A stretch of 64,000 nucleotides of DNA from Candidatus Woesearchaeota archaeon (GCA_030750765.1 JASMHM010000001.1:96541-160540); one strand, 5' to 3'; positions 1 through 64,000 are shown, counted from the first letter of the stretch. A program made the numbers and translations. Notes: generated from the sequence alone by a model not told the origin.

Positions 1-623
1 ATGGTGATGTCCACCACTTGGCTGTCTTCGCTTCCTACTGCGTCAAAGATTAAGGCAGTAGGGGCTCTTCCAATAATGTCTGCCCCCTTTTGTAATCTTA
101 CTTCATTGATGGTGACGGGCGGTTGCACCTTTTCATCATCCAAGTCTTTCAACTGTAGTTCTACTGTGACTTTGTCAGTGCTCACATCTGTAGGTTGTTG
201 GAATTTGATGTACAAGTTGTACTTGAATCCGCTTCCGGAAAACTCTGTGAAGACCTCTTTTGCTTTCTTTTTGGAAGCATCATACAAAACAATACATTTT
301 CTTGACTCGCATCGCTTGCCTAAGAATTGTGCATCCGTAGTACGTCCGCGACTTCCTTCTAGTTGTAATGCACCTTCACACTTCCCACAATCTCTAGGGC
401 AGGAACATTCGTTCTCTGAACTATCACACTTCCTATTACCGCAACAGTTATCCTTGGTGACTGTGGAACAACTTCCGCTTCGGCACACTGCTTCTTTGCA
501 GGTTCCTGCAGACTTGCAGTCACTTGCGGTCTTGCATTTTTGTGCACCTGACTCTTCCTCTCCGCCACAGGCAGCAAGAACGAGCAGCAAACATACTGCA
601 CCAATAAGCAAGATCTTTCGCAT
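1..623 (-). CDS. Cys-rich lipoprotein, C-terminus cut by window edge
   Basis: The minus-strand frame starting at 623 stays open to the window edge (about 207 codons). The N-terminus is a signal peptide with a lipobox ending LVLAAC (Cys19), so the mature protein should be lipid-anchored outside the membrane. Residues about 30-80 are rich in cysteine, with pairs spaced 3-6 residues apart and a CC doublet, like small disulfide or metal-binding modules. The rest looks like a beta-rich domain. A TATA-like TTTTATATAA lies about 20-27 bp upstream of the ATG, fitting a leaderless transcript. Function unknown; the C-terminal end is outside the window. Confidence 0.8.
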   Translation of the reverse strand, partial: MRKILLIGAVCLLLVLAACGGEEESGAQKCKTASDCKSAGTCKEAVCRSGSCSTVTKDNCCGNRKCDSSENECSCPRDCGKCEGALQLEGSRGRTTDAQFLGKRCESRKCIVLYDASKKKAKEVFTEFSGSGFKYNLYIKFQQPTDVSTDKVTVELQLKDLDDEKVQPPVTINEVRLQKGADIIGRAPTALIFDAVGSEDSQVVDIT

Positions 624-658
624 GGGCTAGGAACACGTTTAGTATTATATAAAAGTTT

Positions 659-1075
659 CTAGTTGGCACTCTTGAATGATAGCAACTCTATAAGTGCAGG
701 CTCTATCTTGATGATATCCTTAAACGTGATGATGCCTGCTAGTTTGTTGTCCACCAGTACAGGTAGATGTTTTATCTCGTTGGTACCCATGAGTTGGATG
801 GCGTCTCGTATGTCTCTGTCAGGAGTTATCGTGGTTATTTGCACGCTCATGATCTCGCTAACAGGTGTTTCTTTTGCGTCAATCTCTTGTGCTACCACTT
901 TTCTGGCAAGATCTTGCTCTGTCAGCATGCCCTTTACTTGGTCATCAATAACGATAACAAGACAGCCAACCTTCTTTTCTGCCATCTTTTTTGCGCAGTC
1001 AAGAAGTTTTGTGTGAGGTTCTACAGTGAGTACATCCCTAACCATGACGTCCCCTACTGTGTACGTGTCTGCCAT
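659..1075 (-). CDS. CBS-domain pair protein
   Basis: A 138-aa protein made of two CBS domains (about 8-62 and 72-130). The repeated signature is visible: VGDVMVRDVLTVEP then LVIVIDDQVKGMLTEQDL, and VSEIMSVQITTITPD then LPVLVDNKLAGIITFKDI. Stand-alone CBS pairs form a Bateman module that binds adenine nucleotides and usually regulates a partner. No partner domain is fused and the neighbours do not identify one. A TATA-like TATTTAAG lies about 25 bp upstream of the ATG. The stop is an ordinary TAG, which matters for the in-frame TAG at 2181. Confidence 0.9.
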   Translation of the reverse strand: MADTYTVGDVMVRDVLTVEPHTKLLDCAKKMAEKKVGCLVIVIDDQVKGMLTEQDLARKVVAQEIDAKETPVSEIMSVQITTITPDRDIRDAIQLMGTNEIKHLPVLVDNKLAGIITFKDIIKIEPALIELLSFKSAN

Positions 1076-1169
1076 GGAAACGGGTAGGGAAAGCTAGCTT
1101 AAATACTTACTGGCTAGAGAGCCACAACCTATTTATACTCCTTTTTTCTACCCCCCTCTGGGGAGCACA

Positions 1170-1382
1170 ATGAGCGTACAAGAACGATTAGACGCCGCGG
1201 ATGCGGCCATTCAAGGCGGCGATGAAGAGTCTGTGAACGCAGCGTTAGAACTCCTACAAGCAGCTCTTGCCGACGCAAAAGGCGAAGCAAAAAAGAAAAT
1301 AGGTGCGGCAATTTCTGCTGCCAACGACCACGATGTTGCCAACTGCCGCTCCGCAATAGACGAAGCAAAGAAAGCAGCTTAA
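1170..1382 (+). CDS. small Ala-rich helical protein
   Basis: A 70-aa acidic, alanine-rich protein (starting MSVQERLDAADAAIQG) that should fold as two or three short amphipathic helices, with no cysteine-free or membrane stretch of note apart from one Cys near the C-terminus. A TATA-like CTATTTATAC at about 1129-1138 and a GGGGAG ribosome-binding sequence just before the ATG support it as real. The opposite-strand frame is Arg/Leu-rich and looks like a shadow. It overlaps the convergent regulator gene by 4 bp. No recognised family; function unknown. Confidence 0.65.
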   Translation: MSVQERLDAADAAIQGGDEESVNAALELLQAALADAKGEAKKKIGAAISAANDHDVANCRSAIDEAKKAA

Positions 1383-1651
1383 AGCTCAAACTCTTCGATA
1401 AACCCTAAGATAGCACCATACTTCTCTAGAAAACTGAATCCTCTGTCAGTGAGCGTTATGAACTTCCTTCCCTTCTTGTCAGCATCTTCTCGGATGAGTT
1501 GCTTGTCCATCAATTCCTTGTAATACTCTGTGAAGGATTGGGAGCTCACGTTAGAATACCGTAGCAAAGGTGTAGGTTTGATAGAATTGTTATGATCTTG
1601 TATGATCTTCAACATCGTGTGCATGATCTCTAACCTATCCCTTTTTCGCAT
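1379..1651 (-). CDS. winged-helix transcriptional regulator-like protein
   Basis: A 90-aa protein from the ATG at 1651. Residues 1-60 look like an archaeal winged helix: MRKRDRLEIMHTMLKIIQ, then a helix-turn-helix region with TPLLRYSNVSSQSFTEYYKEL, then a wing ending in KFITLTDRGFSFLEKY. This pattern is common in small archaeal regulators that end in a dimerising helix. Its start overlaps the end of the upstream membrane-protein gene by 17 bp, so the two are cotranscribed and possibly coupled. No target site was identified. The longer frame to 1717 is not needed because it runs into the membrane-protein gene. Confidence 0.75.
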   Translation of the reverse strand: MRKRDRLEIMHTMLKIIQDHNNSIKPTPLLRYSNVSSQSFTEYYKELMDKQLIREDADKKGRKFITLTDRGFSFLEKYGAILGFIEEFEL

Positions 1652-2312
1652 GGAAAGACCTCTGTACTCTAGAGTACACCATAAAGAAGACAACAGCTGA
1701 TAGGAAGTAGAAGACAATCTTCAAAGGCGGGGGAAGAAGATAGCGAGTGAGCACGAACAAGTTCAGCAACCAAAACAAGAACAACAAGTAATACAAAACC
1801 CTGTTTTGTGAGATGAAACCTTTATGGTCCTTAGCATACACCACCACTAAGACAAACAAGAATAGTGCAGCCTGCAAAGCCATGATGTACTGGTGGGTTC
1901 TGGTGACGAAAGCAAGCAAACTAGCAAGTAATGCTAGACAGTGCAGCATGATTGGTAGATGATCATCCCGTTTGATGTGGCGGATTGCGACCGTAACCAC
2001 CAAGGACAAGATAGCCATCGTACCAAAATAGCCAAACAACACCCTACTAATGTGCGGAACATACCGTGGAAGGAACAAGCCTAGAGGTCTGCCAAGCAGC
2101 ACCACCAAGTGTCCTATGCGGAACAAGTAAGCTAGAGCGAAAAACAAGAAAACATTCCTAAAATAGTAAATACCCTTGTGCTAGGTTAAATCATAAATTT
2201 CCTTAGTCTTATAGTATACTGCCAGACATAGGGCAACCACGACAATAACATACAAGAGTTCTACCGTGAACAACTCAATAGGCGGTCCTCTGAAGGGCAT
2301 GGGTGGCGGCAT
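1635..2312 (-). pseudogene. multi-pass membrane protein interrupted by in-frame TAG
   Basis: One reading frame of 226 codons runs from the ATG at 2312 to 1635, broken only by a TAG at 2181-2183. The first 43 codons (MPPPMPFRGPPIELF, then a membrane helix, then YYKTKEIYDLT) flow directly into HKGIYYFRNVFLFFALAYLF and a further 180 residues with about six more hydrophobic segments. A TATA-like TTTTTTTAAAG precedes the ATG by about 25-30 bp, and there is no good start just after the TAG. The gene is either a fresh nonsense mutant (AAG to TAG would fit), a readthrough gene, or a 43-aa peptide plus a re-initiated protein from TTG at 2147. Function unknown. Confidence 0.75.
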
Positions 2313-2438
2313 ATCACTCTTACAAGCCGTAACCCTTTAAAAAAATGTGGACGTAAAGTGTACATTTGGCCTTCGTCTTGGTTTTAAACCATGCCGTATG
2401 CGTTTACTTCATGATGGAAACATCAGGAGGACCAAAAA

Positions 2439-2981
2439 ATGAACACAGCATTGAAAGGACTGTTTGCCTTCCTATTACTAGGCATAGCAGTCACAGGAGC
2501 ATCCGCCTTTGGCGGATTCCACAGTGAAGAAGCAAGAGAAGCCCTGGAGAACGAAGACTACGAAGCCTTCGTCCAGGTAGCAGAAGATGAGGGTAGGCCA
2601 ACCGAAAGATTGACCGAAGAAAGGTTTGGCAACATCGTGCAAGGCTACCAATCGCACGAAACAGCCAAGCAAGCAGTGGTGGACCAAGATTATGACGCTT
2701 GGGTCGCGGCCATCGAAAACAAACCGAAAAGGCCTGAGATCACCGAGATCATAACGGAAGATAACTTTGCCACCTTTGCAGCGTTGCACCAAGCGCGCCA
2801 AGATGGTGACAAAGAAACCGCAAAAAGCTTGGCAGAAGAACTCGGCCTTGACGAGTTCGGACCAAGACATCACGGCCGCCGAGGCCATCGCTTCGGAAAC
2901 AGAGGCGACGGTCCTCGCGGAGATCAAGAAGACTCCAACCAGGATAGACCTCGCCGAGGCCGAAACTTTGGAAGGCAATAG
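2439..2981 (+). CDS. secreted repeat protein with basic Gly-rich tail
   Basis: A 180-aa protein with a clear signal peptide (LFAFLLLGIAVTGASA, cleavage near residue 23). Two internal repeats follow, about 30-70 and 75-120, each with the pattern A..AlEneDYeAf..a.e, then P..e.iTe.nF, then a helix. The last 45 residues are rich in Gly, Arg, His and Asp (for example GPRHHGRRGHRFGNRG). AGGAGG sits 8-9 bp before the ATG, unusual here where most genes look leaderless, and a hairpin terminator overlaps the stop. These signals suggest strong, independent expression of an exported protein. Function unknown. Confidence 0.8.
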   Translation: MNTALKGLFAFLLLGIAVTGASAFGGFHSEEAREALENEDYEAFVQVAEDEGRPTERLTEERFGNIVQGYQSHETAKQAVVDQDYDAWVAAIENKPKRPEITEIITEDNFATFAALHQARQDGDKETAKSLAEELGLDEFGPRHHGRRGHRFGNRGDGPRGDQEDSNQDRPRRGRNFGRQ

Positions 2982-3006
2982 TGCCTTCCATTTTTTTATT
3001 TTTTTG
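2970..3006 (+). terminator. hairpin plus T-tract terminator
   Basis: GGAAGGC (2970-2976) pairs perfectly with GCCTTCC (2983-2989) around a 6-nt loop that contains the stop codon of the secreted protein. It is followed by two T-runs of seven separated by an A. Hairpins are not required for archaeal termination, but a T-tract is, so this is a strong terminator candidate. Confidence 0.75.
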
Positions 3007-3042
3007 ATCATCTTTAAATAAAACATTCTAAACAATCAATTT

Positions 3043-3486
3043 ATGCACAATTCTTACGAACTAGTGATCTTTGAACATGACCAAGATGTTCTTGTGGGCG
3101 TGTCGGCTGAAGACACCGACAGCTTAGAGCATGAAGCCAATCGGGCCTGGCAAGGGCGTGAAGAACTGACTTCGCTTTGTATCGTATCCGAACGTGCCCG
3201 AGAAATGATTCAAGAGGGAGGCCCTCTAGATTTGAGAATGTACCGAGCGATCACAAGTAAGGGGATCCTTCATGAACAAAATGACCATCCAGATGGACAC
3301 TCTTATGTCCGAACACAAGAAGAAAAAGACGCAGACCATTGGGTCCAAGGAGTCAGTCTTCCCGATGCCCAGGAAGCCTTGACCGAAATGGTTCCTGACA
3401 CGGCAGATCTCTCCTTCCTAGCATTCGAACGAATGGGAACCAAGCACGTAATCTATACAGAAGCGGCAAGGGAAAGAATCAAGTAG
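3043..3486 (+). CDS. hypothetical protein
   Basis: A 147-aa soluble acidic protein with no family I recognise. The N-terminus (YELVIFEHDQDVLVGVSAED) looks like a beta strand entering a small alpha/beta domain; the middle is Glu/Asp-rich and helical. No signal peptide or membrane segment. A TATA-like CTTTAAATAA lies about 27 bp upstream of the ATG, so a leaderless transcript is expected. It stands alone between the terminator at 2970 and the opposing tRNA-Asp gene, giving no functional context. Confidence 0.7.
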   Translation: MHNSYELVIFEHDQDVLVGVSAEDTDSLEHEANRAWQGREELTSLCIVSERAREMIQEGGPLDLRMYRAITSKGILHEQNDHPDGHSYVRTQEEKDADHWVQGVSLPDAQEALTEMVPDTADLSFLAFERMGTKHVIYTEAARERIK

Positions 3487-3527
3487 TTCTAGAATGAAGA
3501 TCGTAGAGATGTGGGAAGGAGTATAAA

Positions 3528-3600
3528 CGCCCTGGCCGGGATTTGAACCCGGGTCCCAAGCGCGACAGGCTTGTATCCTAGGCCACTAGACTACCAGGGC
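3528..3600 (-). tRNA. tRNA-Asp (GTC)
   Basis: On the minus strand the acceptor GCCCTGG pairs with CCAGGGC, with discriminator G at 3528. The anticodon stem CAAGC/GCTTG encloses loop CTGTCGC, giving anticodon GTC. The T-arm is CCGGG-TTCAAAT-CCCGG. No intron is present. A TATA-like TTTTTAAAT lies about 25 bp upstream, at about 3627-3635. Confidence 0.97.
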
Positions 3601-3633
3601 AATGATACAGCAACAGTCTCGCCATTTAAAAAG

Positions 3634-4098
3634 CTAACGACCGCTGAGCAGGTGGTTTTGTAGGTTTTTCATCATATCCTGTGAAAATTCCCTAGAAATA
3701 TCTCTCCCTGAAAAATAAAATCCTTCCTCAAACTCAGTGTCAACGATTCGGTAATCAAGTCTTTTGGGTGTTTTGCACCCTTTGCAAACAAAAAACACAG
3801 TCAACAAATCTTCATCTGCAGTACGATAACAAGGCTTGTTGACGTATTTGAGTTCCACGTCCCCTAATTTCCCGCCAGCCTTCAAGATAAGCCTATACAC
3901 GCGTCCTTCTTTGGAATCCTCAAACTTTGCCTTTGGATGGCTGGCAATCTTGCGCACAAAGTTTGCATACCTGCCCCCATTAGGAAGAGAACGAAACACG
4001 CTAGGCGGAATCACCCTTGCAGGCTTTGGCACCAAGCCTTGTGCGGGTGCAAGCAAAGAAAACAACGTAAGACCTATGCCTAGCGCTCTCCACCGCAT
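3634..4098 (-). CDS. secreted hypothetical protein
   Basis: A 154-aa protein with an N-terminal signal peptide (RALGIGLTLFSLLAPAQG) and no lipobox cysteine. The mature part has one basic segment and, near residues 95-115, three cysteines including a CKGC pair (VCKGCKTP), which could bind metal or form a disulfide. No family recognised. It is divergent from ccdA, 76 bp away, and the shared AT-rich intergenic stretch can serve both promoters. Nearness to ccdA makes an extracytoplasmic thiol-redox client possible, but that is inference. Confidence 0.7.
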   Translation of the reverse strand: MRWRALGIGLTLFSLLAPAQGLVPKPARVIPPSVFRSLPNGGRYANFVRKIASHPKAKFEDSKEGRVYRLILKAGGKLGDVELKYVNKPCYRTADEDLLTVFFVCKGCKTPKRLDYRIVDTEFEEGFYFSGRDISREFSQDMMKNLQNHLLSGR

Positions 4099-4174
4099 AC
4101 ACGCGTTATAGCCCAGTCACTATTAAAGATATGCAAAACCGCTAATTTATATGTGCGGACAGTCATTCACCACC

Positions 4175-4885
4175 ATGTTACTATACATCTTGGCATTCTT
4201 GGGAGGGGTTATCAGCTTCATCAACCCGTGTATTCTCCCCGTACTTGCCGCTTTCTTTGGCTACAACACCAAAAAAGTCATGCGCAACACAGTATTGTTC
4301 TTACTAGGCTTATCCTTAGTGTTCTGTCTACTAGGACTGGGAGCCGCGCTTGTTGGTGGCGTTGTCAAGGCAGGACAGGGAATGCTCACCAAGGTTATCG
4401 GCCTCGCAATCATAGCACTAGGCGTTTTTGAACTGTCTGGTAGAGGATTTACCGGCTTCCGCATGAAATCAAAGTCTAGCACCGGATGGGGATCTTTCAT
4501 GTTTGGCATGGCCTTTGCCGTGGGTTGGAGCGCTTGCATCGGCCCCATTCTGGCCGGACTGCTTCTCCTTGCAGCAACGTCCTCTGCCATCCAAGGAACA
4601 CTCTTGTTATTTTGGTACTCGTTAGGATTGGGACTTCCTTTTGTAGCAATCGCACCCTTCTTTGAAAGGGTTAAAAAAACCAAAGTGTGGAATTCTTGCA
4701 AAGGAAAGCAAGTTTCGGTAGGCAAGCACAAACTCCACACCACATCTATCATTGCAGGAATATTCTTAATCGTTATCGGCATCCTCGTCTTTCAGAACTA
4801 CTTCTCAGCGAGCATGTCTGCAGATCAAGCCCAGAACTTTGTAGGCCAAGCAGAAGCGTGGTTTAAGCACTTGCTTGGTACGTGA
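4175..4885 (+). CDS. ccdA: CcdA-family thiol:disulfide transmembrane carrier
   Basis: A 236-aa membrane protein with six hydrophobic helices. The two redox cysteines of CcdA/DsbD-beta are visible: NPCILPVLAAF in helix 1 and GWSACIGPILAG in helix 4. The family moves electrons from cytoplasmic thioredoxin across the membrane to extracytoplasmic thiols. The start at 4175 is chosen over 4151 because a TATA-like TTTATAT at 4146-4152 overlaps the upstream ATG and puts transcription near 4175. No thioredoxin domain is fused. Exported Cys-containing proteins and a glutaredoxin-like gene in the window could be partners. Confidence 0.92.
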   Translation: MLLYILAFLGGVISFINPCILPVLAAFFGYNTKKVMRNTVLFLLGLSLVFCLLGLGAALVGGVVKAGQGMLTKVIGLAIIALGVFELSGRGFTGFRMKSKSSTGWGSFMFGMAFAVGWSACIGPILAGLLLLAATSSAIQGTLLLFWYSLGLGLPFVAIAPFFERVKKTKVWNSCKGKQVSVGKHKLHTTSIIAGIFLIVIGILVFQNYFSASMSADQAQNFVGQAEAWFKHLLGT

Positions 4886-4938
4886 TCACTGTGGTGACTA
4901 GGCAGCGCTCGTTCTGTTCCTCAAAAATGGGAAGGGGT

Positions 4939-5541
4939 TTAGGCAGGTGTTGACTTAGCATGCCTGATGCGCGTGGTCCACTCCGAAAGAGTTTGTCCAG
5001 ATTGATGATTTGGATTTAGAGCGAGCGCGTGGCCATATGCCCTGCTTTTGTTGAGTGTGTCTTCCATGATTACCTGTGGAAGCATAGACTCAAGGCCCCG
5101 CACTCCTGGGCAGCAAAGCATGCTGCCTTCAGGATCGAGCACCCTCAACAATTCCGTCATAATGCGTACCGAGCTTTCTAGGATTCTATGACCATTTTCC
5201 ATACTTTCCTGGCAGATCTTTCCAAATACAGGCCTAAGAGCAAAGTAGACGGGCGGGAACCAACTCATAAGAAGAGTATTATAGTTACCATCCGGTCGGG
5301 GTAATGAATCCATACCTAATTCTACCCCCATAATGTGTTCTTGAGATTCCAGTAACCTGTCCACTCCCTCTGCTTCTACACCTTGCTGCAAAAGGTAGTC
5401 GAGCATGAGGCGGTTTTGTCCACAGCCAACATCTAACACCCTCCCTCGGAGGTCTTCCTCAGTTGGCTGCAGAAAAAGCATCTGGTCCTCATAAGTTTCT
5501 TCTTCTACAAAACTGTGGAAGAAATCTGTTGTAAACAACAC
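4939..5541 (-). CDS. class I SAM-dependent methyltransferase-like protein
   Basis: A 200-aa protein with the class I methyltransferase glycine loop GRVLDVGCGQNRLML at about residues 33-47 and an acidic end to strand 2 (VEAEGVDRLLES). The middle is less typical than in small-molecule methyltransferases: after MSWFPPVY it runs into a helical stretch, then a later strand containing EGSMLCCPGV. Substrate unknown. It is divergent from the HAD-like gene, whose AT-rich upstream region (GATTTATAAAC) carries both promoters. No neighbour suggests the target. Confidence 0.75.
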   Translation of the reverse strand: MLFTTDFFHSFVEEETYEDQMLFLQPTEEDLRGRVLDVGCGQNRLMLDYLLQQGVEAEGVDRLLESQEHIMGVELGMDSLPRPDGNYNTLLMSWFPPVYFALRPVFGKICQESMENGHRILESSVRIMTELLRVLDPEGSMLCCPGVRGLESMLPQVIMEDTLNKSRAYGHALALNPNHQSGQTLSEWTTRIRHAKSTPA

Positions 5542-5592
5542 AGTATGAAAAGTCAGAGCAGATTTATAAACTCGACCATGATTATCCTACCC

Positions 5593-5976
5593 ATGAAAAC
5601 CATTCTTGTGGACGCGTACAACACGCTCGTCATTCCAGGGCAGGGCGTGTTCGCGGACTTGCACAAGCTGTTGGAGCAGTATCCCAACAAAAAGATAATT
5701 CTTACGAATGCAAATGATGAAGAGATGGTCGAGCTAGGACTCACCAACCTTCCGTATGAAGTATTCACGCTCAAACACAACCCCGACAAGACAGATCCAG
5801 AATACTTCAAAACCATGCTCAAACACTTCAATCTACAAGCAGAGGACGTTATCTACTTTGAGCACAATGAAGACGCAGTAAAAAGCGCGGAATCCTTAGA
5901 CATCACCGCGTCCCATTACGACAAGGACAAGAGAGATTTGGTGGCTCTAAAGAAGTTTCTTGATGAGAACGCCTAA
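5593..5976 (+). CDS. HAD-superfamily hydrolase-like protein
   Basis: A 127-aa small HAD-like domain. Motif I is modified: MKTILVDAYNTLVIPGQG has the first Asp (VDAYNT) but Tyr-Asn where the family usually has the second Asp. Motif II is IILTNAND, and motif IV is replaced by VIYFEHNEDAVKSA. Such changes usually mean weak or altered phosphatase activity. The start at 5593 lies about 27 bp after a TTTATAAA box; an ATG at 5578 in the same frame would be too close to it. The end overlaps the convergent membrane-protein gene by 4 bp. Confidence 0.75.
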   Translation: MKTILVDAYNTLVIPGQGVFADLHKLLEQYPNKKIILTNANDEEMVELGLTNLPYEVFTLKHNPDKTDPEYFKTMLKHFNLQAEDVIYFEHNEDAVKSAESLDITASHYDKDKRDLVALKKFLDENA

Positions 5977-6176
5977 TTCGTAGCATACAAGAATAGAACT
6001 ACTGCCACGATCAAAAAAGCAATACCCATGTACTTGAGAGCGGTAGGGGAGCTTGAGCGCGTGCGATAGAGTTTTTTGGCAACAAATTCTTGCATCTTCA
6101 TAACGTATTTTGGAAAAAAGAGAAGCACCAGACCTGCAACCAAGAAAATGATTGATCGGATAACATTCCGTTCCAT
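5973..6176 (-). CDS. small two-helix membrane protein
   Basis: A 67-aa protein with two membrane helices (about 9-24 and 47-63) joined by a basic loop containing MQEFVAKKLYRTRSSS. No recognised family. The gene overlaps the convergent HAD-like gene by 4 bp. A TATA-like GATTAAATAA lies about 25 bp upstream of the ATG on the minus strand. A longer frame from 6192 is a different frame and a shadow. Confidence 0.65.
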   Translation of the reverse strand: MERNVIRSIIFLVAGLVLLFFPKYVMKMQEFVAKKLYRTRSSSPTALKYMGIAFLIVAVVLFLYATN

Positions 6177-6251
6177 ATCCTACGGTAAACACGGTTTTAT
6201 TTAATCTTTCCTACAATAAGTTTAAAAGGTAGAATACCACACTATCCTATT

Positions 6252-6626
6252 ATGGACAAACGAGCTTTCGCAAGCGCAGTATTCATCCTTCTAGTACTCA
6301 CCTTACTTCTTTGGGGGATTCCCAAGTACAAAGTGTACTCTAGAGAGCTTAACGGTAAGGCTCAGCTAAAAGAGGCTGAGTGGAGCAGAAAGATCGCCAT
6401 CGAAGAAGCTGTTGCTGAAAAAGAGTCAGCAAAATTGAAAGCAGAAGCAGAAGTGATTCGTGCAAGAGGTATTGCAGAAGCGAACGAAATCATAGCTGAC
6501 AGCATTACCGAAAGCTACATTCGCTACAAGTTTGTTGAAGGACTAAACGATGGCAACACTGAAGTCATCTACGTCCCCACAGAAGCAAATCTTCCTATTC
6601 TTGAAGCGACAAGAGGTCTAAACTAA
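6252..6626 (+). CDS. SPFH/prohibitin-like short membrane protein
   Basis: A 124-aa protein with one N-terminal membrane helix (about 7-24) followed by an amphipathic helix rich in Ala, Glu and Lys: GKAQLKEAEWSRKIAIEEAVAEK, then AEAEVIRARGIAEANEIIAD, then a tail ending VIYVPTEANLPILEA. This matches the C-terminal coiled-coil part of SPFH/prohibitin-like membrane-scaffold proteins, but the globular SPFH domain between helix and coil is missing. Reduced versions occur in phages and small genomes. Likely a membrane-attached oligomer; role unknown. It overlaps the convergent PQ-loop gene by 4 bp. Confidence 0.75.
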   Translation: MDKRAFASAVFILLVLTLLLWGIPKYKVYSRELNGKAQLKEAEWSRKIAIEEAVAEKESAKLKAEAEVIRARGIAEANEIIADSITESYIRYKFVEGLNDGNTEVIYVPTEANLPILEATRGLN

Positions 6627-6892
6627 CCGCGCCCATACATATAGCATCCGATTAGGATTATAATAAATTCAAGAAGCGCTAACCCGTTCATGATCAATAC
6701 GGGAACATTCATTATTTCAATACCATAAAGAACCCAAACAATAGACCCTACCGTTAAGATGAGATAAGTAGTTATGGAGAGATCTTTTGCACTTTTCGTT
6801 TTGAAGATTTTGTAAATTTGGGGAAAATTTGCAAACCCATTTATCACTCCGAAAATAGTGGCGAGTGTGGCTAGCAAAGTCATAGCATACAA
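6623..6892 (-). CDS. SemiSWEET/PQ-loop transporter
   Basis: An 89-aa protein with three membrane helices, the size of a SemiSWEET half-transporter. Helix 1 carries the PQ motif: GVINGFANFPQIYKIFKTKS. The basic KTKSAKDLS loop after it is also typical. These proteins dimerise to carry sugars or related solutes down a gradient. No sugar-metabolism gene is adjacent, so the substrate is unknown. The stop region overlaps the convergent SPFH-like gene by 4 bp. Confidence 0.88.
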   Translation of the reverse strand: MYAMTLLATLATIFGVINGFANFPQIYKIFKTKSAKDLSITTYLILTVGSIVWVLYGIEIMNVPVLIMNGLALLEFIIILIGCYMYGRG

Positions 6893-6993
6893 AATCCGTC
6901 AACCCCTTTTAAAACTTTAGAAAGAATTGAAGGGTTTTCGAGACCGCGCATCAGCAAGTACATTTATAAACCGCCAGTATTCCTTAATTTTGT

Positions 6994-7065
6994 GGGACCA
7001 TAGCTCAGCGGTAGAGCACCCGGCTCTTAACCGGGCGGTCGAGGGTTCGAGCCCCTCTGGTCCCG
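6994..7065 (+). tRNA. tRNA-Lys (CTT)
   Basis: Acceptor GGGACCA pairs with TGGTCCC, discriminator G. The D-arm is AGCTCAGCGGTAGAGC. The anticodon stem CCCGG/CCGGG encloses CTCTTAA, giving anticodon CTT. The T-arm is GAGGG-TTCGAGC-CCCTC. No intron. A TTTATAAA box at 6963-6970 lies about 25-30 bp upstream. Confidence 0.97.
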
Positions 7066-7112
7066 TTCTTAGACCAGGCGAGATTCTAGATGGTGTTGGA
7101 GGCATTGAGCAC

Positions 7113-7856
7113 CTACAAGAACTCTTTGATGTTACGCATCGGTAACGGATAGTTAGCACAGGCCCATTCTTGATCCTTCTCAACCAGCAGGCCATAGTGG
7201 ACCAGCTTGTTGAAAACCGTTTGTGGCCAGTCTACTCGCTGTGAGGGAAACGGAACGACTATCCCTCCTTGTTTCGTAAACTCGGAACCTGCCGGACTTG
7301 AGGCAAAGGAGCCGGAGATAATGTCCGTAGGAATCATAAGCACGTAAGCGAATCTTTCCCCACACACAAACTTCTTCAGAGGCTCGAAACGATGGTGATA
7401 ACATTTTTCAGTCATCAAGTCTCTAATGCTTTTTGCCCGAAAGGAAGAATTCTTTCTGTGTCCCAGCTTCTTCCACGCCGAAATCTTTACTTCAAAGATG
7501 GTGAACAAGCCGTCTACTCTGATGACCTGATCATACTCTACCCTTCCTCTTTCTTGTCCTGGCTCGCTCACAAACAAATTGTTAGCATTAGGCAGATAGC
7601 GTGCAACAAAAGGACCAAACCGCTCGGCTTCCTTTAAGGGATACCAGGTAACATCAAGGTCTAGCTCTTTTGCTTGATCTCGAAGCGTGTGCGCCAAATG
7701 GGACTCACTCGCCATGGCTGCCAAACTCTGCAAAGATAAGGGGACATGACGTTCATGATTAGCCCTACACACCGTGGTCATGGTCCTTTCCCAGTTTATC
7801 GGAGCGGACCCGAGACCTTTACACAGCGCGTCAACAGAGGCGTTCTTTAACATCAC
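7113..7856 (-). CDS. PD-(D/E)XK nuclease-like protein
   Basis: A 247-aa protein. Around residues 105-130 it has EYDQVIRVDGLFTIFEVKIS, which fits a PD-(D/E)XK core: an acidic residue in the first strand (VDG), then E-x-K in the next (FEVK). The flanks contain a conserved-looking basic patch and no helix-turn-helix that I can recognise. Such folds cut or process nucleic acid and occur in restriction, repair and recombination enzymes. It lies 48 bp past tRNA-Lys on the opposite strand. Exact family not recognised; the nuclease call rests on the short core motif. Confidence 0.55.
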   Translation of the reverse strand: MMLKNASVDALCKGLGSAPINWERTMTTVCRANHERHVPLSLQSLAAMASESHLAHTLRDQAKELDLDVTWYPLKEAERFGPFVARYLPNANNLFVSEPGQERGRVEYDQVIRVDGLFTIFEVKISAWKKLGHRKNSSFRAKSIRDLMTEKCYHHRFEPLKKFVCGERFAYVLMIPTDIISGSFASSPAGSEFTKQGGIVVPFPSQRVDWPQTVFNKLVHYGLLVEKDQEWACANYPLPMRNIKEFL

Positions 7857-7900
7857 ATAGCAATAGCATCACAGCTTAAAAAGCAAGCCACTTACCCATG

Positions 7901-8935
7901 TTAACTCCTCAGCGGCACAGGAACTCCGTCTTTTACCACCTGTAGCTGCTCAAGTTTGGCCCTTGCCTGGGTAGGGCCGAAATGTGCGTCAAAAGATTCC
8001 TTGTAAGGCTTTTTACTCAACAGAGGAAGGATCTCTTGGACTCCGGTGTAGCTCATGGCAAAGATCTCTATCGCTATAGGATCAACCCCAAAGCGCTCTT
8101 TGTACTTCTCTGTGAGGATGGTAGCTTGCTCAGCGTGGACATTGGCCAAGAACACACCCTCTGCTGCAGGTCCTGCAGCCTCAATCATGTCCATTGTAAA
8201 CGCGTCCCCCGTAAACAACACCAACTCCTCTCGAAACTGTCTGACCTGGGTCACAAAATTGTTAGAGTATGTCGGAAACATAGCAAAGAAGACCCCGTCT
8301 GCTTCTGGAATTTTGAGAATGGTCGTGCGGAAATCCACAGTATCCATAGGAAGATCCTCATCCAACACTATCGTTCCACCCAAATTTTGGAATCTTTCTG
8401 TGAAAGCAGGAGCGATCACTTGCGCCCAAGGCTCTAGATGACGGAGGATAGCAATCCTTCTCAGCCCTTGGTCAAAGGCAAGGTCAGCGACATCTTGTCC
8501 TGCAAGTTCTGTTGAGAAGCCCGTGCTGTATAAGTATTCTCCCGATTCTTTGATGTGCTCGTTCGCATCCCACATCACTATTAAGGGTGTCTGTGCTCCT
8601 TCAAACATAGAAGCTACTGGTTTGGATTCCTCAATGATCATTGTGATGCCCACATCAACAGTATCCACGTTGATGAGCTTGTTTCCTGCTGCAACGACCG
8701 CGGAAGGAGTGATACGGATATCGTCCTCGTACAATACTTTTACGGATAATCCTTGGGAGGTAGCCTCTTCGAATGCAAGCTGTACTCCTCGTTGAAATTC
8801 AGTCCCTAAGGGGGCAAAGGGCCCGATAAGGGGAACGATGACGCCAATTTTGATAGGCTCGTCAGCAACAACCGCGCCTGTTTTGGAGCAGCTTGCCAAA
8901 AGTAACAACGCCAGTATGAATGTTAGGTTTCTCAT
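7901..8935 (-). CDS. ABC-type solute-binding lipoprotein (LivK-like)
   Basis: A 344-aa lipoprotein: a signal peptide with lipobox LLLASC (Cys16), then a type I periplasmic-binding fold starting IKIGVIVPLIGPFAPLGTEFQRG, the family signature of branched-chain amino acid/amide-binding proteins. Later segments (GVFFAMFPTYSNNF, VFLANVHAEQ) also fit. It should bind a small solute outside the membrane. No permease or ATPase gene is adjacent. It is divergent from a TrmB regulator with a perfect inverted repeat between them, so it is probably regulated by that protein. Confidence 0.9.
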   Translation of the reverse strand: MRNLTFILALLLLASCSKTGAVVADEPIKIGVIVPLIGPFAPLGTEFQRGVQLAFEEATSQGLSVKVLYEDDIRITPSAVVAAGNKLINVDTVDVGITMIIEESKPVASMFEGAQTPLIVMWDANEHIKESGEYLYSTGFSTELAGQDVADLAFDQGLRRIAILRHLEPWAQVIAPAFTERFQNLGGTIVLDEDLPMDTVDFRTTILKIPEADGVFFAMFPTYSNNFVTQVRQFREELVLFTGDAFTMDMIEAAGPAAEGVFLANVHAEQATILTEKYKERFGVDPIAIEIFAMSYTGVQEILPLLSKKPYKESFDAHFGPTQARAKLEQLQVVKDGVPVPLRS

Positions 8936-8971
8936 ACGTTAAAGAACGAAACAGCACTTATAAGGACTTGT

Positions 8972-8987
8972 TGTCGGTTTACCGACA
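8972..8987. promoter_or_regulatory. candidate TrmB operator
   Basis: TGTCGGT-TT-ACCGACA is a perfect 7-bp inverted repeat in the middle of the 87-bp region between the divergent lipoprotein and TrmB genes. It lies between their TATA-like boxes (CTTATAAG at about 8957-8964 reading left, CTTAAATA at about 8994-9001 reading right), so one bound regulator could control both genes. Confidence 0.65.
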
Positions 8988-9022
8988 GCAACACTTAAAT
9001 ACGACCCCTTACTCCCTACCGT

Positions 9023-9778
9023 ATGAGCGTGCTCCAAACGCTAACCTCTATAGGATTGAGCGACGGTGAGAGCAAGGTCTACCTAGCCTTGCTCAAGCTT
9101 GGCGCAGTCCCAGTAAGTAAGATAAAGGAAGAAACCAACCTTCACCGAACAACCATCTATGACTTTGTTGAAAAATTGATGAACAAAGGGTTGGTGAACT
9201 ATGTCATCACCAACAACATTCGTCTGTACAAAGCCTCCCAACCAGAAAAAGTGATGGACTTTGTGAAAGATAAAGAAAGAAAGGTCAAGGAAGTCCTCCC
9301 AGAACTGAAGGAGTTGGCCTCCTTCCACAAGGACGAACTCCAAGTAGAAGTACACAAAGGTAAGGAAGGTTTCAGGACCATGCTGGATGATTTTCTGCGT
9401 GTGCGCAAGAACATGCTAGCTTTTGGTGTTGACGAAGAGGACTTTCGTAAGCATATTCCCATCATCATGGAACAATTTCTCAAAAGGGAAGCCAAAGCAG
9501 GTCTTAAAGAAAGAGTTCTTGTAAGCGACGACACCACTTTTGTCTACCCACACCCCCACATGGAGTACCGCTACATCCCAAAAGAGTATTTTGGTCCAAG
9601 TCCCACCATCATTTATGGTGACAGAGTGGTCATAATCAACTGGGAACCCCTCACAACAATCGTCATGAAGAACAAAACCCTAGCAGACGGCTACCGCAAA
9701 CACATAGAATTCCTATGGAAGACCGCCAAGAAAAGGCCTAAATCTCGACAAAAGCTCCGTTCCTTACCTGCTTCATAA
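9023..9778 (+). CDS. TrmB-family transcriptional regulator
   Basis: A 251-aa protein. The N-terminal winged helix is typical of TrmB: LTSIGLSDGESKVYLALLKLG, then VSKIKEETNLHRTTIYDFVEKL, then a wing and a coiled-coil linker (about 75-105). The C-terminal part should sense a ligand or mediate dimerisation. A TATA-like box about 25 bp upstream places transcription at the ATG. It shares a promoter region and inverted repeat with the divergent solute-binding lipoprotein. The last 41 bp overlap the convergent second lipoprotein gene. Confidence 0.92.
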   Translation: MSVLQTLTSIGLSDGESKVYLALLKLGAVPVSKIKEETNLHRTTIYDFVEKLMNKGLVNYVITNNIRLYKASQPEKVMDFVKDKERKVKEVLPELKELASFHKDELQVEVHKGKEGFRTMLDDFLRVRKNMLAFGVDEEDFRKHIPIIMEQFLKREAKAGLKERVLVSDDTTFVYPHPHMEYRYIPKEYFGPSPTIIYGDRVVIINWEPLTTIVMKNKTLADGYRKHIEFLWKTAKKRPKSRQKLRSLPAS

Positions 9779-10787
9779 TATGTCGCTTCTCAGCCACTCT
9801 TCCATTCTCATCAAACCGGATAGTGTTTGTCACTCCGTTGTACTTTATCTCTCTTAAGTAGTCAGCAACAGCATCCGCACTCATGGCACCACTCCGCAGC
9901 GCTTGAGCAACCACATAGACCGCATCATAGGCATATGCTGCAGAAGGTGAAGGTTCAGTGCCAAAGAGCGCTTTGTATCGTCCTACGAACATCCCCTCAT
10001 CGGGACCCTTTGAGGGGTAAGAGTACACCGTTCCTTCAATTTCAGGATAATTTTCCAACAACGCAGGCGTCTCAGTGTTGGCACCTGCGTATACCGGAAT
10101 CTCCAACCCTAATTCTTTCGCCTGTCTACTAAACGCACCTTGGCTAGGATAATAGGCAAAATTGGCGAGCAAGGCATCAACATCCAACTGCTTCAATTGG
10201 GTGATGATTCCTCGGAAGTCCATCTCATCAGGGGCCGTGACAAACTCTTGCACAACTACGATGCTGTACTTCGCTGCCTCCTGGACAAAATGATCACGCA
10301 TGCTCTGAGAGTAATCATTGTGACTATAGTGAATCGCAATTTTCCGTATCCCCCTCTCAGAAAGAAGGGCAACCTCAGGCCCTACCTCCTGCTGCTCGGT
10401 AGGCCACAGGTTGAAAAAGTACGGTGTAGGTTGCGGCAGGGTTCCACCGGAGGGTGAAACAATCGCAGTCTGGAGTTCAAGAGCCAGAGGACTTGCAGCC
10501 TGGGCAAACCACGTAGGGCCTATTATGATCTCATGATCGCTTGCCAATTTATGGATGGCTGTCACCGTTTTAGGGAAGTCCGTTCCACCATCCTCTACCA
10601 CCAATCTAATAGCCACACCGTTAATGCCCCCTCCTTGATTGATCTCATCCACCACCATCATTGCCCCGTTAGACTCTCCTGCACCCCAAAAGGAGCCAGG
10701 TCCTGTAAGATGGAACACACCACCAATAACAACCGTTTCAGACTGGCTGCATGCAACCAACAATATCAGCACCCACCAAAATCTCAT
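9738..10787 (-). CDS. second ABC-type solute-binding lipoprotein
   Basis: A 349-aa lipoprotein with lipobox LILLVAC (Cys13) and a type I periplasmic-binding domain: TVVIGGVFHLTGPGSFWGAGESNGAMMV, then EINQGGGINGVAIRLVVEDGG, classic LivK-like motifs. Later YAYDAVYVVAQAL is also family-typical. It is a distant paralogue of the protein at 7901. Again no permease or ATPase is present, and it is divergent from its own TrmB gene. Possible roles are feeding a transporter encoded elsewhere or acting as a surface ligand binder. Confidence 0.9.
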   Translation of the reverse strand: MRFWWVLILLVACSQSETVVIGGVFHLTGPGSFWGAGESNGAMMVVDEINQGGGINGVAIRLVVEDGGTDFPKTVTAIHKLASDHEIIIGPTWFAQAASPLALELQTAIVSPSGGTLPQPTPYFFNLWPTEQQEVGPEVALLSERGIRKIAIHYSHNDYSQSMRDHFVQEAAKYSIVVVQEFVTAPDEMDFRGIITQLKQLDVDALLANFAYYPSQGAFSRQAKELGLEIPVYAGANTETPALLENYPEIEGTVYSYPSKGPDEGMFVGRYKALFGTEPSPSAAYAYDAVYVVAQALRSGAMSADAVADYLREIKYNGVTNTIRFDENGRVAEKRHIMKQVRNGAFVEI

Positions 10788-10819
10788 AGTTTCATAAGGT
10801 ACGTAAACCTTTTATACTT

Positions 10820-10844
10820 TCATTCAATAGTAACTGTTGAATGA
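10820..10844. promoter_or_regulatory. candidate TrmB operator over a start codon
   Basis: TCATTCAA (10820-10827) and TTGAATGA (10837-10844) form a perfect 8-bp inverted repeat with a 9-nt spacer. The second arm contains the ATG of the TrmB gene, and a TATA-like TTTTATAC lies 22-30 bp upstream. Binding here would block a leaderless transcript at its start, which suggests autorepression. A weaker repeat, AAGGT/ACCTT, lies at 10797-10812. Confidence 0.6.
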
Positions 10845-11605
10845 TAGAAGAATTGAAGCTATTAGGTTTGACAGACGGCGAGATTAAAGTATATCTTGCC
10901 TTGCTCAAACTAGGACCTGCCACGAACAGCCCCATAGCAAGAAACACCGGTTTGCAGAGTTCCACGGTTTACTATTGCCTAAACTCACTGATAGAAAAAG
11001 GATTTGTTAGCTACATCAAGAAGGGCGATCGAAAACATTTCAGCCCCCTAAATCCAGAAGATATCCTGGACGTACTATCAAGAAAAGAATCCGAGCTCCA
11101 ACAACAAAAACAGCGCATAAAGAAAGCGATACCCCAACTCAAACAACACCAAAATGTTACGCAGATTCGCAACACCGCAGAAGTGTACGAAGGCTTTCAG
11201 GGATTCCAAGCAACCTTTACAGAAATCCTACGCACACTCAAGAGAGGAGATAAGTACGAAGCATTTGTCATCGAGCAAGCCCTAGACGAACCCAAGAGGC
11301 TCAAGCTGTTATTCATGCGTCATAACAAAATGCTCAAAGAAAAAGGCATAAAACTAAGACTTTTGGCCCCAGAACGCATGCGATCTGTCTTCGAAAAATT
11401 GTACGGCAAGCACTTTCTCAAGACCTATCAAAACGTTCGCTACACCAAAGAAAAAACGCCTGTAGGCATCACGGTTTACAAAGACACCGTAGTAACCAAT
11501 ATCGAGGAGAACGGACGCCCTATAAGCTTCAAACTCACGAATAATAAGCTAGCAGACAGCTATAGAGAGTATTTTAACGCAGTATGGGAGAGGGCAAAGC
11601 CCTAA
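10841..11605 (+). CDS. TrmB-family transcriptional regulator
   Basis: A 254-aa paralogue of the regulator at 9023. The winged helix is clear: LKLLGLTDGEIKVYLALLKLG, then SPIARNTGLQSSTVYYCLNSL, then FVSYIKKGDRKHFSPLNPEDIL and a coiled coil at about 80-105. The C-terminal domain includes VYEGFQGFQATFTEIL, often seen in TrmB-like sensors. It starts inside an inverted repeat and is divergent from the second solute-binding lipoprotein, so each binding protein has its own regulator. Confidence 0.92.
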   Translation: MIEELKLLGLTDGEIKVYLALLKLGPATNSPIARNTGLQSSTVYYCLNSLIEKGFVSYIKKGDRKHFSPLNPEDILDVLSRKESELQQQKQRIKKAIPQLKQHQNVTQIRNTAEVYEGFQGFQATFTEILRTLKRGDKYEAFVIEQALDEPKRLKLLFMRHNKMLKEKGIKLRLLAPERMRSVFEKLYGKHFLKTYQNVRYTKEKTPVGITVYKDTVVTNIEENGRPISFKLTNNKLADSYREYFNAVWERAKP

Positions 11606-11673
11606 CGAAACCTTTATAAACAGCTCACTGCTGGTATCTTATAGATTCTAAGTTTAGTTTTTTGGTGACCTTA

Positions 11674-12192
11674 ATGGCAGAAGAAAAGGAAAAAACGGAA
11701 GAGAAACCTGAAGAAAAGGAAGAGAGCACTACAAAAATTTACGCCCTCCGAACCACTGCCAACAGAGAAGACCAAGTAGCAGATTTTGTTTCTAGTAACG
11801 CCAAAAGAAAGAAGTACAAAGTGTACGCAGTCATCCGACCACACGGCATGAGAGGCTACATCTTTGTGGAAGCCATCGACAAGCAAACAGCAGAGATGGC
11901 AGCATCTGGAGTTCCATACGCACGAAACGTGCTAGCCAAAGACATTAGCTACAAAGACATCGAACACATGCTCGCCAAGGTCAAGATTGACGTAGACATC
12001 CGCAAGAATGACGTCGTAGAAATCATCGCCGGACCGTTCAAGCGAGAAAATGCAAAAATTACAAGAGTAGACAAGACCAAAGAAGAAGTAGTAGTCGAAC
12101 TCTTATCCGCAGCAGTACCCATCCCTATTACCGTAAAGATAGATGCAGTGAAAGTTATTCGCAGAGACAGTGATGAGGAGGAAGAGGACTAA
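11674..12192 (+). CDS. spt5: transcription elongation factor Spt5 (NusG-like)
   Basis: A 172-aa archaeal Spt5. After an acidic/Lys-rich leader of about 22 residues, the NGN domain runs from about 24 to 108 (IYALRTTANREDQVADF ... HGMRGYIFVEAID), followed by a KOW domain (NDVVEIIAGPFKRENAKITRVD). It binds the RNA polymerase clamp with Spt4 and promotes processivity. The ATG at 11674 is preceded by GGTGA at good spacing, so the upstream TTG/GTG starts are not used. It heads the cluster with rpl11, as in most archaea, but an endonuclease gene lies in between. Confidence 0.95.
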   Translation: MAEEKEKTEEKPEEKEESTTKIYALRTTANREDQVADFVSSNAKRKKYKVYAVIRPHGMRGYIFVEAIDKQTAEMAASGVPYARNVLAKDISYKDIEHMLAKVKIDVDIRKNDVVEIIAGPFKRENAKITRVDKTKEEVVVELLSAAVPIPITVKIDAVKVIRRDSDEEEED

Positions 12193-12201
12193 CACCTCTT
12201 C

Positions 12202-12281
12202 CCGGAAGATTTCCGAAAAATCCGGAAGAACCCACTGGACATTTCCGGAAGATTTCCGTGACTAAAAAAGCCACTGGACAT
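12202..12281 (+). repeat. dyad and direct repeats upstream of the endonuclease gene
   Basis: CCGGAAGATTTCCG occurs at 12202-12215 and 12245-12258, and a partial copy (TCCGGAAGAA) at 12220-12229. Each full copy contains the dyad CGGAA-GAT-TTCCG. CCACTGGACAT occurs at 12232-12242 and 12271-12281, 39 bp apart. The cluster fills the gap between spt5 and the endonuclease gene and looks like a set of operator sites or a relic of insertion. Confidence 0.7.
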
Positions 12282-12323
12282 GGACGCGTGAAGCATATAA
12301 GGATGAAAAATATCTGATTCTCT

Positions 12324-13559
12324 ATGAGTAAACAGTGGGCAGCATTGATCAGAGGATTACGCGTTGATCAGAAGTTGAGTCAGATGGCTTTAGCTGAAAT
12401 TCTCCAAGTACATCGTGGTGCAGTTGGACGATGGGAGAATGCACAGCGAGTGCCGATACCAAAACTACAAGAACATTTGCGATCATACATACGCAGGAGA
12501 AGGCTAAGTCGGGACTTTTTGACAAGAAAGGGAAGGCAAATTATTCCCCTCACCCTAGCGAATAAGGTTTGGCTACCCCGAACTCCAGAACTGGCCGAAC
12601 TTATAGGCATTCTATTGGGTGACGGGGAGATAAAGAAGGACGGATCGCTTCGGGTCTCTTTTGATCCGAAAAAAGACATGAATTTCTTGCGGCGCAGAAT
12701 AATCCCACTCCTCAAAGGTTTGGTCAAAGTAAAGGTAGGCTTTGAAAGTTACAAGCGCATTCAGGTATTCAACATTGCTTTTGTGAGATTCTTACAAGAG
12801 AACAGCAAACTTCAACCTGGAAGCAAATTTGAATACAACTGGGCCATTCCGGCCTGGTGCTTTACAAAGGAGGAATACGTGACCAGTGTTCTACGAGGCT
12901 TGTTTGATACTGACGGATATGTGGGTTATTGCCTTGGTTCTGTTGAAATAATGTTTGGACGATTTTCGGATCGATGTGATAAGCTCACAGAAAGCATCGT
13001 CATGGCCTTACAGCTGTTGGGCATCAAGTCTAGTGTACAACACACAAAGGATGGAAGGTTTAAGATACGATTGAGCAGCCAAAGAATGGTTTTGCGTTTC
13101 TTCCAAAAAGTGGGCACCTCCAATATCAAACATCTTGCCCGTTTTCTCTTATGGAGACTGTCGCGCTATGAGGCCAAAATCGAACTTGAGGGACTCCCGA
13201 CCTTACTCAAAAAAGTAAAAAAGCGTTATGGAGTAGACCTGGATACAGAACCAATCCCCTTTCTTTGGCAGTCTCACCATCCCTCACTTGGAAAATATGC
13301 GTTAGAAGACACACAGATGGAAAAAACACGAACAATGCGCAACCTATATAAATGGAACGTTCTTGTTAGAGATAGTGTCCAAGTGTTAGGTATGACGTAT
13401 CTGGCGCAGCGAGTGAAAGCCACTCTACGTAGCATAAGGAAATGGCGTCAGGGAGTACGGGTTCCCTGCGCGAAAAACCTGCAAGTGCTGGTGGACATTG
13501 CAAAGAAAAACAAGATATCATTGGAGAAATACAGGATAAATCATGACGAAAAGCGTTGA
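12324..13559 (+). CDS. LAGLIDADG homing endonuclease with HTH domains
   Basis: A 411-aa free-standing endonuclease. Residues 5-50 form an XRE-type helix-turn-helix (LRVDQKLSQMALAEILQVHRGAVGRWENA). Two LAGLIDADG motifs follow: LAELIGILLGDGE near 91 and LRGLFDTDGYVG near 191, so one chain can form the two-motif active site. Near 355-380 a second HTH-like segment appears (LAQRVKATLRSIRKWRQG). The family cuts a long DNA site and spreads its own gene. Here it sits between spt5 and rpl11 and overlaps rpl11 by 17 bp. The TATA-like ATATAAGG is at about 12295-12302. Confidence 0.93.
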   Translation: MSKQWAALIRGLRVDQKLSQMALAEILQVHRGAVGRWENAQRVPIPKLQEHLRSYIRRRRLSRDFLTRKGRQIIPLTLANKVWLPRTPELAELIGILLGDGEIKKDGSLRVSFDPKKDMNFLRRRIIPLLKGLVKVKVGFESYKRIQVFNIAFVRFLQENSKLQPGSKFEYNWAIPAWCFTKEEYVTSVLRGLFDTDGYVGYCLGSVEIMFGRFSDRCDKLTESIVMALQLLGIKSSVQHTKDGRFKIRLSSQRMVLRFFQKVGTSNIKHLARFLLWRLSRYEAKIELEGLPTLLKKVKKRYGVDLDTEPIPFLWQSHHPSLGKYALEDTQMEKTRTMRNLYKWNVLVRDSVQVLGMTYLAQRVKATLRSIRKWRQGVRVPCAKNLQVLVDIAKKNKISLEKYRINHDEKR

Positions 13560-14289
13560 AGTGCTCGTGGAAGGTGGGAAAGTGTCAGCCGGACCTCCTG
13601 TTGGACCCACACTTGGTGCGTTGGGAGTTAATATAGGCGAAGTTATCAAGCTTGCAAATGAGAAAACTGCCTCCTTTAATGGAATGCAAGTCCCCATAAA
13701 AATCAACGTAGACGAAGAATCCAAAGAATTCGACATAGAAGTGGGCTTACCCCCCACCAGCGCACTCCTAAAAGCAGAAGCAAAGATCGAAAAAGGATCC
13801 GGCAACATGCTAACAGACAAAGTAGCAGACCTACGAATCGAACAAATCATCAAAGTAGCAAAAATGAAGGAAGAAGGATTGCTAGGCATGGACATGTTCG
13901 CACGAGTAAAAGAAATCCTAGGCAGTGCAAACAGCGCAGGCATCCTTGTAGAAGGCAAACCCGCCAAAGACGTCATAGCCTTAGTAACTGAATCACCCTT
14001 AAAAGAAAAAATAGAAGCAGAAAAGACAGAACTAACCGAAGATGAACTGAAAGAACTAGAAGCAGAACGAGTGAAGTTGCAAGCAGCCATCGAAAAGAGA
14101 AAGCAAGCAGAAGAAGCAACCGCACAAAAGATCATGGATTCCATGAGTGGAAAGTCAAGATCCGACATCAAGAAAGCACTCGAAGAAGCAGGCGTAAGCG
14201 CAGCCAAGATCAACGAACTACTCCCATCCAAGGGAGCTGAAGAAGGCGCACCCGGCAAACCAGGCGAAGCACAAGGCGCAGCTAAGTAG
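13543..14289 (+). CDS. rpl11: ribosomal protein uL11 with long C-terminal extension
   Basis: A 248-aa uL11. Residues 1-158 are the normal two-domain protein: VEGGKVSAGPPVGPTLGALGVN at the start and a C-terminal RNA-binding domain including GNMLTDKVADLRIEQIIKVA and LGSANSAGILVEGK. Archaeal uL11 is usually about 160-165 residues; this one adds about 85 more. The extension is a charged helix (LTEDELKELEAERVKLQAAIEKR), then a small helical unit (MSGKSRSDIKKALEEAGVSA) and a Gly/Pro/Ala tail. The genes for uL1, uL10 and P1 that often follow are absent here. It overlaps the endonuclease gene. Confidence 0.95.
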   Translation: MTKSVEVLVEGGKVSAGPPVGPTLGALGVNIGEVIKLANEKTASFNGMQVPIKINVDEESKEFDIEVGLPPTSALLKAEAKIEKGSGNMLTDKVADLRIEQIIKVAKMKEEGLLGMDMFARVKEILGSANSAGILVEGKPAKDVIALVTESPLKEKIEAEKTELTEDELKELEAERVKLQAAIEKRKQAEEATAQKIMDSMSGKSRSDIKKALEEAGVSAAKINELLPSKGAEEGAPGKPGEAQGAAK

Positions 14290-14291
14290 GC

Positions 14292-15059
14292 ATGGATCCC
14301 ATTTTTCTAGAAGCGCCGTATCGAAGTTCCAGAAACTATGACGAAGCGTGTGCACTCGCCCAAGAAACTTTTCCTAACGGCCCCATTAGCGAAAGGAAAC
14401 TCCAAAAAAAATACGGAAGGTGTCACCCTGACGAGATCTCTCGTTGGGGCACAGCCAATAATGCTGCCCTATATGCTCAACTCCGAGGGAACCGCGATCC
14501 ATCCGAAGCGAAAGCGCTTGTAGAACATCTAGACAAGGACGAAACCTTAATTTGGCTAATGAACAAAATCATAAGCCCCCTTGACCTCAAATGGTCCACA
14601 ATATGCATACAAGAACAAACAATAATCGGACCCTCACGCGTTGAAGAAATCATCCGAGAAAATTTTGACATCAATGACAAAAGCGACGTTCCATACCTAG
14701 GCGCTAGAGCCGCAGCATTTGTCACGCCCGGTCAAATGTATGAGTGGTGCAGCGTACAGGATGCCTCTCACTCCACCCGATTCCAGGATGATCTTCGAGG
14801 AGTAGATATAGGTGAAGGACACTTCGAAGCACTATTAGACGGCGAAGCCGCCATGCCTAAGGAAATGATACGCAACTTTATACGGAGCGAGTTCGCTCTT
14901 CGAGGAATAAAAAACTGGGCATGTGTGGAAATGCCAAAAAAGGCCGTTCCCTTTTTCAATCTCAGATTCGTTCTGTCCAGTGTCGGCAAGCGCGTGCATG
15001 AAGACTCCCCTTTACGCGACTATAGGCATAAATGGAGAAAGTATAAGTTTGGAGGATGA
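14292..15059 (+). CDS. hypothetical protein
   Basis: A 255-aa soluble protein with no family I recognise. It starts 3 bp after the rpl11 stop and is probably cotranscribed with it. It contains a basic motif near 39-52 (KKYGRCHPDEISRWG) that looks like a short nucleic-acid-binding or helix-turn-helix segment, then a mainly alpha region and a conserved-looking end (LRDYRHKWRKYKFGG). Four cysteines are scattered. A role in translation is suggested only by position. Confidence 0.7.
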   Translation: MDPIFLEAPYRSSRNYDEACALAQETFPNGPISERKLQKKYGRCHPDEISRWGTANNAALYAQLRGNRDPSEAKALVEHLDKDETLIWLMNKIISPLDLKWSTICIQEQTIIGPSRVEEIIRENFDINDKSDVPYLGARAAAFVTPGQMYEWCSVQDASHSTRFQDDLRGVDIGEGHFEALLDGEAAMPKEMIRNFIRSEFALRGIKNWACVEMPKKAVPFFNLRFVLSSVGKRVHEDSPLRDYRHKWRKYKFGG

Positions 15060-15063
15060 AGTT

Positions 15064-15447
15064 CTACATCGCAAGAATTAATTTTCTACACTTCTTACTG
15101 CCACACGCACATACCATCTCCACACCTGGAGCAAGATCCTCAGCGTAGTTAGAAGTGATCTCTTCCCCTTTCTTGATATCCCTTAGAGCTACATCAGCAT
15201 GATCCTTCACCACGGTGTTGGCTTCACATGAATGGTTGATGTATCTGGCTGGAGGCTGCATGAGAATGTACTTCCCCGAATTATACGCAACATAATGCTG
15301 CTGCTCCTCAGGAACATTCTTGACCTCCTCTTCGGTCAGTTTATGCGAAGTATCCCACTTCATAACCACTTCTCCCTTCTTGAAATCCCGAGAAGCAAAC
15401 ACACCCTTTTTGGCAATTTTCGACCGCTTGACAACAACATCTGCCAT
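15064..15447 (-). CDS. SET-domain protein
   Basis: A 127-aa minimal SET-domain protein. It shows the N-terminal SET strand (KRSKIAKKGVFASRDFKKGEVV), the SAM-binding/catalytic motif RYINHSCEANTVVKDH, the DIKKGEEITSNYAEDL segment with the conserved Tyr, and a post-SET CACGSKKC cluster. SET proteins methylate protein lysines using SAM. In archaea, possible substrates are chromatin proteins or ribosomal proteins; none is indicated here. The gene stands alone, convergent with the gene at 14292 and followed upstream by deoC. Confidence 0.88.
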   Translation of the reverse strand: MADVVVKRSKIAKKGVFASRDFKKGEVVMKWDTSHKLTEEEVKNVPEEQQHYVAYNSGKYILMQPPARYINHSCEANTVVKDHADVALRDIKKGEEITSNYAEDLAPGVEMVCACGSKKCRKLILAM

Positions 15448-15487
15448 ACTCTAACCAATCAGAACATCCTTAAAAGACTGCCGATCA

Positions 15488-16258
15488 TTAACTCAGAAGA
15501 CTGCTCTCGCCAATCCTTATCTTTTGTGGGTCTAACGTAACCATTCTCTCAACACCTGCGGCAGCATCTAACAATTCCTGGTAGTTACCCTCGTTAACAC
15601 CACCAGAAATCTTTATACCTCTAGGAAAATTTTCACGCATTAATCGCAAATCTTCAACACGCGCACCATACGCTCCAAAACCTGTGGAAGTTTTAACAAA
15701 GTCCACACCCGCATCATCTGCGAAAAGGCAAGCTTTGCTAATTTGCACAGGACTCAACGTAGAAGTTTCCAGAATGACCTTGAGAACCGCACTAGCATCA
15801 TGACACAGCTCCACAAGAGAATCTAGCTCGCTCCGAACTAAATATTCTTCTGTGGTCCCAAGAAAATGGTAGTTCATCACCATGTCTATCTCTTCTGCTC
15901 CGGTACCCAACGCCAAATTAGTCTCTGAAATTTTGAAAGCTGTGGAGTAGAGTGCTCCATCTGGGAAGCCAACAACTGAGGCAACTTTGACTCCTTTATC
16001 TACCTGTTGAATGTAACCCTTGACGTTTGCGACATCTTCAGGTCTAACACAAATAGCATAAGGGAGCCTATCAGCAGCCAAGGTATCCACAAGAAACCTT
16101 TCAAAATCGTGTCTTCTCAAAGCGACAGGACTCTCACCAGGCGGCGCATTAGCTTTGTACGCTTCAGAGCGGTTCAAAAAGGTATGATCACAAATAGTAG
16201 CAACATCCTCAAGAGACAAACTCTCAATAGCTACAGTCTTCACGGCGTTGGCCATCAA
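15488..16258 (-). CDS. deoC: deoxyribose-phosphate aldolase
   Basis: A 256-aa DeoC. The Schiff-base lysine is in FVKTSTGFGAYGA, and EEIDMVMNYHFL plus VKVASVVGFPDGA match the family's substrate-binding strands. It splits 2-deoxyribose 5-phosphate to glyceraldehyde 3-phosphate and acetaldehyde, linking nucleoside salvage to central metabolism. The adenosine deaminase at 18362 and the pentose-phosphate genes after 20394 fit the same theme. An ATG at 16255 just after the first one is equally possible. Two-hundred-odd residues of length are normal for the family. Confidence 0.92.
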   Translation of the reverse strand: MMANAVKTVAIESLSLEDVATICDHTFLNRSEAYKANAPPGESPVALRRHDFERFLVDTLAADRLPYAICVRPEDVANVKGYIQQVDKGVKVASVVGFPDGALYSTAFKISETNLALGTGAEEIDMVMNYHFLGTTEEYLVRSELDSLVELCHDASAVLKVILETSTLSPVQISKACLFADDAGVDFVKTSTGFGAYGARVEDLRLMRENFPRGIKISGGVNEGNYQELLDAAAGVERMVTLDPQKIRIGESSLLS

Positions 16259-16307
16259 AATATGCCACGCACGTCAGGTTTAAAAATACGTGCATACTAG
16301 AGACTAC

Positions 16308-17912
16308 ATGGAAAAGTTCTACAAAAGAATCATTCCCCTGCTTGACCTTCCCAAGGACGAGTTTGCTAGGCAAAAGATAGCCCTATGTAGAGAGCTAGGC
16401 ATGAAGCACATCCCTGCTAACACCGAAATTATTGCGCATATTGGAAAGCAGAAGAAATTCCGTGGAAAACCCGTACGAACAATCTCTGGTGTGGCACCCA
16501 TCGCCATCATGACCAAACCCTGGAACTGCCCACATGGAAGGTGCACGTTCTGTCCTGGGGGCATAAAAAGTCCTTTTGGAGACGTTCCTCAATCCTACAC
16601 CGGCCATGAGCCCGCAACCATGAGAGCCATGCGCAACCATTATGACGCATACCTCCAAGTGATGAATCGCTTACAACAGTACCACTTGCTTGGCCATGAT
16701 CACGACAAGGCCGAAGTCATCATCATGGGAGGCACCTTTCCCGCCATGGACAAAGAATACCAAGAAGAGTTTGTGATGAACACGTTCAAAGCCATGAACG
16801 ATTTTCAAATCATCAAAGACTTCAACGAGTTCTTCGAGGTGTTTGACGAAGGCAAAGAGCGTTACGAAAGAATACAGAACAAACTAAGAGAGATGAAAGG
16901 GACGAGCACCCTAGAAAAAGAACACGAATGTAACGAAACCGCAAAAGTACGATGCATAGGCTTAACCATCGAAACCAAACCAGACTGGGGCATGCTAGAG
17001 CACGGCAACCAAATGCTCAAACTAGGCTGCACGAGAGTGGAATTAGGCATCCAAAGCGTTTATGATGATGTTTTAGCCCACACCCATCGCGGCCACACGG
17101 TAGCAGATACCAAAAAAAGTTCACAAGTGTTGAAAGATTTAGGGTTTAAGATCAACGCGCATTACATGCCCGGTCTTCCTTTAACAGACAAGAAACGAGA
17201 TCTAGAAGGCATGAAACAACTCTTCTCAGACCCAGACTACAGGCCAGACATGCTCAAGATCTACCCATGCATGGTCAGCAAGAACACACCCTTGTGGAGG
17301 GATTGGAAGGAAGGCGAGTTCACACCCTTATCCACAGAAGAAGCCAGCGCACTCATCAAAGCCTTCAAGCCTTCAGTTCCTGAATATTGCAGAATCATGC
17401 GTGTTCAGAGAGACGTACCCACAAAATGGTGGGAAGCAGGCGTAGGCATTACCAATCTTAGACAGCACATGCACAACCAAAAGGTAGAATGTCGATGCAT
17501 ACGCTGTAGAGAACCCAAAGACAAGCCAGTAGAAAATCCAGAACTCATCGCAAGAGAGTACAAAGCTAGCGGCGGCAAAGAATTCTTCATCAGCTTTGAA
17601 GACAAGAAACAAGACGTCATTGCAGGCTTCATCAGAATGCGCTTCCCAAAAGAGTTCCTAAGAAAAGAAATAACCCCCACAAGCGCCATAATCCGAGAGT
17701 TACACGTGTACGGTACTGCCGCAGCCATCGGTGACGAAGGAAAAGTCCAACATAAAGGGCTGGGCAAACAACTACTAGCAAAGGCAGAAGACCTTGCAAA
17801 GAAAGCAGGCAAGGACAAGATGGTCGTCATCGCAGGCATAGGCGTCAAAGAATACTATCAAAAGCTAGGCTACGAAAAAGAAGGACCGTACGTTGTCAAG
17901 TCTGTACTTTGA
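16308..17912 (+). CDS. elp3: Elp3 tRNA uridine-34 acetyltransferase
   Basis: A 534-aa Elp3. The radical SAM cluster motif is CPHGRCTFC (Cys74, Cys79, Cys82), preceded by the acetyl-CoA/tRNA-binding N-terminus. A zinc-binding region CRCIRCRE follows near 395, then a GNAT acetyltransferase domain with the CoA-binding loop QHKGLGKQLLAKAEDLAKK near 485. In archaea Elp3 alone makes the cm5U-type modification at the wobble uridine. The ATG at 16308 lies about 25 bp after a TTTAAAAATA box, so the upstream GTG at 16290 is not used. Confidence 0.96.
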   Translation: MEKFYKRIIPLLDLPKDEFARQKIALCRELGMKHIPANTEIIAHIGKQKKFRGKPVRTISGVAPIAIMTKPWNCPHGRCTFCPGGIKSPFGDVPQSYTGHEPATMRAMRNHYDAYLQVMNRLQQYHLLGHDHDKAEVIIMGGTFPAMDKEYQEEFVMNTFKAMNDFQIIKDFNEFFEVFDEGKERYERIQNKLREMKGTSTLEKEHECNETAKVRCIGLTIETKPDWGMLEHGNQMLKLGCTRVELGIQSVYDDVLAHTHRGHTVADTKKSSQVLKDLGFKINAHYMPGLPLTDKKRDLEGMKQLFSDPDYRPDMLKIYPCMVSKNTPLWRDWKEGEFTPLSTEEASALIKAFKPSVPEYCRIMRVQRDVPTKWWEAGVGITNLRQHMHNQKVECRCIRCREPKDKPVENPELIAREYKASGGKEFFISFEDKKQDVIAGFIRMRFPKEFLRKEITPTSAIIRELHVYGTAAAIGDEGKVQHKGLGKQLLAKAEDLAKKAGKDKMVVIAGIGVKEYYQKLGYEKEGPYVVKSVL

Positions 17913-18108
17913 CGTGCGAGGTAATAGCTTGTGGCGCAACGACTGCTAACAACATTCTCAAATCCTCCTCTACCCGTAAATACTCTTCCAACACAGGATT
18001 TCCTTCACTCTCAGCATATTCTCGCATCCCCTCAAATGCGGAAAGACCACAGCTTTCAGCATCATAGACATCAACAAAATCCTCAGGATCCAACCCAAAC
18101 GCATCCAT
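17896..18108 (-). CDS. small acidic hypothetical protein
   Basis: A 70-aa very acidic protein (FGLDPEDFVDVYDAESCG at the start), predicted to be mostly helical with no membrane segment. It overlaps the end of elp3 by 17 bp on the opposite strand. It lies 6 bp downstream of another small gene on the same strand, so the two may form an operon. No family recognised. Codon use resembles the neighbours, but short length keeps confidence moderate. Confidence 0.5.
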   Translation of the reverse strand: MDAFGLDPEDFVDVYDAESCGLSAFEGMREYAESEGNPVLEEYLRVEEDLRMLLAVVAPQAITSHVKVQT

Positions 18109-18114
18109 ACACTG

Positions 18115-18324
18115 CTATGATAATTCATCGCTAAAATGGGAACGCATTGCGAAGCACTTAATGGAGGCGGATATATAATCCAGCGCCCAACAATAACCCT
18201 TTCGATCTGGATAGTCCCGTTTAAGAGCCTGAGCACAGGCATACACCGCACTTTCCCGTGTAAACCCCCCTGTGGGAATGTTTCTGAGAAGATAAATGGC
18301 CGTTGCAAGGGCCTTCTCTAACAT
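18115..18324 (-). CDS. small hypothetical protein
   Basis: A 69-aa protein (start MLEKALATAIYLLRNIPTGG) with two or three predicted helices and three cysteines. A TATA-like TTTATACT lies about 20-25 bp upstream on the minus strand. It is followed after 6 bp by the acidic protein gene at 17896. I cannot assign a family; the pair may act together. Confidence 0.5.
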   Translation of the reverse strand: MLEKALATAIYLLRNIPTGGFTRESAVYACAQALKRDYPDRKGYCWALDYISASIKCFAMRSHFSDELS

Positions 18325-18361
18325 TTGTCAAAAGTATAAACCACAGTATAAAAATGCTTGC

Positions 18362-19420
18362 TTATTCCCCAGTCCACGCTGCAACGTAAGAATTCGCAAC
18401 CATTTTGTCAACAAACTCTTTGCCGTAGAGCCTTCCAACCGCGTACAGATTGTCAACTAGGTGTCCGTCAGGCCACATGGCAGGATCGTCAGGGTTGATG
18501 GTGACCAGCACACCCCACTCGCTTAGTTTGTCCAAGTGCAAACGCCTAATAGTAACAGGATAGAATCGATCGTTACACACAGGATTGGACTCTAGGCGAA
18601 CATTGTTATCAAGCATGAGCTGGACAAGATCCTCACCTCCCCAGGTGCGCTTGTGCAGAGGAATAGCATGACCGATGCCGTCCGCTCTCAACTTAGTGAT
18701 AGCAGTGTGCACATTCCTAAGATTCTCGTTCTCGGAAAGACACATCTCCCCAGCGTGCACGCTGCGCTTCAGGTGGGTGTCAAAGGTTTTCCTGAAAGCA
18801 TCATAAAACAATTCGGGAGGCCTGCCTTGTTCCATGCACGCAAGGTCGATCCCTGCAAGATCTCGCTCGTACAGCAGGGCGGCATCGACAATATCTATAG
18901 CAACAGAAGGATCAACCTCTCTATTAATGCAAATTATGGGGCGTACGCGCACGCCGGTCTTTTCATGTGCTTCCTCAAAACCCTGGAGGGCGTACCCAAT
19001 GACCTCGCTCATGCTCAAACCTTTCCGGGTGTGATACCAAGGAGCAAATCGCGTTTCCGCAAAAAAGACGTTGTGCTCTTTTAGATAGTTACAATGATGG
19101 AGTGCCATCGCCCTGAGATCACGCTGAGTTTGCATGGCACCTCCAGGAACGGCAAACACATCCTCCATTCGATATTTTAGTATGAGTCCGTGCATGAATC
19201 CTTCTAATTCTTTAGCATCTGCAAATGGCTCCCCTGCTTTTGGCAAGCGCTTACCAAGGACATCTGCATCTGGCCATACCAAAGGCGGCTTGTCTTCAGT
19301 CTGAGCGTTGGTGTTATACCACGCGTATAAATCCTCTGCGAGAATGCTGCCATCCCAGTGGAGATGGTTGATGCAGAGAGACTGGCCTTCACAATACTCC
19401 CACAATTCCTCATCCCTCAT
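18362..19420 (-). CDS. adenosine deaminase-like amidohydrolase
   Basis: A 352-aa protein with all metal and catalytic signatures of the adenosine/adenine deaminase family: HLHWDGS near 19 (two metal His), SVHAGE near 225 (metal His and catalytic Glu), GIGHAIPL near 251, SNPVCND near 280, and TINPDDPAMW near 311 (metal Asp pair). The family removes the 6-amino group of adenosine-type compounds. The first His-motif Trp in place of Leu and the Asn-Pro before the Asp pair are slight variants, so the exact substrate is uncertain. Nucleoside salvage with DeoC is likely. Confidence 0.9.
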   Translation of the reverse strand: MRDEELWEYCEGQSLCINHLHWDGSILAEDLYAWYNTNAQTEDKPPLVWPDADVLGKRLPKAGEPFADAKELEGFMHGLILKYRMEDVFAVPGGAMQTQRDLRAMALHHCNYLKEHNVFFAETRFAPWYHTRKGLSMSEVIGYALQGFEEAHEKTGVRVRPIICINREVDPSVAIDIVDAALLYERDLAGIDLACMEQGRPPELFYDAFRKTFDTHLKRSVHAGEMCLSENENLRNVHTAITKLRADGIGHAIPLHKRTWGGEDLVQLMLDNNVRLESNPVCNDRFYPVTIRRLHLDKLSEWGVLVTINPDDPAMWPDGHLVDNLYAVGRLYGKEFVDKMVANSYVAAWTGE

Positions 19421-19440
19421 ACCTCGTGGAAAAAATGCTA

Positions 19441-19450
19441 CCTTTATATG
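19441..19450. promoter_or_regulatory. shared near-palindromic TATA box
   Basis: CCTTTATATGG lies in the 51-bp gap between the divergent deaminase (ATG 19420) and RNA methyltransferase (ATG 19472). It reads as a TATA box in both directions, about 25 bp from each start, so one element may serve both leaderless genes. Confidence 0.55.
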
Positions 19451-19471
19451 GTTACCCCTTCTCCCGGAGCT

Positions 19472-20413
19472 ATGCTTAAACCTAATCCGAATGCGCAGGA
19501 CATCGTTTTTAAAGAAAAGTTTGTAGAGCAGTATAGAGAGCTTACGGACTGGGATGTTTTCAAGAAATATTCTCTAAGCTTTCTCAGAAAAAGCATTCGA
19601 GTCAACACGATAAAGTCCAACGAAGAGCACGTCAGGGAACTCATGCCTGACTGGGAATTCACCTCTATCCCTTGGTGCAAGGAAGGCTTCTGGGTGGCGC
19701 ACAAGAAAGGAAGGCTAGACATCGGCAACACGATCCCCCATGCCTTAGGATACTATTATGTTCAAGAAGCCGCCTCCATGATCCCTCCTTTGGTTCTACA
19801 GCCAGATGAAGGTGACATCGTTCTTGACATGGCTGCGGCTCCAGGATCAAAAACGAGCCAAATGGTAGCCATGATGAACAACACAGGAATCATGGTGGCA
19901 AATGACATCTCTCATGAAAGGTTGGCAGCCCTAGGCATCAACCTTACCAGATGTGGAAGCACATCACACGTCATGACAAAGATGCGCGGAGAACGCATCT
20001 CTGGCAGCTTTGACAAGGTCTTGCTAGATGCTCCCTGCAGCGGCACGGGAACGATAAGAAAGAGTTTGAAAACTATTGCCATGTGGAATCCGAACATGAT
20101 TGGAAGATTGGGAGGCATTCAGAAGAGGTTATTAGACACCGCCTACAGACTAGTCAAGCCTGGAGGCACAGTAGTGTACAGTACCTGTTCTTCAGAACCA
20201 GTAGAGAACGAAGGAGTCATCGACTACTTCTTGGACAGACATCCAGATGCTAAGCTGGGAGATATTGATCTTAACCTGAAAAGAAGCGAAGCAGTTACTA
20301 GCTTTGGAGGAAAAGAATACAATCCTGAAGTGCACAAATGCTTAAGATTATGGCCACAAGATAATGATACAGAAGGATTCTTTGTTACTAAAATTACGAA
20401 ACCACATTCGTAG
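19472..20413 (+). CDS. NOL1/NOP2/Sun-family RNA m5C methyltransferase
   Basis: A 313-aa RNA cytosine-5 methyltransferase. It has the SAM-binding motif VLDMAAAPGSKTSQM, the DAPCSGTG motif with the PC cysteine, and the second catalytic cysteine in STCSSEPVENEG, ending with the family's EGFFVTKI. No PUA domain is fused. Archaeal members modify tRNA or rRNA; which one is not clear here. The start at 19472 is about 25 bp after the TATA box at 19443, whereas the upstream ATG at 19448 overlaps that box. The end overlaps the convergent dehydrogenase gene by 20 bp. Confidence 0.93.
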   Translation: MLKPNPNAQDIVFKEKFVEQYRELTDWDVFKKYSLSFLRKSIRVNTIKSNEEHVRELMPDWEFTSIPWCKEGFWVAHKKGRLDIGNTIPHALGYYYVQEAASMIPPLVLQPDEGDIVLDMAAAPGSKTSQMVAMMNNTGIMVANDISHERLAALGINLTRCGSTSHVMTKMRGERISGSFDKVLLDAPCSGTGTIRKSLKTIAMWNPNMIGRLGGIQKRLLDTAYRLVKPGGTVVYSTCSSEPVENEGVIDYFLDRHPDAKLGDIDLNLKRSEAVTSFGGKEYNPEVHKCLRLWPQDNDTEGFFVTKITKPHS

Positions 20414-21383
20414 GTTTATCCTTCAAGAATGCTTTCACGTTGTCTATGGTTGTGTCAATGATTCTCATGATGGCTTCACTCGTGTTGAACGCACTATGAG
20501 GGGTGACGTAGACGTTGGGCATGCGCATGAGTTCGTGATCAATCAAGTGGATTTTCTTCTCCGCAGGTCCCAACTCATTCACTTTGTGACCGCGGAAGGT
20601 CTTTTCTGACTCCAAAACATCCAACCCTGCAGCACCAATGATGCCCTTGTTCAGTCCTTCGTACAATGCCTCGGAAGAAAGCACGGGGCCCCTTGAAGTG
20701 TTTACAATAACAACCCCTTTCTTGAGTTTACTCAAGCTTTTCTTGTTGATGATGTGCTTGGTGGAGGGGAATAAAGGTACGTGGATGGATATCACGTCAC
20801 TTTTCTTGAATAGCGTATCTAGAGGCACGTACTTGAATTTCAGCTTCTTTGCGGCATCATGATTCTTAAAAACATCAAACGCGATAACTTCCATCTCAAA
20901 ACCTCTTGCCATCTCGATTAGTGCTAGGCCAATCTTCCCAGTACCTAGAACGCCCAACACTTTATCTTTGAGATCAAAGCCTCGGTAGGGCCAGGGGTTG
21001 AAGTCCCCTCTTTTTGTGCTCTCAACACTGTCGTAGTATTTTTTGGAAATGTTAAGGATATGTGCTAATGCATGCTGTGCTACCGTGTTAAACCCGTAGG
21101 CGGGCACGTTGCTCACCGTAATATTCTGTTTTTTTGCTGCCTTAAGATCGATATGATCAAATCCTGTGCTCATGGTAGCTATACACCGTACTTTGAGCTT
21201 GTGGAGTACGCTTGCGGGCAGCTTGCTCCAAGTGAAAGGACACAAAACATCCGCGTTCTTAGCAAGATTCACATTTTTTTCTGTGATAGGACCTTCAATA
21301 AAGCTGAGATCGTGACATTTGAGCTTTTTCTTGACGTAATCTTGTGCCCAAGGTTCTAACTCCGCGAATACTATGTTTACCAT
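20394..21383 (-). CDS. D-2-hydroxyacid dehydrogenase (D-lactate dehydrogenase-like)
   Basis: A 329-aa NAD-dependent D-2-hydroxyacid dehydrogenase. The Rossmann glycine motif is VLGVLGTGKIGLALIEMA near 145. The catalytic Arg is in VNTSRGPV, the Glu in LDVLESEK, and the His in VYVTPHSAFNT. The end and the DHELMRMPN segment are closest to D-lactate/LdhA-type enzymes, but related acids are possible. It is the third gene of an operon with the two transketolase halves, overlapping the second by 7 bp. It could regenerate NAD by reducing pyruvate, fitting a fermenting cell. Confidence 0.9.
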   Translation of the reverse strand: MVNIVFAELEPWAQDYVKKKLKCHDLSFIEGPITEKNVNLAKNADVLCPFTWSKLPASVLHKLKVRCIATMSTGFDHIDLKAAKKQNITVSNVPAYGFNTVAQHALAHILNISKKYYDSVESTKRGDFNPWPYRGFDLKDKVLGVLGTGKIGLALIEMARGFEMEVIAFDVFKNHDAAKKLKFKYVPLDTLFKKSDVISIHVPLFPSTKHIINKKSLSKLKKGVVIVNTSRGPVLSSEALYEGLNKGIIGAAGLDVLESEKTFRGHKVNELGPAEKKIHLIDHELMRMPNVYVTPHSAFNTSEAIMRIIDTTIDNVKAFLKDKPTNVVS

Positions 21384-22618
21384 CCTGCCTTTCTCTCCAA
21401 GTACTCGACTCTCATTTTAAGGATTTCGGTCATTTCTTCCTTTGTGGTGTGTACGGTGAGCAAGTGTGCTAATGTTTCATCCCCATATGCTTCCTGCACC
21501 CACTGTTTGATATCGTTTTTTTCCTGGTTGACATGGTGGCTGAAGACTTCGTGTGGCACGCGTTCTAGCGCACCTACCATCTCCGGGATGCTCCTCACGC
21601 GATGTCCTGAGGAGAATTTGAAGGCGAGATCTTGGTGAACCTTCCCTAGACCATCTCGGACATCTGTATGTTGGCTGCCTCCTCCTCTAAGAACGATCGC
21701 TTTGTGTACTGCTTTTTCCACGTCAATAGCTCGTAGCCCAAATTTGGTGAGCAACTCGTCAGGTGTTCCGCTCTCCCCAAAACAGTCTTGGATTCCCATG
21801 CGGAGTATGGGTACAGGATAGTGTTCTGATAGGACTTCTGCTACAGCGCTGCCCATCCCACCTAATGTTTGGTGTTCTTCGATGGTTACCACAACCCCCG
21901 TATCCTTTGCTGCTTTGACGAGCGTTTTCTTGTCAATGGGTTTTATGGTAGGAAGATTGATCACTCTTGCTTTGATGTTCTTCTTTTCCAAGGATTTCGC
22001 TGCTTGCATCGCTTCAAACACTTGCGGCCCGCAGCCAATAATGGTGACGTCATTGCCTGCTTTCAGCACGTGCGCCTTGCCTACCTCGAATGCTCCTCGC
22101 TTTTCTGTGAAGACAGGCGTTTTCTCTCTTCCTAGACGTATGTAACAGGGTCCGAGTTTGACGCTTGCAAGAGTTATCTTTTCTGCTTCGTTAGCGTCTG
22201 CAGGTACGAACACATTCATGTTGGGCATGGTGCGCATCCAGGCTAGGTCTTCCAATGCCTGATGGGTTGCGCCATCTGGTCCAACACTAATACCTGCATG
22301 GCACCCCACTATCTTGACGGGTTGGTTGTTGTAAGCGATGGTGGTGCGTATTTGTTCCACGCATCGTCCTGGTTGGAAGGTTGCGTAACTGGTGGTGAAA
22401 GGGATTTTTCCTATGTGTGCCATGCCTGCGGCTACCGTAACTAGATTTTGTTCTGCCACACCTATCTCAAAAAATCTTTTGGGAAATTTTGCTTGGAACC
22501 AGTGCGTTCTTGTACTTTCGGATAGGTCTGCACTTAGTGCGACCACGTTTTTGTTTTTTTGTCCGGCTTTTACTAATCCTTTGCCAAATCCGTCTCTGGT
22601 GGGCAGCATGTCTGTCAT
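21377..22618 (-). CDS. transketolase C-terminal subunit with DUF5752-like extension
   Basis: A 413-aa second subunit of a split transketolase. Residues 1-305 are the pyrimidine-binding and C-terminal domains (EQNLVTVAAGMAHIGKIPF, PDGATHQALEDLAWMR, EEHQTLGGMGSAVAEVL). After about 310 there is an extra domain of about 100 residues (AFKFSSGHRVRSIPEMVGAL, then NDIKQWVQEAYGDETLA) that resembles DUF5752 proteins and is not part of normal transketolase. The start at 22618 overlaps the N-terminal subunit gene by 4 bp (ATGA), so synthesis is coupled. Confidence 0.92.
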   Translation of the reverse strand: MTDMLPTRDGFGKGLVKAGQKNKNVVALSADLSESTRTHWFQAKFPKRFFEIGVAEQNLVTVAAGMAHIGKIPFTTSYATFQPGRCVEQIRTTIAYNNQPVKIVGCHAGISVGPDGATHQALEDLAWMRTMPNMNVFVPADANEAEKITLASVKLGPCYIRLGREKTPVFTEKRGAFEVGKAHVLKAGNDVTIIGCGPQVFEAMQAAKSLEKKNIKARVINLPTIKPIDKKTLVKAAKDTGVVVTIEEHQTLGGMGSAVAEVLSEHYPVPILRMGIQDCFGESGTPDELLTKFGLRAIDVEKAVHKAIVLRGGGSQHTDVRDGLGKVHQDLAFKFSSGHRVRSIPEMVGALERVPHEVFSHHVNQEKNDIKQWVQEAYGDETLAHLLTVHTTKEEMTEILKMRVEYLERKAGW

Positions 22619-23436
22619 AGTTTTGCCCTCGCTTTTTCTAAGAGTTTGAGTGCTTTCTTTCCTTCTTCTGGGGAGGGTGGCTTGCCGTGCCATTCATACT
22701 TCTTTTCCATAAACTTCACGCCTTTGCCAGGTACGGTTTCACAGAGGATCATTCTGGGTTTTTTGCTCTTCTTGTTGCAAGCTTTTATGATTGCTTTGAT
22801 GTCGTGTCCGTTCACTACCTCGCATTCCCAGTTGAAGCTTTCGTACTTCTTCTTCAGGGGTTCTAAGCCAAGAACGTCTTCTGTTTTTCCGTCTATTTGG
22901 ATGTGGTTGCGGTCCATCAACGCTACCAAATTGTTGAGCTTATGTTTGGGTGCTAACAGTATTGCTTCCCACGTGTTGCCTTCATCATGCTCCCCATCGC
23001 TGGTAAGAACAAAAACTCGGTTCTTTTTCTTGTCCATCTTGAGGGCAATGGCCATGCCTACTGCTTGTGAGATGCCACTTCCTAGAGGTCCAGAAGTGCT
23101 TTCTATGCCAGGCAGGCTGCCTCTGTGTGGGTGTCCTTGGAGTCTGCTTCCTAGTTTGCGCAAAGTCATCAACTCCCTTTTTGCAAAATACCCACTTCGG
23201 GCTAGCGATGCATACAGTACAGGACAGATATGCCCATTACTCAGCAACACATAATCGCGATCCTTCCACATAGGCTTTCGGGGATTATGGTTGAGCACGT
23301 CAAAATAAAGAGCGGTAAACACATCCGCCATCCCTAGAGGCCCTGCTGTGTGGCCAGATCCTGCCTCGACTAGCATTTCGACAACATCCTGACGGATGGT
23401 GTTGGCCATGAGGTTTAAGTGCTTCAGGTCAGGCAT
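22615..23436 (-). CDS. transketolase N-terminal subunit (ThDP-binding)
   Basis: A 273-aa first half of transketolase. It has the ThDP-binding motif GDG-type region (TSDGEHDEGNTWEAILLA), the early SGHTAGPLGMADVFTALYF segment and GHPHRGSLPGIESTSGPLG, all family-typical. With the second subunit it moves two-carbon units between sugar phosphates. The ATG at 23436 is about 25 bp after a TATTTAAATA box, better than the ATG at 23445. First gene of the operon transketolase A, transketolase B, dehydrogenase. Confidence 0.95.
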   Translation of the reverse strand: MPDLKHLNLMANTIRQDVVEMLVEAGSGHTAGPLGMADVFTALYFDVLNHNPRKPMWKDRDYVLLSNGHICPVLYASLARSGYFAKRELMTLRKLGSRLQGHPHRGSLPGIESTSGPLGSGISQAVGMAIALKMDKKKNRVFVLTSDGEHDEGNTWEAILLAPKHKLNNLVALMDRNHIQIDGKTEDVLGLEPLKKKYESFNWECEVVNGHDIKAIIKACNKKSKKPRMILCETVPGKGVKFMEKKYEWHGKPPSPEEGKKALKLLEKARAKL

Positions 23437-23530
23437 GGCTAGCATCCGATTCTAAGGTATTTAAATATAGCGTTAAACCCTTCAGCCAGATAACTTGATT
23501 TTATTAGGTATCTGTTATTCCTACCCTTGA

Positions 23531-24136
23531 ATGAAACGTCCAAAGCCGTTAGGCAATAGTTGGGGAGAACGCAACATAGAATTCATAGTTCTTGGTGCAT
23601 TCTTGTCTGTAGTATTTAGTTGTATGGTGGGAGGACAATGGTGGAGCTCAAGAAAGGAAGCAATAGTGCAGGTTCAGGAGTACGAAATCAAAAGAAGGCA
23701 AAAAGTTACTAGTAAGAGCGCGTCGGATTTCACAGCACAACAAGGGTTTGTCCAAGAAGTGCACACGTACACTGACAACCACTGCGACGTTTTGCAATTG
23801 CGCGTGAAGGTCAACCAAAACGTTCGTACCTGGCAGGCATACGCACCGCACGCCTCAGAAGAAAGACCAAAAATAAGAGCACTGTCCGACACACTCCAAC
23901 CCCACGCAGAATTGTACCTCTGGCAGATACAACAAACGGACAGTATAATGGACGAAAATGCACGGCAAAAAGCAATAGCAGATATTGAAAACACCGTACC
24001 TCTTGTCCAAGGTACAGGAAAACTTCATGACCACATACTTCAGTTAGAAACATTAAGCGTTTCCGAACCAGACGGCTTTTCCCACCACAATTTCAAGTAC
24101 GGTCGCTTTGTCGAACGACCCGTACGGTTTAAATAA
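23531..24136 (+). CDS. membrane-anchored hypothetical protein
   Basis: A 201-aa protein with one N-terminal membrane helix (about 17-35) and a soluble part of about 160 residues. The soluble part is mostly alpha/beta with few cysteines; it contains VQEVHTYTDNHCDVLQLRVKVNQ and an acidic helix near 120-145. No recognised family. It is divergent from the transketolase operon. A TTTTATTAGG stretch at about 23500-23509 may be its TATA box. Confidence 0.65.
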   Translation: MKRPKPLGNSWGERNIEFIVLGAFLSVVFSCMVGGQWWSSRKEAIVQVQEYEIKRRQKVTSKSASDFTAQQGFVQEVHTYTDNHCDVLQLRVKVNQNVRTWQAYAPHASEERPKIRALSDTLQPHAELYLWQIQQTDSIMDENARQKAIADIENTVPLVQGTGKLHDHILQLETLSVSEPDGFSHHNFKYGRFVERPVRFK

Positions 24137-24187
24137 CACAACCGCATTAGGCAAAAGATGTTCCTGGAAATGATAAGCAACGTTTGC

Positions 24188-24628
24188 TTAGGAAACTGAA
24201 GGAATAGAATACTGTGCGTGCTTAATCCCGTTCACCCCTGCTCCTGTAACGCCACCTAGACCCATCGTCCAACCTCCCCACTTCATGATGGAGCTAAGAG
24301 TCTCATTGTCCACCGCTCCACTGGTTGAGGCAAGAACGATCCCTACCAAAGCAGTAATTCCAGCTCCGATCATCCACTTGAGAGATCTCCGTTGGGCAAG
24401 AATGCCTTCGTAATCCTCCTTGAAATTCTCCTGCATGACCGCGTAATTCCTCCCACTATGATTGTTATTATCTGATTGTACACCCTTCCAGAATAGTTGG
24501 CGTGCGTGCTCCACTGTTTCTTGTGTTTTCAGTTTGGTGCTTCGTCCGTATTGGAAGGCAAAAAAAGCTTCTCGTATGCGTGCATCCTTTTTCAGATCTT
24601 CTTCCATCTGTAACATGATGTCAGGCAT
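24188..24628 (-). CDS. hypothetical protein with C-terminal membrane hairpin
   Basis: A 146-aa protein. Residues 1-85 are charged and helical (DLKKDARIREAFFAFQYGRS). Two hydrophobic segments follow: about 88-104 (WMIGAGITALVGIVLAS) and a Gly-rich one about 115-135 (GGWTMGLGGVTGAGV). It could be a tail-inserted membrane protein. No family recognised and no informative neighbour. Confidence 0.6.
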   Translation of the reverse strand: MPDIMLQMEEDLKKDARIREAFFAFQYGRSTKLKTQETVEHARQLFWKGVQSDNNNHSGRNYAVMQENFKEDYEGILAQRRSLKWMIGAGITALVGIVLASTSGAVDNETLSSIMKWGGWTMGLGGVTGAGVNGIKHAQYSIPSVS

Positions 24629-24719
24629 ACTAGGTAGTAATAGGGGATTCTATAAAAATATGGGGTAATTTTTCTTGCCAGATTTTAAAACGACGCGGAT
24701 TCAGTATGGTAGAAGGTCA

Positions 24720-25397
24720 CTAACGTAATGCCATATACGCCCTGCCTAGTTGGTATGCCAAAAACAGGCCAGCAGGGACGGCTAATAGCGAACTTCCCTG
24801 CGCAATGCCTGCAGCGTAGAAAGGCACTGCGGCCATGGTTGATGCAAGATCCAAGCACGAAGGACCACTTTTCTTTGATTCGACGGCCATCGTAGGGTCA
24901 TCAAGAAAATTATCCTCACCCAACACAGTATACTCTGCTTCTATTACCTTACCTTGGTTGGGGCCAGGAGGAAAGTCGGGATCATCCATGCCCAGAGCTC
25001 CGAAAGTATGGGATGTGCCGATGTCGACAGCGCCCACGATAAATATGTATCCACCCCCCATTTTCCCTTCTTCACCTAAAGGCGTTAGGAAGTCTGAGAC
25101 CATGCTCTCAATACCTGTAGGCACTCCCTCGAAGGACTCCACCATCCGGTATGGATCCAGCATCTGGTTGGGTGGGTCAGAGTGTGGTTGATAATTATCT
25201 CCAAATTTATCCCTGCCAAAGCTATCTACCATCGCTGTGGCAAAGTAAGGTCTTTCTTCCATTAGTTTTTGCCACATTGCTCTGCTGTCAGTCTGACTAG
25301 GATCAAACATCTCTTCGAACTGGTCATAGAACTCCGCGCGGAGTGCATCGTCAACAGACAATTGCGCAACCAGTTGTGAAAAAGGCACTTGAGACAT
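24720..25397 (-). CDS. hypothetical protein with C-terminal membrane segment
   Basis: A 225-aa acidic protein. The N-terminal 75 residues look helical (FSQLVAQLSVDDALRAEFYDQF). The middle includes a Gly-rich strand (KMGGGYIFIVGAVDIG). The C-terminus has a long hydrophobic stretch (about 190-222) that may cross the membrane twice. It lies 24 bp downstream of a small membrane-protein gene on the same strand, and the two may be cotranscribed. Function unknown. Confidence 0.6.
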   Translation of the reverse strand: MSQVPFSQLVAQLSVDDALRAEFYDQFEEMFDPSQTDSRAMWQKLMEERPYFATAMVDSFGRDKFGDNYQPHSDPPNQMLDPYRMVESFEGVPTGIESMVSDFLTPLGEEGKMGGGYIFIVGAVDIGTSHTFGALGMDDPDFPPGPNQGKVIEAEYTVLGEDNFLDDPTMAVESKKSGPSCLDLASTMAAVPFYAAGIAQGSSLLAVPAGLFLAYQLGRAYMALR

Positions 25398-25421
25398 ACT
25401 ACATAGGTGCGACGAGTCTTT

Positions 25422-25619
25422 TTAAACTCTACCAATCATTAGATGGTGCGTTCCAGCCACGTAGAAGGCGAAACTAACCGCAAACGCGGTGAAGGAAAAC
25501 ATGGGCGAAGCGGAGTACAAAGCGTCCAATCCTATGAATGCTCCGGTGATGTTGGCATCCACACTCATAGCCCCCATAAGAAAGGCGGCCAGACTGCACA
25601 TGACGTACACGCGTCTCAT
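25422..25619 (-). CDS. small two-helix membrane protein
   Basis: A 65-aa protein with two hydrophobic helices (about 5-25 and 42-58). A TATA-like TATATATAAA-type stretch (revcomp of 25640s) lies about 25 bp upstream of the ATG. It precedes the gene at 24720 on the same strand. No family recognised. Confidence 0.55.
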   Translation of the reverse strand: MRRVYVMCSLAAFLMGAMSVDANITGAFIGLDALYSASPMFSFTAFAVSFAFYVAGTHHLMIGRV

Positions 25620-25656
25620 ACCGCTCTTTCAAGATTAAGGATATATAAAATCTTCG

Positions 25657-26187
25657 TCAATAAAACCCTTCAAAATGTTCTTGCCAAGTGTTGGCATACC
25701 GTTCGTATGCCTTGTCAAATTCTTCTTTTGGTGTTAGCTTGATGCCCAGTTTGCGCAATCGTGTGTGCAATTCCTCAAGTGCCACCTCTTGATCTTCTTC
25801 CTTGCAAAGCTTTTCTAGTTCTAGAATATAACCATACCCTTGGGTGTGGTCGATGCATACCTTGACACCATCCCATTCGCATTGTTTTCGGGTGCGTTGC
25901 CATTTGATGTTCACTTTGTGCCCTATGGTGGCAAGAATGTTGTGCATCTTTTCAAAATCCTTCTTTTTTAGTGGAATCTCTATCTCTTCTCTGAACTCAT
26001 CATGCATCTTGCCCCTTTTCAACCAAATCTTTGCAGCGTCCTCTCCTCTCAGAATGCGCAGGTCCTCTTCTGTGTCAAAATACCAGCTTTCTTGCTTGTC
26101 TTCCTTGATGTCGTGGTCATCAAAATAGCGCAATAATCTCTCATATTCTTCTTCTGTGAGAAAACTTCGGAGTTCTACCTCAATCAT
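25657..26187 (-). CDS. CYTH-domain protein (class IV adenylate cyclase/triphosphatase-like)
   Basis: A 176-aa CYTH protein. It begins with the family signature ExExK in the form EVELR, and later strands keep the charged tunnel pattern (KIWLKRGKM, FREEIEIPL, WQRTRKQCEWDGVKVCIDH, GYILELEKLC). The family binds triphosphates with metal ions; members include thiamine triphosphatases, inorganic triphosphatases and CyaB-type adenylate cyclases. The Lys-to-Arg change in the signature is conservative. The start at 26187 is about 25 bp after a TTTTTAAG box shared with the divergent kinase gene. Confidence 0.88.
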   Translation of the reverse strand: MIEVELRSFLTEEEYERLLRYFDDHDIKEDKQESWYFDTEEDLRILRGEDAAKIWLKRGKMHDEFREEIEIPLKKKDFEKMHNILATIGHKVNIKWQRTRKQCEWDGVKVCIDHTQGYGYILELEKLCKEEDQEVALEELHTRLRKLGIKLTPKEEFDKAYERYANTWQEHFEGFY

Positions 26188-26238
26188 GTAGACGCCAAAG
26201 CCATTAGACTTAAAAACCGATCGCAAGAACCATACTAT

Positions 26239-27156
26239 ATGACTACAGGTAGAGCTTTTGGCAGAGTTGGCTTGCTGGGGAACCCTTCAGACATGTATGG
26301 GGGCAAGTGCATCAGTTTTACTATTGACAGACATACTGAAGTAAACATTGAGGATGCTCCAACATTGTTTATCGGAAAGGACGACAACACCGAAACCACC
26401 CTAGAGTATAATGGCAAGCATGACCTCATCAAGGCCGTGCTCAACAGACTCAAACTCCAAAAAAAGAGCGTAAGCATCCAGTACGTCACACACATCCCTA
26501 TAGGTGCTGGTCTTGCTGGCAGTTCTGCCATCATCATCGCAACCATGCGAGCGCTGAACGAACATTTCAAACTCGGCATGGACGCCACCAGGATTGCAGA
26601 GGAGGCATTGCATACAGAAATAGCAGAATTAGGGATTAGTTGTGGCTTCCAAGACCGATACGTCATCGCACATGAAGGATTACTCCACATGGACTTTACT
26701 GGAAAGGAGATGATGAAGACTGACGATCCACCAGGCAAGATTACTAGATTAGACGCGCCTGACATACCTTGGTTCTTGTGCTTGAGCAACCAACCCAAAA
26801 CGAGCGCGTCCGTCCACAACCCGGTACGCCAACGCTTCCTTGAAGGGGACACAAGCATCAAAGAACACATGGATAAGGTTGCCACCCTAGCAGACGAAGG
26901 CATCGCGGTGCTGAAAGAACAGGACTGGGAAGAACTAGGTAAGCTCATGAATCAGAATGTTGCATTGCGACAGAAGATAAAAAACCTGCTACCTCATGAC
27001 AAGGACATGATCGATCTTGCCAATAAATCAGGAGCACTAGGAGCAAAGCTTGCTGGCAGCGGCGGAGCCGTGCTTATTCTTGCTGACAAGCCAGAAGTGT
27101 TTGACACGATGGTGAAGCATTATCCTTGCTTCAAGCCTAATGTTGTAACACCGTGA
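26239..27156 (+). CDS. GHMP-family sugar kinase (glucuronokinase-like)
   Basis: A 305-aa GHMP kinase. The N-terminal motif is GRVGLLGNPSDMYGGK, the ATP loop is PIGAGLAGSSAIIIA near 88, and motif 3 is GAKLAGSGGAVLIL near 272. GNPSD with a following GGK resembles glucuronokinase and related anomeric sugar kinases rather than mevalonate kinase. It likely phosphorylates a free sugar for a nucleotide-sugar or salvage pathway; the substrate cannot be read from sequence. The end overlaps a convergent gene by 20 bp. Confidence 0.88.
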   Translation: MTTGRAFGRVGLLGNPSDMYGGKCISFTIDRHTEVNIEDAPTLFIGKDDNTETTLEYNGKHDLIKAVLNRLKLQKKSVSIQYVTHIPIGAGLAGSSAIIIATMRALNEHFKLGMDATRIAEEALHTEIAELGISCGFQDRYVIAHEGLLHMDFTGKEMMKTDDPPGKITRLDAPDIPWFLCLSNQPKTSASVHNPVRQRFLEGDTSIKEHMDKVATLADEGIAVLKEQDWEELGKLMNQNVALRQKIKNLLPHDKDMIDLANKSGALGAKLAGSGGAVLILADKPEVFDTMVKHYPCFKPNVVTP

Positions 27157-27532
27157 ACTTTTCTTCAAGTGTACAACGACGATAATAAGGTAGACCTGCG
27201 GAAGGTCGGCCCTCGATCATAGGCTCTACAAATCGTCCATAATTTTGAGATGTTAGGTTATACCAAAAATGCTTGGGTAGATGTGCCAGCTCGTTCAAAC
27301 CCATCGTAAGACCCACCCCTCCTATCACACCTATCAATCTTAACAAGTTAATCGCGCTTTTGAGCCTGGGAGATTCTTTGCGCACAAAAGGAAGATCCAT
27401 CTCATCCTTCATACCGAGCCCTGCAGCGAAACAAATGGTCTTCCCGGGAAACTCTACTGCGAACAGGTACGCGCTTCTTCGAAATGATGGCTCAAACGCC
27501 TGATCAACGGTAGGTTCTTGGAACATAGGCAT
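27137..27532 (-). CDS. hypothetical protein with one membrane helix
   Basis: A 131-aa protein with one hydrophobic segment near 63-80 (LLRLIGVIGGVGLTMGL). The flanking soluble parts are short and show no known motif. It converges on the GHMP kinase and overlaps it by 20 bp. It lies just upstream of the trxB-like gene, which runs the same way, but a 24-bp gap and no shared motif leave any link open. Confidence 0.55.
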   Translation of the reverse strand: MPMFQEPTVDQAFEPSFRRSAYLFAVEFPGKTICFAAGLGMKDEMDLPFVRKESPRLKSAINLLRLIGVIGGVGLTMGLNELAHLPKHFWYNLTSQNYGRFVEPMIEGRPSAGLPYYRRCTLEEKFTVLQH

Positions 27533-27556
27533 TACAAAGAGAGGAAGAATATAAGT

Positions 27557-28489
27557 CTAATGCGTCCAGTCTATAGTAACACCCTTGCCGCTCGTAATGA
27601 AACAGTAGGCTTCGAGGCCTGCTTTGGCACCTTCGCCGGCGCTGATCACGGTTTGTTTGAACGGAACGATGGTTGCGTCGCCAGCGCAGTACAGGCCAGG
27701 AGTTTTAGTTTCACAGCGATCGTTGATGACGATCTCTTTCTTGTCATTCACCTCTACCAAATTCTTGATGATGGCAGGGTCGTTCAAGAAGCCAATCTCA
27801 ATAAACACTCCCTCGACTTGTAATTCTTTTTCTTCCTCGCCTTGCTTGACAACTATTCCAGTGACATGGCCTTTGCCTTTGATTGCGGCAGGCATTGCGT
27901 CTAGGATCATCTCAACGTTGTCAAGGTTCTTTACCTTCTCTACAGACACTTCGTCTGCATTAAACTCTTTTCTTCGATGGACTAGGTAGACGTTCTTGGC
28001 GATGTCAGCAAGATCGATAGCACCCTCGAATGCAGAGTTGCCTCCTCCAATGATTGCGACAGTTTTGTCTTTGTATTTTTGTCCGTCGCTCACTACAGAG
28101 CTGGAAACTCCTCTGCCTGTGAACTTTTCCTCTCCTGGAATGCCTAATGATCTTGGTACTTTGCCAAAGCAGGCGATGACGGTTTTTGCTTTGTAGCTTA
28201 CTTCATGCGCCAAGGTTACTTTGAAGCCTTCAGTAAGCTTTTCTACCTTGACAACTTTACCATTGATGAATTCGCAACCTAGACCCTCACAGTTGGTCTT
28301 GAAGGCTTTCATGAGTTCGTATCCAGATTGAGGTTCGGTTCCTGGATAATTCTCTATGTGGCTTGTGAGATTTGTCTGGCCACCCATGTCTATGCTTATG
28401 ATGGCGGTTTTGAGTTTTTTCCTGCAGGTGTACATTGCTGCAGTCATGCCTGCAGCTCCTGCACCGATAACTAGTACGTCATAATCCAT
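27557..28489 (-). CDS. thioredoxin reductase-like flavoprotein lacking the CxxC
   Basis: A 310-aa FAD/NAD(P)H protein of the TrxB fold: FAD loop DVLVIGAGAAGMTAAMY, NADPH loop KTVAIIGGGNSAFEGAIDLA, and the C-terminal GLYCAGDA. Where TrxB has the redox pair (GVSYCATCDG) this protein reads GVSSSVVSDG, so both active-site cysteines are replaced. It cannot reduce thioredoxin by the usual route. TrxR-like ferredoxin-NADP reductases also lack this pair, so ferredoxin or another acceptor is likely. It ends the pfkB-fba-rpiB-rpe operon. Confidence 0.9.
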   Translation of the reverse strand: MDYDVLVIGAGAAGMTAAMYTCRKKLKTAIISIDMGGQTNLTSHIENYPGTEPQSGYELMKAFKTNCEGLGCEFINGKVVKVEKLTEGFKVTLAHEVSYKAKTVIACFGKVPRSLGIPGEEKFTGRGVSSSVVSDGQKYKDKTVAIIGGGNSAFEGAIDLADIAKNVYLVHRRKEFNADEVSVEKVKNLDNVEMILDAMPAAIKGKGHVTGIVVKQGEEEKELQVEGVFIEIGFLNDPAIIKNLVEVNDKKEIVINDRCETKTPGLYCAGDATIVPFKQTVISAGEGAKAGLEAYCFITSGKGVTIDWTH

Positions 28490-28497
28490 AATCTTGC

Positions 28498-29118
28498 TTA
28501 CTTGAGGCACTTCTTAAGGTTTTCTAAGTTCGCACCGTAGTTGCCTTTCCATAACTCACTTCCAACGTAGACGATGTCTGCACCTACCTTTGCGATGAGG
28601 TGTGCTGTATCGTGATGTACCCCACCATCGACGCTTACTTTGATACTTTTCTTGAGTTGTTTGATTCTAGGTACTTTTCGTAGAGGTCTTGCAAGGAACT
28701 TTTGGCCCATGAATCCTGGATGGACGGTCATGACGAGCACTTCGTCAACATACCGTAGTGCTGGCTCGATTAATCGTATAGGGCTTTCTGGGGAGAGAAC
28801 GATGCCTGGCCGGTGACCGGTCTTGCGCAGAGCTTTAGCTGTTTCTGCTAGTTCTGGGCATGCTTCTGCGTGGAATAATACTTTGCAATTTTTCCATTCT
28901 TTCACATACCATTCTGGATGGTGGCACATGGCGTGGATGATCTTGTGCACTTTTGTCTTGAGTTTTGGCACGGTAGCAGGCGTGAACGTCTTGTTGGGTA
29001 CGAAATTCCCGTCCATGATGTCTAAATGCACTTTGTTGCCATGGTTGGCGATCTCTTCCAGCTGTGTTTTAGCTTTGTTCGCACTTTTAGTGAGTATGGC
29101 AGGGATTATTTGTGTCAT
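28498..29118 (-). CDS. rpe: ribulose-phosphate 3-epimerase
   Basis: A 206-aa TIM-barrel epimerase. It has HLDIMDGNFVPNKTF (metal His and catalytic Asp), HAMCHHPE (metal His, a variant of HLM), VMTVHPGFMGQKF, and VSVDGGVHHDT (catalytic Asp). It interconverts ribulose 5-phosphate and xylulose 5-phosphate. It overlaps rpiB by 4 bp and precedes the flavoprotein gene by 8 bp. With transketolase and RpiB it completes the non-oxidative pentose steps. Confidence 0.93.
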   Translation of the reverse strand: MTQIIPAILTKSANKAKTQLEEIANHGNKVHLDIMDGNFVPNKTFTPATVPKLKTKVHKIIHAMCHHPEWYVKEWKNCKVLFHAEACPELAETAKALRKTGHRPGIVLSPESPIRLIEPALRYVDEVLVMTVHPGFMGQKFLARPLRKVPRIKQLKKSIKVSVDGGVHHDTAHLIAKVGADIVYVGSELWKGNYGANLENLKKCLK

Positions 29119-29528
29119 CCTACTTGTTTTATCCTTCGTTTGTGGCGAGGTAGGTTGCTAAACGGTGTCTTTAGCCAGAGTTTGGCTAATGCTATCGCTT
29201 TTTTTGTTGAAAACTTGCGTCCTCGCAAGCATAGTACGTTGGCATCATTGTCTATTCTGCTCATTTTTGCTGCGTAGCTGTCCAACACTGTGACTGCGCG
29301 TACGCCTTTGATGCGGTTGGCTGCGATGGCCACGCCTTCTCCACTTCCACAGCATAGTATGCCTTTGGTTTTGTGTTTGAGGGCTGCTTTGGCGACTTTC
29401 TTACTAATGGCAGGATAGTCATCGCCCTTTATGAGTTTAGGACTAAGATCTTTGATGTCTTCTTTCAGCGCTTTGATGAGTTTCTCTTTCAACGCATACC
29501 CTGCGTGGTCTGCTCCAATGATTATCAT
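29115..29528 (-). CDS. rpiB: ribose-5-phosphate isomerase B
   Basis: A 137-aa RpiB/LacAB-type isomerase: MIIIGADHAGYALKEKL at the start, GILCCGSGEGVAIAANRIKG with the catalytic Cys, and SRIDNDANVLCLRGR. It interconverts ribose 5-phosphate and ribulose 5-phosphate. The start at 29528 gives the family's N-terminus; the frame upstream of it is the antisense-like Arg-rich read through fba. ATGA overlaps of 4 bp with both fba and rpe show tight coupling. Confidence 0.93.
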   Translation of the reverse strand: MIIIGADHAGYALKEKLIKALKEDIKDLSPKLIKGDDYPAISKKVAKAALKHKTKGILCCGSGEGVAIAANRIKGVRAVTVLDSYAAKMSRIDNDANVLCLRGRKFSTKKAIALAKLWLKTPFSNLPRHKRRIKQVG

Positions 29529-30442
29529 GCTTTTCCTCCTGAGCCAAACACTTCGATGCGGTGCTCTACCATCTTTTGCATCTCTTCTCTTGCGTATCCT
29601 AAGAATTTTCTTGGATCGAACTCTTCGGGGTGTTGATTGAAGAATTCGCGTACGTTTGCTAAAAAGGCTAGTCGAATATCCGTATCCGTGTTGATTTTGT
29701 TTATTCCATTCTCGATGGCTCTTTTTACTTGTTCTTCTGGCACTCCTTCTGGATGTCCGAGTTGTGCACCGTTGTGGGATGCTTTGTCGAGTAATTCTTG
29801 CGGGACGCATGATGCTCCGTGTAACACTAGAGGTATCTTTATCATTTCGTTGATCACTTTCAACCTCCCAATATCTAGTTTTGCCTCTCCAGAGAACTTG
29901 TACGCTCCGTGTGAGGTGCCTATCGCTATCGCGAGTGCGTCAACTTTTGTTTGCTTGACAAACTTTGCTGCAACGTCGGGTTCGGTGTAGATTATCTCTC
30001 TGCTAGAAACGTCGTCCTCCACCCCACCTATTGTGCCAAGTTCGCCTTCGATGGAGACGCCGTTTTTGTGGCACAAGTCCGCCATTTCCTTGGTCACTTT
30101 CAGATTTTCTTGTAGTGGAAGGTGGGAGCCGTCAAACATTATGCTGGTCCAGCCGTGCTTTATGCAGTCGTGGATCACCGTGCTGGAGGTTCCGTGGTCT
30201 AGGTGTAGCACGACAGGGACGTCGGGATAGTCTGCCACTGCTGCGTCCACCATTTTTTTCAGGAACTTGATGCCTGCGTACCGTATGGCGCCTTCGCTTG
30301 TTCCTAAGATCACCGGACTCTTTTGGGCCTTGCCTGCTTGGAGCACGCTTTGGATGATTTCCATGTTGTTGACGTTGAAATGGCCTACAGAGTAGTTGTG
30401 TTTGGCTGCTGGCTCGAGTACTTCGGTTAGCGTTGCGTACAT
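29525..30442 (-). CDS. fba: class II fructose-bisphosphate aldolase
   Basis: A 305-aa class II aldolase. Metal and catalytic motifs are present: VVLHLDHGTSSTVI (catalytic Asp, zinc His), IEGELGTIGGVEDD, AIAIGTSHGAYKF (zinc His) and PLVLHGASCVP (zinc His). It condenses dihydroxyacetone phosphate with glyceraldehyde 3-phosphate, or with erythrose 4-phosphate to give sedoheptulose bisphosphate. It starts 1 bp after pfkB, with AAGGAAG as ribosome-binding site. Many archaea use a different (class IA-like or bifunctional) aldolase, so a bacterial-type enzyme suggests transfer. Confidence 0.93.
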   Translation of the reverse strand: MYATLTEVLEPAAKHNYSVGHFNVNNMEIIQSVLQAGKAQKSPVILGTSEGAIRYAGIKFLKKMVDAAVADYPDVPVVLHLDHGTSSTVIHDCIKHGWTSIMFDGSHLPLQENLKVTKEMADLCHKNGVSIEGELGTIGGVEDDVSSREIIYTEPDVAAKFVKQTKVDALAIAIGTSHGAYKFSGEAKLDIGRLKVINEMIKIPLVLHGASCVPQELLDKASHNGAQLGHPEGVPEEQVKRAIENGINKINTDTDIRLAFLANVREFFNQHPEEFDPRKFLGYAREEMQKMVEHRIEVFGSGGKA

Positions 30443-30443
30443 G

Positions 30444-31340
30444 TTACTTCCTTAGCAGGTCTTGCTTCGCGCCCACATGGCGTAGCACAGACTCTGCCTC
30501 TTTTTGTCCTAGTTTCATTGCGTCTGGAAGGCTCTTTCTCTTCAGCAGGCCGGCCAGCGTGCCTGCGCCAAACGCGTCTCCTGCTCCTGTTGTCTCAATC
30601 ACTGAAACTTTTTTCTGTCGGAGCGTGTACAGCTCGCCATCGTAGCCTACCGCGCCTCTTGGTCCGTCAGTAATGACCACGTTCAGTGCTTGCTTGCCTA
30701 GCTCTTGTGCTGCCTTCTCCATGCTAACTTTTTTCTTGAGTAGTGATTGTGCCTCTTCTTTGTTCATTATCAGTAGCCCGCAATCTTTGATGAAGGGTTG
30801 GAGATAGCGCACCCCTTTCCCTACTTGATACGCACTAGGGTTGAATGCGTAGAATCGTTGTTTTTTCTTTACCTGCTGCAGTATCCTTTTGGCAGTGCCC
30901 CAGCTTTTGTGCATCATGCTGGTGAAGTAATATGCTTTTGCGTCCTTGTACGTGTAGGGGAGTTGGTTGTTCACGCCCTTGTGGGTGAGTATGCATCTGT
31001 CTTGTTTCAGGCCGAGAAGTATGACGCTGTAGCCTGTTGATCCTGGGATTGGCTTGGCGATGCAGTCCACCTTTTCTTTGGCTAACTCTGCGCGCACTGC
31101 GTGACCGTTATGGTCCGTGCCTACCCCTCCGATGTAGCCGGTTTTGAATCCGAGTCTTGAGAATGCCACAGCGGTGTTCGTTCCTCCGCCGCCAGAATGA
31201 CTTTCCATCTTGTCAATAAGCACTTTTTGTCCAATAGCGTAGCAAGCGTCGGTATGCCCACCATGCTTGACGTATCCTTCCGGCTTGGCGTGTATGAAAC
31301 AGTCCCATGTTGCACTGCCCACACTAATAATATCGTACAT
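30444..31340 (-). CDS. PfkB/ribokinase-family sugar kinase
   Basis: A 298-aa PfkB-family kinase. The N-terminal substrate segment includes SHSGGGGTNTAVAFSRLG, and the C-terminal ATP/anion hole is TTGAGDAFGAGTLAGLL with the catalytic Asp. Candidates include phosphofructokinase, ribokinase and nucleoside kinase. As first gene of the operon before fba, rpiB and rpe, a sugar or sugar-phosphate kinase feeding those enzymes is most likely. AGAGG five bases before the ATG at 31340 supports this start. Confidence 0.9.
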   Translation of the reverse strand: MYDIISVGSATWDCFIHAKPEGYVKHGGHTDACYAIGQKVLIDKMESHSGGGGTNTAVAFSRLGFKTGYIGGVGTDHNGHAVRAELAKEKVDCIAKPIPGSTGYSVILLGLKQDRCILTHKGVNNQLPYTYKDAKAYYFTSMMHKSWGTAKRILQQVKKKQRFYAFNPSAYQVGKGVRYLQPFIKDCGLLIMNKEEAQSLLKKKVSMEKAAQELGKQALNVVITDGPRGAVGYDGELYTLRQKKVSVIETTGAGDAFGAGTLAGLLKRKSLPDAMKLGQKEAESVLRHVGAKQDLLRK

Positions 31341-31381
31341 TGCCTCTTTTTGCAAACGTCAGGAGTAGCGCTTTAAATATG

Positions 31382-31663
31382 TTACTTCTTCTTTTTCTTA
31401 GCCTTCTTAGTCTTTTTAGCTTTCTTAGTCTTCTGTCCCTTCACTATCTCTTCCAGTTTTGGCCGGTCAAAGCCCACGATCACTGTCTTTCCAGAAACAA
31501 TCACTGGAACGCCCATCTGACCAGAAACCTTGATCATCTCATCTGCCTTTTTTGGGTTCTCGCTGACATCGATGTCCTTGAACTTGGCTTTTTTCTCTGT
31601 CAAAAACTCTTTTGCCATCTTACAAAAAGGGCATGTTGGCGTCGAGTACACGGTTATGGCCAT
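31382..31663 (-). CDS. glutaredoxin-like protein with Lys-rich tail
   Basis: A 93-aa glutaredoxin/NrdH-like protein. The active site is CPFC (YSTPTCPFCKMAKEF), followed by the cis-Pro segment GVPVIVSGKTVIVGFD. The last 18 residues are almost all Lys with Thr and Ala, an unusual tail that could bind nucleic acid or acidic partners. It could supply thiol-reducing power that the Cys-less TrxR-like protein cannot receive directly. Single gene with its own promoter region. Confidence 0.92.
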   Translation of the reverse strand: MAITVYSTPTCPFCKMAKEFLTEKKAKFKDIDVSENPKKADEMIKVSGQMGVPVIVSGKTVIVGFDRPKLEEIVKGQKTKKAKKTKKAKKKKK

Positions 31664-31701
31664 TCGCTTGGTAGCACTAACGCCCTATATAATTGTTGTG
31701 T

Positions 31702-31929
31702 TTAAGGGTTCCTGATGTACTTCCTCACCACCGTACGAGAACCCTGCAACACCCCTCTCTTTTTGAGGTTAGAAATACGATAGCTAACCGCGTCTCGCGA
31801 CAGGCCTATCTTCTTTGCTATCGTGCTCGCAGGCAACCTAACATTCTGTGACAGCGCACCAAGCATCTTCCTGTCGGTAGCGTCTAACTCTACCTTTTTG
31901 GGGGCGGGCCGTGCCTGTACGAACTTCAT
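31702..31929 (-). CDS. Lrp/AsnC-like winged-helix protein
   Basis: A 75-aa DNA-binding domain. The sequence from ELDATDRKMLGALSQNVRLP through STIAKKIGLSRDAVSYRISNLKKRG matches the N-terminal helix-turn-helix of Lrp/AsnC regulators. The ligand-binding RAM domain is absent, so this is a minimal one-domain regulator. No operator was identified. Confidence 0.88.
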   Translation of the reverse strand: MKFVQARPAPKKVELDATDRKMLGALSQNVRLPASTIAKKIGLSRDAVSYRISNLKKRGVLQGSRTVVRKYIRNP

Positions 31930-32096
31930 ACCCCCTCTTAGCGTTAGTTATTATAAAAAAGTATGGACCAAAAATGCCGTGAAACAAGAAAATATCCTTG
32001 TTTTTTCTTATTTTGTGGCTAAATAGTCTTAATTCGCACCGTTTACACTCAAAACAGCGCCAAAATCATTTTAAACTAGGGGAGAACAGAAGAGAC

Positions 32097-33473
32097 ATGG
32101 ACTGGCAAGCCGTCTTCGAATGTGTCGCACAGCTACAGACACTACCCCACAAAACAAAGGAAGATCTTGCCATCATAAAAGAAAAAGTGGACGACCTCAT
32201 CACCCTCCTATCCCAAGACGACACAGGATCAGGAGAAAGCCTTAACCGGACAGCAATCGACTTCCAAACCTACCTCGGCCACTTACTTGAGAGCAACTAC
32301 GGCGTTTTCCAAAAGATGGGAGTAAGAAGAATGCTCAAGCAGCTAGGAAGACGCGTCACCGAGCTTAACGCCATGTCAAAAAGAGAGTTTCTCAGGACCG
32401 CAGCAGCCGCAGCCATGGCACCATACATCAAACTTCCTCAAAACAAGAAAACCATCGGCCACCAAATACTAGACATAGAAGCCCCCTTGCACAACGGCAA
32501 GACCCCGCAAAAAGCATACGATAGATTAGACGAATTCATCAAGCGAGTGGGCAAGGAGCTCAAGAACTACCCAGAAAAGTATCACAAAAGCCCAAAACAC
32601 ATGCTGACCAACATCCACCGGTGCATCAAGATGGAAGGATACACCAATATCGAGAGTCAGGATTTTTTCAGCGTGGGATTGATCACGAAGAGAAAGGATT
32701 GCGACGTGGGCAGCATGCTCTTCATCAGCGCAGCCCAAGTGTATGGATTCCCCATCCGAGCAGTCATGATGCCCGGGCACTTGTTTGTGACGTGGGGAGA
32801 TACTCTAGACATTTGCTGGGAAACCACAACCAGTTTCTCTAAGGCCATGGAAACCAAAGAATCCCAACTGAGAAGCTACCGACAAAGCACTAATTTGCTA
32901 AGAAGCAAGACCTACATGCGAGCGCTAAGCAATGACGAGCTACTTTCCTACTACCATGCCAACGTTGCTAACAAAATCATAAACGAAGAAGAAAGACTTC
33001 CCCTAGCAGACGAGTATAGCAAGAAGTCAATAGAGCTCGGCCCGAACATGATCCAAAGCCACATGGTCCGGCTGAACGTGATGCATCGCCATTACAAGAA
33101 GGACATCGCCCACAGACCTGAACTTATCACCACCTACAAAAAGGCCCTCGCTCTCGACCAGGCTTCTGTTGACCCGCAAACAAGAGGGCTACACCATAAT
33201 CTGGCAATCGTGCTGACGTACCGCATCGCATGGAGCAATGCTAAGAAGATAGACTTTGAAGAAATGAAAACCCGGGCCCAAGCCGCGCCAATGAAAGACG
33301 AGTTTGTCGAAGCTAAGAAGCACATGAAAGCCAGCAGCCCTATTAGCAAGGACGGATGGCAAGAAATGTTCATCATCGCAGGTGTGCTCGGCGACACAAC
33401 AGGCGCACGCCAAGCCATACGCCATCTACGAGGCGTCAACATGGGTGAGTTCAAGTTCTGGGTGGCCTCATAG
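32097..33473 (+). CDS. transglutaminase-like/TPR protein with internal Tat-like motif
   Basis: A 458-aa protein. Residues 1-95 form a helical domain; 98-113 read SKREFLRTAAAAAMAP, which looks like a Tat signal but lies inside the protein. Residues about 125-260 are a SirB1/transglutaminase-like core with Cys in KRKDCDVGSMLF and His in MMPGHLFVTWG. The C-terminal 180 residues are TPR-like helices. The ATG at 32097 has a GGGGAGAA sequence upstream. Its close paralogue at 34089 has the same layout. Possible roles are protein cross-linking, protease-like or structural; substrate unknown. Confidence 0.75.
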   Translation: MDWQAVFECVAQLQTLPHKTKEDLAIIKEKVDDLITLLSQDDTGSGESLNRTAIDFQTYLGHLLESNYGVFQKMGVRRMLKQLGRRVTELNAMSKREFLRTAAAAAMAPYIKLPQNKKTIGHQILDIEAPLHNGKTPQKAYDRLDEFIKRVGKELKNYPEKYHKSPKHMLTNIHRCIKMEGYTNIESQDFFSVGLITKRKDCDVGSMLFISAAQVYGFPIRAVMMPGHLFVTWGDTLDICWETTTSFSKAMETKESQLRSYRQSTNLLRSKTYMRALSNDELLSYYHANVANKIINEEERLPLADEYSKKSIELGPNMIQSHMVRLNVMHRHYKKDIAHRPELITTYKKALALDQASVDPQTRGLHHNLAIVLTYRIAWSNAKKIDFEEMKTRAQAAPMKDEFVEAKKHMKASSPISKDGWQEMFIIAGVLGDTTGARQAIRHLRGVNMGEFKFWVAS

Positions 33474-33507
33474 TAGAATTTATTAGCCACCCCTACTCAC
33501 CAAGAAT

Positions 33508-34053
33508 ATGCGACTCACCGCGATAAAACAAGGAAGCTTCAGCGTTGTCCACCAGGACCCTATCCACTGGTACGGCTTAGAAGGAACCAACATCACGCTG
33601 CCACCCCTTCCCAAGATGGATGGTACGCATGCATGCTTTTGCGAGCAGAGCGAGGGGCAAACTCTCGAGATGTTCACGGAATATCCTCCAACAAGGACAA
33701 CCTTAGAACGCACTCGCAAAGGAAGCGGCGTGGTTATCACGTACGGCATGGACCTCCAAAAAACCAGATCAGAAGCATGGAACATAAGAGAACGGTGCGG
33801 CATGCAACTAGTAGAACCTTCCGAACAGTTTTGCGAGATCCTGGCAAGAACGGCAAAAGCGCTCATCCCCACACTACAAAAAGCAGCAAGGATTAGTCTT
33901 CACAAAGAGATACCATTACACGTCAGCATTGGCGTGGAAATTCTCGCTCGCTACCTAATATTCGCCCAGGATCTCAGCCACGCAATATCGTACAGCAGAG
34001 CGTGTGACATGTACGAGCTTAGCCCAGAGATCGTGACGTTCTATCTTGACTAG
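33508..34053 (+). CDS. hypothetical protein
   Basis: A 181-aa soluble protein between two transglutaminase-like paralogues and probably cotranscribed with them. Features seen are a possible N-terminal beta domain (LTAIKQGSFSVVHQDPIHWYG), four cysteines, and a helical C-terminal half (VSIGVEILARYLIFAQDLSHA). No family recognised. Confidence 0.65.
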   Translation: MRLTAIKQGSFSVVHQDPIHWYGLEGTNITLPPLPKMDGTHACFCEQSEGQTLEMFTEYPPTRTTLERTRKGSGVVITYGMDLQKTRSEAWNIRERCGMQLVEPSEQFCEILARTAKALIPTLQKAARISLHKEIPLHVSIGVEILARYLIFAQDLSHAISYSRACDMYELSPEIVTFYLD

Positions 34054-34088
34054 TAACACTTATAACATCATGAATCTGACAGGGCACA

Positions 34089-35465
34089 ATGTGGAAAGAA
34101 ATCATAGAAATGGTGGCTGCCATACAACCTCTACCACACAAGACCAGAGAAGACCTTGTCCTGATCAAAGAAAAGATAGACGTGCTCGTAGACTTACTCA
34201 CTAAAGCAGAATACGCAACCGCTGAAGACTTCATAAAAACCACCCAAGCGTTTCAAGCACATCTAGAGCTTATGCTTCAACATGACAAAGTAGGTATGTT
34301 TCGCAGCATGAGCATAGGTAGAATGCTCAACCAAATAGGAAGGAAAGCCAACGATCTCAACATCATGGACCGAAGACAATTTATGAAAACTGCAGCTGCC
34401 GCAGCCATGGCACCGTACATCAAATTCCAAGGAAAAACAATAGGCCATGAAATCTTAGATATAGAAGCACCAATACATAGAGGGAGAACACCCCAGAAGG
34501 CGTATGACAACTTAGATTCGTTCCTAGAACGCGTAGGAAAAGAATTAAAAAGATATCCTGAGAAGTTTCACAAGAGCCCTAAGCACATGCTCTCTTGCAT
34601 CCATCGATCTATCCTGATGGAAGATTTTGAGATCATCGAAAGTCAAGAGTTTATTAGCGTAGGTTTCGCAACAAAAAAAAGAGACTGCGATGTAGGAAGT
34701 TTGCTGTTTTTGAGCGCTGCAGAAAGATATGGATTCCCCATAAACGGCGTGATCATTCCCGAACACATGTTTGTTTGTTGGGGAAAAGATATGAAAATGA
34801 TCTGGGAAACCGTTAACAGCACGGGCAGTGCCCAGATGACAAAAGAGGAAATGCTCTGAAAACATAATCTACGGAACTCAATCTACAAAACCGCAACGTA
34901 TATGCAGGCCCTCTCCCGCAAGCAAGTGATCTCATTTTACTATGGGCTGGTTGCAGACAACACCTTGGACAAGAAAGGCATGTTCTCCAAAGCTGAAGGT
35001 TTTAGCAAGAAAGCCCTAGAACTCGGTCCAAAAATGTTAGGCAACAAGTTCATACAAGTCAACATACTGTACAGAAAATTCATGAAAGACATAGCAGTAA
35101 GAGAAGAAATTATCAATGCCTACCGAGAGAGTTTGGCCTTAGACCCAGGATTGGCGGATCCTCGCATGCCCCTAATGAACCTCTACCTCTCACACTTACT
35201 CACCTATCGAATGGAGCCAAAAAACAGCAAGAAGATCACCTTCGAAGACATGAAAAAAAGAGGCGCCCAGGAATCTGTGCGCAAGGAGTTTATGGAGGCC
35301 AAGCAAAGTCTATGGAAATACCTGTCATTTAAGCCCAAACGCGATCTTTGGAGAGAGCTGTACTTCATAGAAAGCATACTTGGCGATGAGCAGAAGGCTG
35401 CAGTCGCCCTACGTCGAGCAAAAGGCGCAAACATGGCAAACAACCACTTCTACGTTCCTGAATAG
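34089..35465 (+). pseudogene. transglutaminase-like/TPR paralogue broken by in-frame TGA
   Basis: A paralogue of the gene at 32097, read in one frame of 459 codons with a TGA at 34857-34859. Before it are the helical domain, the Tat-like MDRRQFMKTAAAAAMAP, and the Cys (KRDCDVGSLLF) and His (IIPEHMFVCWG) motifs. After it the TPR part continues in the same frame (TYMQALSRKQVISFYYG against TYMRALSNDELLSYYHA in the intact copy). The TGA replaces an Arg codon, so CGA to TGA fits. Either a young pseudogene, a split protein or a sequence error. Confidence 0.8.
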
Positions 35466-35510
35466 CCACCTTTTTAAGGTATCCCCACGTTATCAAGACT
35501 AGATTCTACC

Positions 35511-37118
35511 ATGGCAAAGGAAATACAACCAGTCATCATCATGCCCGAAGGCACCCAAAGAAGCACAGGGAAAACAGCACAGGGAAATAACATCATGGCT
35601 GCCAAATTGGTAGCAGAAACAGTACGAACAACCCTTGGACCAAAAGGAATGGACAAGATGATCGTGGATTCTTTTGGAGATGTTACGGTTACAAACGATG
35701 GCGTGACCATCCTTGAAGAGATGAAGATCGAACATCCTGCAGCTAAAATGGTTGTGGAAGTAGCAAAAACCCAAGAAGCAGAAGTAGGAGATGGAACCAC
35801 AACCGCAGTCATCATAGCCGGAGAACTTCTAAGCCAAGCAGAACAGTTATTAGAAAAAAACATTCACTCCACCGTCATCATCAAAGGCTACCGCTTAGCA
35901 ACAGCACAATGTTTGAGAAAACTAGAAGAAATCTCACAACCTATAGCCGCAAAAGACGACCAATTACTCAAGAAAATTGCCATGACCGCAATGACAGGTA
36001 AAGGCGCAGAAGCAGCCAAGGAAATACTCGCAGCCATCGCAGTGAAAGCCGTGAAAAGAGTGGGCGAAGATGGAAACTTCAACAAAGACCACATCAAAAT
36101 TGAAAAAAAGTCAGGCGCAAGCGTTGACCACACAGAACTCGTGGAAGGAGTGGTTCTAGAAAAAGAAGCAGTACACCCCAGCATGCCACAAGAAGTAGAC
36201 AACGCAAAGATCGCATTACTAGATTGCGCTATCGAAATAAAGAACACAGAGATAGACGCAAAAATTCAGATAACCGATCCAGGACAGATGCAAGCCTTCC
36301 TAGACCAGGAAGAACAAATGCTCCTAAAATTAGTAGACACCGTGACAGCATCCGGAGCAAACGTTGTGTTCTGCCAAAAAGGCATCGATGACGTCGCACA
36401 ACACTATCTAGCCAAAAGAGGCATCTACGCAGCCAGAAGAGTTAGACAATCAGACATGGAAGCCCTAGCAAGAGCGACAGGCGGCACCATCGTAACAAAC
36501 CTACAAGATCTTACCCAATCAGACCTCGGCAAAGCCGGCAAGGTCAAAGAACTAAAGATGGGCAATGATGAGTTAACATACGTCATGGGATGTAAAAACC
36601 CAAAAGCCGTAACCATCGTAGTACGAGGCGGTACGGATCATATCGCTGATGAAGCAAAAAGAGCGCTAACAGACGCTATAGGCGATGTTGCAGCAAGCCT
36701 CAAAAGCGGAGCAGTCGTTGCAGGTGCAGGCAGCACAGAAACAGAACTCTCAAGACACATACGCAAGTTCGCAGAAAGTCTAGGGGGAAGAGAACAATTA
36801 GCAGTAGAAGCCTTTGCAACTTCCTTAGAGGTCGTACCAAGAACATTGGCAGAAAACGCAGGCCTAGACCCCATTGATGTCATCACTTCCTTAAAGAGCG
36901 CTCACGACCTTAAGCAAACCTGGGCAGGCATCGATGTAAGCTCAGGAAGAACAATGGACGCATGGAAGCAAGGAATATTAGAACCTGTCAAGATCAAAAC
37001 ACAAGCATTGAGCAGCGCTTCAGAAGTAGCACAAATGATTTTGAGAATTGACGACGTCATACTCTCAGAAAAAGGAGCCGAAGCTCCTGCACCCGACATG
37101 GGCGCCATGGGCATGTGA
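35511..37118 (+). CDS. thsA: thermosome subunit (group II chaperonin)
   Basis: A 535-aa CCT/thermosome subunit. Signatures include [48 protein letters not shown] (ATP hydrolysis), [12 protein letters not shown] and a Met/Gly tail (GAMGM). It forms double-ring ATP-dependent folding chambers in the cytoplasm. Only one subunit gene is seen here. A TATA-like TTTTTAAGG lies about 35-40 bp upstream of the ATG. The next gene starts with GTG overlapping the stop by 4 bp. Confidence 0.97.
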
Positions 37119-37788
37119 TAGACTTTCTCCAAAACGCAAGCCCTGAAGAGTTACAAGCAAGAATAACACTAGAAGAAACGTCGATGGTATCCATAATGGG
37201 AAGCTTGGAAGTTCTTTGCGATCAAGAATCAATAGGATACGTGAGATTGATTTTATGGGAGAGCTCCAAATGCCTTCATTGGGATAAGTTTAAACCCTTT
37301 GAATATGTTAGCATAGGTCGCCCGTTGAAACCTTTCCAGGGAAGAGGCGTGGGCACTCTTGTTCATGCACTTGCTCTCAAAGAATACGAACATCTAGACG
37401 ATGATTACGTTGTGAACCACAGCACCATAATTACGTCCGAAAGGGAACGGCACCTCCTTAGCATGGGCACGGTATTTCCGATCCCATACCTTCTGAAAGA
37501 CCATCGAACAAGATGCTACCGTGCCGCAGCACTAAGGGGCTTTGACTTCCCTATGACCCTCTAAGCGAGGAAGGATACACCCCTGCCGTAAGAAGCAGAT
37601 TAGCAGAATGGACACGCCAAATCGCCCCCGAAAACCATAAAGTGTTGCCGCACACACCAAAAGAAACCGCAGCCTACCTCCAAACAGCGCACTGCAAAAA
37701 CAAGATTAGAGTTCTCAATGCGCGCTACCCTGAATGCTTAGACCCCCAACAGGCACCTACATGTCCAGAGGAAAAGTGCAGTGTCTAG
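37115..37788 (+). pseudogene. hypothetical protein gene with a frameshift near 37550
   Basis: The GTG start at 37115 overlaps the thermosome stop. The frame closes at 37564, but from about 37545 the -1 frame continues with PYDPLSEEGYTPAVRSRLAE and 60 more residues to a TAG at 37788. That stop overlaps the next gene start by 8 bp. The combined protein aligns with the paralogue at 37781: VNHSTIITSERERHLLSMG with IGHDSMLEDRRYQCLKMG, and GYTPAVRSRL with LYTPKIIRRC. Loss of one C from a C-run at TTCCCTAT would explain the break. Function unknown. Confidence 0.75.
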
Positions 37789-38422
37789 AACCGCAGACTT
37801 CATCCATGCCGCACCACCTCAAGAACTGTTTAACGCTCTTTCTGTCATCCAAAAAAGCACTTCAGGAACCATGGACTGGGTAGGAACACAATACGAGTAT
37901 GCAGTGATGGTGAAAAGAACCAAAATTGGAGACCTCACAGTAGCCGCCTACCCACAATACGAAGAGCTCCTCTGGAGGGCCATCTATCCTTTCGATGACT
38001 TAGACCAACGACTCGCAACTTCTAACATCCCTCTCGATAGAGTAAGAAAAAAGGGAGTGGGAGCAATGACTGATTTTAAGGCGTGTCAAGCATTGCTGGA
38101 AATATATGACGGAGAGTACGTCATCGGTCACGATTCGATGCTTGAAGATAGAAGATACCAATGTCTCAAAATGGGCATCATCCCTAAAGTCCCAATACTT
38201 CTCCTAGACCACGCCTCTCGTGTTGGAGCATACCTAGAAAAGAAAGGCATAGACACAGGCACTGCCCACCCAGACACGCAAGCACTCTACACACCCAAGA
38301 TCATAAGGCGTTGTCACGAATTCAATAAGCGAAGAAACATGGAATGCTCAGGATTACCCATATCTCCTGAAGAAGCAAGAGAAGCACTACCAGAACTATT
38401 AAAAAAGAACGAACTTGACTAG
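37781..38422 (+). CDS. hypothetical protein, paralogue of the frameshifted gene
   Basis: A 213-aa protein from a GTG start. It shares the layout of the preceding gene: an N-terminal FIHAAPPQELFNAL helix, a middle beta region, and GVGAMTDFKACQALLEIYDGE then HDSMLEDRRYQCLKMG, then a helical C-terminus. The KKGVG/GRGVG segment hints at an acetyltransferase-like CoA loop, but the rest is not convincing. It overlaps ndk's upstream region. Function unknown. Confidence 0.7.
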   Translation: MSRTADFIHAAPPQELFNALSVIQKSTSGTMDWVGTQYEYAVMVKRTKIGDLTVAAYPQYEELLWRAIYPFDDLDQRLATSNIPLDRVRKKGVGAMTDFKACQALLEIYDGEYVIGHDSMLEDRRYQCLKMGIIPKVPILLLDHASRVGAYLEKKGIDTGTAHPDTQALYTPKIIRRCHEFNKRRNMECSGLPISPEEAREALPELLKKNELD

Positions 38423-38426
38423 GCGT

Positions 38427-38873
38427 ATGGAACAAACCTTGTGCATCATCAAGCCTGACGGCGTAAAAAGGAAGCTAGTGGGCGAAGTCATCAAAAGAAT
38501 AGAAAAAAAAGGATTCTCCATACAATATCTCAAGTGCACAAGACTGCCCAAGAAATTCATGAAAGTCTTCTACGGTCACCTCAAAAAGAAGGTAGGCATG
38601 AAACTCTACAACATCATCGTGAACTACATAGCAGAAGGACCTGTTGTTGTCATGATTTTAGAAAGAAAGAACGCAGTAAAAACAATGAGAGCCCTAGCAG
38701 GCCCTACTGATCCTAGCAAAGCAAAGAAAGGAACAATTAGAGGGGATCTAGCTAAGAGTGTCGTGCTAGAAGATTGCGTAAGAAGAATGCAGCCCGTACG
38801 CAACGTAGTACACTGTTGTGGTAGCGTGCCAGAATCCAAAGAAGAGATCAAGATGGTCAAGGCGCTATTGTAG
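38427..38873 (+). CDS. ndk: nucleoside diphosphate kinase
   Basis: A 148-aa Ndk. It has the start TLCIIKPDGVKRKLVGEVI, the GPTDPSKAKKGTIRGD segment and the catalytic His in RNVVHCCGSVPES. It passes the gamma-phosphate from ATP to other nucleoside diphosphates. A 10-residue insertion before the active site (VVLEDCVRRMQ) and the CCG after the His differ from the usual HGSDS, as in some other archaeal forms. The end overlaps the convergent prenyl synthase gene by 17 bp. Confidence 0.93.
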   Translation: MEQTLCIIKPDGVKRKLVGEVIKRIEKKGFSIQYLKCTRLPKKFMKVFYGHLKKKVGMKLYNIIVNYIAEGPVVVMILERKNAVKTMRALAGPTDPSKAKKGTIRGDLAKSVVLEDCVRRMQPVRNVVHCCGSVPESKEEIKMVKALL

Positions 38874-39783
38874 GGCTAATATCTGCAAAGAACTTTCTCG
38901 AAGGTCGCTCGTAATGATAGTACAAGAGCAATCTGGCCGTGGTGCCAAACTGCTTTGACCTTCCACTTGCGGAGTATTTTTGTAACAAAGAATTGCCCAC
39001 GTCAACTTGCTTTCTCGCCCACTGACGCACCGCCTCAGGAGCAGTGTCCAAGAATTCCTTGGCTGACTCTTTGGTAAGTCTACCTTTATCCTTACACTGC
39101 TCGCAAAAAAACCGCAACTCCTCCATCGAAGAGTGCTCCAACCAATCCTTCTTAGGAATGCTAAACACTCCTCGTGCGACGTCCTCTGGCAGGTCTCGTA
39201 GTGCTTGACGGTGTTGCCCTGCAGCTCTAACCACATCCTCCACCTCACCTATCTTGCTGGCCTTTCCTTCGAGTAACTCAAACAGACCACGTATGCAACC
39301 AGACAACTCCATCTGTCGGAAGTACTTGGTTATGGCACTCTCGCTCAGCATCGAAATGTTTCCTGTAGCCCTAAAGTGCTCGCTTCTTTCCTGGTCAAAC
39401 TTCATACACCCCAAAATATCTCTTGTAGCATCACGAAGCGCCCACGAACTGCCTCCTGCAGAATCTAGGCGTTCCCAGCATTTTACCATGATTTCTTCAA
39501 CAAAATCTTTAGGCTTGCCATCCTGGACAAACTTGATCTTTTGCTTAAGATACTCAACAGAAGAAGTATACATAGAGGGTACAGGAACGTCCCCATCCAC
39601 CACGTCATCGATCTCTCTTAGCATCCAATAGTACGGTTCTACAAGGTTCCAACGCTTGCCCAGCACCACTTGCAGGCCAGAAGGAGGAATCCATCGCAGC
39701 ATCAACCCAGGATACTTACGCCTTCCCCTCTTTACCAGGCGAGCGTACATACTTTTTCGCATCTGCGAAGGCATCACTTGCAT
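38857..39783 (-). CDS. squalene/phytoene synthase-like prenyltransferase
   Basis: A 308-aa protein related to head-to-head prenyl synthases. The first Asp-rich motif is LREIDDVVDGD near 60 and the second is QALRDLPEDVARGVF near 193, both in the expected form (DxxxD, DxxED), and SIPKKDW follows as in the family. Overall divergence is high, so the product (squalene, phytoene, or something else) is uncertain. An isoprenoid role in membranes or pigments is possible. A TTTATTAATG box lies about 25 bp upstream of the ATG. Confidence 0.78.
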   Translation of the reverse strand: MQVMPSQMRKSMYARLVKRGRRKYPGLMLRWIPPSGLQVVLGKRWNLVEPYYWMLREIDDVVDGDVPVPSMYTSSVEYLKQKIKFVQDGKPKDFVEEIMVKCWERLDSAGGSSWALRDATRDILGCMKFDQERSEHFRATGNISMLSESAITKYFRQMELSGCIRGLFELLEGKASKIGEVEDVVRAAGQHRQALRDLPEDVARGVFSIPKKDWLEHSSMEELRFFCEQCKDKGRLTKESAKEFLDTAPEAVRQWARKQVDVGNSLLQKYSASGRSKQFGTTARLLLYYHYERPSRKFFADISPTIAP

Positions 39784-39864
39784 AACACAACAATTGCAAC
39801 TAAGACATTAATAAAGCTTTTGAGTAGAAACGTTTAAATACCTAAAGGACCGGTTTTCGCAGTA

Positions 39865-40317
39865 ATGGCCGAGGAACCGAACGATAACTACGATATTCTT
39901 CCGCACTCAGAAGTAGAAGGCTTAAAGGAAGAACTAAGAAAGCTCAAAGAGTTCGAACTACAGCCTAGCAAGAAGATGCAAGTCACGATGCTAGAGCTAA
40001 ACCACAAGCTGGACAAGCTACTATCAATCTTCGAAGAAGCCATGCACAGCATGAAACATCCCACTTCTGCATTGAAAGAGTTCAGAGACATGCAACAAAG
40101 CATAGAAAAAGTTCAAGAACAAAACTCAGACATCGCAGGCGGTATTGTTGCCATCGCGGACCTACTCAAAAAGGGCAAGCTGCCAGATGTCAAAAAGCCC
40201 GACCTAAAACCTGCGCCTGCACCACCAGGCCTACCACCCTTACCAGGCGCACCACCAGGAGCACCTACAGGACTACCACCGCTACCTCCACTACCACCAC
40301 TTCCACCTAGAAAATGA
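39865..40317 (+). CDS. coiled-coil protein with Pro-rich tail
   Basis: A 150-aa protein. Residues 15-110 are helical and probably coiled coil (VEGLKEELRKLKEFELQPSK). Residues 112-150 are Pro/Ala/Gly/Leu-rich (GLPPLPGAPPGAPTGLPPLP), like low-complexity linkers. The TATA box TTTAAATA at about 39833-39840 is 25-30 bp upstream. It overlaps the next gene by 4 bp (ATGA). Similar proteins are common in DPANN genomes, from memory; function unknown. Confidence 0.75.
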   Translation: MAEEPNDNYDILPHSEVEGLKEELRKLKEFELQPSKKMQVTMLELNHKLDKLLSIFEEAMHSMKHPTSALKEFRDMQQSIEKVQEQNSDIAGGIVAIADLLKKGKLPDVKKPDLKPAPAPPGLPPLPGAPPGAPTGLPPLPPLPPLPPRK

Positions 40318-40802
40318 TCGAGCCATACGAAGGGCACGACCACGCCCCAGAGATGCTGTACTTTCTTGGCCAAGCATACGGTAATTATAACGAAAAGCTA
40401 GACGCAAGAAGGAAAGTAGAGACAGCAATTTCTGCATTGAAACAGATAGGATCTATCGCTCTACGAAAAAAGGTCGAAGTCTTAGAAGAACAACTCATCA
40501 CGAGCATCAAGAAAGAGAAAGACATACCTTTAGTGTTAGAAAAGAAGTCACAAGTAGCCAAGCATTACAAAGAAAGCATCAAACGAATCGATCAAGAGAT
40601 CGAGCAATACATCAAAGCCAAAGCTAGGAAGGCCCGCAAGCACCACACCGAAGAAAGAGTACTCCAAAAGCAAGAGATGCAAAAACGCATTGAAAGAGCA
40701 GAACACCTCATCCAGAGTGCGAAAGCCAAAGGCATGGACAAGACCGTAGAACTCCTCGAAGTACGCATCGACCGACTGAAGATGCATTTGGACAAGTTGT
40801 AG
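40314..40802 (+). CDS. coiled-coil protein
   Basis: A 162-aa very helical, charged protein (for example KHYKESIKRIDQEIEQYIKA) coupled to the preceding gene by a 4-bp overlap. The first 40 residues are less charged and may form a small domain; the rest is a long coiled coil. Likely works with the protein at 39865. Function unknown. Confidence 0.75.
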   Translation: MIEPYEGHDHAPEMLYFLGQAYGNYNEKLDARRKVETAISALKQIGSIALRKKVEVLEEQLITSIKKEKDIPLVLEKKSQVAKHYKESIKRIDQEIEQYIKAKARKARKHHTEERVLQKQEMQKRIERAEHLIQSAKAKGMDKTVELLEVRIDRLKMHLDKL

Positions 40803-40842
40803 GACAATAATTCTTAAATAGGAGTGAAGGGGATCGTCAGGT

Positions 40843-41658
40843 ATGACTACAGAAGAGGATACGGGTCTCAATCTAGAAAAAATGGGAGAATCAGACTCTG
40901 TTGCAAAGATTCTCGATGAGTTGTTTCAAAAGGTAAAAAACGCCCCAGAAGCAAAAGCTGCTGCTCTGAAAATTCTTATCGATCAAATGTACCAAGTGGC
41001 GGCCCAAATGCGAGAAGAGCGACAAGTCAAACAGTTTCAGGCACTACAAAAGCAAATGGTCAAACATTGGAAGGATATACAAACAATGTGTGCAGACACC
41101 CCCGAACTCATTGATAAGCTTGAGGCGTGGAAAAAAAGATTTATTGAGCTAAAAACTGTGTCAATGGATCTCATCAAAGGCCTCAAAGATGAGATCGCCG
41201 ACCTCACCCAAAACATCCAAGATGAATGGCAGAACATGCAATTACACATGGGCATTTTTGAAGGAATAGTTATGAAGCATTGCACTTTAGGCATACACGC
41301 ATGGTGGAAAATAGGTTTCGATAGCCAATACGCAAAAAAGGGCAAGTCCATTGACTGGGAGCCTGGAGCAGGACTTGCTTTCTTCCTGGCCGAGTGCAAC
41401 AAGGTAACAACCGGGTTCACTATACTGGAGGGAGGAATTCCTGAGTTTGAAATCAACAAATTTGTAGAACTCTTCAATACCGGCTTAAGAGATGGTGTGG
41501 CTAGACTCACAAAGGAAAGTCATTTGCCAGAGGCACAAGAGAGAGTAACCACCCTCACCGATCTTTCTAAAGAACTAACCAAAAACGTTCGAGAAGTCAC
41601 AAAGCAACTCGCAGGCATAAAGATCATAGTTGATACAAAAATGTTGGAAGCTTTTTAG
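40843..41658 (+). CDS. coiled-coil protein
   Basis: A 271-aa mainly helical protein with its own promoter region (TTCTTAAATA at about 40810-40819). Residues 30-130 are coiled coil. The middle includes a Trp-rich stretch, LGIHAWWKIGFDSQ, and one cysteine-containing patch. The last helix runs to the end. No family recognised. It overlaps the convergent operon at 41655 by 4 bp. Confidence 0.7.
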   Translation: MTTEEDTGLNLEKMGESDSVAKILDELFQKVKNAPEAKAAALKILIDQMYQVAAQMREERQVKQFQALQKQMVKHWKDIQTMCADTPELIDKLEAWKKRFIELKTVSMDLIKGLKDEIADLTQNIQDEWQNMQLHMGIFEGIVMKHCTLGIHAWWKIGFDSQYAKKGKSIDWEPGAGLAFFLAECNKVTTGFTILEGGIPEFEINKFVELFNTGLRDGVARLTKESHLPEAQERVTTLTDLSKELTKNVREVTKQLAGIKIIVDTKMLEAF

Positions 41659-42005
41659 GCTCCCATAATATTTTCCATGGTTAACGCTTCTCGTAACTGA
41701 TCATCGCCGTACGTGGTGTACTTATGGGACCAGGTTTCGTTGCCATTCACGCCAACACCGCAATCTTTGCAGTAGTTGCTTTCGGTTTTGTTGGTCGGAC
41801 ACACGACGCAGCCCTCCATGCGAGTGTAGTTATTCTCTGTACCCGCACCGGGAGTTTCCCAGTCACCATGCCAGGCGCTGTCGCCAGTTCCTGTTCGGAA
41901 GGTGACCTGTCGATTCATGTCTCGGGGATTATCGTTGCCTTCGGTTAATCGATAGTCATGATCGGTAAGGAATTGTCTTGCCTTACTTGGATTGCTCAGA
42001 CTCAT
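41655..42005 (-). CDS. hypothetical Cys-containing protein
   Basis: A 116-aa protein. Residues 66-84 contain four cysteines in CVVCPTNKTESNYCKDCG, a CxxC...CxxC pattern typical of a zinc ribbon. Rich in Asn, Thr and Gly, with no signal peptide. It overlaps the preceding gene by 4 bp (ATGA) and is third in a three-gene operon. No family recognised. Confidence 0.7.
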   Translation of the reverse strand: MSLSNPSKARQFLTDHDYRLTEGNDNPRDMNRQVTFRTGTGDSAWHGDWETPGAGTENNYTRMEGCVVCPTNKTESNYCKDCGVGVNGNETWSHKYTTYGDDQLREALTMENIMGA

Positions 42006-42634
42006 TGCTCGGCCTCCTTTCGTTGTTCATACTTGCGTATGGCTTCTTCATGGTCTTCCTTGCTCTCACCGCGGAACACCACTTGCCCTTTGGTTCTGGC
42101 CCTCCACTTGTCTCTTGATTCCTTTGGAGGTAGTGCACCATCAACAAACGTGGTGCCTTCAAAGTCAGGCGGTAGATTGATGACAACGCTTGGCTCGCTC
42201 TCTGGTTTGAAATCAACCTTTTGTGAGAGATACGCTTGCACGTTGACCCTGGAGCCTACACATACTTCGCCTTGGTACTCAAAGGGTCTGATGTCACCTT
42301 TGCGAGTCATGGGCATCCAGAAGCTTGTTCCGTCTTGCTTGCGATACTCTTCCATGGTCAACTGCTCGTGCGTCTCGGTCACTTCTCGTTGACCCGACAT
42401 CCAATACACACTTTCTTGTGAAAAGTGTACATAGGAAGCGTCGGTGTCCTTGGGAGCCCATTCGCCGATCCCATATACGGGAACAGACAGTTCTCCTAGA
42501 GTGCCTGGAGTTATGGGAAAGTCCTCACAGATTTTGTCAATGCCTTCCTGACGAAGTCTGTCTGCAAGCACTTTTTCGACCTTGTAGGGTCGCATCTCTC
42601 CTGTTTTTTTCAGTTCTACTAGTCCTTGCATCAT
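42002..42634 (-). CDS. hypothetical protein
   Basis: A 210-aa soluble protein, second in the operon, coupled at both ends by 4-bp overlaps. It looks beta-rich in the middle (GELSVPVYGIGEWAPKD, SFWMPMTRKGDIRPFEY). The phrase EMRPYKVEK and DIRPFEY echo the RPVEV/RPLEV motifs of the first gene. No family recognised. Confidence 0.7.
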   Translation of the reverse strand: MMQGLVELKKTGEMRPYKVEKVLADRLRQEGIDKICEDFPITPGTLGELSVPVYGIGEWAPKDTDASYVHFSQESVYWMSGQREVTETHEQLTMEEYRKQDGTSFWMPMTRKGDIRPFEYQGEVCVGSRVNVQAYLSQKVDFKPESEPSVVINLPPDFEGTTFVDGALPPKESRDKWRARTKGQVVFRGESKEDHEEAIRKYEQRKEAEQ

Positions 42635-42792
42635 GCGCTCCCATACTGTACGCTAGGTTCTACCATGACCTCAAGCGGGCGATAGTCTCTCACTTCTACC
42701 GGTCTAATGTCCGGTGTGGGTTTGATGACCATTGCGTCGCTCGGATGGTCTATTTGATATTCTCCTTGTGGATTTGGTTCTTGTACGTTCAT
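42631..42792 (-). CDS. small protein heading a three-gene operon
   Basis: A 53-aa protein from the ATG at 42792 (MNVQEPNPQGEYQIDHPSDA) to a TGA at 42631. AGAGGTG lies 7-8 bases before the ATG, a good ribosome-binding site. The end overlaps the 210-aa gene by 4 bp. It has no hydrophobic part and contains two short repeats around RPVEV and RPLEV. The coupling supports it as real; function unknown. Confidence 0.65.
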   Translation of the reverse strand: MNVQEPNPQGEYQIDHPSDAMVIKPTPDIRPVEVRDYRPLEVMVEPSVQYGSA

Positions 42793-42925
42793 TGTTATTC
42801 ACCTCTTTGTGATACTTGTATAACGACAGAGGCCAATTAATATCTATTCTATATTTATTCTATTTAGTTATAGAAATCTATTATTTTCAGCAAGATTTAA
42901 ATAGAAGCTAAGACTAAAACAAGGT

Positions 42926-43834
42926 ATGAAGCGCAAACTTGTCAGACAGGGAAAGAACGCCCTAACACTTACTCTACCCATCTCTTGGACACGAGAAAAG
43001 GGCCTAACAGCAAAAGACGAGGTAGAAGTCACCGAAGCAGACGGAGACCTAGCGATTAGTGCGCAAGCCAAAACCAAGCCCAAAGCGACATCCTTACACT
43101 TGCGATCGGGGAACCAAAAGTATGTGGAAGCACTTTTTAGAAATTTGTACATTAACGGATATGACGAGATAGAACTAACATTCGAAGGCAAAAATGATGA
43201 GCTCAACGTGGCCAAAGCAATAGAATCATTGATAGGGTATGAAATCACCCTTCAAAACGCAAAAGGATGCACGGTCAAGAATCTCTCACCCTCCGAATAC
43301 GCCGAATACGAGAGTTTGTTCAAAAAAATATGGTACGCTACCTTTTCCATGCAAGAGCTAGTCCAGGGTGCCATGAACAAGAAAACAAACAAACACGATA
43401 CCGCAAAGATGGAAGAATTGAGCAAACAAGCCTCCAAATTTTCTTGTTTTTCGAGAAGAGTCATCTTCAAGATGAACATGTATAAGGATGAGGAAGGGCT
43501 AGCCAAACATGTTATTATCAACCTTGTCCATATGATGGCGAGGAATTATGCCACCATTTACGCACATCTAAAGAATCCCGTAAAGTCAACAACACAAGCG
43601 TACGAAAGGGACACGCAAGAGTTCATACGCTCTTTATTCAACGCATACTGTAAAAAAGACATGGCAGGCGTGGAAAATGTTCTCGCACAAAGAAAACCAT
43701 TACTTGAAAAAGGGTTAGCAAATATGAAAAACGATCCGGTAATTATGCATTACCTGTTAGAAATCGTGCGCTTATGCGGCACCGCTGCGGGCAAGGTCGG
43801 TTTTGTAAACGCGCTGCAAGTTCTCAAGAGTTAG
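42926..43834 (+). CDS. PhoU-like phosphate uptake regulator with AbrB domain
   Basis: A 302-aa protein. The N-terminal 45 residues form a SpoVT/AbrB-type DNA-binding fold (RKLVRQGKNALTLTLPISWTREKGL). The rest is helical and PhoU-like, as in archaeal PhoU homologues fused to AbrB. Such proteins regulate phosphate transport, but no pst genes are here. A GATTTAAATA box lies about 30 bp upstream. Its last 63 bp overlap the convergent kinase-fold gene. Confidence 0.85.
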   Translation: MKRKLVRQGKNALTLTLPISWTREKGLTAKDEVEVTEADGDLAISAQAKTKPKATSLHLRSGNQKYVEALFRNLYINGYDEIELTFEGKNDELNVAKAIESLIGYEITLQNAKGCTVKNLSPSEYAEYESLFKKIWYATFSMQELVQGAMNKKTNKHDTAKMEELSKQASKFSCFSRRVIFKMNMYKDEEGLAKHVIINLVHMMARNYATIYAHLKNPVKSTTQAYERDTQEFIRSLFNAYCKKDMAGVENVLAQRKPLLEKGLANMKNDPVIMHYLLEIVRLCGTAAGKVGFVNALQVLKS

Positions 43835-45196
43835 ATCACCAAACCTTTGGTTGCGTAAGGGATTCATAATTCTACTTAGCGCACTTTGCAATCCTGTTTT
43901 CTTGGTGCCTCGCATTCTGCTCACAGCATCCTGTGCCTTGCTCACGTGGTAGAGCTGACGATTGAGTTCGTTAATTTTTCTCTCGTCCAAGGAATATGTT
44001 TTCGTTTCTCCAGGAGCCTGAGAGAGGTCTCGTTGGGCATACCCAACATACTCTAAGTGGCGTTGTAGGCGAGCGCATTGTAAGAGTTCGTTCGCCTGCG
44101 CTAGCTCTTGTTTATCGACGTGGGAATGGAATGTGCCCTTGTTTTTGTGGTTGGTGTATCTTCCTTTGTGGTCTTGGATGAATTCTCGGATTTCTTTCTT
44201 GACATGTTCATCTTTTGTTGATTCTATTTTTCTTTCCAACAAGTATTGATGGAATAAGTCGTCGCGCTCTTCACGTGACAGATAATCTATGAAGCTTGTG
44301 TGTTCGGCATTCAACTTTCCAAACTCTGTCAGGCTGACAAAGTCAAGCAACCCTAAGAGTTTTTTTCCACCGTCGTTGTCCAGCAAGGTAACGTTTCCTT
44401 CATTACAAACAATATTGTTTGGTCCGTGATCAGAATAGTACACTGCGTCTTCTAAGCTTGCACGTACGAGTTCATCGTTCACCGCGCTGTAGGCTTGGAT
44501 GAGCTCATCTGCGGCCTCTTCAAATTGCCCTACCTTTTTTTCTCCCAACAACTCTCCGAGATATCCTAAGGTCTGATCTTTGAACACCGCGCTTATACGC
44601 CGGGTGAAGTAGTCAGCGTCCTCTGCCACAGCATCCAATACATAATGCCCTTCTCGTTCTCCTTGTAGGCCTCGTTGTTGGAGCTTGACTAGTTCTGTAA
44701 CACTCTGTCGCAAGTAATTTGTTATAGTTTGGTTTCGTATGTATTGTTGTTTTGACCGAAGCACTTGACCAAGCGTCTCTCCCTCTACATAGGGCATCAA
44801 GGAAACATGGTGGTTTGTGCCGCCTATGTTGAGGTCGAAAGTACCTAAGGATTTTGCCACAGGTATGTCATAGTCTGCCAAGAACTTCGTTATGTCAGCA
44901 GGATTGGCTCCGAATTTGAGAACGAAAGATTGCTCTCCGAGCGTGATCATGTACACCGGGTTGGAGGCGTACACGCGAACATCTGCGTTTTCGATAGAAG
45001 GCGTATCAACAGACGCGGTGCGAAGACCGTTTTCTTGGAGGCAGTCTTGGACCGTGTCTAGGACATTATTTACGTTGGTTTCGTTTACAACGCTTTCTCC
45101 ATGAGTCAATTGCGTTATGGTTGCTTGGGAAGCGATAAGACTAGCTAGCGCATGAATGCCACCTTCAGAAAGCCTGTTTTCTAGTGTTAAAACCAT
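43772..45196 (-). CDS. APH/protein-kinase-fold protein
   Basis: A 474-aa protein with a kinase-like domain in residues about 85-310. The ATP-lysine is in QSFVLKFGA, the catalytic loop is YSDHGPNNIVCN (a HxDxxxxN-type loop with order changed), and the metal Asp is in VTLLDNDGGKK. This is nearest to aminoglycoside/choline phosphotransferases. The C-terminal 130 residues are helical and charged. The start at 45196 has GAGGGGAC just upstream; ATGs at 45220 and 45250 are too near a TTTATATA box. Substrate unknown. Confidence 0.7.
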   Translation of the reverse strand: MVLTLENRLSEGGIHALASLIASQATITQLTHGESVVNETNVNNVLDTVQDCLQENGLRTASVDTPSIENADVRVYASNPVYMITLGEQSFVLKFGANPADITKFLADYDIPVAKSLGTFDLNIGGTNHHVSLMPYVEGETLGQVLRSKQQYIRNQTITNYLRQSVTELVKLQQRGLQGEREGHYVLDAVAEDADYFTRRISAVFKDQTLGYLGELLGEKKVGQFEEAADELIQAYSAVNDELVRASLEDAVYYSDHGPNNIVCNEGNVTLLDNDGGKKLLGLLDFVSLTEFGKLNAEHTSFIDYLSREERDDLFHQYLLERKIESTKDEHVKKEIREFIQDHKGRYTNHKNKGTFHSHVDKQELAQANELLQCARLQRHLEYVGYAQRDLSQAPGETKTYSLDERKINELNRQLYHVSKAQDAVSRMRGTKKTGLQSALSRIMNPLRNQRFGDLTLENLQRVYKTDLARSGAA

Positions 45197-45320
45197 GTCC
45201 CCTCGTCTATAACGTGTCATTTCTAGTATATAAATCTTTCTCTTTGTCATTACTTAAAAGGGACTATTTATAAAGGGGGGAGGGAGTAACCTATATAACC
45301 CCACTATCCTGCCATCAACC

Positions 45321-46271
45321 ATGCTCATACCCTTACTCAAAGCCAAAATAACCACCAAGCCTTTCATTCTCTCTCACCTCCTCACCCAACGTTGCAATCT
45401 GGACTGCCCTTACTGCTTGTGGAAAGACAACAAAGCGAACGAACTTTCTTTAGAACAGATAAAAACCATCCACACCGATGCTGCAAAGACAGGATTCAAA
45501 GCGGTCTTCCTCTGGGGTGGCGAACCCTTCCTACGAAAAGACCTCCTAGAAATAGTTCAGTATGACAAAAAGTTAGGGTGGAGGGTAACCATCGCAACGA
45601 ACGGATGTTTTGTACGAAAAGACGCACTCCCCTACATTGACGAAATGCTCATAAGCCTAGACGTTGCCTCAAGCAAACAAGACCAAATCGTCAAAGGAAA
45701 GAACGTTTTCAAAAAAGTACAAGAAGCAATCACCCTCACCAAAAAGCACAACCCTGCATGCAAGATACGACTGTGCGCCGTTCTTAGCCAGCACAACAAG
45801 AAAGACTTGCGAGAGCTAGCCAATTTTGCCCAAGCACAAGGTTGCACGCTCGTCCCACAACATATTGACTCCAACCCAAACTACCCAAATGATTGCGATC
45901 TTAGCCAGAAAGAAAGGGACGAGGTTATCGAAGAACTACAAACTCTAAAGAGAGAAGGACTTCCACTAGCAAGCTCATGGGCGTATCTGGACCAATTCAA
46001 AAGCCCAACAAAAACCTTCCAGTGCAGAAGTCAAAGAGTCTACTTCACCGTGTGGCCAGACGGTGCAGTAAGGTCCTGCATGACTAGAGAAAAAATAGCC
46101 AACGCGCTCACCACCCCCATCAAAACCATACTCCGCTCACCAAACTACCAAGCATTCCTTTGCAAAAGTAAAAACTGCGCACGGTGCAGAGATGCAGGAA
46201 CACTAGAAACAACGATGGCCCACAATCTACAATTAGAACCGTTACTGAACACCATCAAAAACTTTGGCTAA
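45321..46271 (+). CDS. radical SAM protein with C-terminal Cys cluster
   Basis: A 316-aa radical SAM enzyme. The cluster motif is CNLDCPYC (Cys25, Cys29, Cys32), followed by LWGGEPFLRKDL for SAM. Near the end, CRSQRVYFTVWPDGAVRSCM and CKSKNCARCRD form a SPASM-like auxiliary cluster region. Such enzymes modify peptides, proteins or small molecules; the neighbours do not indicate which. The gene stands alone after CCTATATAACC (TATA, about 25-30 bp upstream). It is separate from the cluster at 52619. Confidence 0.9.
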   Translation: MLIPLLKAKITTKPFILSHLLTQRCNLDCPYCLWKDNKANELSLEQIKTIHTDAAKTGFKAVFLWGGEPFLRKDLLEIVQYDKKLGWRVTIATNGCFVRKDALPYIDEMLISLDVASSKQDQIVKGKNVFKKVQEAITLTKKHNPACKIRLCAVLSQHNKKDLRELANFAQAQGCTLVPQHIDSNPNYPNDCDLSQKERDEVIEELQTLKREGLPLASSWAYLDQFKSPTKTFQCRSQRVYFTVWPDGAVRSCMTREKIANALTTPIKTILRSPNYQAFLCKSKNCARCRDAGTLETTMAHNLQLEPLLNTIKNFG

Positions 46272-46405
46272 GCCTTCCACGAAGGCAAGTGCAAAAGCGT
46301 GTGGCTAGAACAATACAACGCATTCCAAAAAATGAAATGCATTAAATGGAGCTCAGGATACTGAGTCTACTAGTTCATCACACCTCAATAACGAGGGCAT
46401 CTGCT

Positions 46406-46774
46406 TCACTGCCCAGATTGATGTGCATTCTCAGCCTTAATCGCTTCGGACTCTAACCGGAACTCGAGATCTTGCAAAACAGGCAATGCTTCGTTCGCAG
46501 CCTTTTGCAAACCGGGAGTCATAGGAACGTTGTACACGTCACCCTCACGACCAAATGATTTTTTATGTTGAGTGGTGATCTCCACGTTGCCGTCATTATC
46601 CTGGTCAGACAGCCACATCCTACCATACCGCCTTGTTTGTACTTCCATCTGGCGGTTGTAGTCAGATCTTTCAGGAACTTGTAAAGGCGTTCGCGCGTAG
46701 AAAGGAGCAAAAATGGCTGCGGCAGCAGCAGCTATCGCCAGAATCAACAGATTCCGGATAATCTTATCAGTCAT
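46406..46774 (-). CDS. membrane-anchored hypothetical protein
   Basis: A 122-aa protein with an N-terminal hydrophobic helix (ILAIAAAAAAIFAPFYA), probably a signal anchor, and a soluble part of about 95 residues with a charged C-terminal helix. DQDNDGNVEI could bind calcium. The start at 46774 is preferred to the track's earlier one because a TTTATATG box lies about 20-25 bp upstream. Divergent from the rRNA operon. Confidence 0.65.
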   Translation of the reverse strand: MTDKIIRNLLILAIAAAAAAIFAPFYARTPLQVPERSDYNRQMEVQTRRYGRMWLSDQDNDGNVEITTQHKKSFGREGDVYNVPMTPGLQKAANEALPVLQDLEFRLESEAIKAENAHQSGQ

Positions 46775-46851
46775 GCGATAACAAAAAGAAAAGTACATAT
46801 AAATATTCACTAAACGACCACCTCCTCCGACAGGAGTTGCCCAAGGTAACC

Positions 46852-46880
46852 TTTATAAAGGCTGCCGCCTCTTTATACTT
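46852..46880 (+). promoter_or_regulatory. rRNA operon promoter region
   Basis: Two TATA-like boxes, TTTATAAA (46852-46859) and CTTTATACTT (46871-46880), lie between the divergent protein gene and the 16S leader. The first has a purine-rich AAGGTAACC just upstream that could be its BRE. About 165 bp of leader would precede 16S. Confidence 0.6.
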
Positions 46881-46975
46881 ATTAATCACCACCCGTCGGT
46901 ATGTGAGCCCGACCAAGCTTTTCCTCGGGAAATCTGAGGAACCAAAATGACTGCGTAACTTGACGTTGCGCACGA

Positions 46976-46990
46976 GGAAGAGTGTGAACC
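46976..46990 (+). other. 16S processing stem, left arm
   Basis: GGAAGAGTGTGAACC pairs with GGTACACACTCTTCC at 48522-48536 (14 of 15 positions) and so encloses 16S. In archaea such stems carry the BHB site where the precursor is cut. Confidence 0.75.
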
Positions 46991-47025
46991 AGCAATTCGA
47001 TAAGTAATAGATAGTGACCATACAG

Positions 47026-48490
<1,465 letters not shown>

Positions 48491-48521
48491 TTTTTCATTT
48501 ATTTGAAAAAAAACATCGAGC

Positions 48522-48536
48522 GGTACACACTCTTCC
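48522..48536 (+). other. 16S processing stem, right arm
   Basis: GGTACACACTCTTCC, complementary to 46976-46990 at 14 of 15 positions, follows the 16S 3' end by about 30 nt. Confidence 0.75.
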
Positions 48537-48552
48537 ATTTTTTAATACTCAC

Positions 48553-48652
48553 GGGCTCGTAGCTCAGCGGTAGAGCGCTCGCTTTGCAAGCGAGAGGTCT
48601 CGGGTTCGATATACCAGCGAACTCCGCTGGTACGAAAGTCCCGACGAGTCCA
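48553..48652 (+). tRNA. tRNA-Ala (TGC) with T-loop intron
   Basis: Located in the 16S-23S spacer. The acceptor GGGCTCG pairs with CGAGTCC including the G3-U70 wobble pair that marks tRNA-Ala; discriminator A. The anticodon stem CTCGC/GCGAG encloses TTTGCAA (anticodon TGC). The T-stem TCGGG/CCCGA is split by extra sequence. Removing 48611-48638 gives a normal 72-nt tRNA with T-loop TTCGATT. No intron is present in the anticodon loop. Confidence 0.95.
48611..48638 (+). other. 28-nt tRNA intron with BHB motif, between T-loop positions 59 and 60
   Basis: The precursor folds as T-stem TCGGG/CCCGA, 3-nt bulge AGT, 4-bp helix TTCG/CGAA, 3-nt bulge ATA, then an 8-bp helix TACCAGCG/CGCTGGTA with loop AACTC. 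This is the canonical bulge-helix-bulge cut by archaeal splicing endonuclease. Cutting after the second base of each bulge removes exactly 28 nt and restores T-loop TTCGATT. Confidence 0.9.
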
Positions 48653-48756
48653 ATTATTATCACATATCATACTCATAACATTATGAGACTATCCCTACGA
48701 AAGTTCGGGTAGAAGGTTTGAGTGACATTGTCACATTGACAACCGTACATAGGCAA

Positions 48757-51668
<2,912 letters not shown>

Positions 51669-51680
51669 TGCTTATGTACG

Positions 51681-51690
51681 GCTTTTTTTG
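51681..51690 (+). terminator. T-tract after 23S
   Basis: GGCTTTTTTTG lies about 12 bp after the 23S pairing stem. A T7 run is enough for archaeal RNA polymerase to terminate, so this is a plausible end of the rRNA operon. Confidence 0.5.
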
Positions 51691-51789
51691 TCATTATTAG
51701 CCACTAGACGACAGTCTCCAGACCTTGCCATCATCTTAATAAATATTTCTTCACTGTGTAGTATATGCTTTACACCCTTGCCTGGTGGC

Positions 51790-52329
51790 ATGGACAAGGT
51801 GTTGAAAGAGTACTTTGATACTTACATGAAGAAGGACAAGTTGCCTCCTGAGCTTGCCGAACTGAAAGGATACTCGTTGTTTACGGATGAGGAGCTTTTG
51901 AAAGCGTGGAGGAACAATCGTAAAGGCATAGAGTACGTGGACAAGGCTAGCGGAGCCTTTCTGCATGGTGCGATAGACAACATGCTCACTAAAGGAAAGA
52001 AATTGGTCGTTTTGGACTACAAGACGCGAGGCTACCCGCTCAAGGAAGACACGGCAAGCCATTACCAAGCACAAATGGACGCGTACAACTACCTACTACG
52101 AAAGAACGGGTACGAAACAGAAGACTACGCCTTTTTGTTGTTTTACTATCCCCTAGGCGTGGACAAGGACAACATACAGTTTGCCAAAGAACTCATTAAG
52201 ATGAAGACGGACGTGAAAAATGCAGAAAAACTCTTCAAAGCCGCCATAAAGATCTGCCAACAAGAAAACAGCCCGTCACCAAATCCTGAATGTAAGTTTT
52301 GTGAGTATCGGGCTCACCAAGGACAATAG
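51790..52329 (+). CDS. PD-(D/E)XK (RecB/Cas4-like) nuclease family protein
   Basis: A 179-aa protein. The nuclease core is GAIDNMLTKGKKLVVLDYKTRGYPLKE (Asp, then DYK), followed by the RecB-type HYQAQMDAYNYLL motif and a C-terminal CKFCEYR cysteine pair. This is the RecB-like family common in archaea. Relatives, from memory, have about 40 more N-terminal residues with Cys for an Fe-S cluster; upstream of 51790 only a short in-frame remnant (CFTPLPGG) is seen, so the N-terminus may be shortened. GGTGG precedes the ATG. A TAATAAATAT box lies at about 51738-51747. Confidence 0.8.
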   Translation: MDKVLKEYFDTYMKKDKLPPELAELKGYSLFTDEELLKAWRNNRKGIEYVDKASGAFLHGAIDNMLTKGKKLVVLDYKTRGYPLKEDTASHYQAQMDAYNYLLRKNGYETEDYAFLLFYYPLGVDKDNIQFAKELIKMKTDVKNAEKLFKAAIKICQQENSPSPNPECKFCEYRAHQGQ

Positions 52330-52439
52330 CCTTTATCGCACAGAGCGCTTACGAACATGTACAAGAGCAACGCCACGATAATTGCGCACGCGATTTCTAC
52401 AGCTATCTTATGCACAGAACCCCTAGACATTCCTTTCAT
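52314..52439 (-). CDS. possible 41-aa single-helix membrane protein
   Basis: The frame from ATG 52439 to TGA 52314 encodes 41 residues (MKGMSRGSVHKIAVEIACAI...) with one hydrophobic helix at about 13-32 and a tail containing CDKGYCPW. It overlaps the convergent nuclease gene by 16 bp. There is an AT-rich TATTTAT-like stretch upstream. Coding status is uncertain because of its length. Confidence 0.4.
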   Translation of the reverse strand: MKGMSRGSVHKIAVEIACAIIVALLLYMFVSALCDKGYCPW

Positions 52440-52478
52440 TCTAGAATAAAAGTAAAAGAACTACATAAATCTTCCCTT

Positions 52479-52560
52479 TTACTCACGCAACCCATCCCTC
52501 ACCTTCTCCACGATGTCCTCGCTTAGTTCTGATTGCACAAAGCGCGTTTTGTGAGTATCG
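52479..52560 (-). pseudogene. degenerate copy of HIT-gene 3' end
   Basis: On the minus strand 52530 to 52479 encodes ELSEDIVEKVRDGLRE and stop, against ELSEDIVEKVRERLRD and stop at the end of the intact HIT gene (59424). Over about 53 nt some 44 positions match, many differences being synonymous. Upstream the frame stays open for only about 18 codons (TRFVQS...) with no HIT motif, so this is a remnant, not a gene. Confidence 0.75.
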
Positions 52561-52618
52561 TGGGAGCAAAATCTATGAGCGAACTAAGACTTATAAGGCA
52601 TGTTTCACTTTCCGAGAT

Positions 52619-53926
52619 ATGAGAGTTCCCAAGCAGATGAAAATGGTTCTTGATTATACGTGCCAGCACGAGTGCGAGCACTGCTATAACCCTGGGCGGG
52701 CAGGAAGTGCTGCCCCCACAGTTATCTCTTCACCTTCCACGGTGCGCAGAATCATTGCAGAATGCGGTAGTTACGGCGTAACAAACATGAATTTCACAGG
52801 GGGCGAACCTTTGTTACATCGAGACTTGTTATTTGCAGGACTGCGAGCAAGCCATGAATGGAACATGTACCCATCGGTGAACACTAGCCTTATAGCTCTC
52901 CAAGAAGGAGATATCGATGTCTTCCAAGAAGTTAACATTGTGGGACTGAATGTTTCTATGCCACACCATCGCAAGGAAGAATTTAATCGTATCACTAGAA
53001 GCAATAATTACGATCGCTTTATGGACCGATTGAACCTGTGCAAAAAACGGGATCAAGTAGTGACGGTCAACACGGTCGTGAGCAAAAATACTTGGCAGGA
53101 TACGTACGATGCAGGAAAATTCTTGCATGAAGAATTTGAGCTTTTGAATTTTGGGGCTTCGCCAGTATATCCTACGTGTGCCGAGCACGCAGACCTCATG
53201 TTGGAGTCTGGGCAGATTGAAAAAGTGTATGACATGCTCTTGCAATTGAAGGAAGATTTTGGCATGAATATAGGAACGTTTAGGGCTGTTGTGCCTTGCT
53301 TTTCTTCAACACCCGAAAAATACATAGAATTCACCCGAGGGTGTGGCATGGTTCGTACAGAGCTCACCGTTCTGGCGAATGGCGAGGTCAAAGCTTGCGA
53401 CGCCTTTCCCATGAGGTATGGCAATATGTTGCAAACGCCGCTTGATGAATTACTGGACTCTACCGCTCCTTTTTTGCCGTACGAAAACGGAGAATTGTTC
53501 AAAGCATTTCCCTCCGAGTGCGAGCCGTGTGTTGAGAAATTGCATTGCAGGGGCGGTTGTCGCATCGAAGCGCTCGTGGTCAACGGATCAATTGATGCAC
53601 CCAATCCTTACTTTACCCAACCGTTAACAGAAAGACTATTCACAGAGTATGTTGAGCTGCCTGACCTAGGAGTAGGATTGCTAAACGTAAGTATACCAGA
53701 AAAACAAACAGGACAAACAGATAGCGGCATACCCCTTTACGAGGGTTGTGATAGAGACCTGTTTAGCGAAGAAGAGTTAGCGTTACTGCACCTCCTACAA
53801 TTGGAGAAGCAAAAGAATCACCCCGTGGATGCAAACAAGTTTAGATTAAAACACCGTTTGCGTGACGACTTGCTACGCGCATTCTTATCAAAGCTTTCTG
53901 ATAATGCATTGATAGCCAGACCATGA
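52619..53926 (+). CDS. radical SAM/SPASM enzyme
   Basis: A 435-aa radical SAM protein. The cluster motif is CQHECEHC (Cys15, Cys19, Cys22), then NFTGGEPLLHRD for SAM. The SPASM region near 245-325 has GCGMVRTELTVLANGEVKAC and ECEPCVEKLHCRGGC, the pattern of auxiliary Fe-S clusters in peptide-modifying enzymes such as PqqE. The last 90 residues are an extra helical domain. CTTATAAG lies about 25 bp upstream of the ATG (leaderless). It overlaps the next gene by 4 bp and leads an operon of five. Substrate unknown. Confidence 0.93.
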   Translation: MRVPKQMKMVLDYTCQHECEHCYNPGRAGSAAPTVISSPSTVRRIIAECGSYGVTNMNFTGGEPLLHRDLLFAGLRASHEWNMYPSVNTSLIALQEGDIDVFQEVNIVGLNVSMPHHRKEEFNRITRSNNYDRFMDRLNLCKKRDQVVTVNTVVSKNTWQDTYDAGKFLHEEFELLNFGASPVYPTCAEHADLMLESGQIEKVYDMLLQLKEDFGMNIGTFRAVVPCFSSTPEKYIEFTRGCGMVRTELTVLANGEVKACDAFPMRYGNMLQTPLDELLDSTAPFLPYENGELFKAFPSECEPCVEKLHCRGGCRIEALVVNGSIDAPNPYFTQPLTERLFTEYVELPDLGVGLLNVSIPEKQTGQTDSGIPLYEGCDRDLFSEEELALLHLLQLEKQKNHPVDANKFRLKHRLRDDLLRAFLSKLSDNALIARP

Positions 53927-54948
53927 ACTCACTAAAAAACAGGATTCCAAAGGCTAGCTTCGAGGATGCAAAAACTAAGGCCAAAAGAGTTTTTGCGGAC
54001 ACTCGAGATGTTGGCAATCGCGTGCTTTCCATAAATAAAGACTATGTTATGCTATACATCCCAGATTTTTCGAGATTCATGATTGATATGAATACGGACA
54101 TCATCCAAAATTCTTCAGCAGACTATAGCCCAGATCGTCCGATTGTTTGTCAAGAAGTAGAACACGGAATTATCGCGGTCGATATTACTACTGCCATTAG
54201 TGACTACGTCATCGTTCAAGGGCTAGAATCTCCCGAATTCTTCCCAACAATAATGCGAAGAGAGAGGTCTCGTAGGCTAGCCGTGGAGAAACATTATAAG
54301 CGGGCACAGCACAGAAGAACGCCTGACAATCTAGAACAGATGTATCAGTCATTTATTATGTATAATCGCATGCGATTTGACGATATCGTTCCACACTGGC
54401 ATTTGGAGAGGCTTTTGAAATCATCTAAAGTAGATGCGCATACCTTTTTTGATCTTATCACTCCACCACAACAAACCGAAAATTACATCCTTGCAATAAA
54501 GAACGGAATGGATGATCTGGCAATAAGTCAAGCAGCAGGCATGCCAATGGAGGGAAAAATACGAAAGTTCATTCGTGATACTGGTTTTTTGTCTATCACC
54601 GACTTAGAGGAAGGAAGATACGAACAGCCCGAGTTCATAAAATCAGAACTAGCGAAAAGAGGAAAGAGATACGCAAGAGAGGTTTTTGAAGAAAGACAAG
54701 AAAGTTATCTAAAGAGGCGAATCAATCTCCACGAATATTGTGAGAGTAGGCACGCACTTGTCAATGCACCCAAAACATCTGCAGCGCGTAGACGAAGACG
54801 GGAATTACTTGAATTCATCAGATTAGCCTCGGACTTTAATGAGAGAAACCGAGTTTACCGATCTCACCTACTACGACTTTTCAGGACCCACTACCAACAA
54901 AACGCCAAAGATTGTCGGAACCTCCCTCGCCAGGAGGCATACGCGTGA
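53923..54948 (+). CDS. unrecognised protein in the radical SAM operon
   Basis: A 341-aa protein of unknown family, coupled by 4-bp overlaps to the genes on both sides. The N-terminal 100 residues look alpha/beta. The rest is mainly helical, basic and Glu/Arg-rich. The segments VPHWHLERLLKSS, ITPPQQTENYILAI and GFLSITDLEEGRYEQPEF faintly recall the middle part of PEP-utilising (PEP synthase-like) enzymes, but the swivelling His domain is absent. I treat that likeness as weak. Confidence 0.75.
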   Translation: MNSLKNRIPKASFEDAKTKAKRVFADTRDVGNRVLSINKDYVMLYIPDFSRFMIDMNTDIIQNSSADYSPDRPIVCQEVEHGIIAVDITTAISDYVIVQGLESPEFFPTIMRRERSRRLAVEKHYKRAQHRRTPDNLEQMYQSFIMYNRMRFDDIVPHWHLERLLKSSKVDAHTFFDLITPPQQTENYILAIKNGMDDLAISQAAGMPMEGKIRKFIRDTGFLSITDLEEGRYEQPEFIKSELAKRGKRYAREVFEERQESYLKRRINLHEYCESRHALVNAPKTSAARRRRRELLEFIRLASDFNERNRVYRSHLLRLFRTHYQQNAKDCRNLPRQEAYA

Positions 54949-55907
54949 TAAATGTTTATTATGCATTTGATCCCATGCAATTACTGTACCTTGGCGAAGG
55001 AATGCTCATCACCCCCGAACCTTACACACAAAAAGCGTTCGTTGATACTGCAAGAGCACTTAATCGCAATCTACAATGCGTTACTGATCATGAACTTGAA
55101 GATGTAGCACACGAAACTGTGAATTTCTTCCCAGGAAGTTTAGCAAGAAACGCAGTGAGGGAATATCTTGATCTTCTTCAACCCCGACTTTATGGAAGCG
55201 ATGTAGACCCTTCAATTATCATGAACACTTTTGAGAGCTGGTTTGGCAAAGTAAGAACGTTTGAACAGCTCAATCAGCACTTATCCGATCTAACCCAGCA
55301 CGTTAGGGGAGTGTGTACTACCGAAGGCCTCCGGCAAAACCCCCCAGAACCACCATTCATGATAAAAGCAGCATATGGTTGCGGAGGCACAGGTAACCGT
55401 ATAGTGCAGTCCTTACATGAATTAAACACCTTTCTAGAATTTGTGGAAGCAGGAGGGAGTACTCTAGAAATAGAGGATCATGAACAGTACGTAATAGAAG
55501 CCATACTTCCGGTAGTGAGAAGTCCAGCTAGCTCGCTTTTTGTCAGAGATGATTCGATCGAAAACCTAGGAGTATGGGACCAGACCATTGTTAAAGGGCG
55601 TTACAATGGAGCAACATGTCCGTCTGAAACCAAACATCTAGAAAGGCTTATGGAGGCCAAGGCACACATTGGCAAGCTTCTCCAAGAAGAGGGATATCGC
55701 GGACCGGCAAATGTGGACTTCATGGAAACGGATGAGAATGTCTACGTTTCTGAAATCAACCTGAGATATGGCTACAGCCATTGCATGGCTGCCTACGCTA
55801 AAGAGAAAAAAATAGAAAGATGGAGCATTATAGCCCATAACGATAAACTTAATAAGTGCCAAGAGTATACGCTAGACAGGAAGCATGTAGTGTGCTGGGA
55901 GAAATAA
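54945..55907 (+). CDS. ATP-grasp ligase
   Basis: A 320-aa ATP-grasp protein from a GTG start. AGGAGG at 54932-54937 is the best ribosome-binding site in the cluster and fixes this start 8 bp away; GTG overlaps the preceding TGA. Motifs: the glycine-rich lid PFMIKAAYGCGGTGNRIV, the QYVIEAILP strand, and the metal-binding end GPANVDFMETDENVYVSEINLRYGYSH (Asp, Glu, Asn, Arg). The family joins a carboxylate to an amine or thiol through acyl phosphate, for example in peptide natural-product pathways. Confidence 0.9.
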   Translation: MINVYYAFDPMQLLYLGEGMLITPEPYTQKAFVDTARALNRNLQCVTDHELEDVAHETVNFFPGSLARNAVREYLDLLQPRLYGSDVDPSIIMNTFESWFGKVRTFEQLNQHLSDLTQHVRGVCTTEGLRQNPPEPPFMIKAAYGCGGTGNRIVQSLHELNTFLEFVEAGGSTLEIEDHEQYVIEAILPVVRSPASSLFVRDDSIENLGVWDQTIVKGRYNGATCPSETKHLERLMEAKAHIGKLLQEEGYRGPANVDFMETDENVYVSEINLRYGYSHCMAAYAKEKKIERWSIIAHNDKLNKCQEYTLDRKHVVCWEK

Positions 55908-55909
55908 CA

Positions 55910-56137
55910 ATGAAATATGTGCAAACGGATACAGTACCGCCAGTTCCTATCGTAGAGCCTGATTCTGCAGAAGCAAGAGTTATGAAACTATTAGGCGTTT
56001 TTGCCGCGGATAACCGAATGGAAATGGGCTTTAAAAGCGCATCTTTCTGGAGACAACACGTAGTACCAGAAGACTACGACGTCTTTGAAGGAGACATTGA
56101 CCGCAGATATGCGGCTTGCGTTGCAAGCAGCCCATGA
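55910..56137 (+). CDS. small protein, possible precursor or adaptor
   Basis: A 75-aa protein from the ATG at 55910, two bases after the ATP-grasp stop, with GGGAG upstream. The N-terminal half is Pro/Val-rich (TVPPVPIVEPDS); the second half is more ordered (MKLLGVFAADNRMEMGFKSAS) and ends RRYAACVASSP. It overlaps the peptidase gene by 4 bp. Size and position fit a substrate peptide for the radical SAM, ATP-grasp and peptidase enzymes, or a binding adaptor. No core-like repeat proves this. Confidence 0.7.
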   Translation: MKYVQTDTVPPVPIVEPDSAEARVMKLLGVFAADNRMEMGFKSASFWRQHVVPEDYDVFEGDIDRRYAACVASSP

Positions 56138-56814
56138 GCACCTGGTCTACCAAGAACTACCGCGTTGAATCAGCCGATACTAGCGTACATTTTCAAGAAT
56201 GCATATCGAACGCATACGCTAGAAACGTTGAGTATTTTGAGAAAGATATACCTTTCTTTTCGATCGTGGTGGAAGAGCCCCCCGTCACTGCAGAAAACGC
56301 AAATAGTTGGCTAATAGGCACGCCAGGCTACGGAAGCAGCCCGCTCACTGTCAAAGGCCCCCGATTCCTGGAAAAAACGCGAAAATACATTCTTAAAGAT
56401 TTTGAAAACTTGGTAACACATGAAATGTGCCACAGGTTTCAACTCGCACATTTTGATTTTACCACGCCTTGCTGGTTGTATGAAGGCATGGCAGGCCACG
56501 TGGGAGAGCAAACGCCTGCAGATAGATACTGGTGGGTGCTCGAACGAGGCATTAATGAACTTGCCGAGTTGCATCGACCGGCCCAATTTTATGCTCTAGG
56601 CGACTACATTGGAGCCTTTTCGATAGCTTACGTTTTGCATACGCTCAGCGATAAAAAAACAATAATGAAATTCATGAGTCAGAGTACTCGGGCTGACGAT
56701 TTCGAAGAATCCAGCAAGACATTCGAGAACGTGTTTTCGTTCAGTATAGACTCCTTATGTGAACGCTGGCTTTCCTATCTTGAATCATCTCGACCCGAAC
56801 GTTCAAAAACATAA
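56134..56814 (+). CDS. HExxH zinc metallopeptidase (gluzincin-like)
   Basis: A 226-aa protein. The zinc motif is VTHEMCHRFQLAHF (HEMCH), followed 19 residues after the second His by CWLYEGMAGHVGEQ, giving the third ligand Glu and the E-G-M-A turn of gluzincins (MA clan). There is no signal peptide, so it acts in the cytoplasm. In a peptide-modifying cluster it could remove a leader. It is the fifth gene of the operon. The end overlaps the convergent radical SAM gene by 40 bp. Confidence 0.88.
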   Translation: MSTWSTKNYRVESADTSVHFQECISNAYARNVEYFEKDIPFFSIVVEEPPVTAENANSWLIGTPGYGSSPLTVKGPRFLEKTRKYILKDFENLVTHEMCHRFQLAHFDFTTPCWLYEGMAGHVGEQTPADRYWWVLERGINELAELHRPAQFYALGDYIGAFSIAYVLHTLSDKKTIMKFMSQSTRADDFEESSKTFENVFSFSIDSLCERWLSYLESSRPERSKT

Positions 56815-58253
56815 AAGAAGTCTTCGGGAGCATCATGCGTTGATACTTCTGAGACAACATCCGCACGCTCACACACCTCCAGCAAATCAAGAACTCCTTG
56901 CCTGACGCTTCCATACTCAAAATTCTGCTGCAGCGCCCGAGAGGTGAGTAAGTTCATGAAATGGTAGAGCACGCCCGTCCGTCGGTCTGTAAATCGGTAT
57001 CCTGCGATATCCTCTCGAGTATCCAAAATTCCTTTTGCCTCCCATTGATTAATAAAACGTGTTCCCTTATACGGTACCACCCTCTCAGAAAGATTTGACA
57101 GGAAAAACTTGGTGTGGTACACACTCACATCTGAGACGTGTCTAAGATACGCAAGAATGTTTTCCTTTGCGTCGTTAAAGGGTAACTCGGCATGGAAGGG
57201 CAGCATAAATAGCGAATAACTGTGTCCAGACTGCTGTAATAACCTGATAGCCTCCAGATTGGTTTCCACTGTAAGCTCTTTATCATAAAAGTCAAGCAAA
57301 GGTTGATGTAGTGCCTCTATACCTAAGGAAATCGATAACCCGTCCTTAGATCCTTGAAGATCCTCAACAAGAGACGAATCTTTAGCAGCTAGTTTTGCAA
57401 ATATTTCTGAAGCGTGAGGATATTCACTCATAAACTTCACATACTGATCTGCCCGGCCCTCCAACGCCATCTTAAAGCGATCCCTACCCTCAACAGAATT
57501 CGCAACATACGATAGTATGCTCAAAGCGCGCGCTCTATCGTCGCTGGAAAAACCAAAAAACTGTTCATCATTAATACGGAAACACTCAAGATCCTCATCC
57601 GCAAATAACGCGTCCAACTCGACAGCAAGGTTTTCCATGCTGCGAGAACGATACCGTCTACCATAGAGCTGTTTAGCTGAACAATAACCACAGTCAAAGA
57701 CACAACCTCTTGATGCAACCACCGCAGCCACAGAATATTTCTGGCGGGAATTGCTAGAAGGAAAAATATCCCTTCTAGGCGGTCGCAGACTGTTAAGATC
57801 CGGTTCAATGTTGATAGCGCTTAGCTCACCCTCTAAACCCTTGATTATTGGTGGCGATCCTCCCGAATCAAGAGCGTTCACTAACGCGTTGAAGGGACGT
57901 TCTCCCTCACCTCTAATAACAAAGTCCGCGAAATCAATCGCAGAAGGAGCTAGAGTTGGAAGATAACCACCCGCAACTATCGTTGCGTTATCCCGAGCCG
58001 CACGTGCAACTTCCCTTGCAGCATCAATAGTTTCTTCCAGAACACTGATACCTACAACATCTATCTCATTTTCTTGTAACGTTCTCAAGAGTTCTTGCTG
58101 TGTGGCTTGCGCACCAAGAACGTTACCCAAAAAATTCATGTCAAGACCGAACACGTTATGTTTTTCGTCCAAATTACCCGCGAGGTAAGACAAGCCTAAT
58201 GGCGCAAACCGGGATGGAAAAGTCGCGTGAGGTTGTACTAACAAAACATTCAT
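56775..58253 (-). CDS. B12-binding-type radical SAM protein
   Basis: A 492-aa protein. The N-terminal about 130 residues are a cobalamin-binding-type fold (MNVLLVQPHATFPSRFAPLGLSYLA ... IDVVGISVLEET ... ATIVAGGYLPTL ... FVIRGEGE); the usual DxHxxG motif is not obvious, so cobalamin binding is uncertain. The radical SAM cluster is SRGCVFDCGYCSAKQLYG near 195. A C-terminal region of about 150 residues follows. B12-type radical SAM enzymes often methylate or rearrange. It overlaps the upstream HemW-like gene by 4 bp. Confidence 0.9.
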   Translation of the reverse strand: MNVLLVQPHATFPSRFAPLGLSYLAGNLDEKHNVFGLDMNFLGNVLGAQATQQELLRTLQENEIDVVGISVLEETIDAAREVARAARDNATIVAGGYLPTLAPSAIDFADFVIRGEGERPFNALVNALDSGGSPPIIKGLEGELSAINIEPDLNSLRPPRRDIFPSSNSRQKYSVAAVVASRGCVFDCGYCSAKQLYGRRYRSRSMENLAVELDALFADEDLECFRINDEQFFGFSSDDRARALSILSYVANSVEGRDRFKMALEGRADQYVKFMSEYPHASEIFAKLAAKDSSLVEDLQGSKDGLSISLGIEALHQPLLDFYDKELTVETNLEAIRLLQQSGHSYSLFMLPFHAELPFNDAKENILAYLRHVSDVSVYHTKFFLSNLSERVVPYKGTRFINQWEAKGILDTREDIAGYRFTDRRTGVLYHFMNLLTSRALQQNFEYGSVRQGVLDLLEVCERADVVSEVSTHDAPEDFFYVFERSGRDDSR

Positions 58254-59350
58254 GATGCGACCTCCTGATAAAAGAGTTGTAGTCCTGCGCTAGAATCTTC
58301 GGGGTTGATAACTAGCGTATCTCCTCGCTCCACTAAAGCACCGTTCTCCAACAAGGAAGAGATTACGCGAAGTACGCTCGGATCCTCCTCAAATTCTTGC
58401 AGTCTCCTCTTGTTAATCATGCCATCCCTAAGCATTCCTAATCGAAAAAAAGGCTCTTGGCACTGCACAAGCGGTAACGATACTATCTCAGGATTATCTG
58501 GGTCAAAGGAGACGGCGGATTGAATATTGGTTGAGAGGCTTTGATCCAAAAGGGACGTGGCGCCTGCTCCAACCCCAAAAATATTATCTCGCAAGGCAAA
58601 AAAGTCTCTCTGGTACGGGCCTGGGTTTCCTCGACTATAAGTCTCCAGCAAGTAGGGGTCATAATCCGAAGACACTAGTAAGTCAACAGCATCTGCGTAC
58701 ATTCGTGAACATTCTTCTAGCGTAGGGATAGGTACGCCCCCCAACCGCTGCAGGAGGGATTGACCCTTAGGAAAGTTCGTCTTCCATCGGTTTAAGGTAA
58801 CGCTATCCGCATCAGGGCAAAAGGCCTCCACATCCCGCATGAAGCTTTCACTTGATTGCCCTAGGAGTCCGTATATTAAGTCTACATTTACGTGCTCGAA
58901 ACGGCGAAGGTTATCAAACGCCCTCATACTTTGAGAAGCACTTCCTTTGCGACCCATATGATGCAAAACATCTTCCTCTAATGTTTGGACACCAAGGCTG
59001 ATTGAATTAAAGCCCAAGTCATCTAGAATCCTGATTTTCTCATTAGTTGCCGCTTGTGGAGAAGTTTCGATGGTTAGAGTAACATCATCAGAAAGAGTCA
59101 ATTCACCGATAGCATGCATTATCACAGAAAGGTCGGCAGGAGCAAGTAATGTGGGCGTTCCCCCACCTATGTACACGGAAGTTATCAGGTCCGACGGAGT
59201 TTTCCGAATTTGACGGGCTACTTTCGGCACATATTTCTCTACCTCAGAAGAATACTCAACAATATGTGGAATGTTACAATAATCGCATTCGCTAGCACAA
59301 AAAGGAATGTGCACGTACAAGTTTATACCTTCCTGAGTCTCCCAGGCCAT
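58250..59350 (-). CDS. HemW-like radical SAM protein
   Basis: A 366-aa HemW/HemN-type radical SAM protein. The motif is YVHIPFCASECDYC (Cys18, Cys22, Cys25), followed by SVYIGGGTPTLL, TIETSP and NSISLGVQTLEEDVL, all typical. The fourth Cys common to HemN (CxxxCxxCxC) is absent: CNIP here has Asn. It is followed by a winged-helix-like end. Heme chaperone, methyltransferase and other roles occur in the family. The start at 59350 is about 25 bp after a CTTTAAGAG box. It leads the two-gene operon. Confidence 0.9.
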   Translation of the reverse strand: MAWETQEGINLYVHIPFCASECDYCNIPHIVEYSSEVEKYVPKVARQIRKTPSDLITSVYIGGGTPTLLAPADLSVIMHAIGELTLSDDVTLTIETSPQAATNEKIRILDDLGFNSISLGVQTLEEDVLHHMGRKGSASQSMRAFDNLRRFEHVNVDLIYGLLGQSSESFMRDVEAFCPDADSVTLNRWKTNFPKGQSLLQRLGGVPIPTLEECSRMYADAVDLLVSSDYDPYLLETYSRGNPGPYQRDFFALRDNIFGVGAGATSLLDQSLSTNIQSAVSFDPDNPEIVSLPLVQCQEPFFRLGMLRDGMINKRRLQEFEEDPSVLRVISSLLENGALVERGDTLVINPEDSSAGLQLFYQEVAS

Positions 59351-59423
59351 GCACCAAAAAGGCATTCAAGACTCTTAAAGGTTAGCACACTTCGCCACAG
59401 ACATCAAACAAACACCCAAAGGG

Positions 59424-59828
59424 TTAATCACGCAACCTTTCCCGCACCTTTTCCACTATGTCTTCGCTTAGCTCTTCTGACTCCACTCCGCTACCAAAAG
59501 TCTTGTCCTCGAACGTTTTGCCTGCAAACTCTCGTTTTTCTTTGTATCTAGGTATCAAGTTCACATGTAGGTGTGGGTTAGAATTTCCTAGTTGGGTCAC
59601 GTTGAACCAGTCCGGCTTCCAGAGCTTGTCTAGTGCTCCTCGCACGTCTTTTATCACTTGTTTAAGCTCTGCCAGTTCTTCCTCGGTTAGCTCATCAAAA
59701 AAGCTAACGTGTCTTTTCAGCATCGCATGCGTCCATCCTAGGGGCGTTTGTGCTGCTGCAGAAAGCTTCCAGTATTTGTATTCCTTGATAATCCTTGGAC
59801 TGTTGAAATCGCAGAGTTCGCATTCCAT
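59424..59828 (-). CDS. HIT-family protein with altered histidine triad
   Basis: A 134-aa HIT-like protein. The N-terminus has CELCDF (a Cys pair as in zinc-binding HIT proteins). The triad region is GNSNPHLHVNLIPRYKE, where HxHxH reads H-L-H-V-N; the first two His remain and the third is Asn. The family hydrolyses or transfers nucleotides (dinucleoside polyphosphates, AMP-amino acid adducts). The start at 59828 gives the family's usual N-terminus. Its 3' end is duplicated at 52479, flanking the radical SAM cluster. Confidence 0.85.
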   Translation of the reverse strand: MECELCDFNSPRIIKEYKYWKLSAAAQTPLGWTHAMLKRHVSFFDELTEEELAELKQVIKDVRGALDKLWKPDWFNVTQLGNSNPHLHVNLIPRYKEKREFAGKTFEDKTFGSGVESEELSEDIVEKVRERLRD

Positions 59829-59907
59829 GCTTGATCTTTGTTGATGAGATATAAAAATGTTGGGCATGCGAAGCAAATACCAACCGCACATACTATATCA
59901 CTCAATG

Positions 59908-60753
59908 TTAGGATTTGTTCTCTTGGCCATTCCCTTTTGCAATCTTCTTCTCTTCCTTCTTCACTCGTCTCTCAAGCTTCTTAATATCTTGTTCAGGAGG
60001 CAAGGCTTCTGGTTTGATACCTCTTTGAATGAGGAGTTCTCGGATATCTACGTTATTGTGTACGTGCTCTGAGCTGATTTTGCCTTCACCTTCCAAATTT
60101 TTCTTTTTTACATTAAAATTGGTGATCTCAGTTGCTAGGTTCTTTGCCGTAATTGTTATAGTTGGAAGGAAATCGGCCATGGGCCTGTTTTTTGGGACTC
60201 CTAGTTTTTTCTTCATATGGAGTGTTGTCTTCCCTCCAAACAAAGCCACATCCCCTTTGCTCCTGATTCTTGCAAATCCCTGCTGGTCTACACCCCGTTC
60301 ATAGATAAGTTTAGAAAATTCTATTTCTGAGGCAGTTAGTTTTTTACGCGCTTCCAATCGTTCCACAAAGGCTATTCTTTCCTCGATTAATTCTTGCTTT
60401 CGTGTCTGGACCGCAAAATAACTTTGAGCAAAAGCGATCTCTTCTTTCCTAGGATCCCCATTCTGTGCTACTAAGTAACAGGCATACCTAGTAAGAACAT
60501 AGTCATCAATTTCTCTCTCAGCACCTGATCCCAGATCAACCATTTTCCTGACCTCAGGAAAATGGTCTGCACTAGCATAACCAGAATTCTTGCAAGCTTC
60601 CTCAGCCTTCTGTATGACTTTGAGGAAATTTTCCCACTTCAAATACCCTAAAAGGTTCTGCAAATCTCTTGCAAACCAGAATTCAATGCTCTCCTTTTGG
60701 TACGCGTAATCTTCAAAAGTTTTTCTGAGCTTTGCAATTACTTCTTTTTTCAT
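59908..60753 (-). CDS. DinD-like damage-inducible protein
   Basis: A 281-aa protein of the DinD family: FEDYAYQKESIEFWFARDLQNLLGYLKWENF at the start, VDLGSGAEREIDDYVLTRYACYLVAQNGDPRKEEIAFAQSYFA, and IYERGVDQQGFARIRSKGDVALFGGKTT. DinD proteins in bacteria are induced by DNA damage and inhibit RecA; they are often carried by mobile elements. The C-terminal 40 residues are charged. A bacterial-type gene next to a Fic gene and a tRNA-like fragment suggests an accessory island. Confidence 0.88.
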   Translation of the reverse strand: MKKEVIAKLRKTFEDYAYQKESIEFWFARDLQNLLGYLKWENFLKVIQKAEEACKNSGYASADHFPEVRKMVDLGSGAEREIDDYVLTRYACYLVAQNGDPRKEEIAFAQSYFAVQTRKQELIEERIAFVERLEARKKLTASEIEFSKLIYERGVDQQGFARIRSKGDVALFGGKTTLHMKKKLGVPKNRPMADFLPTITITAKNLATEITNFNVKKKNLEGEGKISSEHVHNNVDIRELLIQRGIKPEALPPEQDIKKLERRVKKEEKKIAKGNGQENKS

Positions 60754-61272
60754 CTCACTGCCCCGATTCCTTCAAACATTTATTCATTCTCTCTTTCTTT
60801 TACATCACGAGTCATCTTCAACCTTCACACGAATAAGTTCAGTCCCTTATCTTTCATCAAGTGTAAATGTTACTTCCTAATAAACCCTACGCGCGCATGT
60901 CCAGTGTCCAGTGGCTTTAGACGACAAATCGCATGAATAATCCAATGGGCAAAACTAAACCAAAGCCATGTGCTGGTTCCCTAAGCAGGTTCGATTCCTG
61001 CGCCTGGCGAGCAATCGCCAGAAGGACTTTTTGAAATTTGAAAAGCCGTCCAAGTCATAAAGATCCACGCCAGAGCCTGCACGCACCCAGATCACACGAA
61101 GCCCGCACAATAACGCCCATTTGACGCCATTTTTCCGCAATTTACGGATTTTTGATGCCAAATAACCCAACACCACCAAAAAGATAATACAAATAGCACG
61201 TTTTGTCCGTTAAAAACGGAAATTAAGTGCTAAAAAGAAGGCTTTATATATTAGGACTGCTTAGACAAAGCC
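60754..61272. other. intergenic stretch with a tRNA-like fragment and hairpins
   Basis: No convincing gene. It contains a tandem GTCCAGT-GTCCAGT at about 60899-60912, the tRNA-like T-arm fragment at 60986-61010, the hairpin CTGGCGA-GCAA-TCGCCAG at 61004-61021, and then CTTTTTG, which could end a short transcript. A 74-aa minus frame reads across this and is rejected. The final 40 bp carry the Fic promoter (GGCTTTATATATTAGG). Confidence 0.6.
60985..61010 (+). other. tRNA 3'-end-like fragment
   Basis: GCAGG-TTCGATT-CCTGC is a perfect T-arm with a consensus T-loop, followed by GCCTGGC, which would be the 3' strand of an acceptor stem. No matching 5' acceptor (GCCAGGC) or normal anticodon arm was found upstream, so a whole tRNA is not present. 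It may be the 3' end of a tRNA gene copied as an attachment site, or part of a split tRNA. Confidence 0.45.
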
Positions 61273-62514
61273 ATGGCAACGAAATGGGATGTTTTTTCGT
61301 GGTTATACGAACAGAGCGGACCTAGAAAAATCATAGGCATAGTTAAAGGTCTGAACCAAAAAAGATCAGAGTATGACAAGATCAGGAAAATCCTTGACGT
61401 TCTCGTACAGAGTAAGCTAGTAACAAAAACCAAGCATGGCTTTGAAAGAGTCATGAATGACAAAAACCAGCACTTCTTTACCCTGTTGAAATATTGTATG
61501 AAAAATGGAGTTAACTACAATGAAGTATGTAATGAAACCGTCGCAGGATACGTAAGCAAAGCATTTCTAAAAAAATCGTTTACAGCCAAAGATATACGCC
61601 TCCATCCTCGAACGTTTGGAAGAGTATCGCACATTCTCGAAAAACACGGATTTTTGATTGTCCTATCAAGAAAGCCATTCAATGCAATAATACCGTACAA
61701 TTCCTTTCTTGGAGACTTAGTTACTTTCTACGGACACAGACCCCTAGTTGCTAGACAGAAAAGAGACGAATATTTTGGTGAGATAAAAAAAGAGCTTTCC
61801 AAATTTAATAAGCTAAAATCAAGAAATCTTCGCGCCTACCACGACATTCTCGAAGCATTTCAGATAAAGTTCGTTCACCATAGCTTAAGCATAGAAGGGA
61901 ACCCGCTTACGTTGGTGCAAACAGCTAGATTGCTGAGAGATAAGATCGTGTCTGAAAATCTGGCGCTGGAAGCTGTCCAGGAGGTGCAAAACTACCAAAA
62001 AGCATTTTTGCAAACACTCCAAAACGTGAGAGACGAAGTGCCATTAACCAAAGAAAGCATGCTTAACTACCACTTTACAGCTTTACAACACAAGTCGAAA
62101 TGGGCAGGCAAGATTAGAGATGATCCTGTCACCATTAAAGGAAACAAGCATTTCAAATTAGCAAAGCCAAAAGAAATCGAGCGTTTACTAGATAGTTTAA
62201 TCAAAGACTACAATGATTTTGTAAAAACCAAACACGCATTAAAAGAAATTATTGATTTTGCAGCATATCTTCATAATGAATTCCAATACATACATCCTTT
62301 TTTTGATGGAAACAGCAGAACCACACGGCTCATCACATTTCATTTCCTGCAAATGAATGGAATTCCTGTCTTTGATATTCCGTTAGGCATGCTTGAACAG
62401 TACGTTTCCGCTACAAAAGGCGCAAAGAAACGAGATGAACAACAATTAGCTCAAGAACTACAACAGATTATTCTCTACAACCTAAAAACAATCAATAAGA
62501 AACTTTCTCAGTAA
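61273..62514 (+). CDS. Fic-domain protein with N-terminal winged helix
   Basis: A 413-aa Fic protein. Residues 1-65 resemble a winged helix (VFSWLYEQSGPRKIIGIVKG). The inhibitory motif HHSLSIEGNPLT near 205 (S/TxxxEGN) precedes the Fic core, whose active loop is IHPFFDGNSRTTR near 345; Ser replaces the second Gly of the usual HPFxxGNGRxxR. Fic enzymes attach AMP or other groups to proteins; the N-terminal inhibitory helix keeps them off. It has its own promoter. Next to DinD it may be a toxin-like or regulatory protein. Confidence 0.9.
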   Translation: MATKWDVFSWLYEQSGPRKIIGIVKGLNQKRSEYDKIRKILDVLVQSKLVTKTKHGFERVMNDKNQHFFTLLKYCMKNGVNYNEVCNETVAGYVSKAFLKKSFTAKDIRLHPRTFGRVSHILEKHGFLIVLSRKPFNAIIPYNSFLGDLVTFYGHRPLVARQKRDEYFGEIKKELSKFNKLKSRNLRAYHDILEAFQIKFVHHSLSIEGNPLTLVQTARLLRDKIVSENLALEAVQEVQNYQKAFLQTLQNVRDEVPLTKESMLNYHFTALQHKSKWAGKIRDDPVTIKGNKHFKLAKPKEIERLLDSLIKDYNDFVKTKHALKEIIDFAAYLHNEFQYIHPFFDGNSRTTRLITFHFLQMNGIPVFDIPLGMLEQYVSATKGAKKRDEQQLAQELQQIILYNLKTINKKLSQ

Positions 62515-62702
62515 GACAATGAAATACCGTTTCCTTTCATAAACTTTCCGAACGCATCCTGGAGGAGTTCTAAACCACAATTATCCAACTCGTACACAAC
62601 AGTAATTGCAGTATTCCATATCTTTTTCGGCAACTTCTTGCTGGCCAGGTTTAAGGTACCTGCCCGAAAATCTAATAAAGAATCGTTCTTTCCTCTCTCC
62701 AT
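62508..62702 (-). CDS. possible small protein
   Basis: A 64-aa minus-strand frame (MERGKNDSLLDFRAGTLNLA...) that overlaps the Fic stop by 7 bp and the start of the DoxX-like gene by 2 bp. Residue composition is reasonable (a helix near 30-55), but there is no clear promoter or ribosome-binding site and no recognised family. Confidence 0.3.
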   Translation of the reverse strand: MERGKNDSLLDFRAGTLNLASKKLPKKIWNTAITVVYELDNCGLELLQDAFGKFMKGNGISLSY

Positions 62703-63063
62703 GAACCTCCGCCCTTACGCTCCTGTTGTCGTCCGTGTTGGTGTTAGTTTAGTTTTCTTGTGGTTTGGTTTTAGCCAGTTGTTCAACCCCAACATGTTTT
62801 TGGGGTATGTTCCGATAATGTTTGATGCGTACGCTCCAGTATTGGTGACGTTGAATGGTGTGATAGAGGTTGTTTTGGGTTTTGTGTTGCTTTCGGGTTT
62901 CTTAACAAGACCTGCTGCTTTGATCCTAGCACTGCATTTAGCAGGCATTACTGCTAGCTTGGGTTATAACGAGATTGCGGTGAGAGATTTTGGACTAGTC
63001 CTAGCTACGCTGTCCGTATTCTTGTATGGTAAGGATAACTGGGGAAAGGTTACTGAACAATAA
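62701..63063 (+). CDS. DoxX-like membrane protein
   Basis: A 120-aa protein with four membrane helices, the size and pattern of DoxX-like proteins: VVVRVGVSLVFLWFGFSQLFNP, then APVLVTLNGVIEVVLGFVLL, then LTRPAALILALHLAGI and a final helix. The family is linked to thiosulfate:quinone reductase subunits and to thiol homeostasis, but most members have no fixed role. The ATG at 62701 begins the first helix directly; the longer frame from 62638 adds a non-homologous segment. It overlaps the convergent cupredoxin gene by 14 bp. Confidence 0.85.
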   Translation: MNLRPYAPVVVRVGVSLVFLWFGFSQLFNPNMFLGYVPIMFDAYAPVLVTLNGVIEVVLGFVLLSGFLTRPAALILALHLAGITASLGYNEIAVRDFGLVLATLSVFLYGKDNWGKVTEQ

Positions 63064-63460
63064 GCGTGCCTTCCATGCCGCCATGACCGTGCCCACAAGG
63101 TATTGAGCAACGATAGCTGAACGTTCCTTTTTTGGATGCCACAAACTCTGCAGTTACCGGCGTCTTGTCTCTGAGTTCCATGTTCAATCCAAACTCTCGT
63201 ATGCGTAGTCCGTGTGGCACGTCTCTACTCCATGCAGTTATTTGTACGCGATCCCCCTCGTTTACTGTTATGGTTGAGGGTTCATACCCAAACTGGAAGG
63301 CTTCTACTTGGAATTGTACTGTTTCTCCTTGGACCTCAACGGGAACTTCTACTGGTTGAGTATCCACAGGTTCATGATCGTCCACGTGACCGTCAGCGTG
63401 ATGATCGTCTATGGGTGCTGAACACGCCACCAGTAATATCAAGAGTATTTCCCATCTCAT
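63050..63460 (-). CDS. cupredoxin lipoprotein with CuA-like motif
   Basis: A 136-aa lipoprotein (lipobox LLVAC, Cys13) with a His/Asp-rich linker (DDHHADGHVDDHE) that could bind metal, then a cupredoxin domain. The copper ligands match the CuA centre of cytochrome oxidase subunit 2: DVPHGL (His83) and CSIPCGHGHGGM (Cys118, Cys122, His126, Met129). One-domain CuA proteins can carry electrons or copper outside the cell. The usual Glu of CxExCG is Ile here. Confidence 0.9.
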   Translation of the reverse strand: MRWEILLILLVACSAPIDDHHADGHVDDHEPVDTQPVEVPVEVQGETVQFQVEAFQFGYEPSTITVNEGDRVQITAWSRDVPHGLRIREFGLNMELRDKTPVTAEFVASKKGTFSYRCSIPCGHGHGGMEGTLIVQ

Positions 63461-63558
63461 AGCGTCTTATCTTGGTCTTCGCTATATATAGATATGGTTT
63501 AAGCTATCCCTTACAAGTGGGATTAAAATGACTTATACTTTCGAATTACTCTCCTCGT

Positions 63559-63975
63559 ATGAGAGGAGTTATGCTGGCAGCCGTTCTTTTGGTGTTGGTA
63601 GCGTGTACACCCCCTCCTATGCAGCAATCCACATGGCAGCCTACTGAAGCATGGAATCCAGATGGATACTCTCCAACTGGAGCGGCGGCTACCTCTACGG
63701 TTACCAAAGAGGGAGTTCCGGCATGGATAGGGACGTGGCAATCCACAAGAACAGAACATCGTATGATTGTGACAAGCAACACCATCACTGTGGAACAGTT
63801 CCCAGAACCACAACTATACACGTACCACAGCTACAATCCTGCGGAAGAGAGAATTCTTGTCACCGTGATAAACGGCCCTAGGGCAGGAGAACGATTATTC
63901 TATAGTTTTATCATCTACAGCAATAATATTGCCTTTGGCAACCCCCCAGAAATGTTTGCGTTAATTAGCAGGTGA
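63559..63975 (+). CDS. lipoprotein of unknown function
   Basis: A 138-aa lipoprotein with lipobox LVLVAC (Cys16). A Pro/Thr-rich linker of about 35 residues follows, then a small beta domain (WIGTWQSTRTEHRMIVTSNTI, then RILVTVINGPRAGERLFYS). This looks like a lipocalin- or sandwich-type fold seen in small secreted proteins, but no family is certain. Promoter region with CTATATATAG lies at about 63481-63490. Confidence 0.75.
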   Translation: MRGVMLAAVLLVLVACTPPPMQQSTWQPTEAWNPDGYSPTGAAATSTVTKEGVPAWIGTWQSTRTEHRMIVTSNTITVEQFPEPQLYTYHSYNPAEERILVTVINGPRAGERLFYSFIIYSNNIAFGNPPEMFALISR

Positions 63976-64000
63976 CACTACAAAAGAAATTCTCACCCTG

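Follow-up and report, generated by a model that had tools for sequence, protein, structure and literature searches.

The question raised by this locus is what three radical SAM enzymes, an ATP-grasp ligase, a zinc peptidase and two further proteins, encoded side by side in an archaeon, might make together. The window (the whole 64,000-nucleotide stretch of Candidatus Woesearchaeota DNA analyzed here) belongs to a 1.14 Mb genome with archaeal rRNA genes, and all seven open reading frames of the original prediction were found in it, at the coordinates given there or very near them. Five lie on the plus strand and are here called operon A: a SPASM radical SAM enzyme of 435 aa (52619-53926), an orphan protein of 341 aa that is mainly helical by prediction (53923-54948), an ATP-grasp ligase of 320 aa (54945-55907), a 75-aa protein that we propose as the precursor peptide (55910-56137) and a gluzincin-like HExxH zinc peptidase of 226 aa (56134-56814). 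A convergent two-gene pair on the minus strand, operon B, encodes a B12-binding-domain radical SAM protein (56775-58253) and a HemN/HemW-like radical SAM protein (58250-59350), both of uncertain membership in the pathway. The tight packing claimed for operon A was borne out by the gene order as read directly. The SPASM and 341-aa genes overlap by 4 bp (ATGA), as do the 341-aa and ATP-grasp genes when the ATP-grasp start is taken as the GTG at 54945 and not as the TTG given by the ORF tool; a 2-bp gap separates the ATP-grasp and 75-aa genes, and the 75-aa and peptidase genes again share 4 bp. The two genes of operon B also overlap by 4 bp, and operons A and B share 40 bp at their 3' ends in the window. 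No transporter or immunity gene adjoins operon A, a point against a peptide pathway.

The broad family labels first given to these proteins hold in Pfam and NCBIfam (Radical_SAM plus SPASM, ATP-grasp_3, and B12-binding plus Radical_SAM), and in neither collection does any of the seven reach an equivalog cut-off; the 341-aa and 75-aa proteins have zero matches there. The CX3CX2C motif is intact in all three radical SAM proteins, as are the CX2CX5CX3C motif of the SPASM domain and the ExNxR motif of the ATP-grasp. The peptidase label is backed by an intact motif (HEMCH...WLYEG) and a match to a BSP-type profile, although that match is sub-threshold. The label HemW-like was right as to kind, the protein having a Radical_SAM domain of the HemN/HemW type, but too precise, because every curated cut-off is missed, with scores of 126.7 versus 205 for HemW, 155 versus 380 for STM4012 and 137 versus 400 for ChuW/HutW.

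All seven genes are colinear in the closest named relative that we found, the congeneric Woesearchaeota MAG ARS49 (locus L009, genome G006), with protein identities of 71-85%, and pN/pS values of 0.14-0.33 across the genes between the window and ARS49 point to purifying selection. Colinearity combined with low pN/pS argues that the cluster is more than a chance assembly. In G120, a genome of another family, the five operon A genes are retained at 20-36% protein identity in a different arrangement, the peptidase and ATP-grasp genes being divergent from the SPASM, 73-aa and 342-aa genes. Because these five genes are rearranged yet remain together, we take the genes of operon A to be a functional unit. 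A single seven-gene unit across relatives, as originally predicted, was not what we observed: the recurring core has five genes, whose arrangement differs in G120, and only in the genus did we find the B12-type gene. The exact seven-gene cluster occurs in two genomes only, both of one genus, and an ATP-grasp member was found in three genomes only, so that the boundaries drawn for the core rest on few sequences; several of the relatives' loci end at contig breaks.

Operon B may be independent of operon A and merely its neighbor, a reading that is compatible with a peptide pathway encoded by operon A and that we consider a serious possibility while leaning slightly away from it. The pair lies on the opposite strand, its B12-type gene was found in 2 of 338 genomes of the order, both in the window's genus, and the short G120 contig has no such pair. 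With the B12-type gene found in this genus only, operon B would be at most a lineage-specific addition. Adjacency says little here, since a HIT-family gene (window 59424-59891), probably unrelated to the pathway, sits beside operon B in both congeners and is equally conserved in place, which weakens the neighborhood argument. Against independence, operons A and B run into each other at their 3' ends in both species, and in the genome G478 the SPASM and peptidase genes are directly adjoined by another B12-binding radical SAM gene (L036, 1285-2835), whose product is dissimilar by profile to that of the window.

We consider it likely that operon A encodes a RiPP pathway, in which the 75-aa protein would be the precursor, the SPASM enzyme would modify it, the ATP-grasp would form a bond on it and the peptidase would release the product. 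Such a pathway in a DPANN archaeon, as originally suggested, is well supported by a recurring set that we observed at 14 loci, where a SPASM gene is accompanied by a small variable ORF and in most cases by a HExxH peptidase. SPASM profile searches of the entire order and of a sample of the phylum (371 genomes) gave twelve further RiPP-type loci (L034-L039 and L066-L071), the surroundings of which were read. L034 is cut by a contig end, so that its small ORF is unreadable, and the other 11 have one; with the window, L009 and L011, this makes 14 loci in the phylum at which an ORF of 56-86 aa lies beside a SPASM or peptidase gene. The peptidase profile finds matches in eight of the twelve (E = 8e-12 to 2e-18), and L066 and L039 carry other HExxH proteins. 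Four to seven (4-7) cysteines are present in 12 of the 14 small ORFs, mostly within one variable stretch (for example RCEIPLPCRCDCNCRECECDG, DYCIACDRCDVCDVSCN and YDCDSGDSCDGDGGCDGGSCDGGD), against a background of 23% of all ATG-started ORFs of 50-90 aa in the fetched loci that have at least 4. Very different small peptides accompany related SPASM sets across the phylum.

The 75-aa protein of the window resembles these Cys-rich proteins little. Its single cysteine, C70, is likewise the only one in ARS49, at residue 70, and its C-terminal tail ends in ...VFEGDIDRRYAACVASSP; no further copy of the protein was found elsewhere in the genome. The N-terminal part is variable and residues 38-75 are nearly invariant in the congener, with a pN/pS of 0.26 for the whole gene, 0.36 for the N-terminal half and 0.13 for the C-terminal half. 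An LGx[FY] motif at residues 27-33 is common to the small proteins of the window, ARS49, G120 and G460, whose SPASM enzymes form a clade, and 0 of 20,000 joint shuffles reproduced it, a result that overstates the weight of the motif because it was chosen after inspection. A single cysteine and a strongly constrained C-terminal half are what would be expected of a folded subunit, and BesA and other amino-acid ligases are the closest relatives of the ATP-grasp, so the 75-aa protein might instead be a small accessory subunit or chaperone in an operon that makes a small molecule from metabolites. We regard this as distinctly unlikely: the G120 counterpart (73 aa, tail ...TDCYDNGCNECHRTCPT) has 21% identity to the window protein, and counterparts in the family have hypervariable Cys-rich stretches, which fit a substrate better than a subunit. 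We infer that the 75-aa protein is the substrate.

In the SPASM enzyme, C15, C19 and C22 together with C227, C242, C260, C301, C304, C310 and C314 are invariant in seven members of the family. The 15 RiPP-type enzymes form one group in the SPASM tree (96/94), and the window, ARS49, G120 and G460 form a clade inside it (97/98). The best profile for the window enzyme is PqqE, though at 66.6 versus an equivalog cut-off of 381, and the MftC mycofactocin radical SAM model (33.3 versus 265) and the PapB maturase model (44.9 versus 340) are likewise far from reached. It is very unlikely, in our view, that the product is a peptide-derived cofactor with a near-fixed core, like PQQ or mycofactocin, and not a diversifying secondary metabolite. 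The combination of SPASM enzyme, small protein and peptidase is that of the PQQ and mycofactocin pathways, the PqqE profile ranks first, and the 75-aa tail is nearly invariant between the two congeners; however, the G120 protein ends in a completely different tail, the PqqE and mycofactocin scores are far below cut-off, and occurrence within the taxonomic family is patchy (2 of 26 genomes, counted by the 341-aa protein). In PADLOC the radical SAM domain only weakly matches prokaryotic viperins, and a PHROGs search gave nothing of note. Another conserved radical SAM set in the phylum was seen in two distant genomes (L041, 7290-9815, and L073, 7193-9604), where a gene for an AAA ATPase lies together, in the same order, with genes for a radical SAM protein of SPASM-like type and a small protein that begins with MSC(S)GK.

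The C-terminus of the SPASM enzyme (residues 337-435; 53627-53926, plus strand) is probably a RiPP leader-binding domain, possibly an RRE/PqqD-like winged helix, to judge from its model. The AF2 prediction has three strands followed by three helices (E18-21, E27-30, E36-38, H48-63, H69-75 and H80-92) at a pLDDT of 80, and this βββ-ααα order is the topology expected of PqqD/RRE domains. Sister loci without the C-terminal extension carry a separate gene for a protein of 83-93 aa; the MftB chaperone is matched weakly by one of these proteins and by one fused tail (E = 0.003 and 0.008), and in profile comparison the remaining fused tails align with the separate proteins only marginally. Profile comparison does not align the tails of the window clade with those proteins, and the fold and profile searches of the C-terminus against the PDB gave weak matches to winged-helix proteins (best E of 0.5 in the fold search) and winged-helix regulators, respectively, none of them significant.

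A profile search of the PDB with the ATP-grasp returned, at E ≤ 0.01, BesA and biotin-dependent carboxylases only. Among solved structures the amino-acid ligase BesA is its closest relative, although the ATP-grasp scores 35 bits to the curated BesA model, against a cut-off of 750 bits. This relationship leaves room for a carrier-type reaction, in which the ATP-grasp would charge the 75-aa tail with an amino acid or amine, the SPASM enzyme and the 341-aa protein (in this genus perhaps with the B12-type enzyme) would rebuild that end, and the peptidase would free a small molecule. We hold this scaffold chemistry to be unlikely; to our knowledge, no assembly line that uses a peptide as carrier has been described in archaea. 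It is more improbable still that the locus is a graspetide pathway, in which the principal reaction would be the formation of lactone or lactam rings by the ATP-grasp and the SPASM enzyme would be secondary, and we give this proposal the least credence. Many graspetide ATP-grasps come with SPASM enzymes (PMC8939145), and the 75-aa tail has acidic residues and two serines, but the PDB search did not go beyond BesA and the carboxylases, and most related SPASM loci have no ATP-grasp relative. A search of plasmids gave no relative of the ATP-grasp. In the window the HExxH peptidase gene lies next to the small ORF, and it has homologues in most related loci, making its product a candidate leader-removing enzyme.

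Homologues of the 341-aa protein were found in 5 of 353 genomes of the order, and in all five (window, L009, L011, L034 and L065) the gene adjoins a radical SAM gene. A radical SAM neighbor in every genome and the lack of a known domain make this family a clear target in the search for new partners of radical SAM chemistry. Its AlphaFold model (pLDDT 49) is unusable and gives no assignable fold; no relatives were found in viral contigs, and PADLOC gave one marginal match. The presence of the protein on the SPASM tree needs at least two changes, so that either it has been gained or lost repeatedly or some absences are contig breaks. At L065 (1117-5596) the family member lies between a SPASM radical SAM gene and a xylose-isomerase-like TIM-barrel gene, with a 135-aa protein encoded upstream, and the radical SAM enzyme that it adjoins there is quite different. 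Resemblance had suggested that the 341-aa protein might be a helical domain of PEP-synthase-like type, but this candidate assignment was rejected, with a probability of 0.2% against a protein encoded beside a split PEP-utilizing mobile domain and no match in Pfam. At L072 (7271-10779), PqqD-like and SPASM genes lie by a second radical SAM gene, a 340-aa orphan and a stand-alone PEP-utilizer mobile (phosphohistidine) domain.

In the RiPP pathway that we favor, the N-terminal part of the 75-aa protein, with LGxF/Y, would serve as leader and the C-terminal tail as core. The SPASM enzyme would grip the leader, probably through its C-terminal winged helix, and use radical chemistry to crosslink the core or otherwise alter its side chains, the product being perhaps one thioether at C70, a carbon-carbon link with aromatic residues or another change, with the 341-aa protein as a putative accessory of this radical step. 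The ATP-grasp would then form an amide or ester bond on the core, and the HExxH peptidase would cut the modified peptide free. In this genus the operon B pair may modify it further, for example by C-methylation. We infer the order of the steps, the chemistry of each and any part played by operon B.

The genomes of DPANN archaea are reduced, and many of these organisms are believed to live attached to hosts. A genome of 1.14 Mb would here devote 4-7 kb to an apparently dedicated modified-peptide pathway, in a phylum where such pathways have received very little study. A common base of SPASM enzyme and peptidase appears coupled to many different Cys-rich peptides in Woesearchaeota and related lineages, and the related loci form a concrete, testable set of candidate signaling or antagonistic peptides.

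Elsewhere in the window, a radical SAM protein of 316 aa whose C-terminus is rich in cysteine (45321-46271, plus strand) is encoded divergently from a 492-aa phosphotransferase-like protein (43772-45250, minus strand); the pair, just upstream of the rRNA operon, is possibly another small pathway. Between Spt5/NusG-like and L11 genes lies a gene (12324-13559) for a 411-aa protein that starts with an XRE-type HTH and has an apparent LAGLIDADG homing-endonuclease region. Tandem copies of a protein with a Tat-like RREFLRTAAAAAM/RRQFMKTAAAAAM stretch occupy 31998-33473 and 34089-35465, and the reading frame of the second copy breaks into two ORFs near 34860-34902, which suggests a frameshift or a sequencing error.

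The novelty claimed for the cluster stands for its composition, an ATP-grasp and the 341-aa protein joined to the rest, and not for its kind, because radical SAM-type RiPP clusters (ranthipeptides and sactipeptides) have been mined from archaeal groups including DPANN (PMC12144867). For Nanoarchaeota the same survey counts 221 clusters when every kind is included (PMC12144867), and expression of other cluster kinds is reported there (PMC9902471). Our search of a literature library found no paper joining Woesearchaeota, radical SAM and RiPP, and none joining Nanoarchaeota and SPASM. What is new is the composition and the peptide of the cluster, with no new principle on present evidence.

Compared with ranthipeptide and sactipeptide clusters, the locus is alike in that a SPASM enzyme with the full set of Cys motifs adjoins a small precursor-like ORF, that the small ORFs of its relatives are Cys-rich and that the enzyme weakly matches PapB-type maturases. 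It differs in adding an ATP-grasp, the 341-aa protein and a gluzincin-like peptidase and in a proposed precursor with one cysteine, without several thioether-donor cysteines, so that it is assignable to neither class. With PQQ and mycofactocin clusters it shares the SPASM enzyme, peptidase, small protein and perhaps a leader-binding domain, here possibly fused, but it has no orthologous set, and its core is not conserved beyond the genus. Some graspetide clusters are known to include SPASM enzymes (PMC8939145), and here too an ATP-grasp adjoins a precursor-like gene and a SPASM enzyme; the ATP-grasp, however, is ATP-grasp_3/BesA-like and not MdnB/MdnC-like as far as sequence search shows, and no ring motif was identified. 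BesA and MfnD are among the nearest curated relatives of this ATP-grasp, which is set apart from both by its place in a peptide-type cluster.
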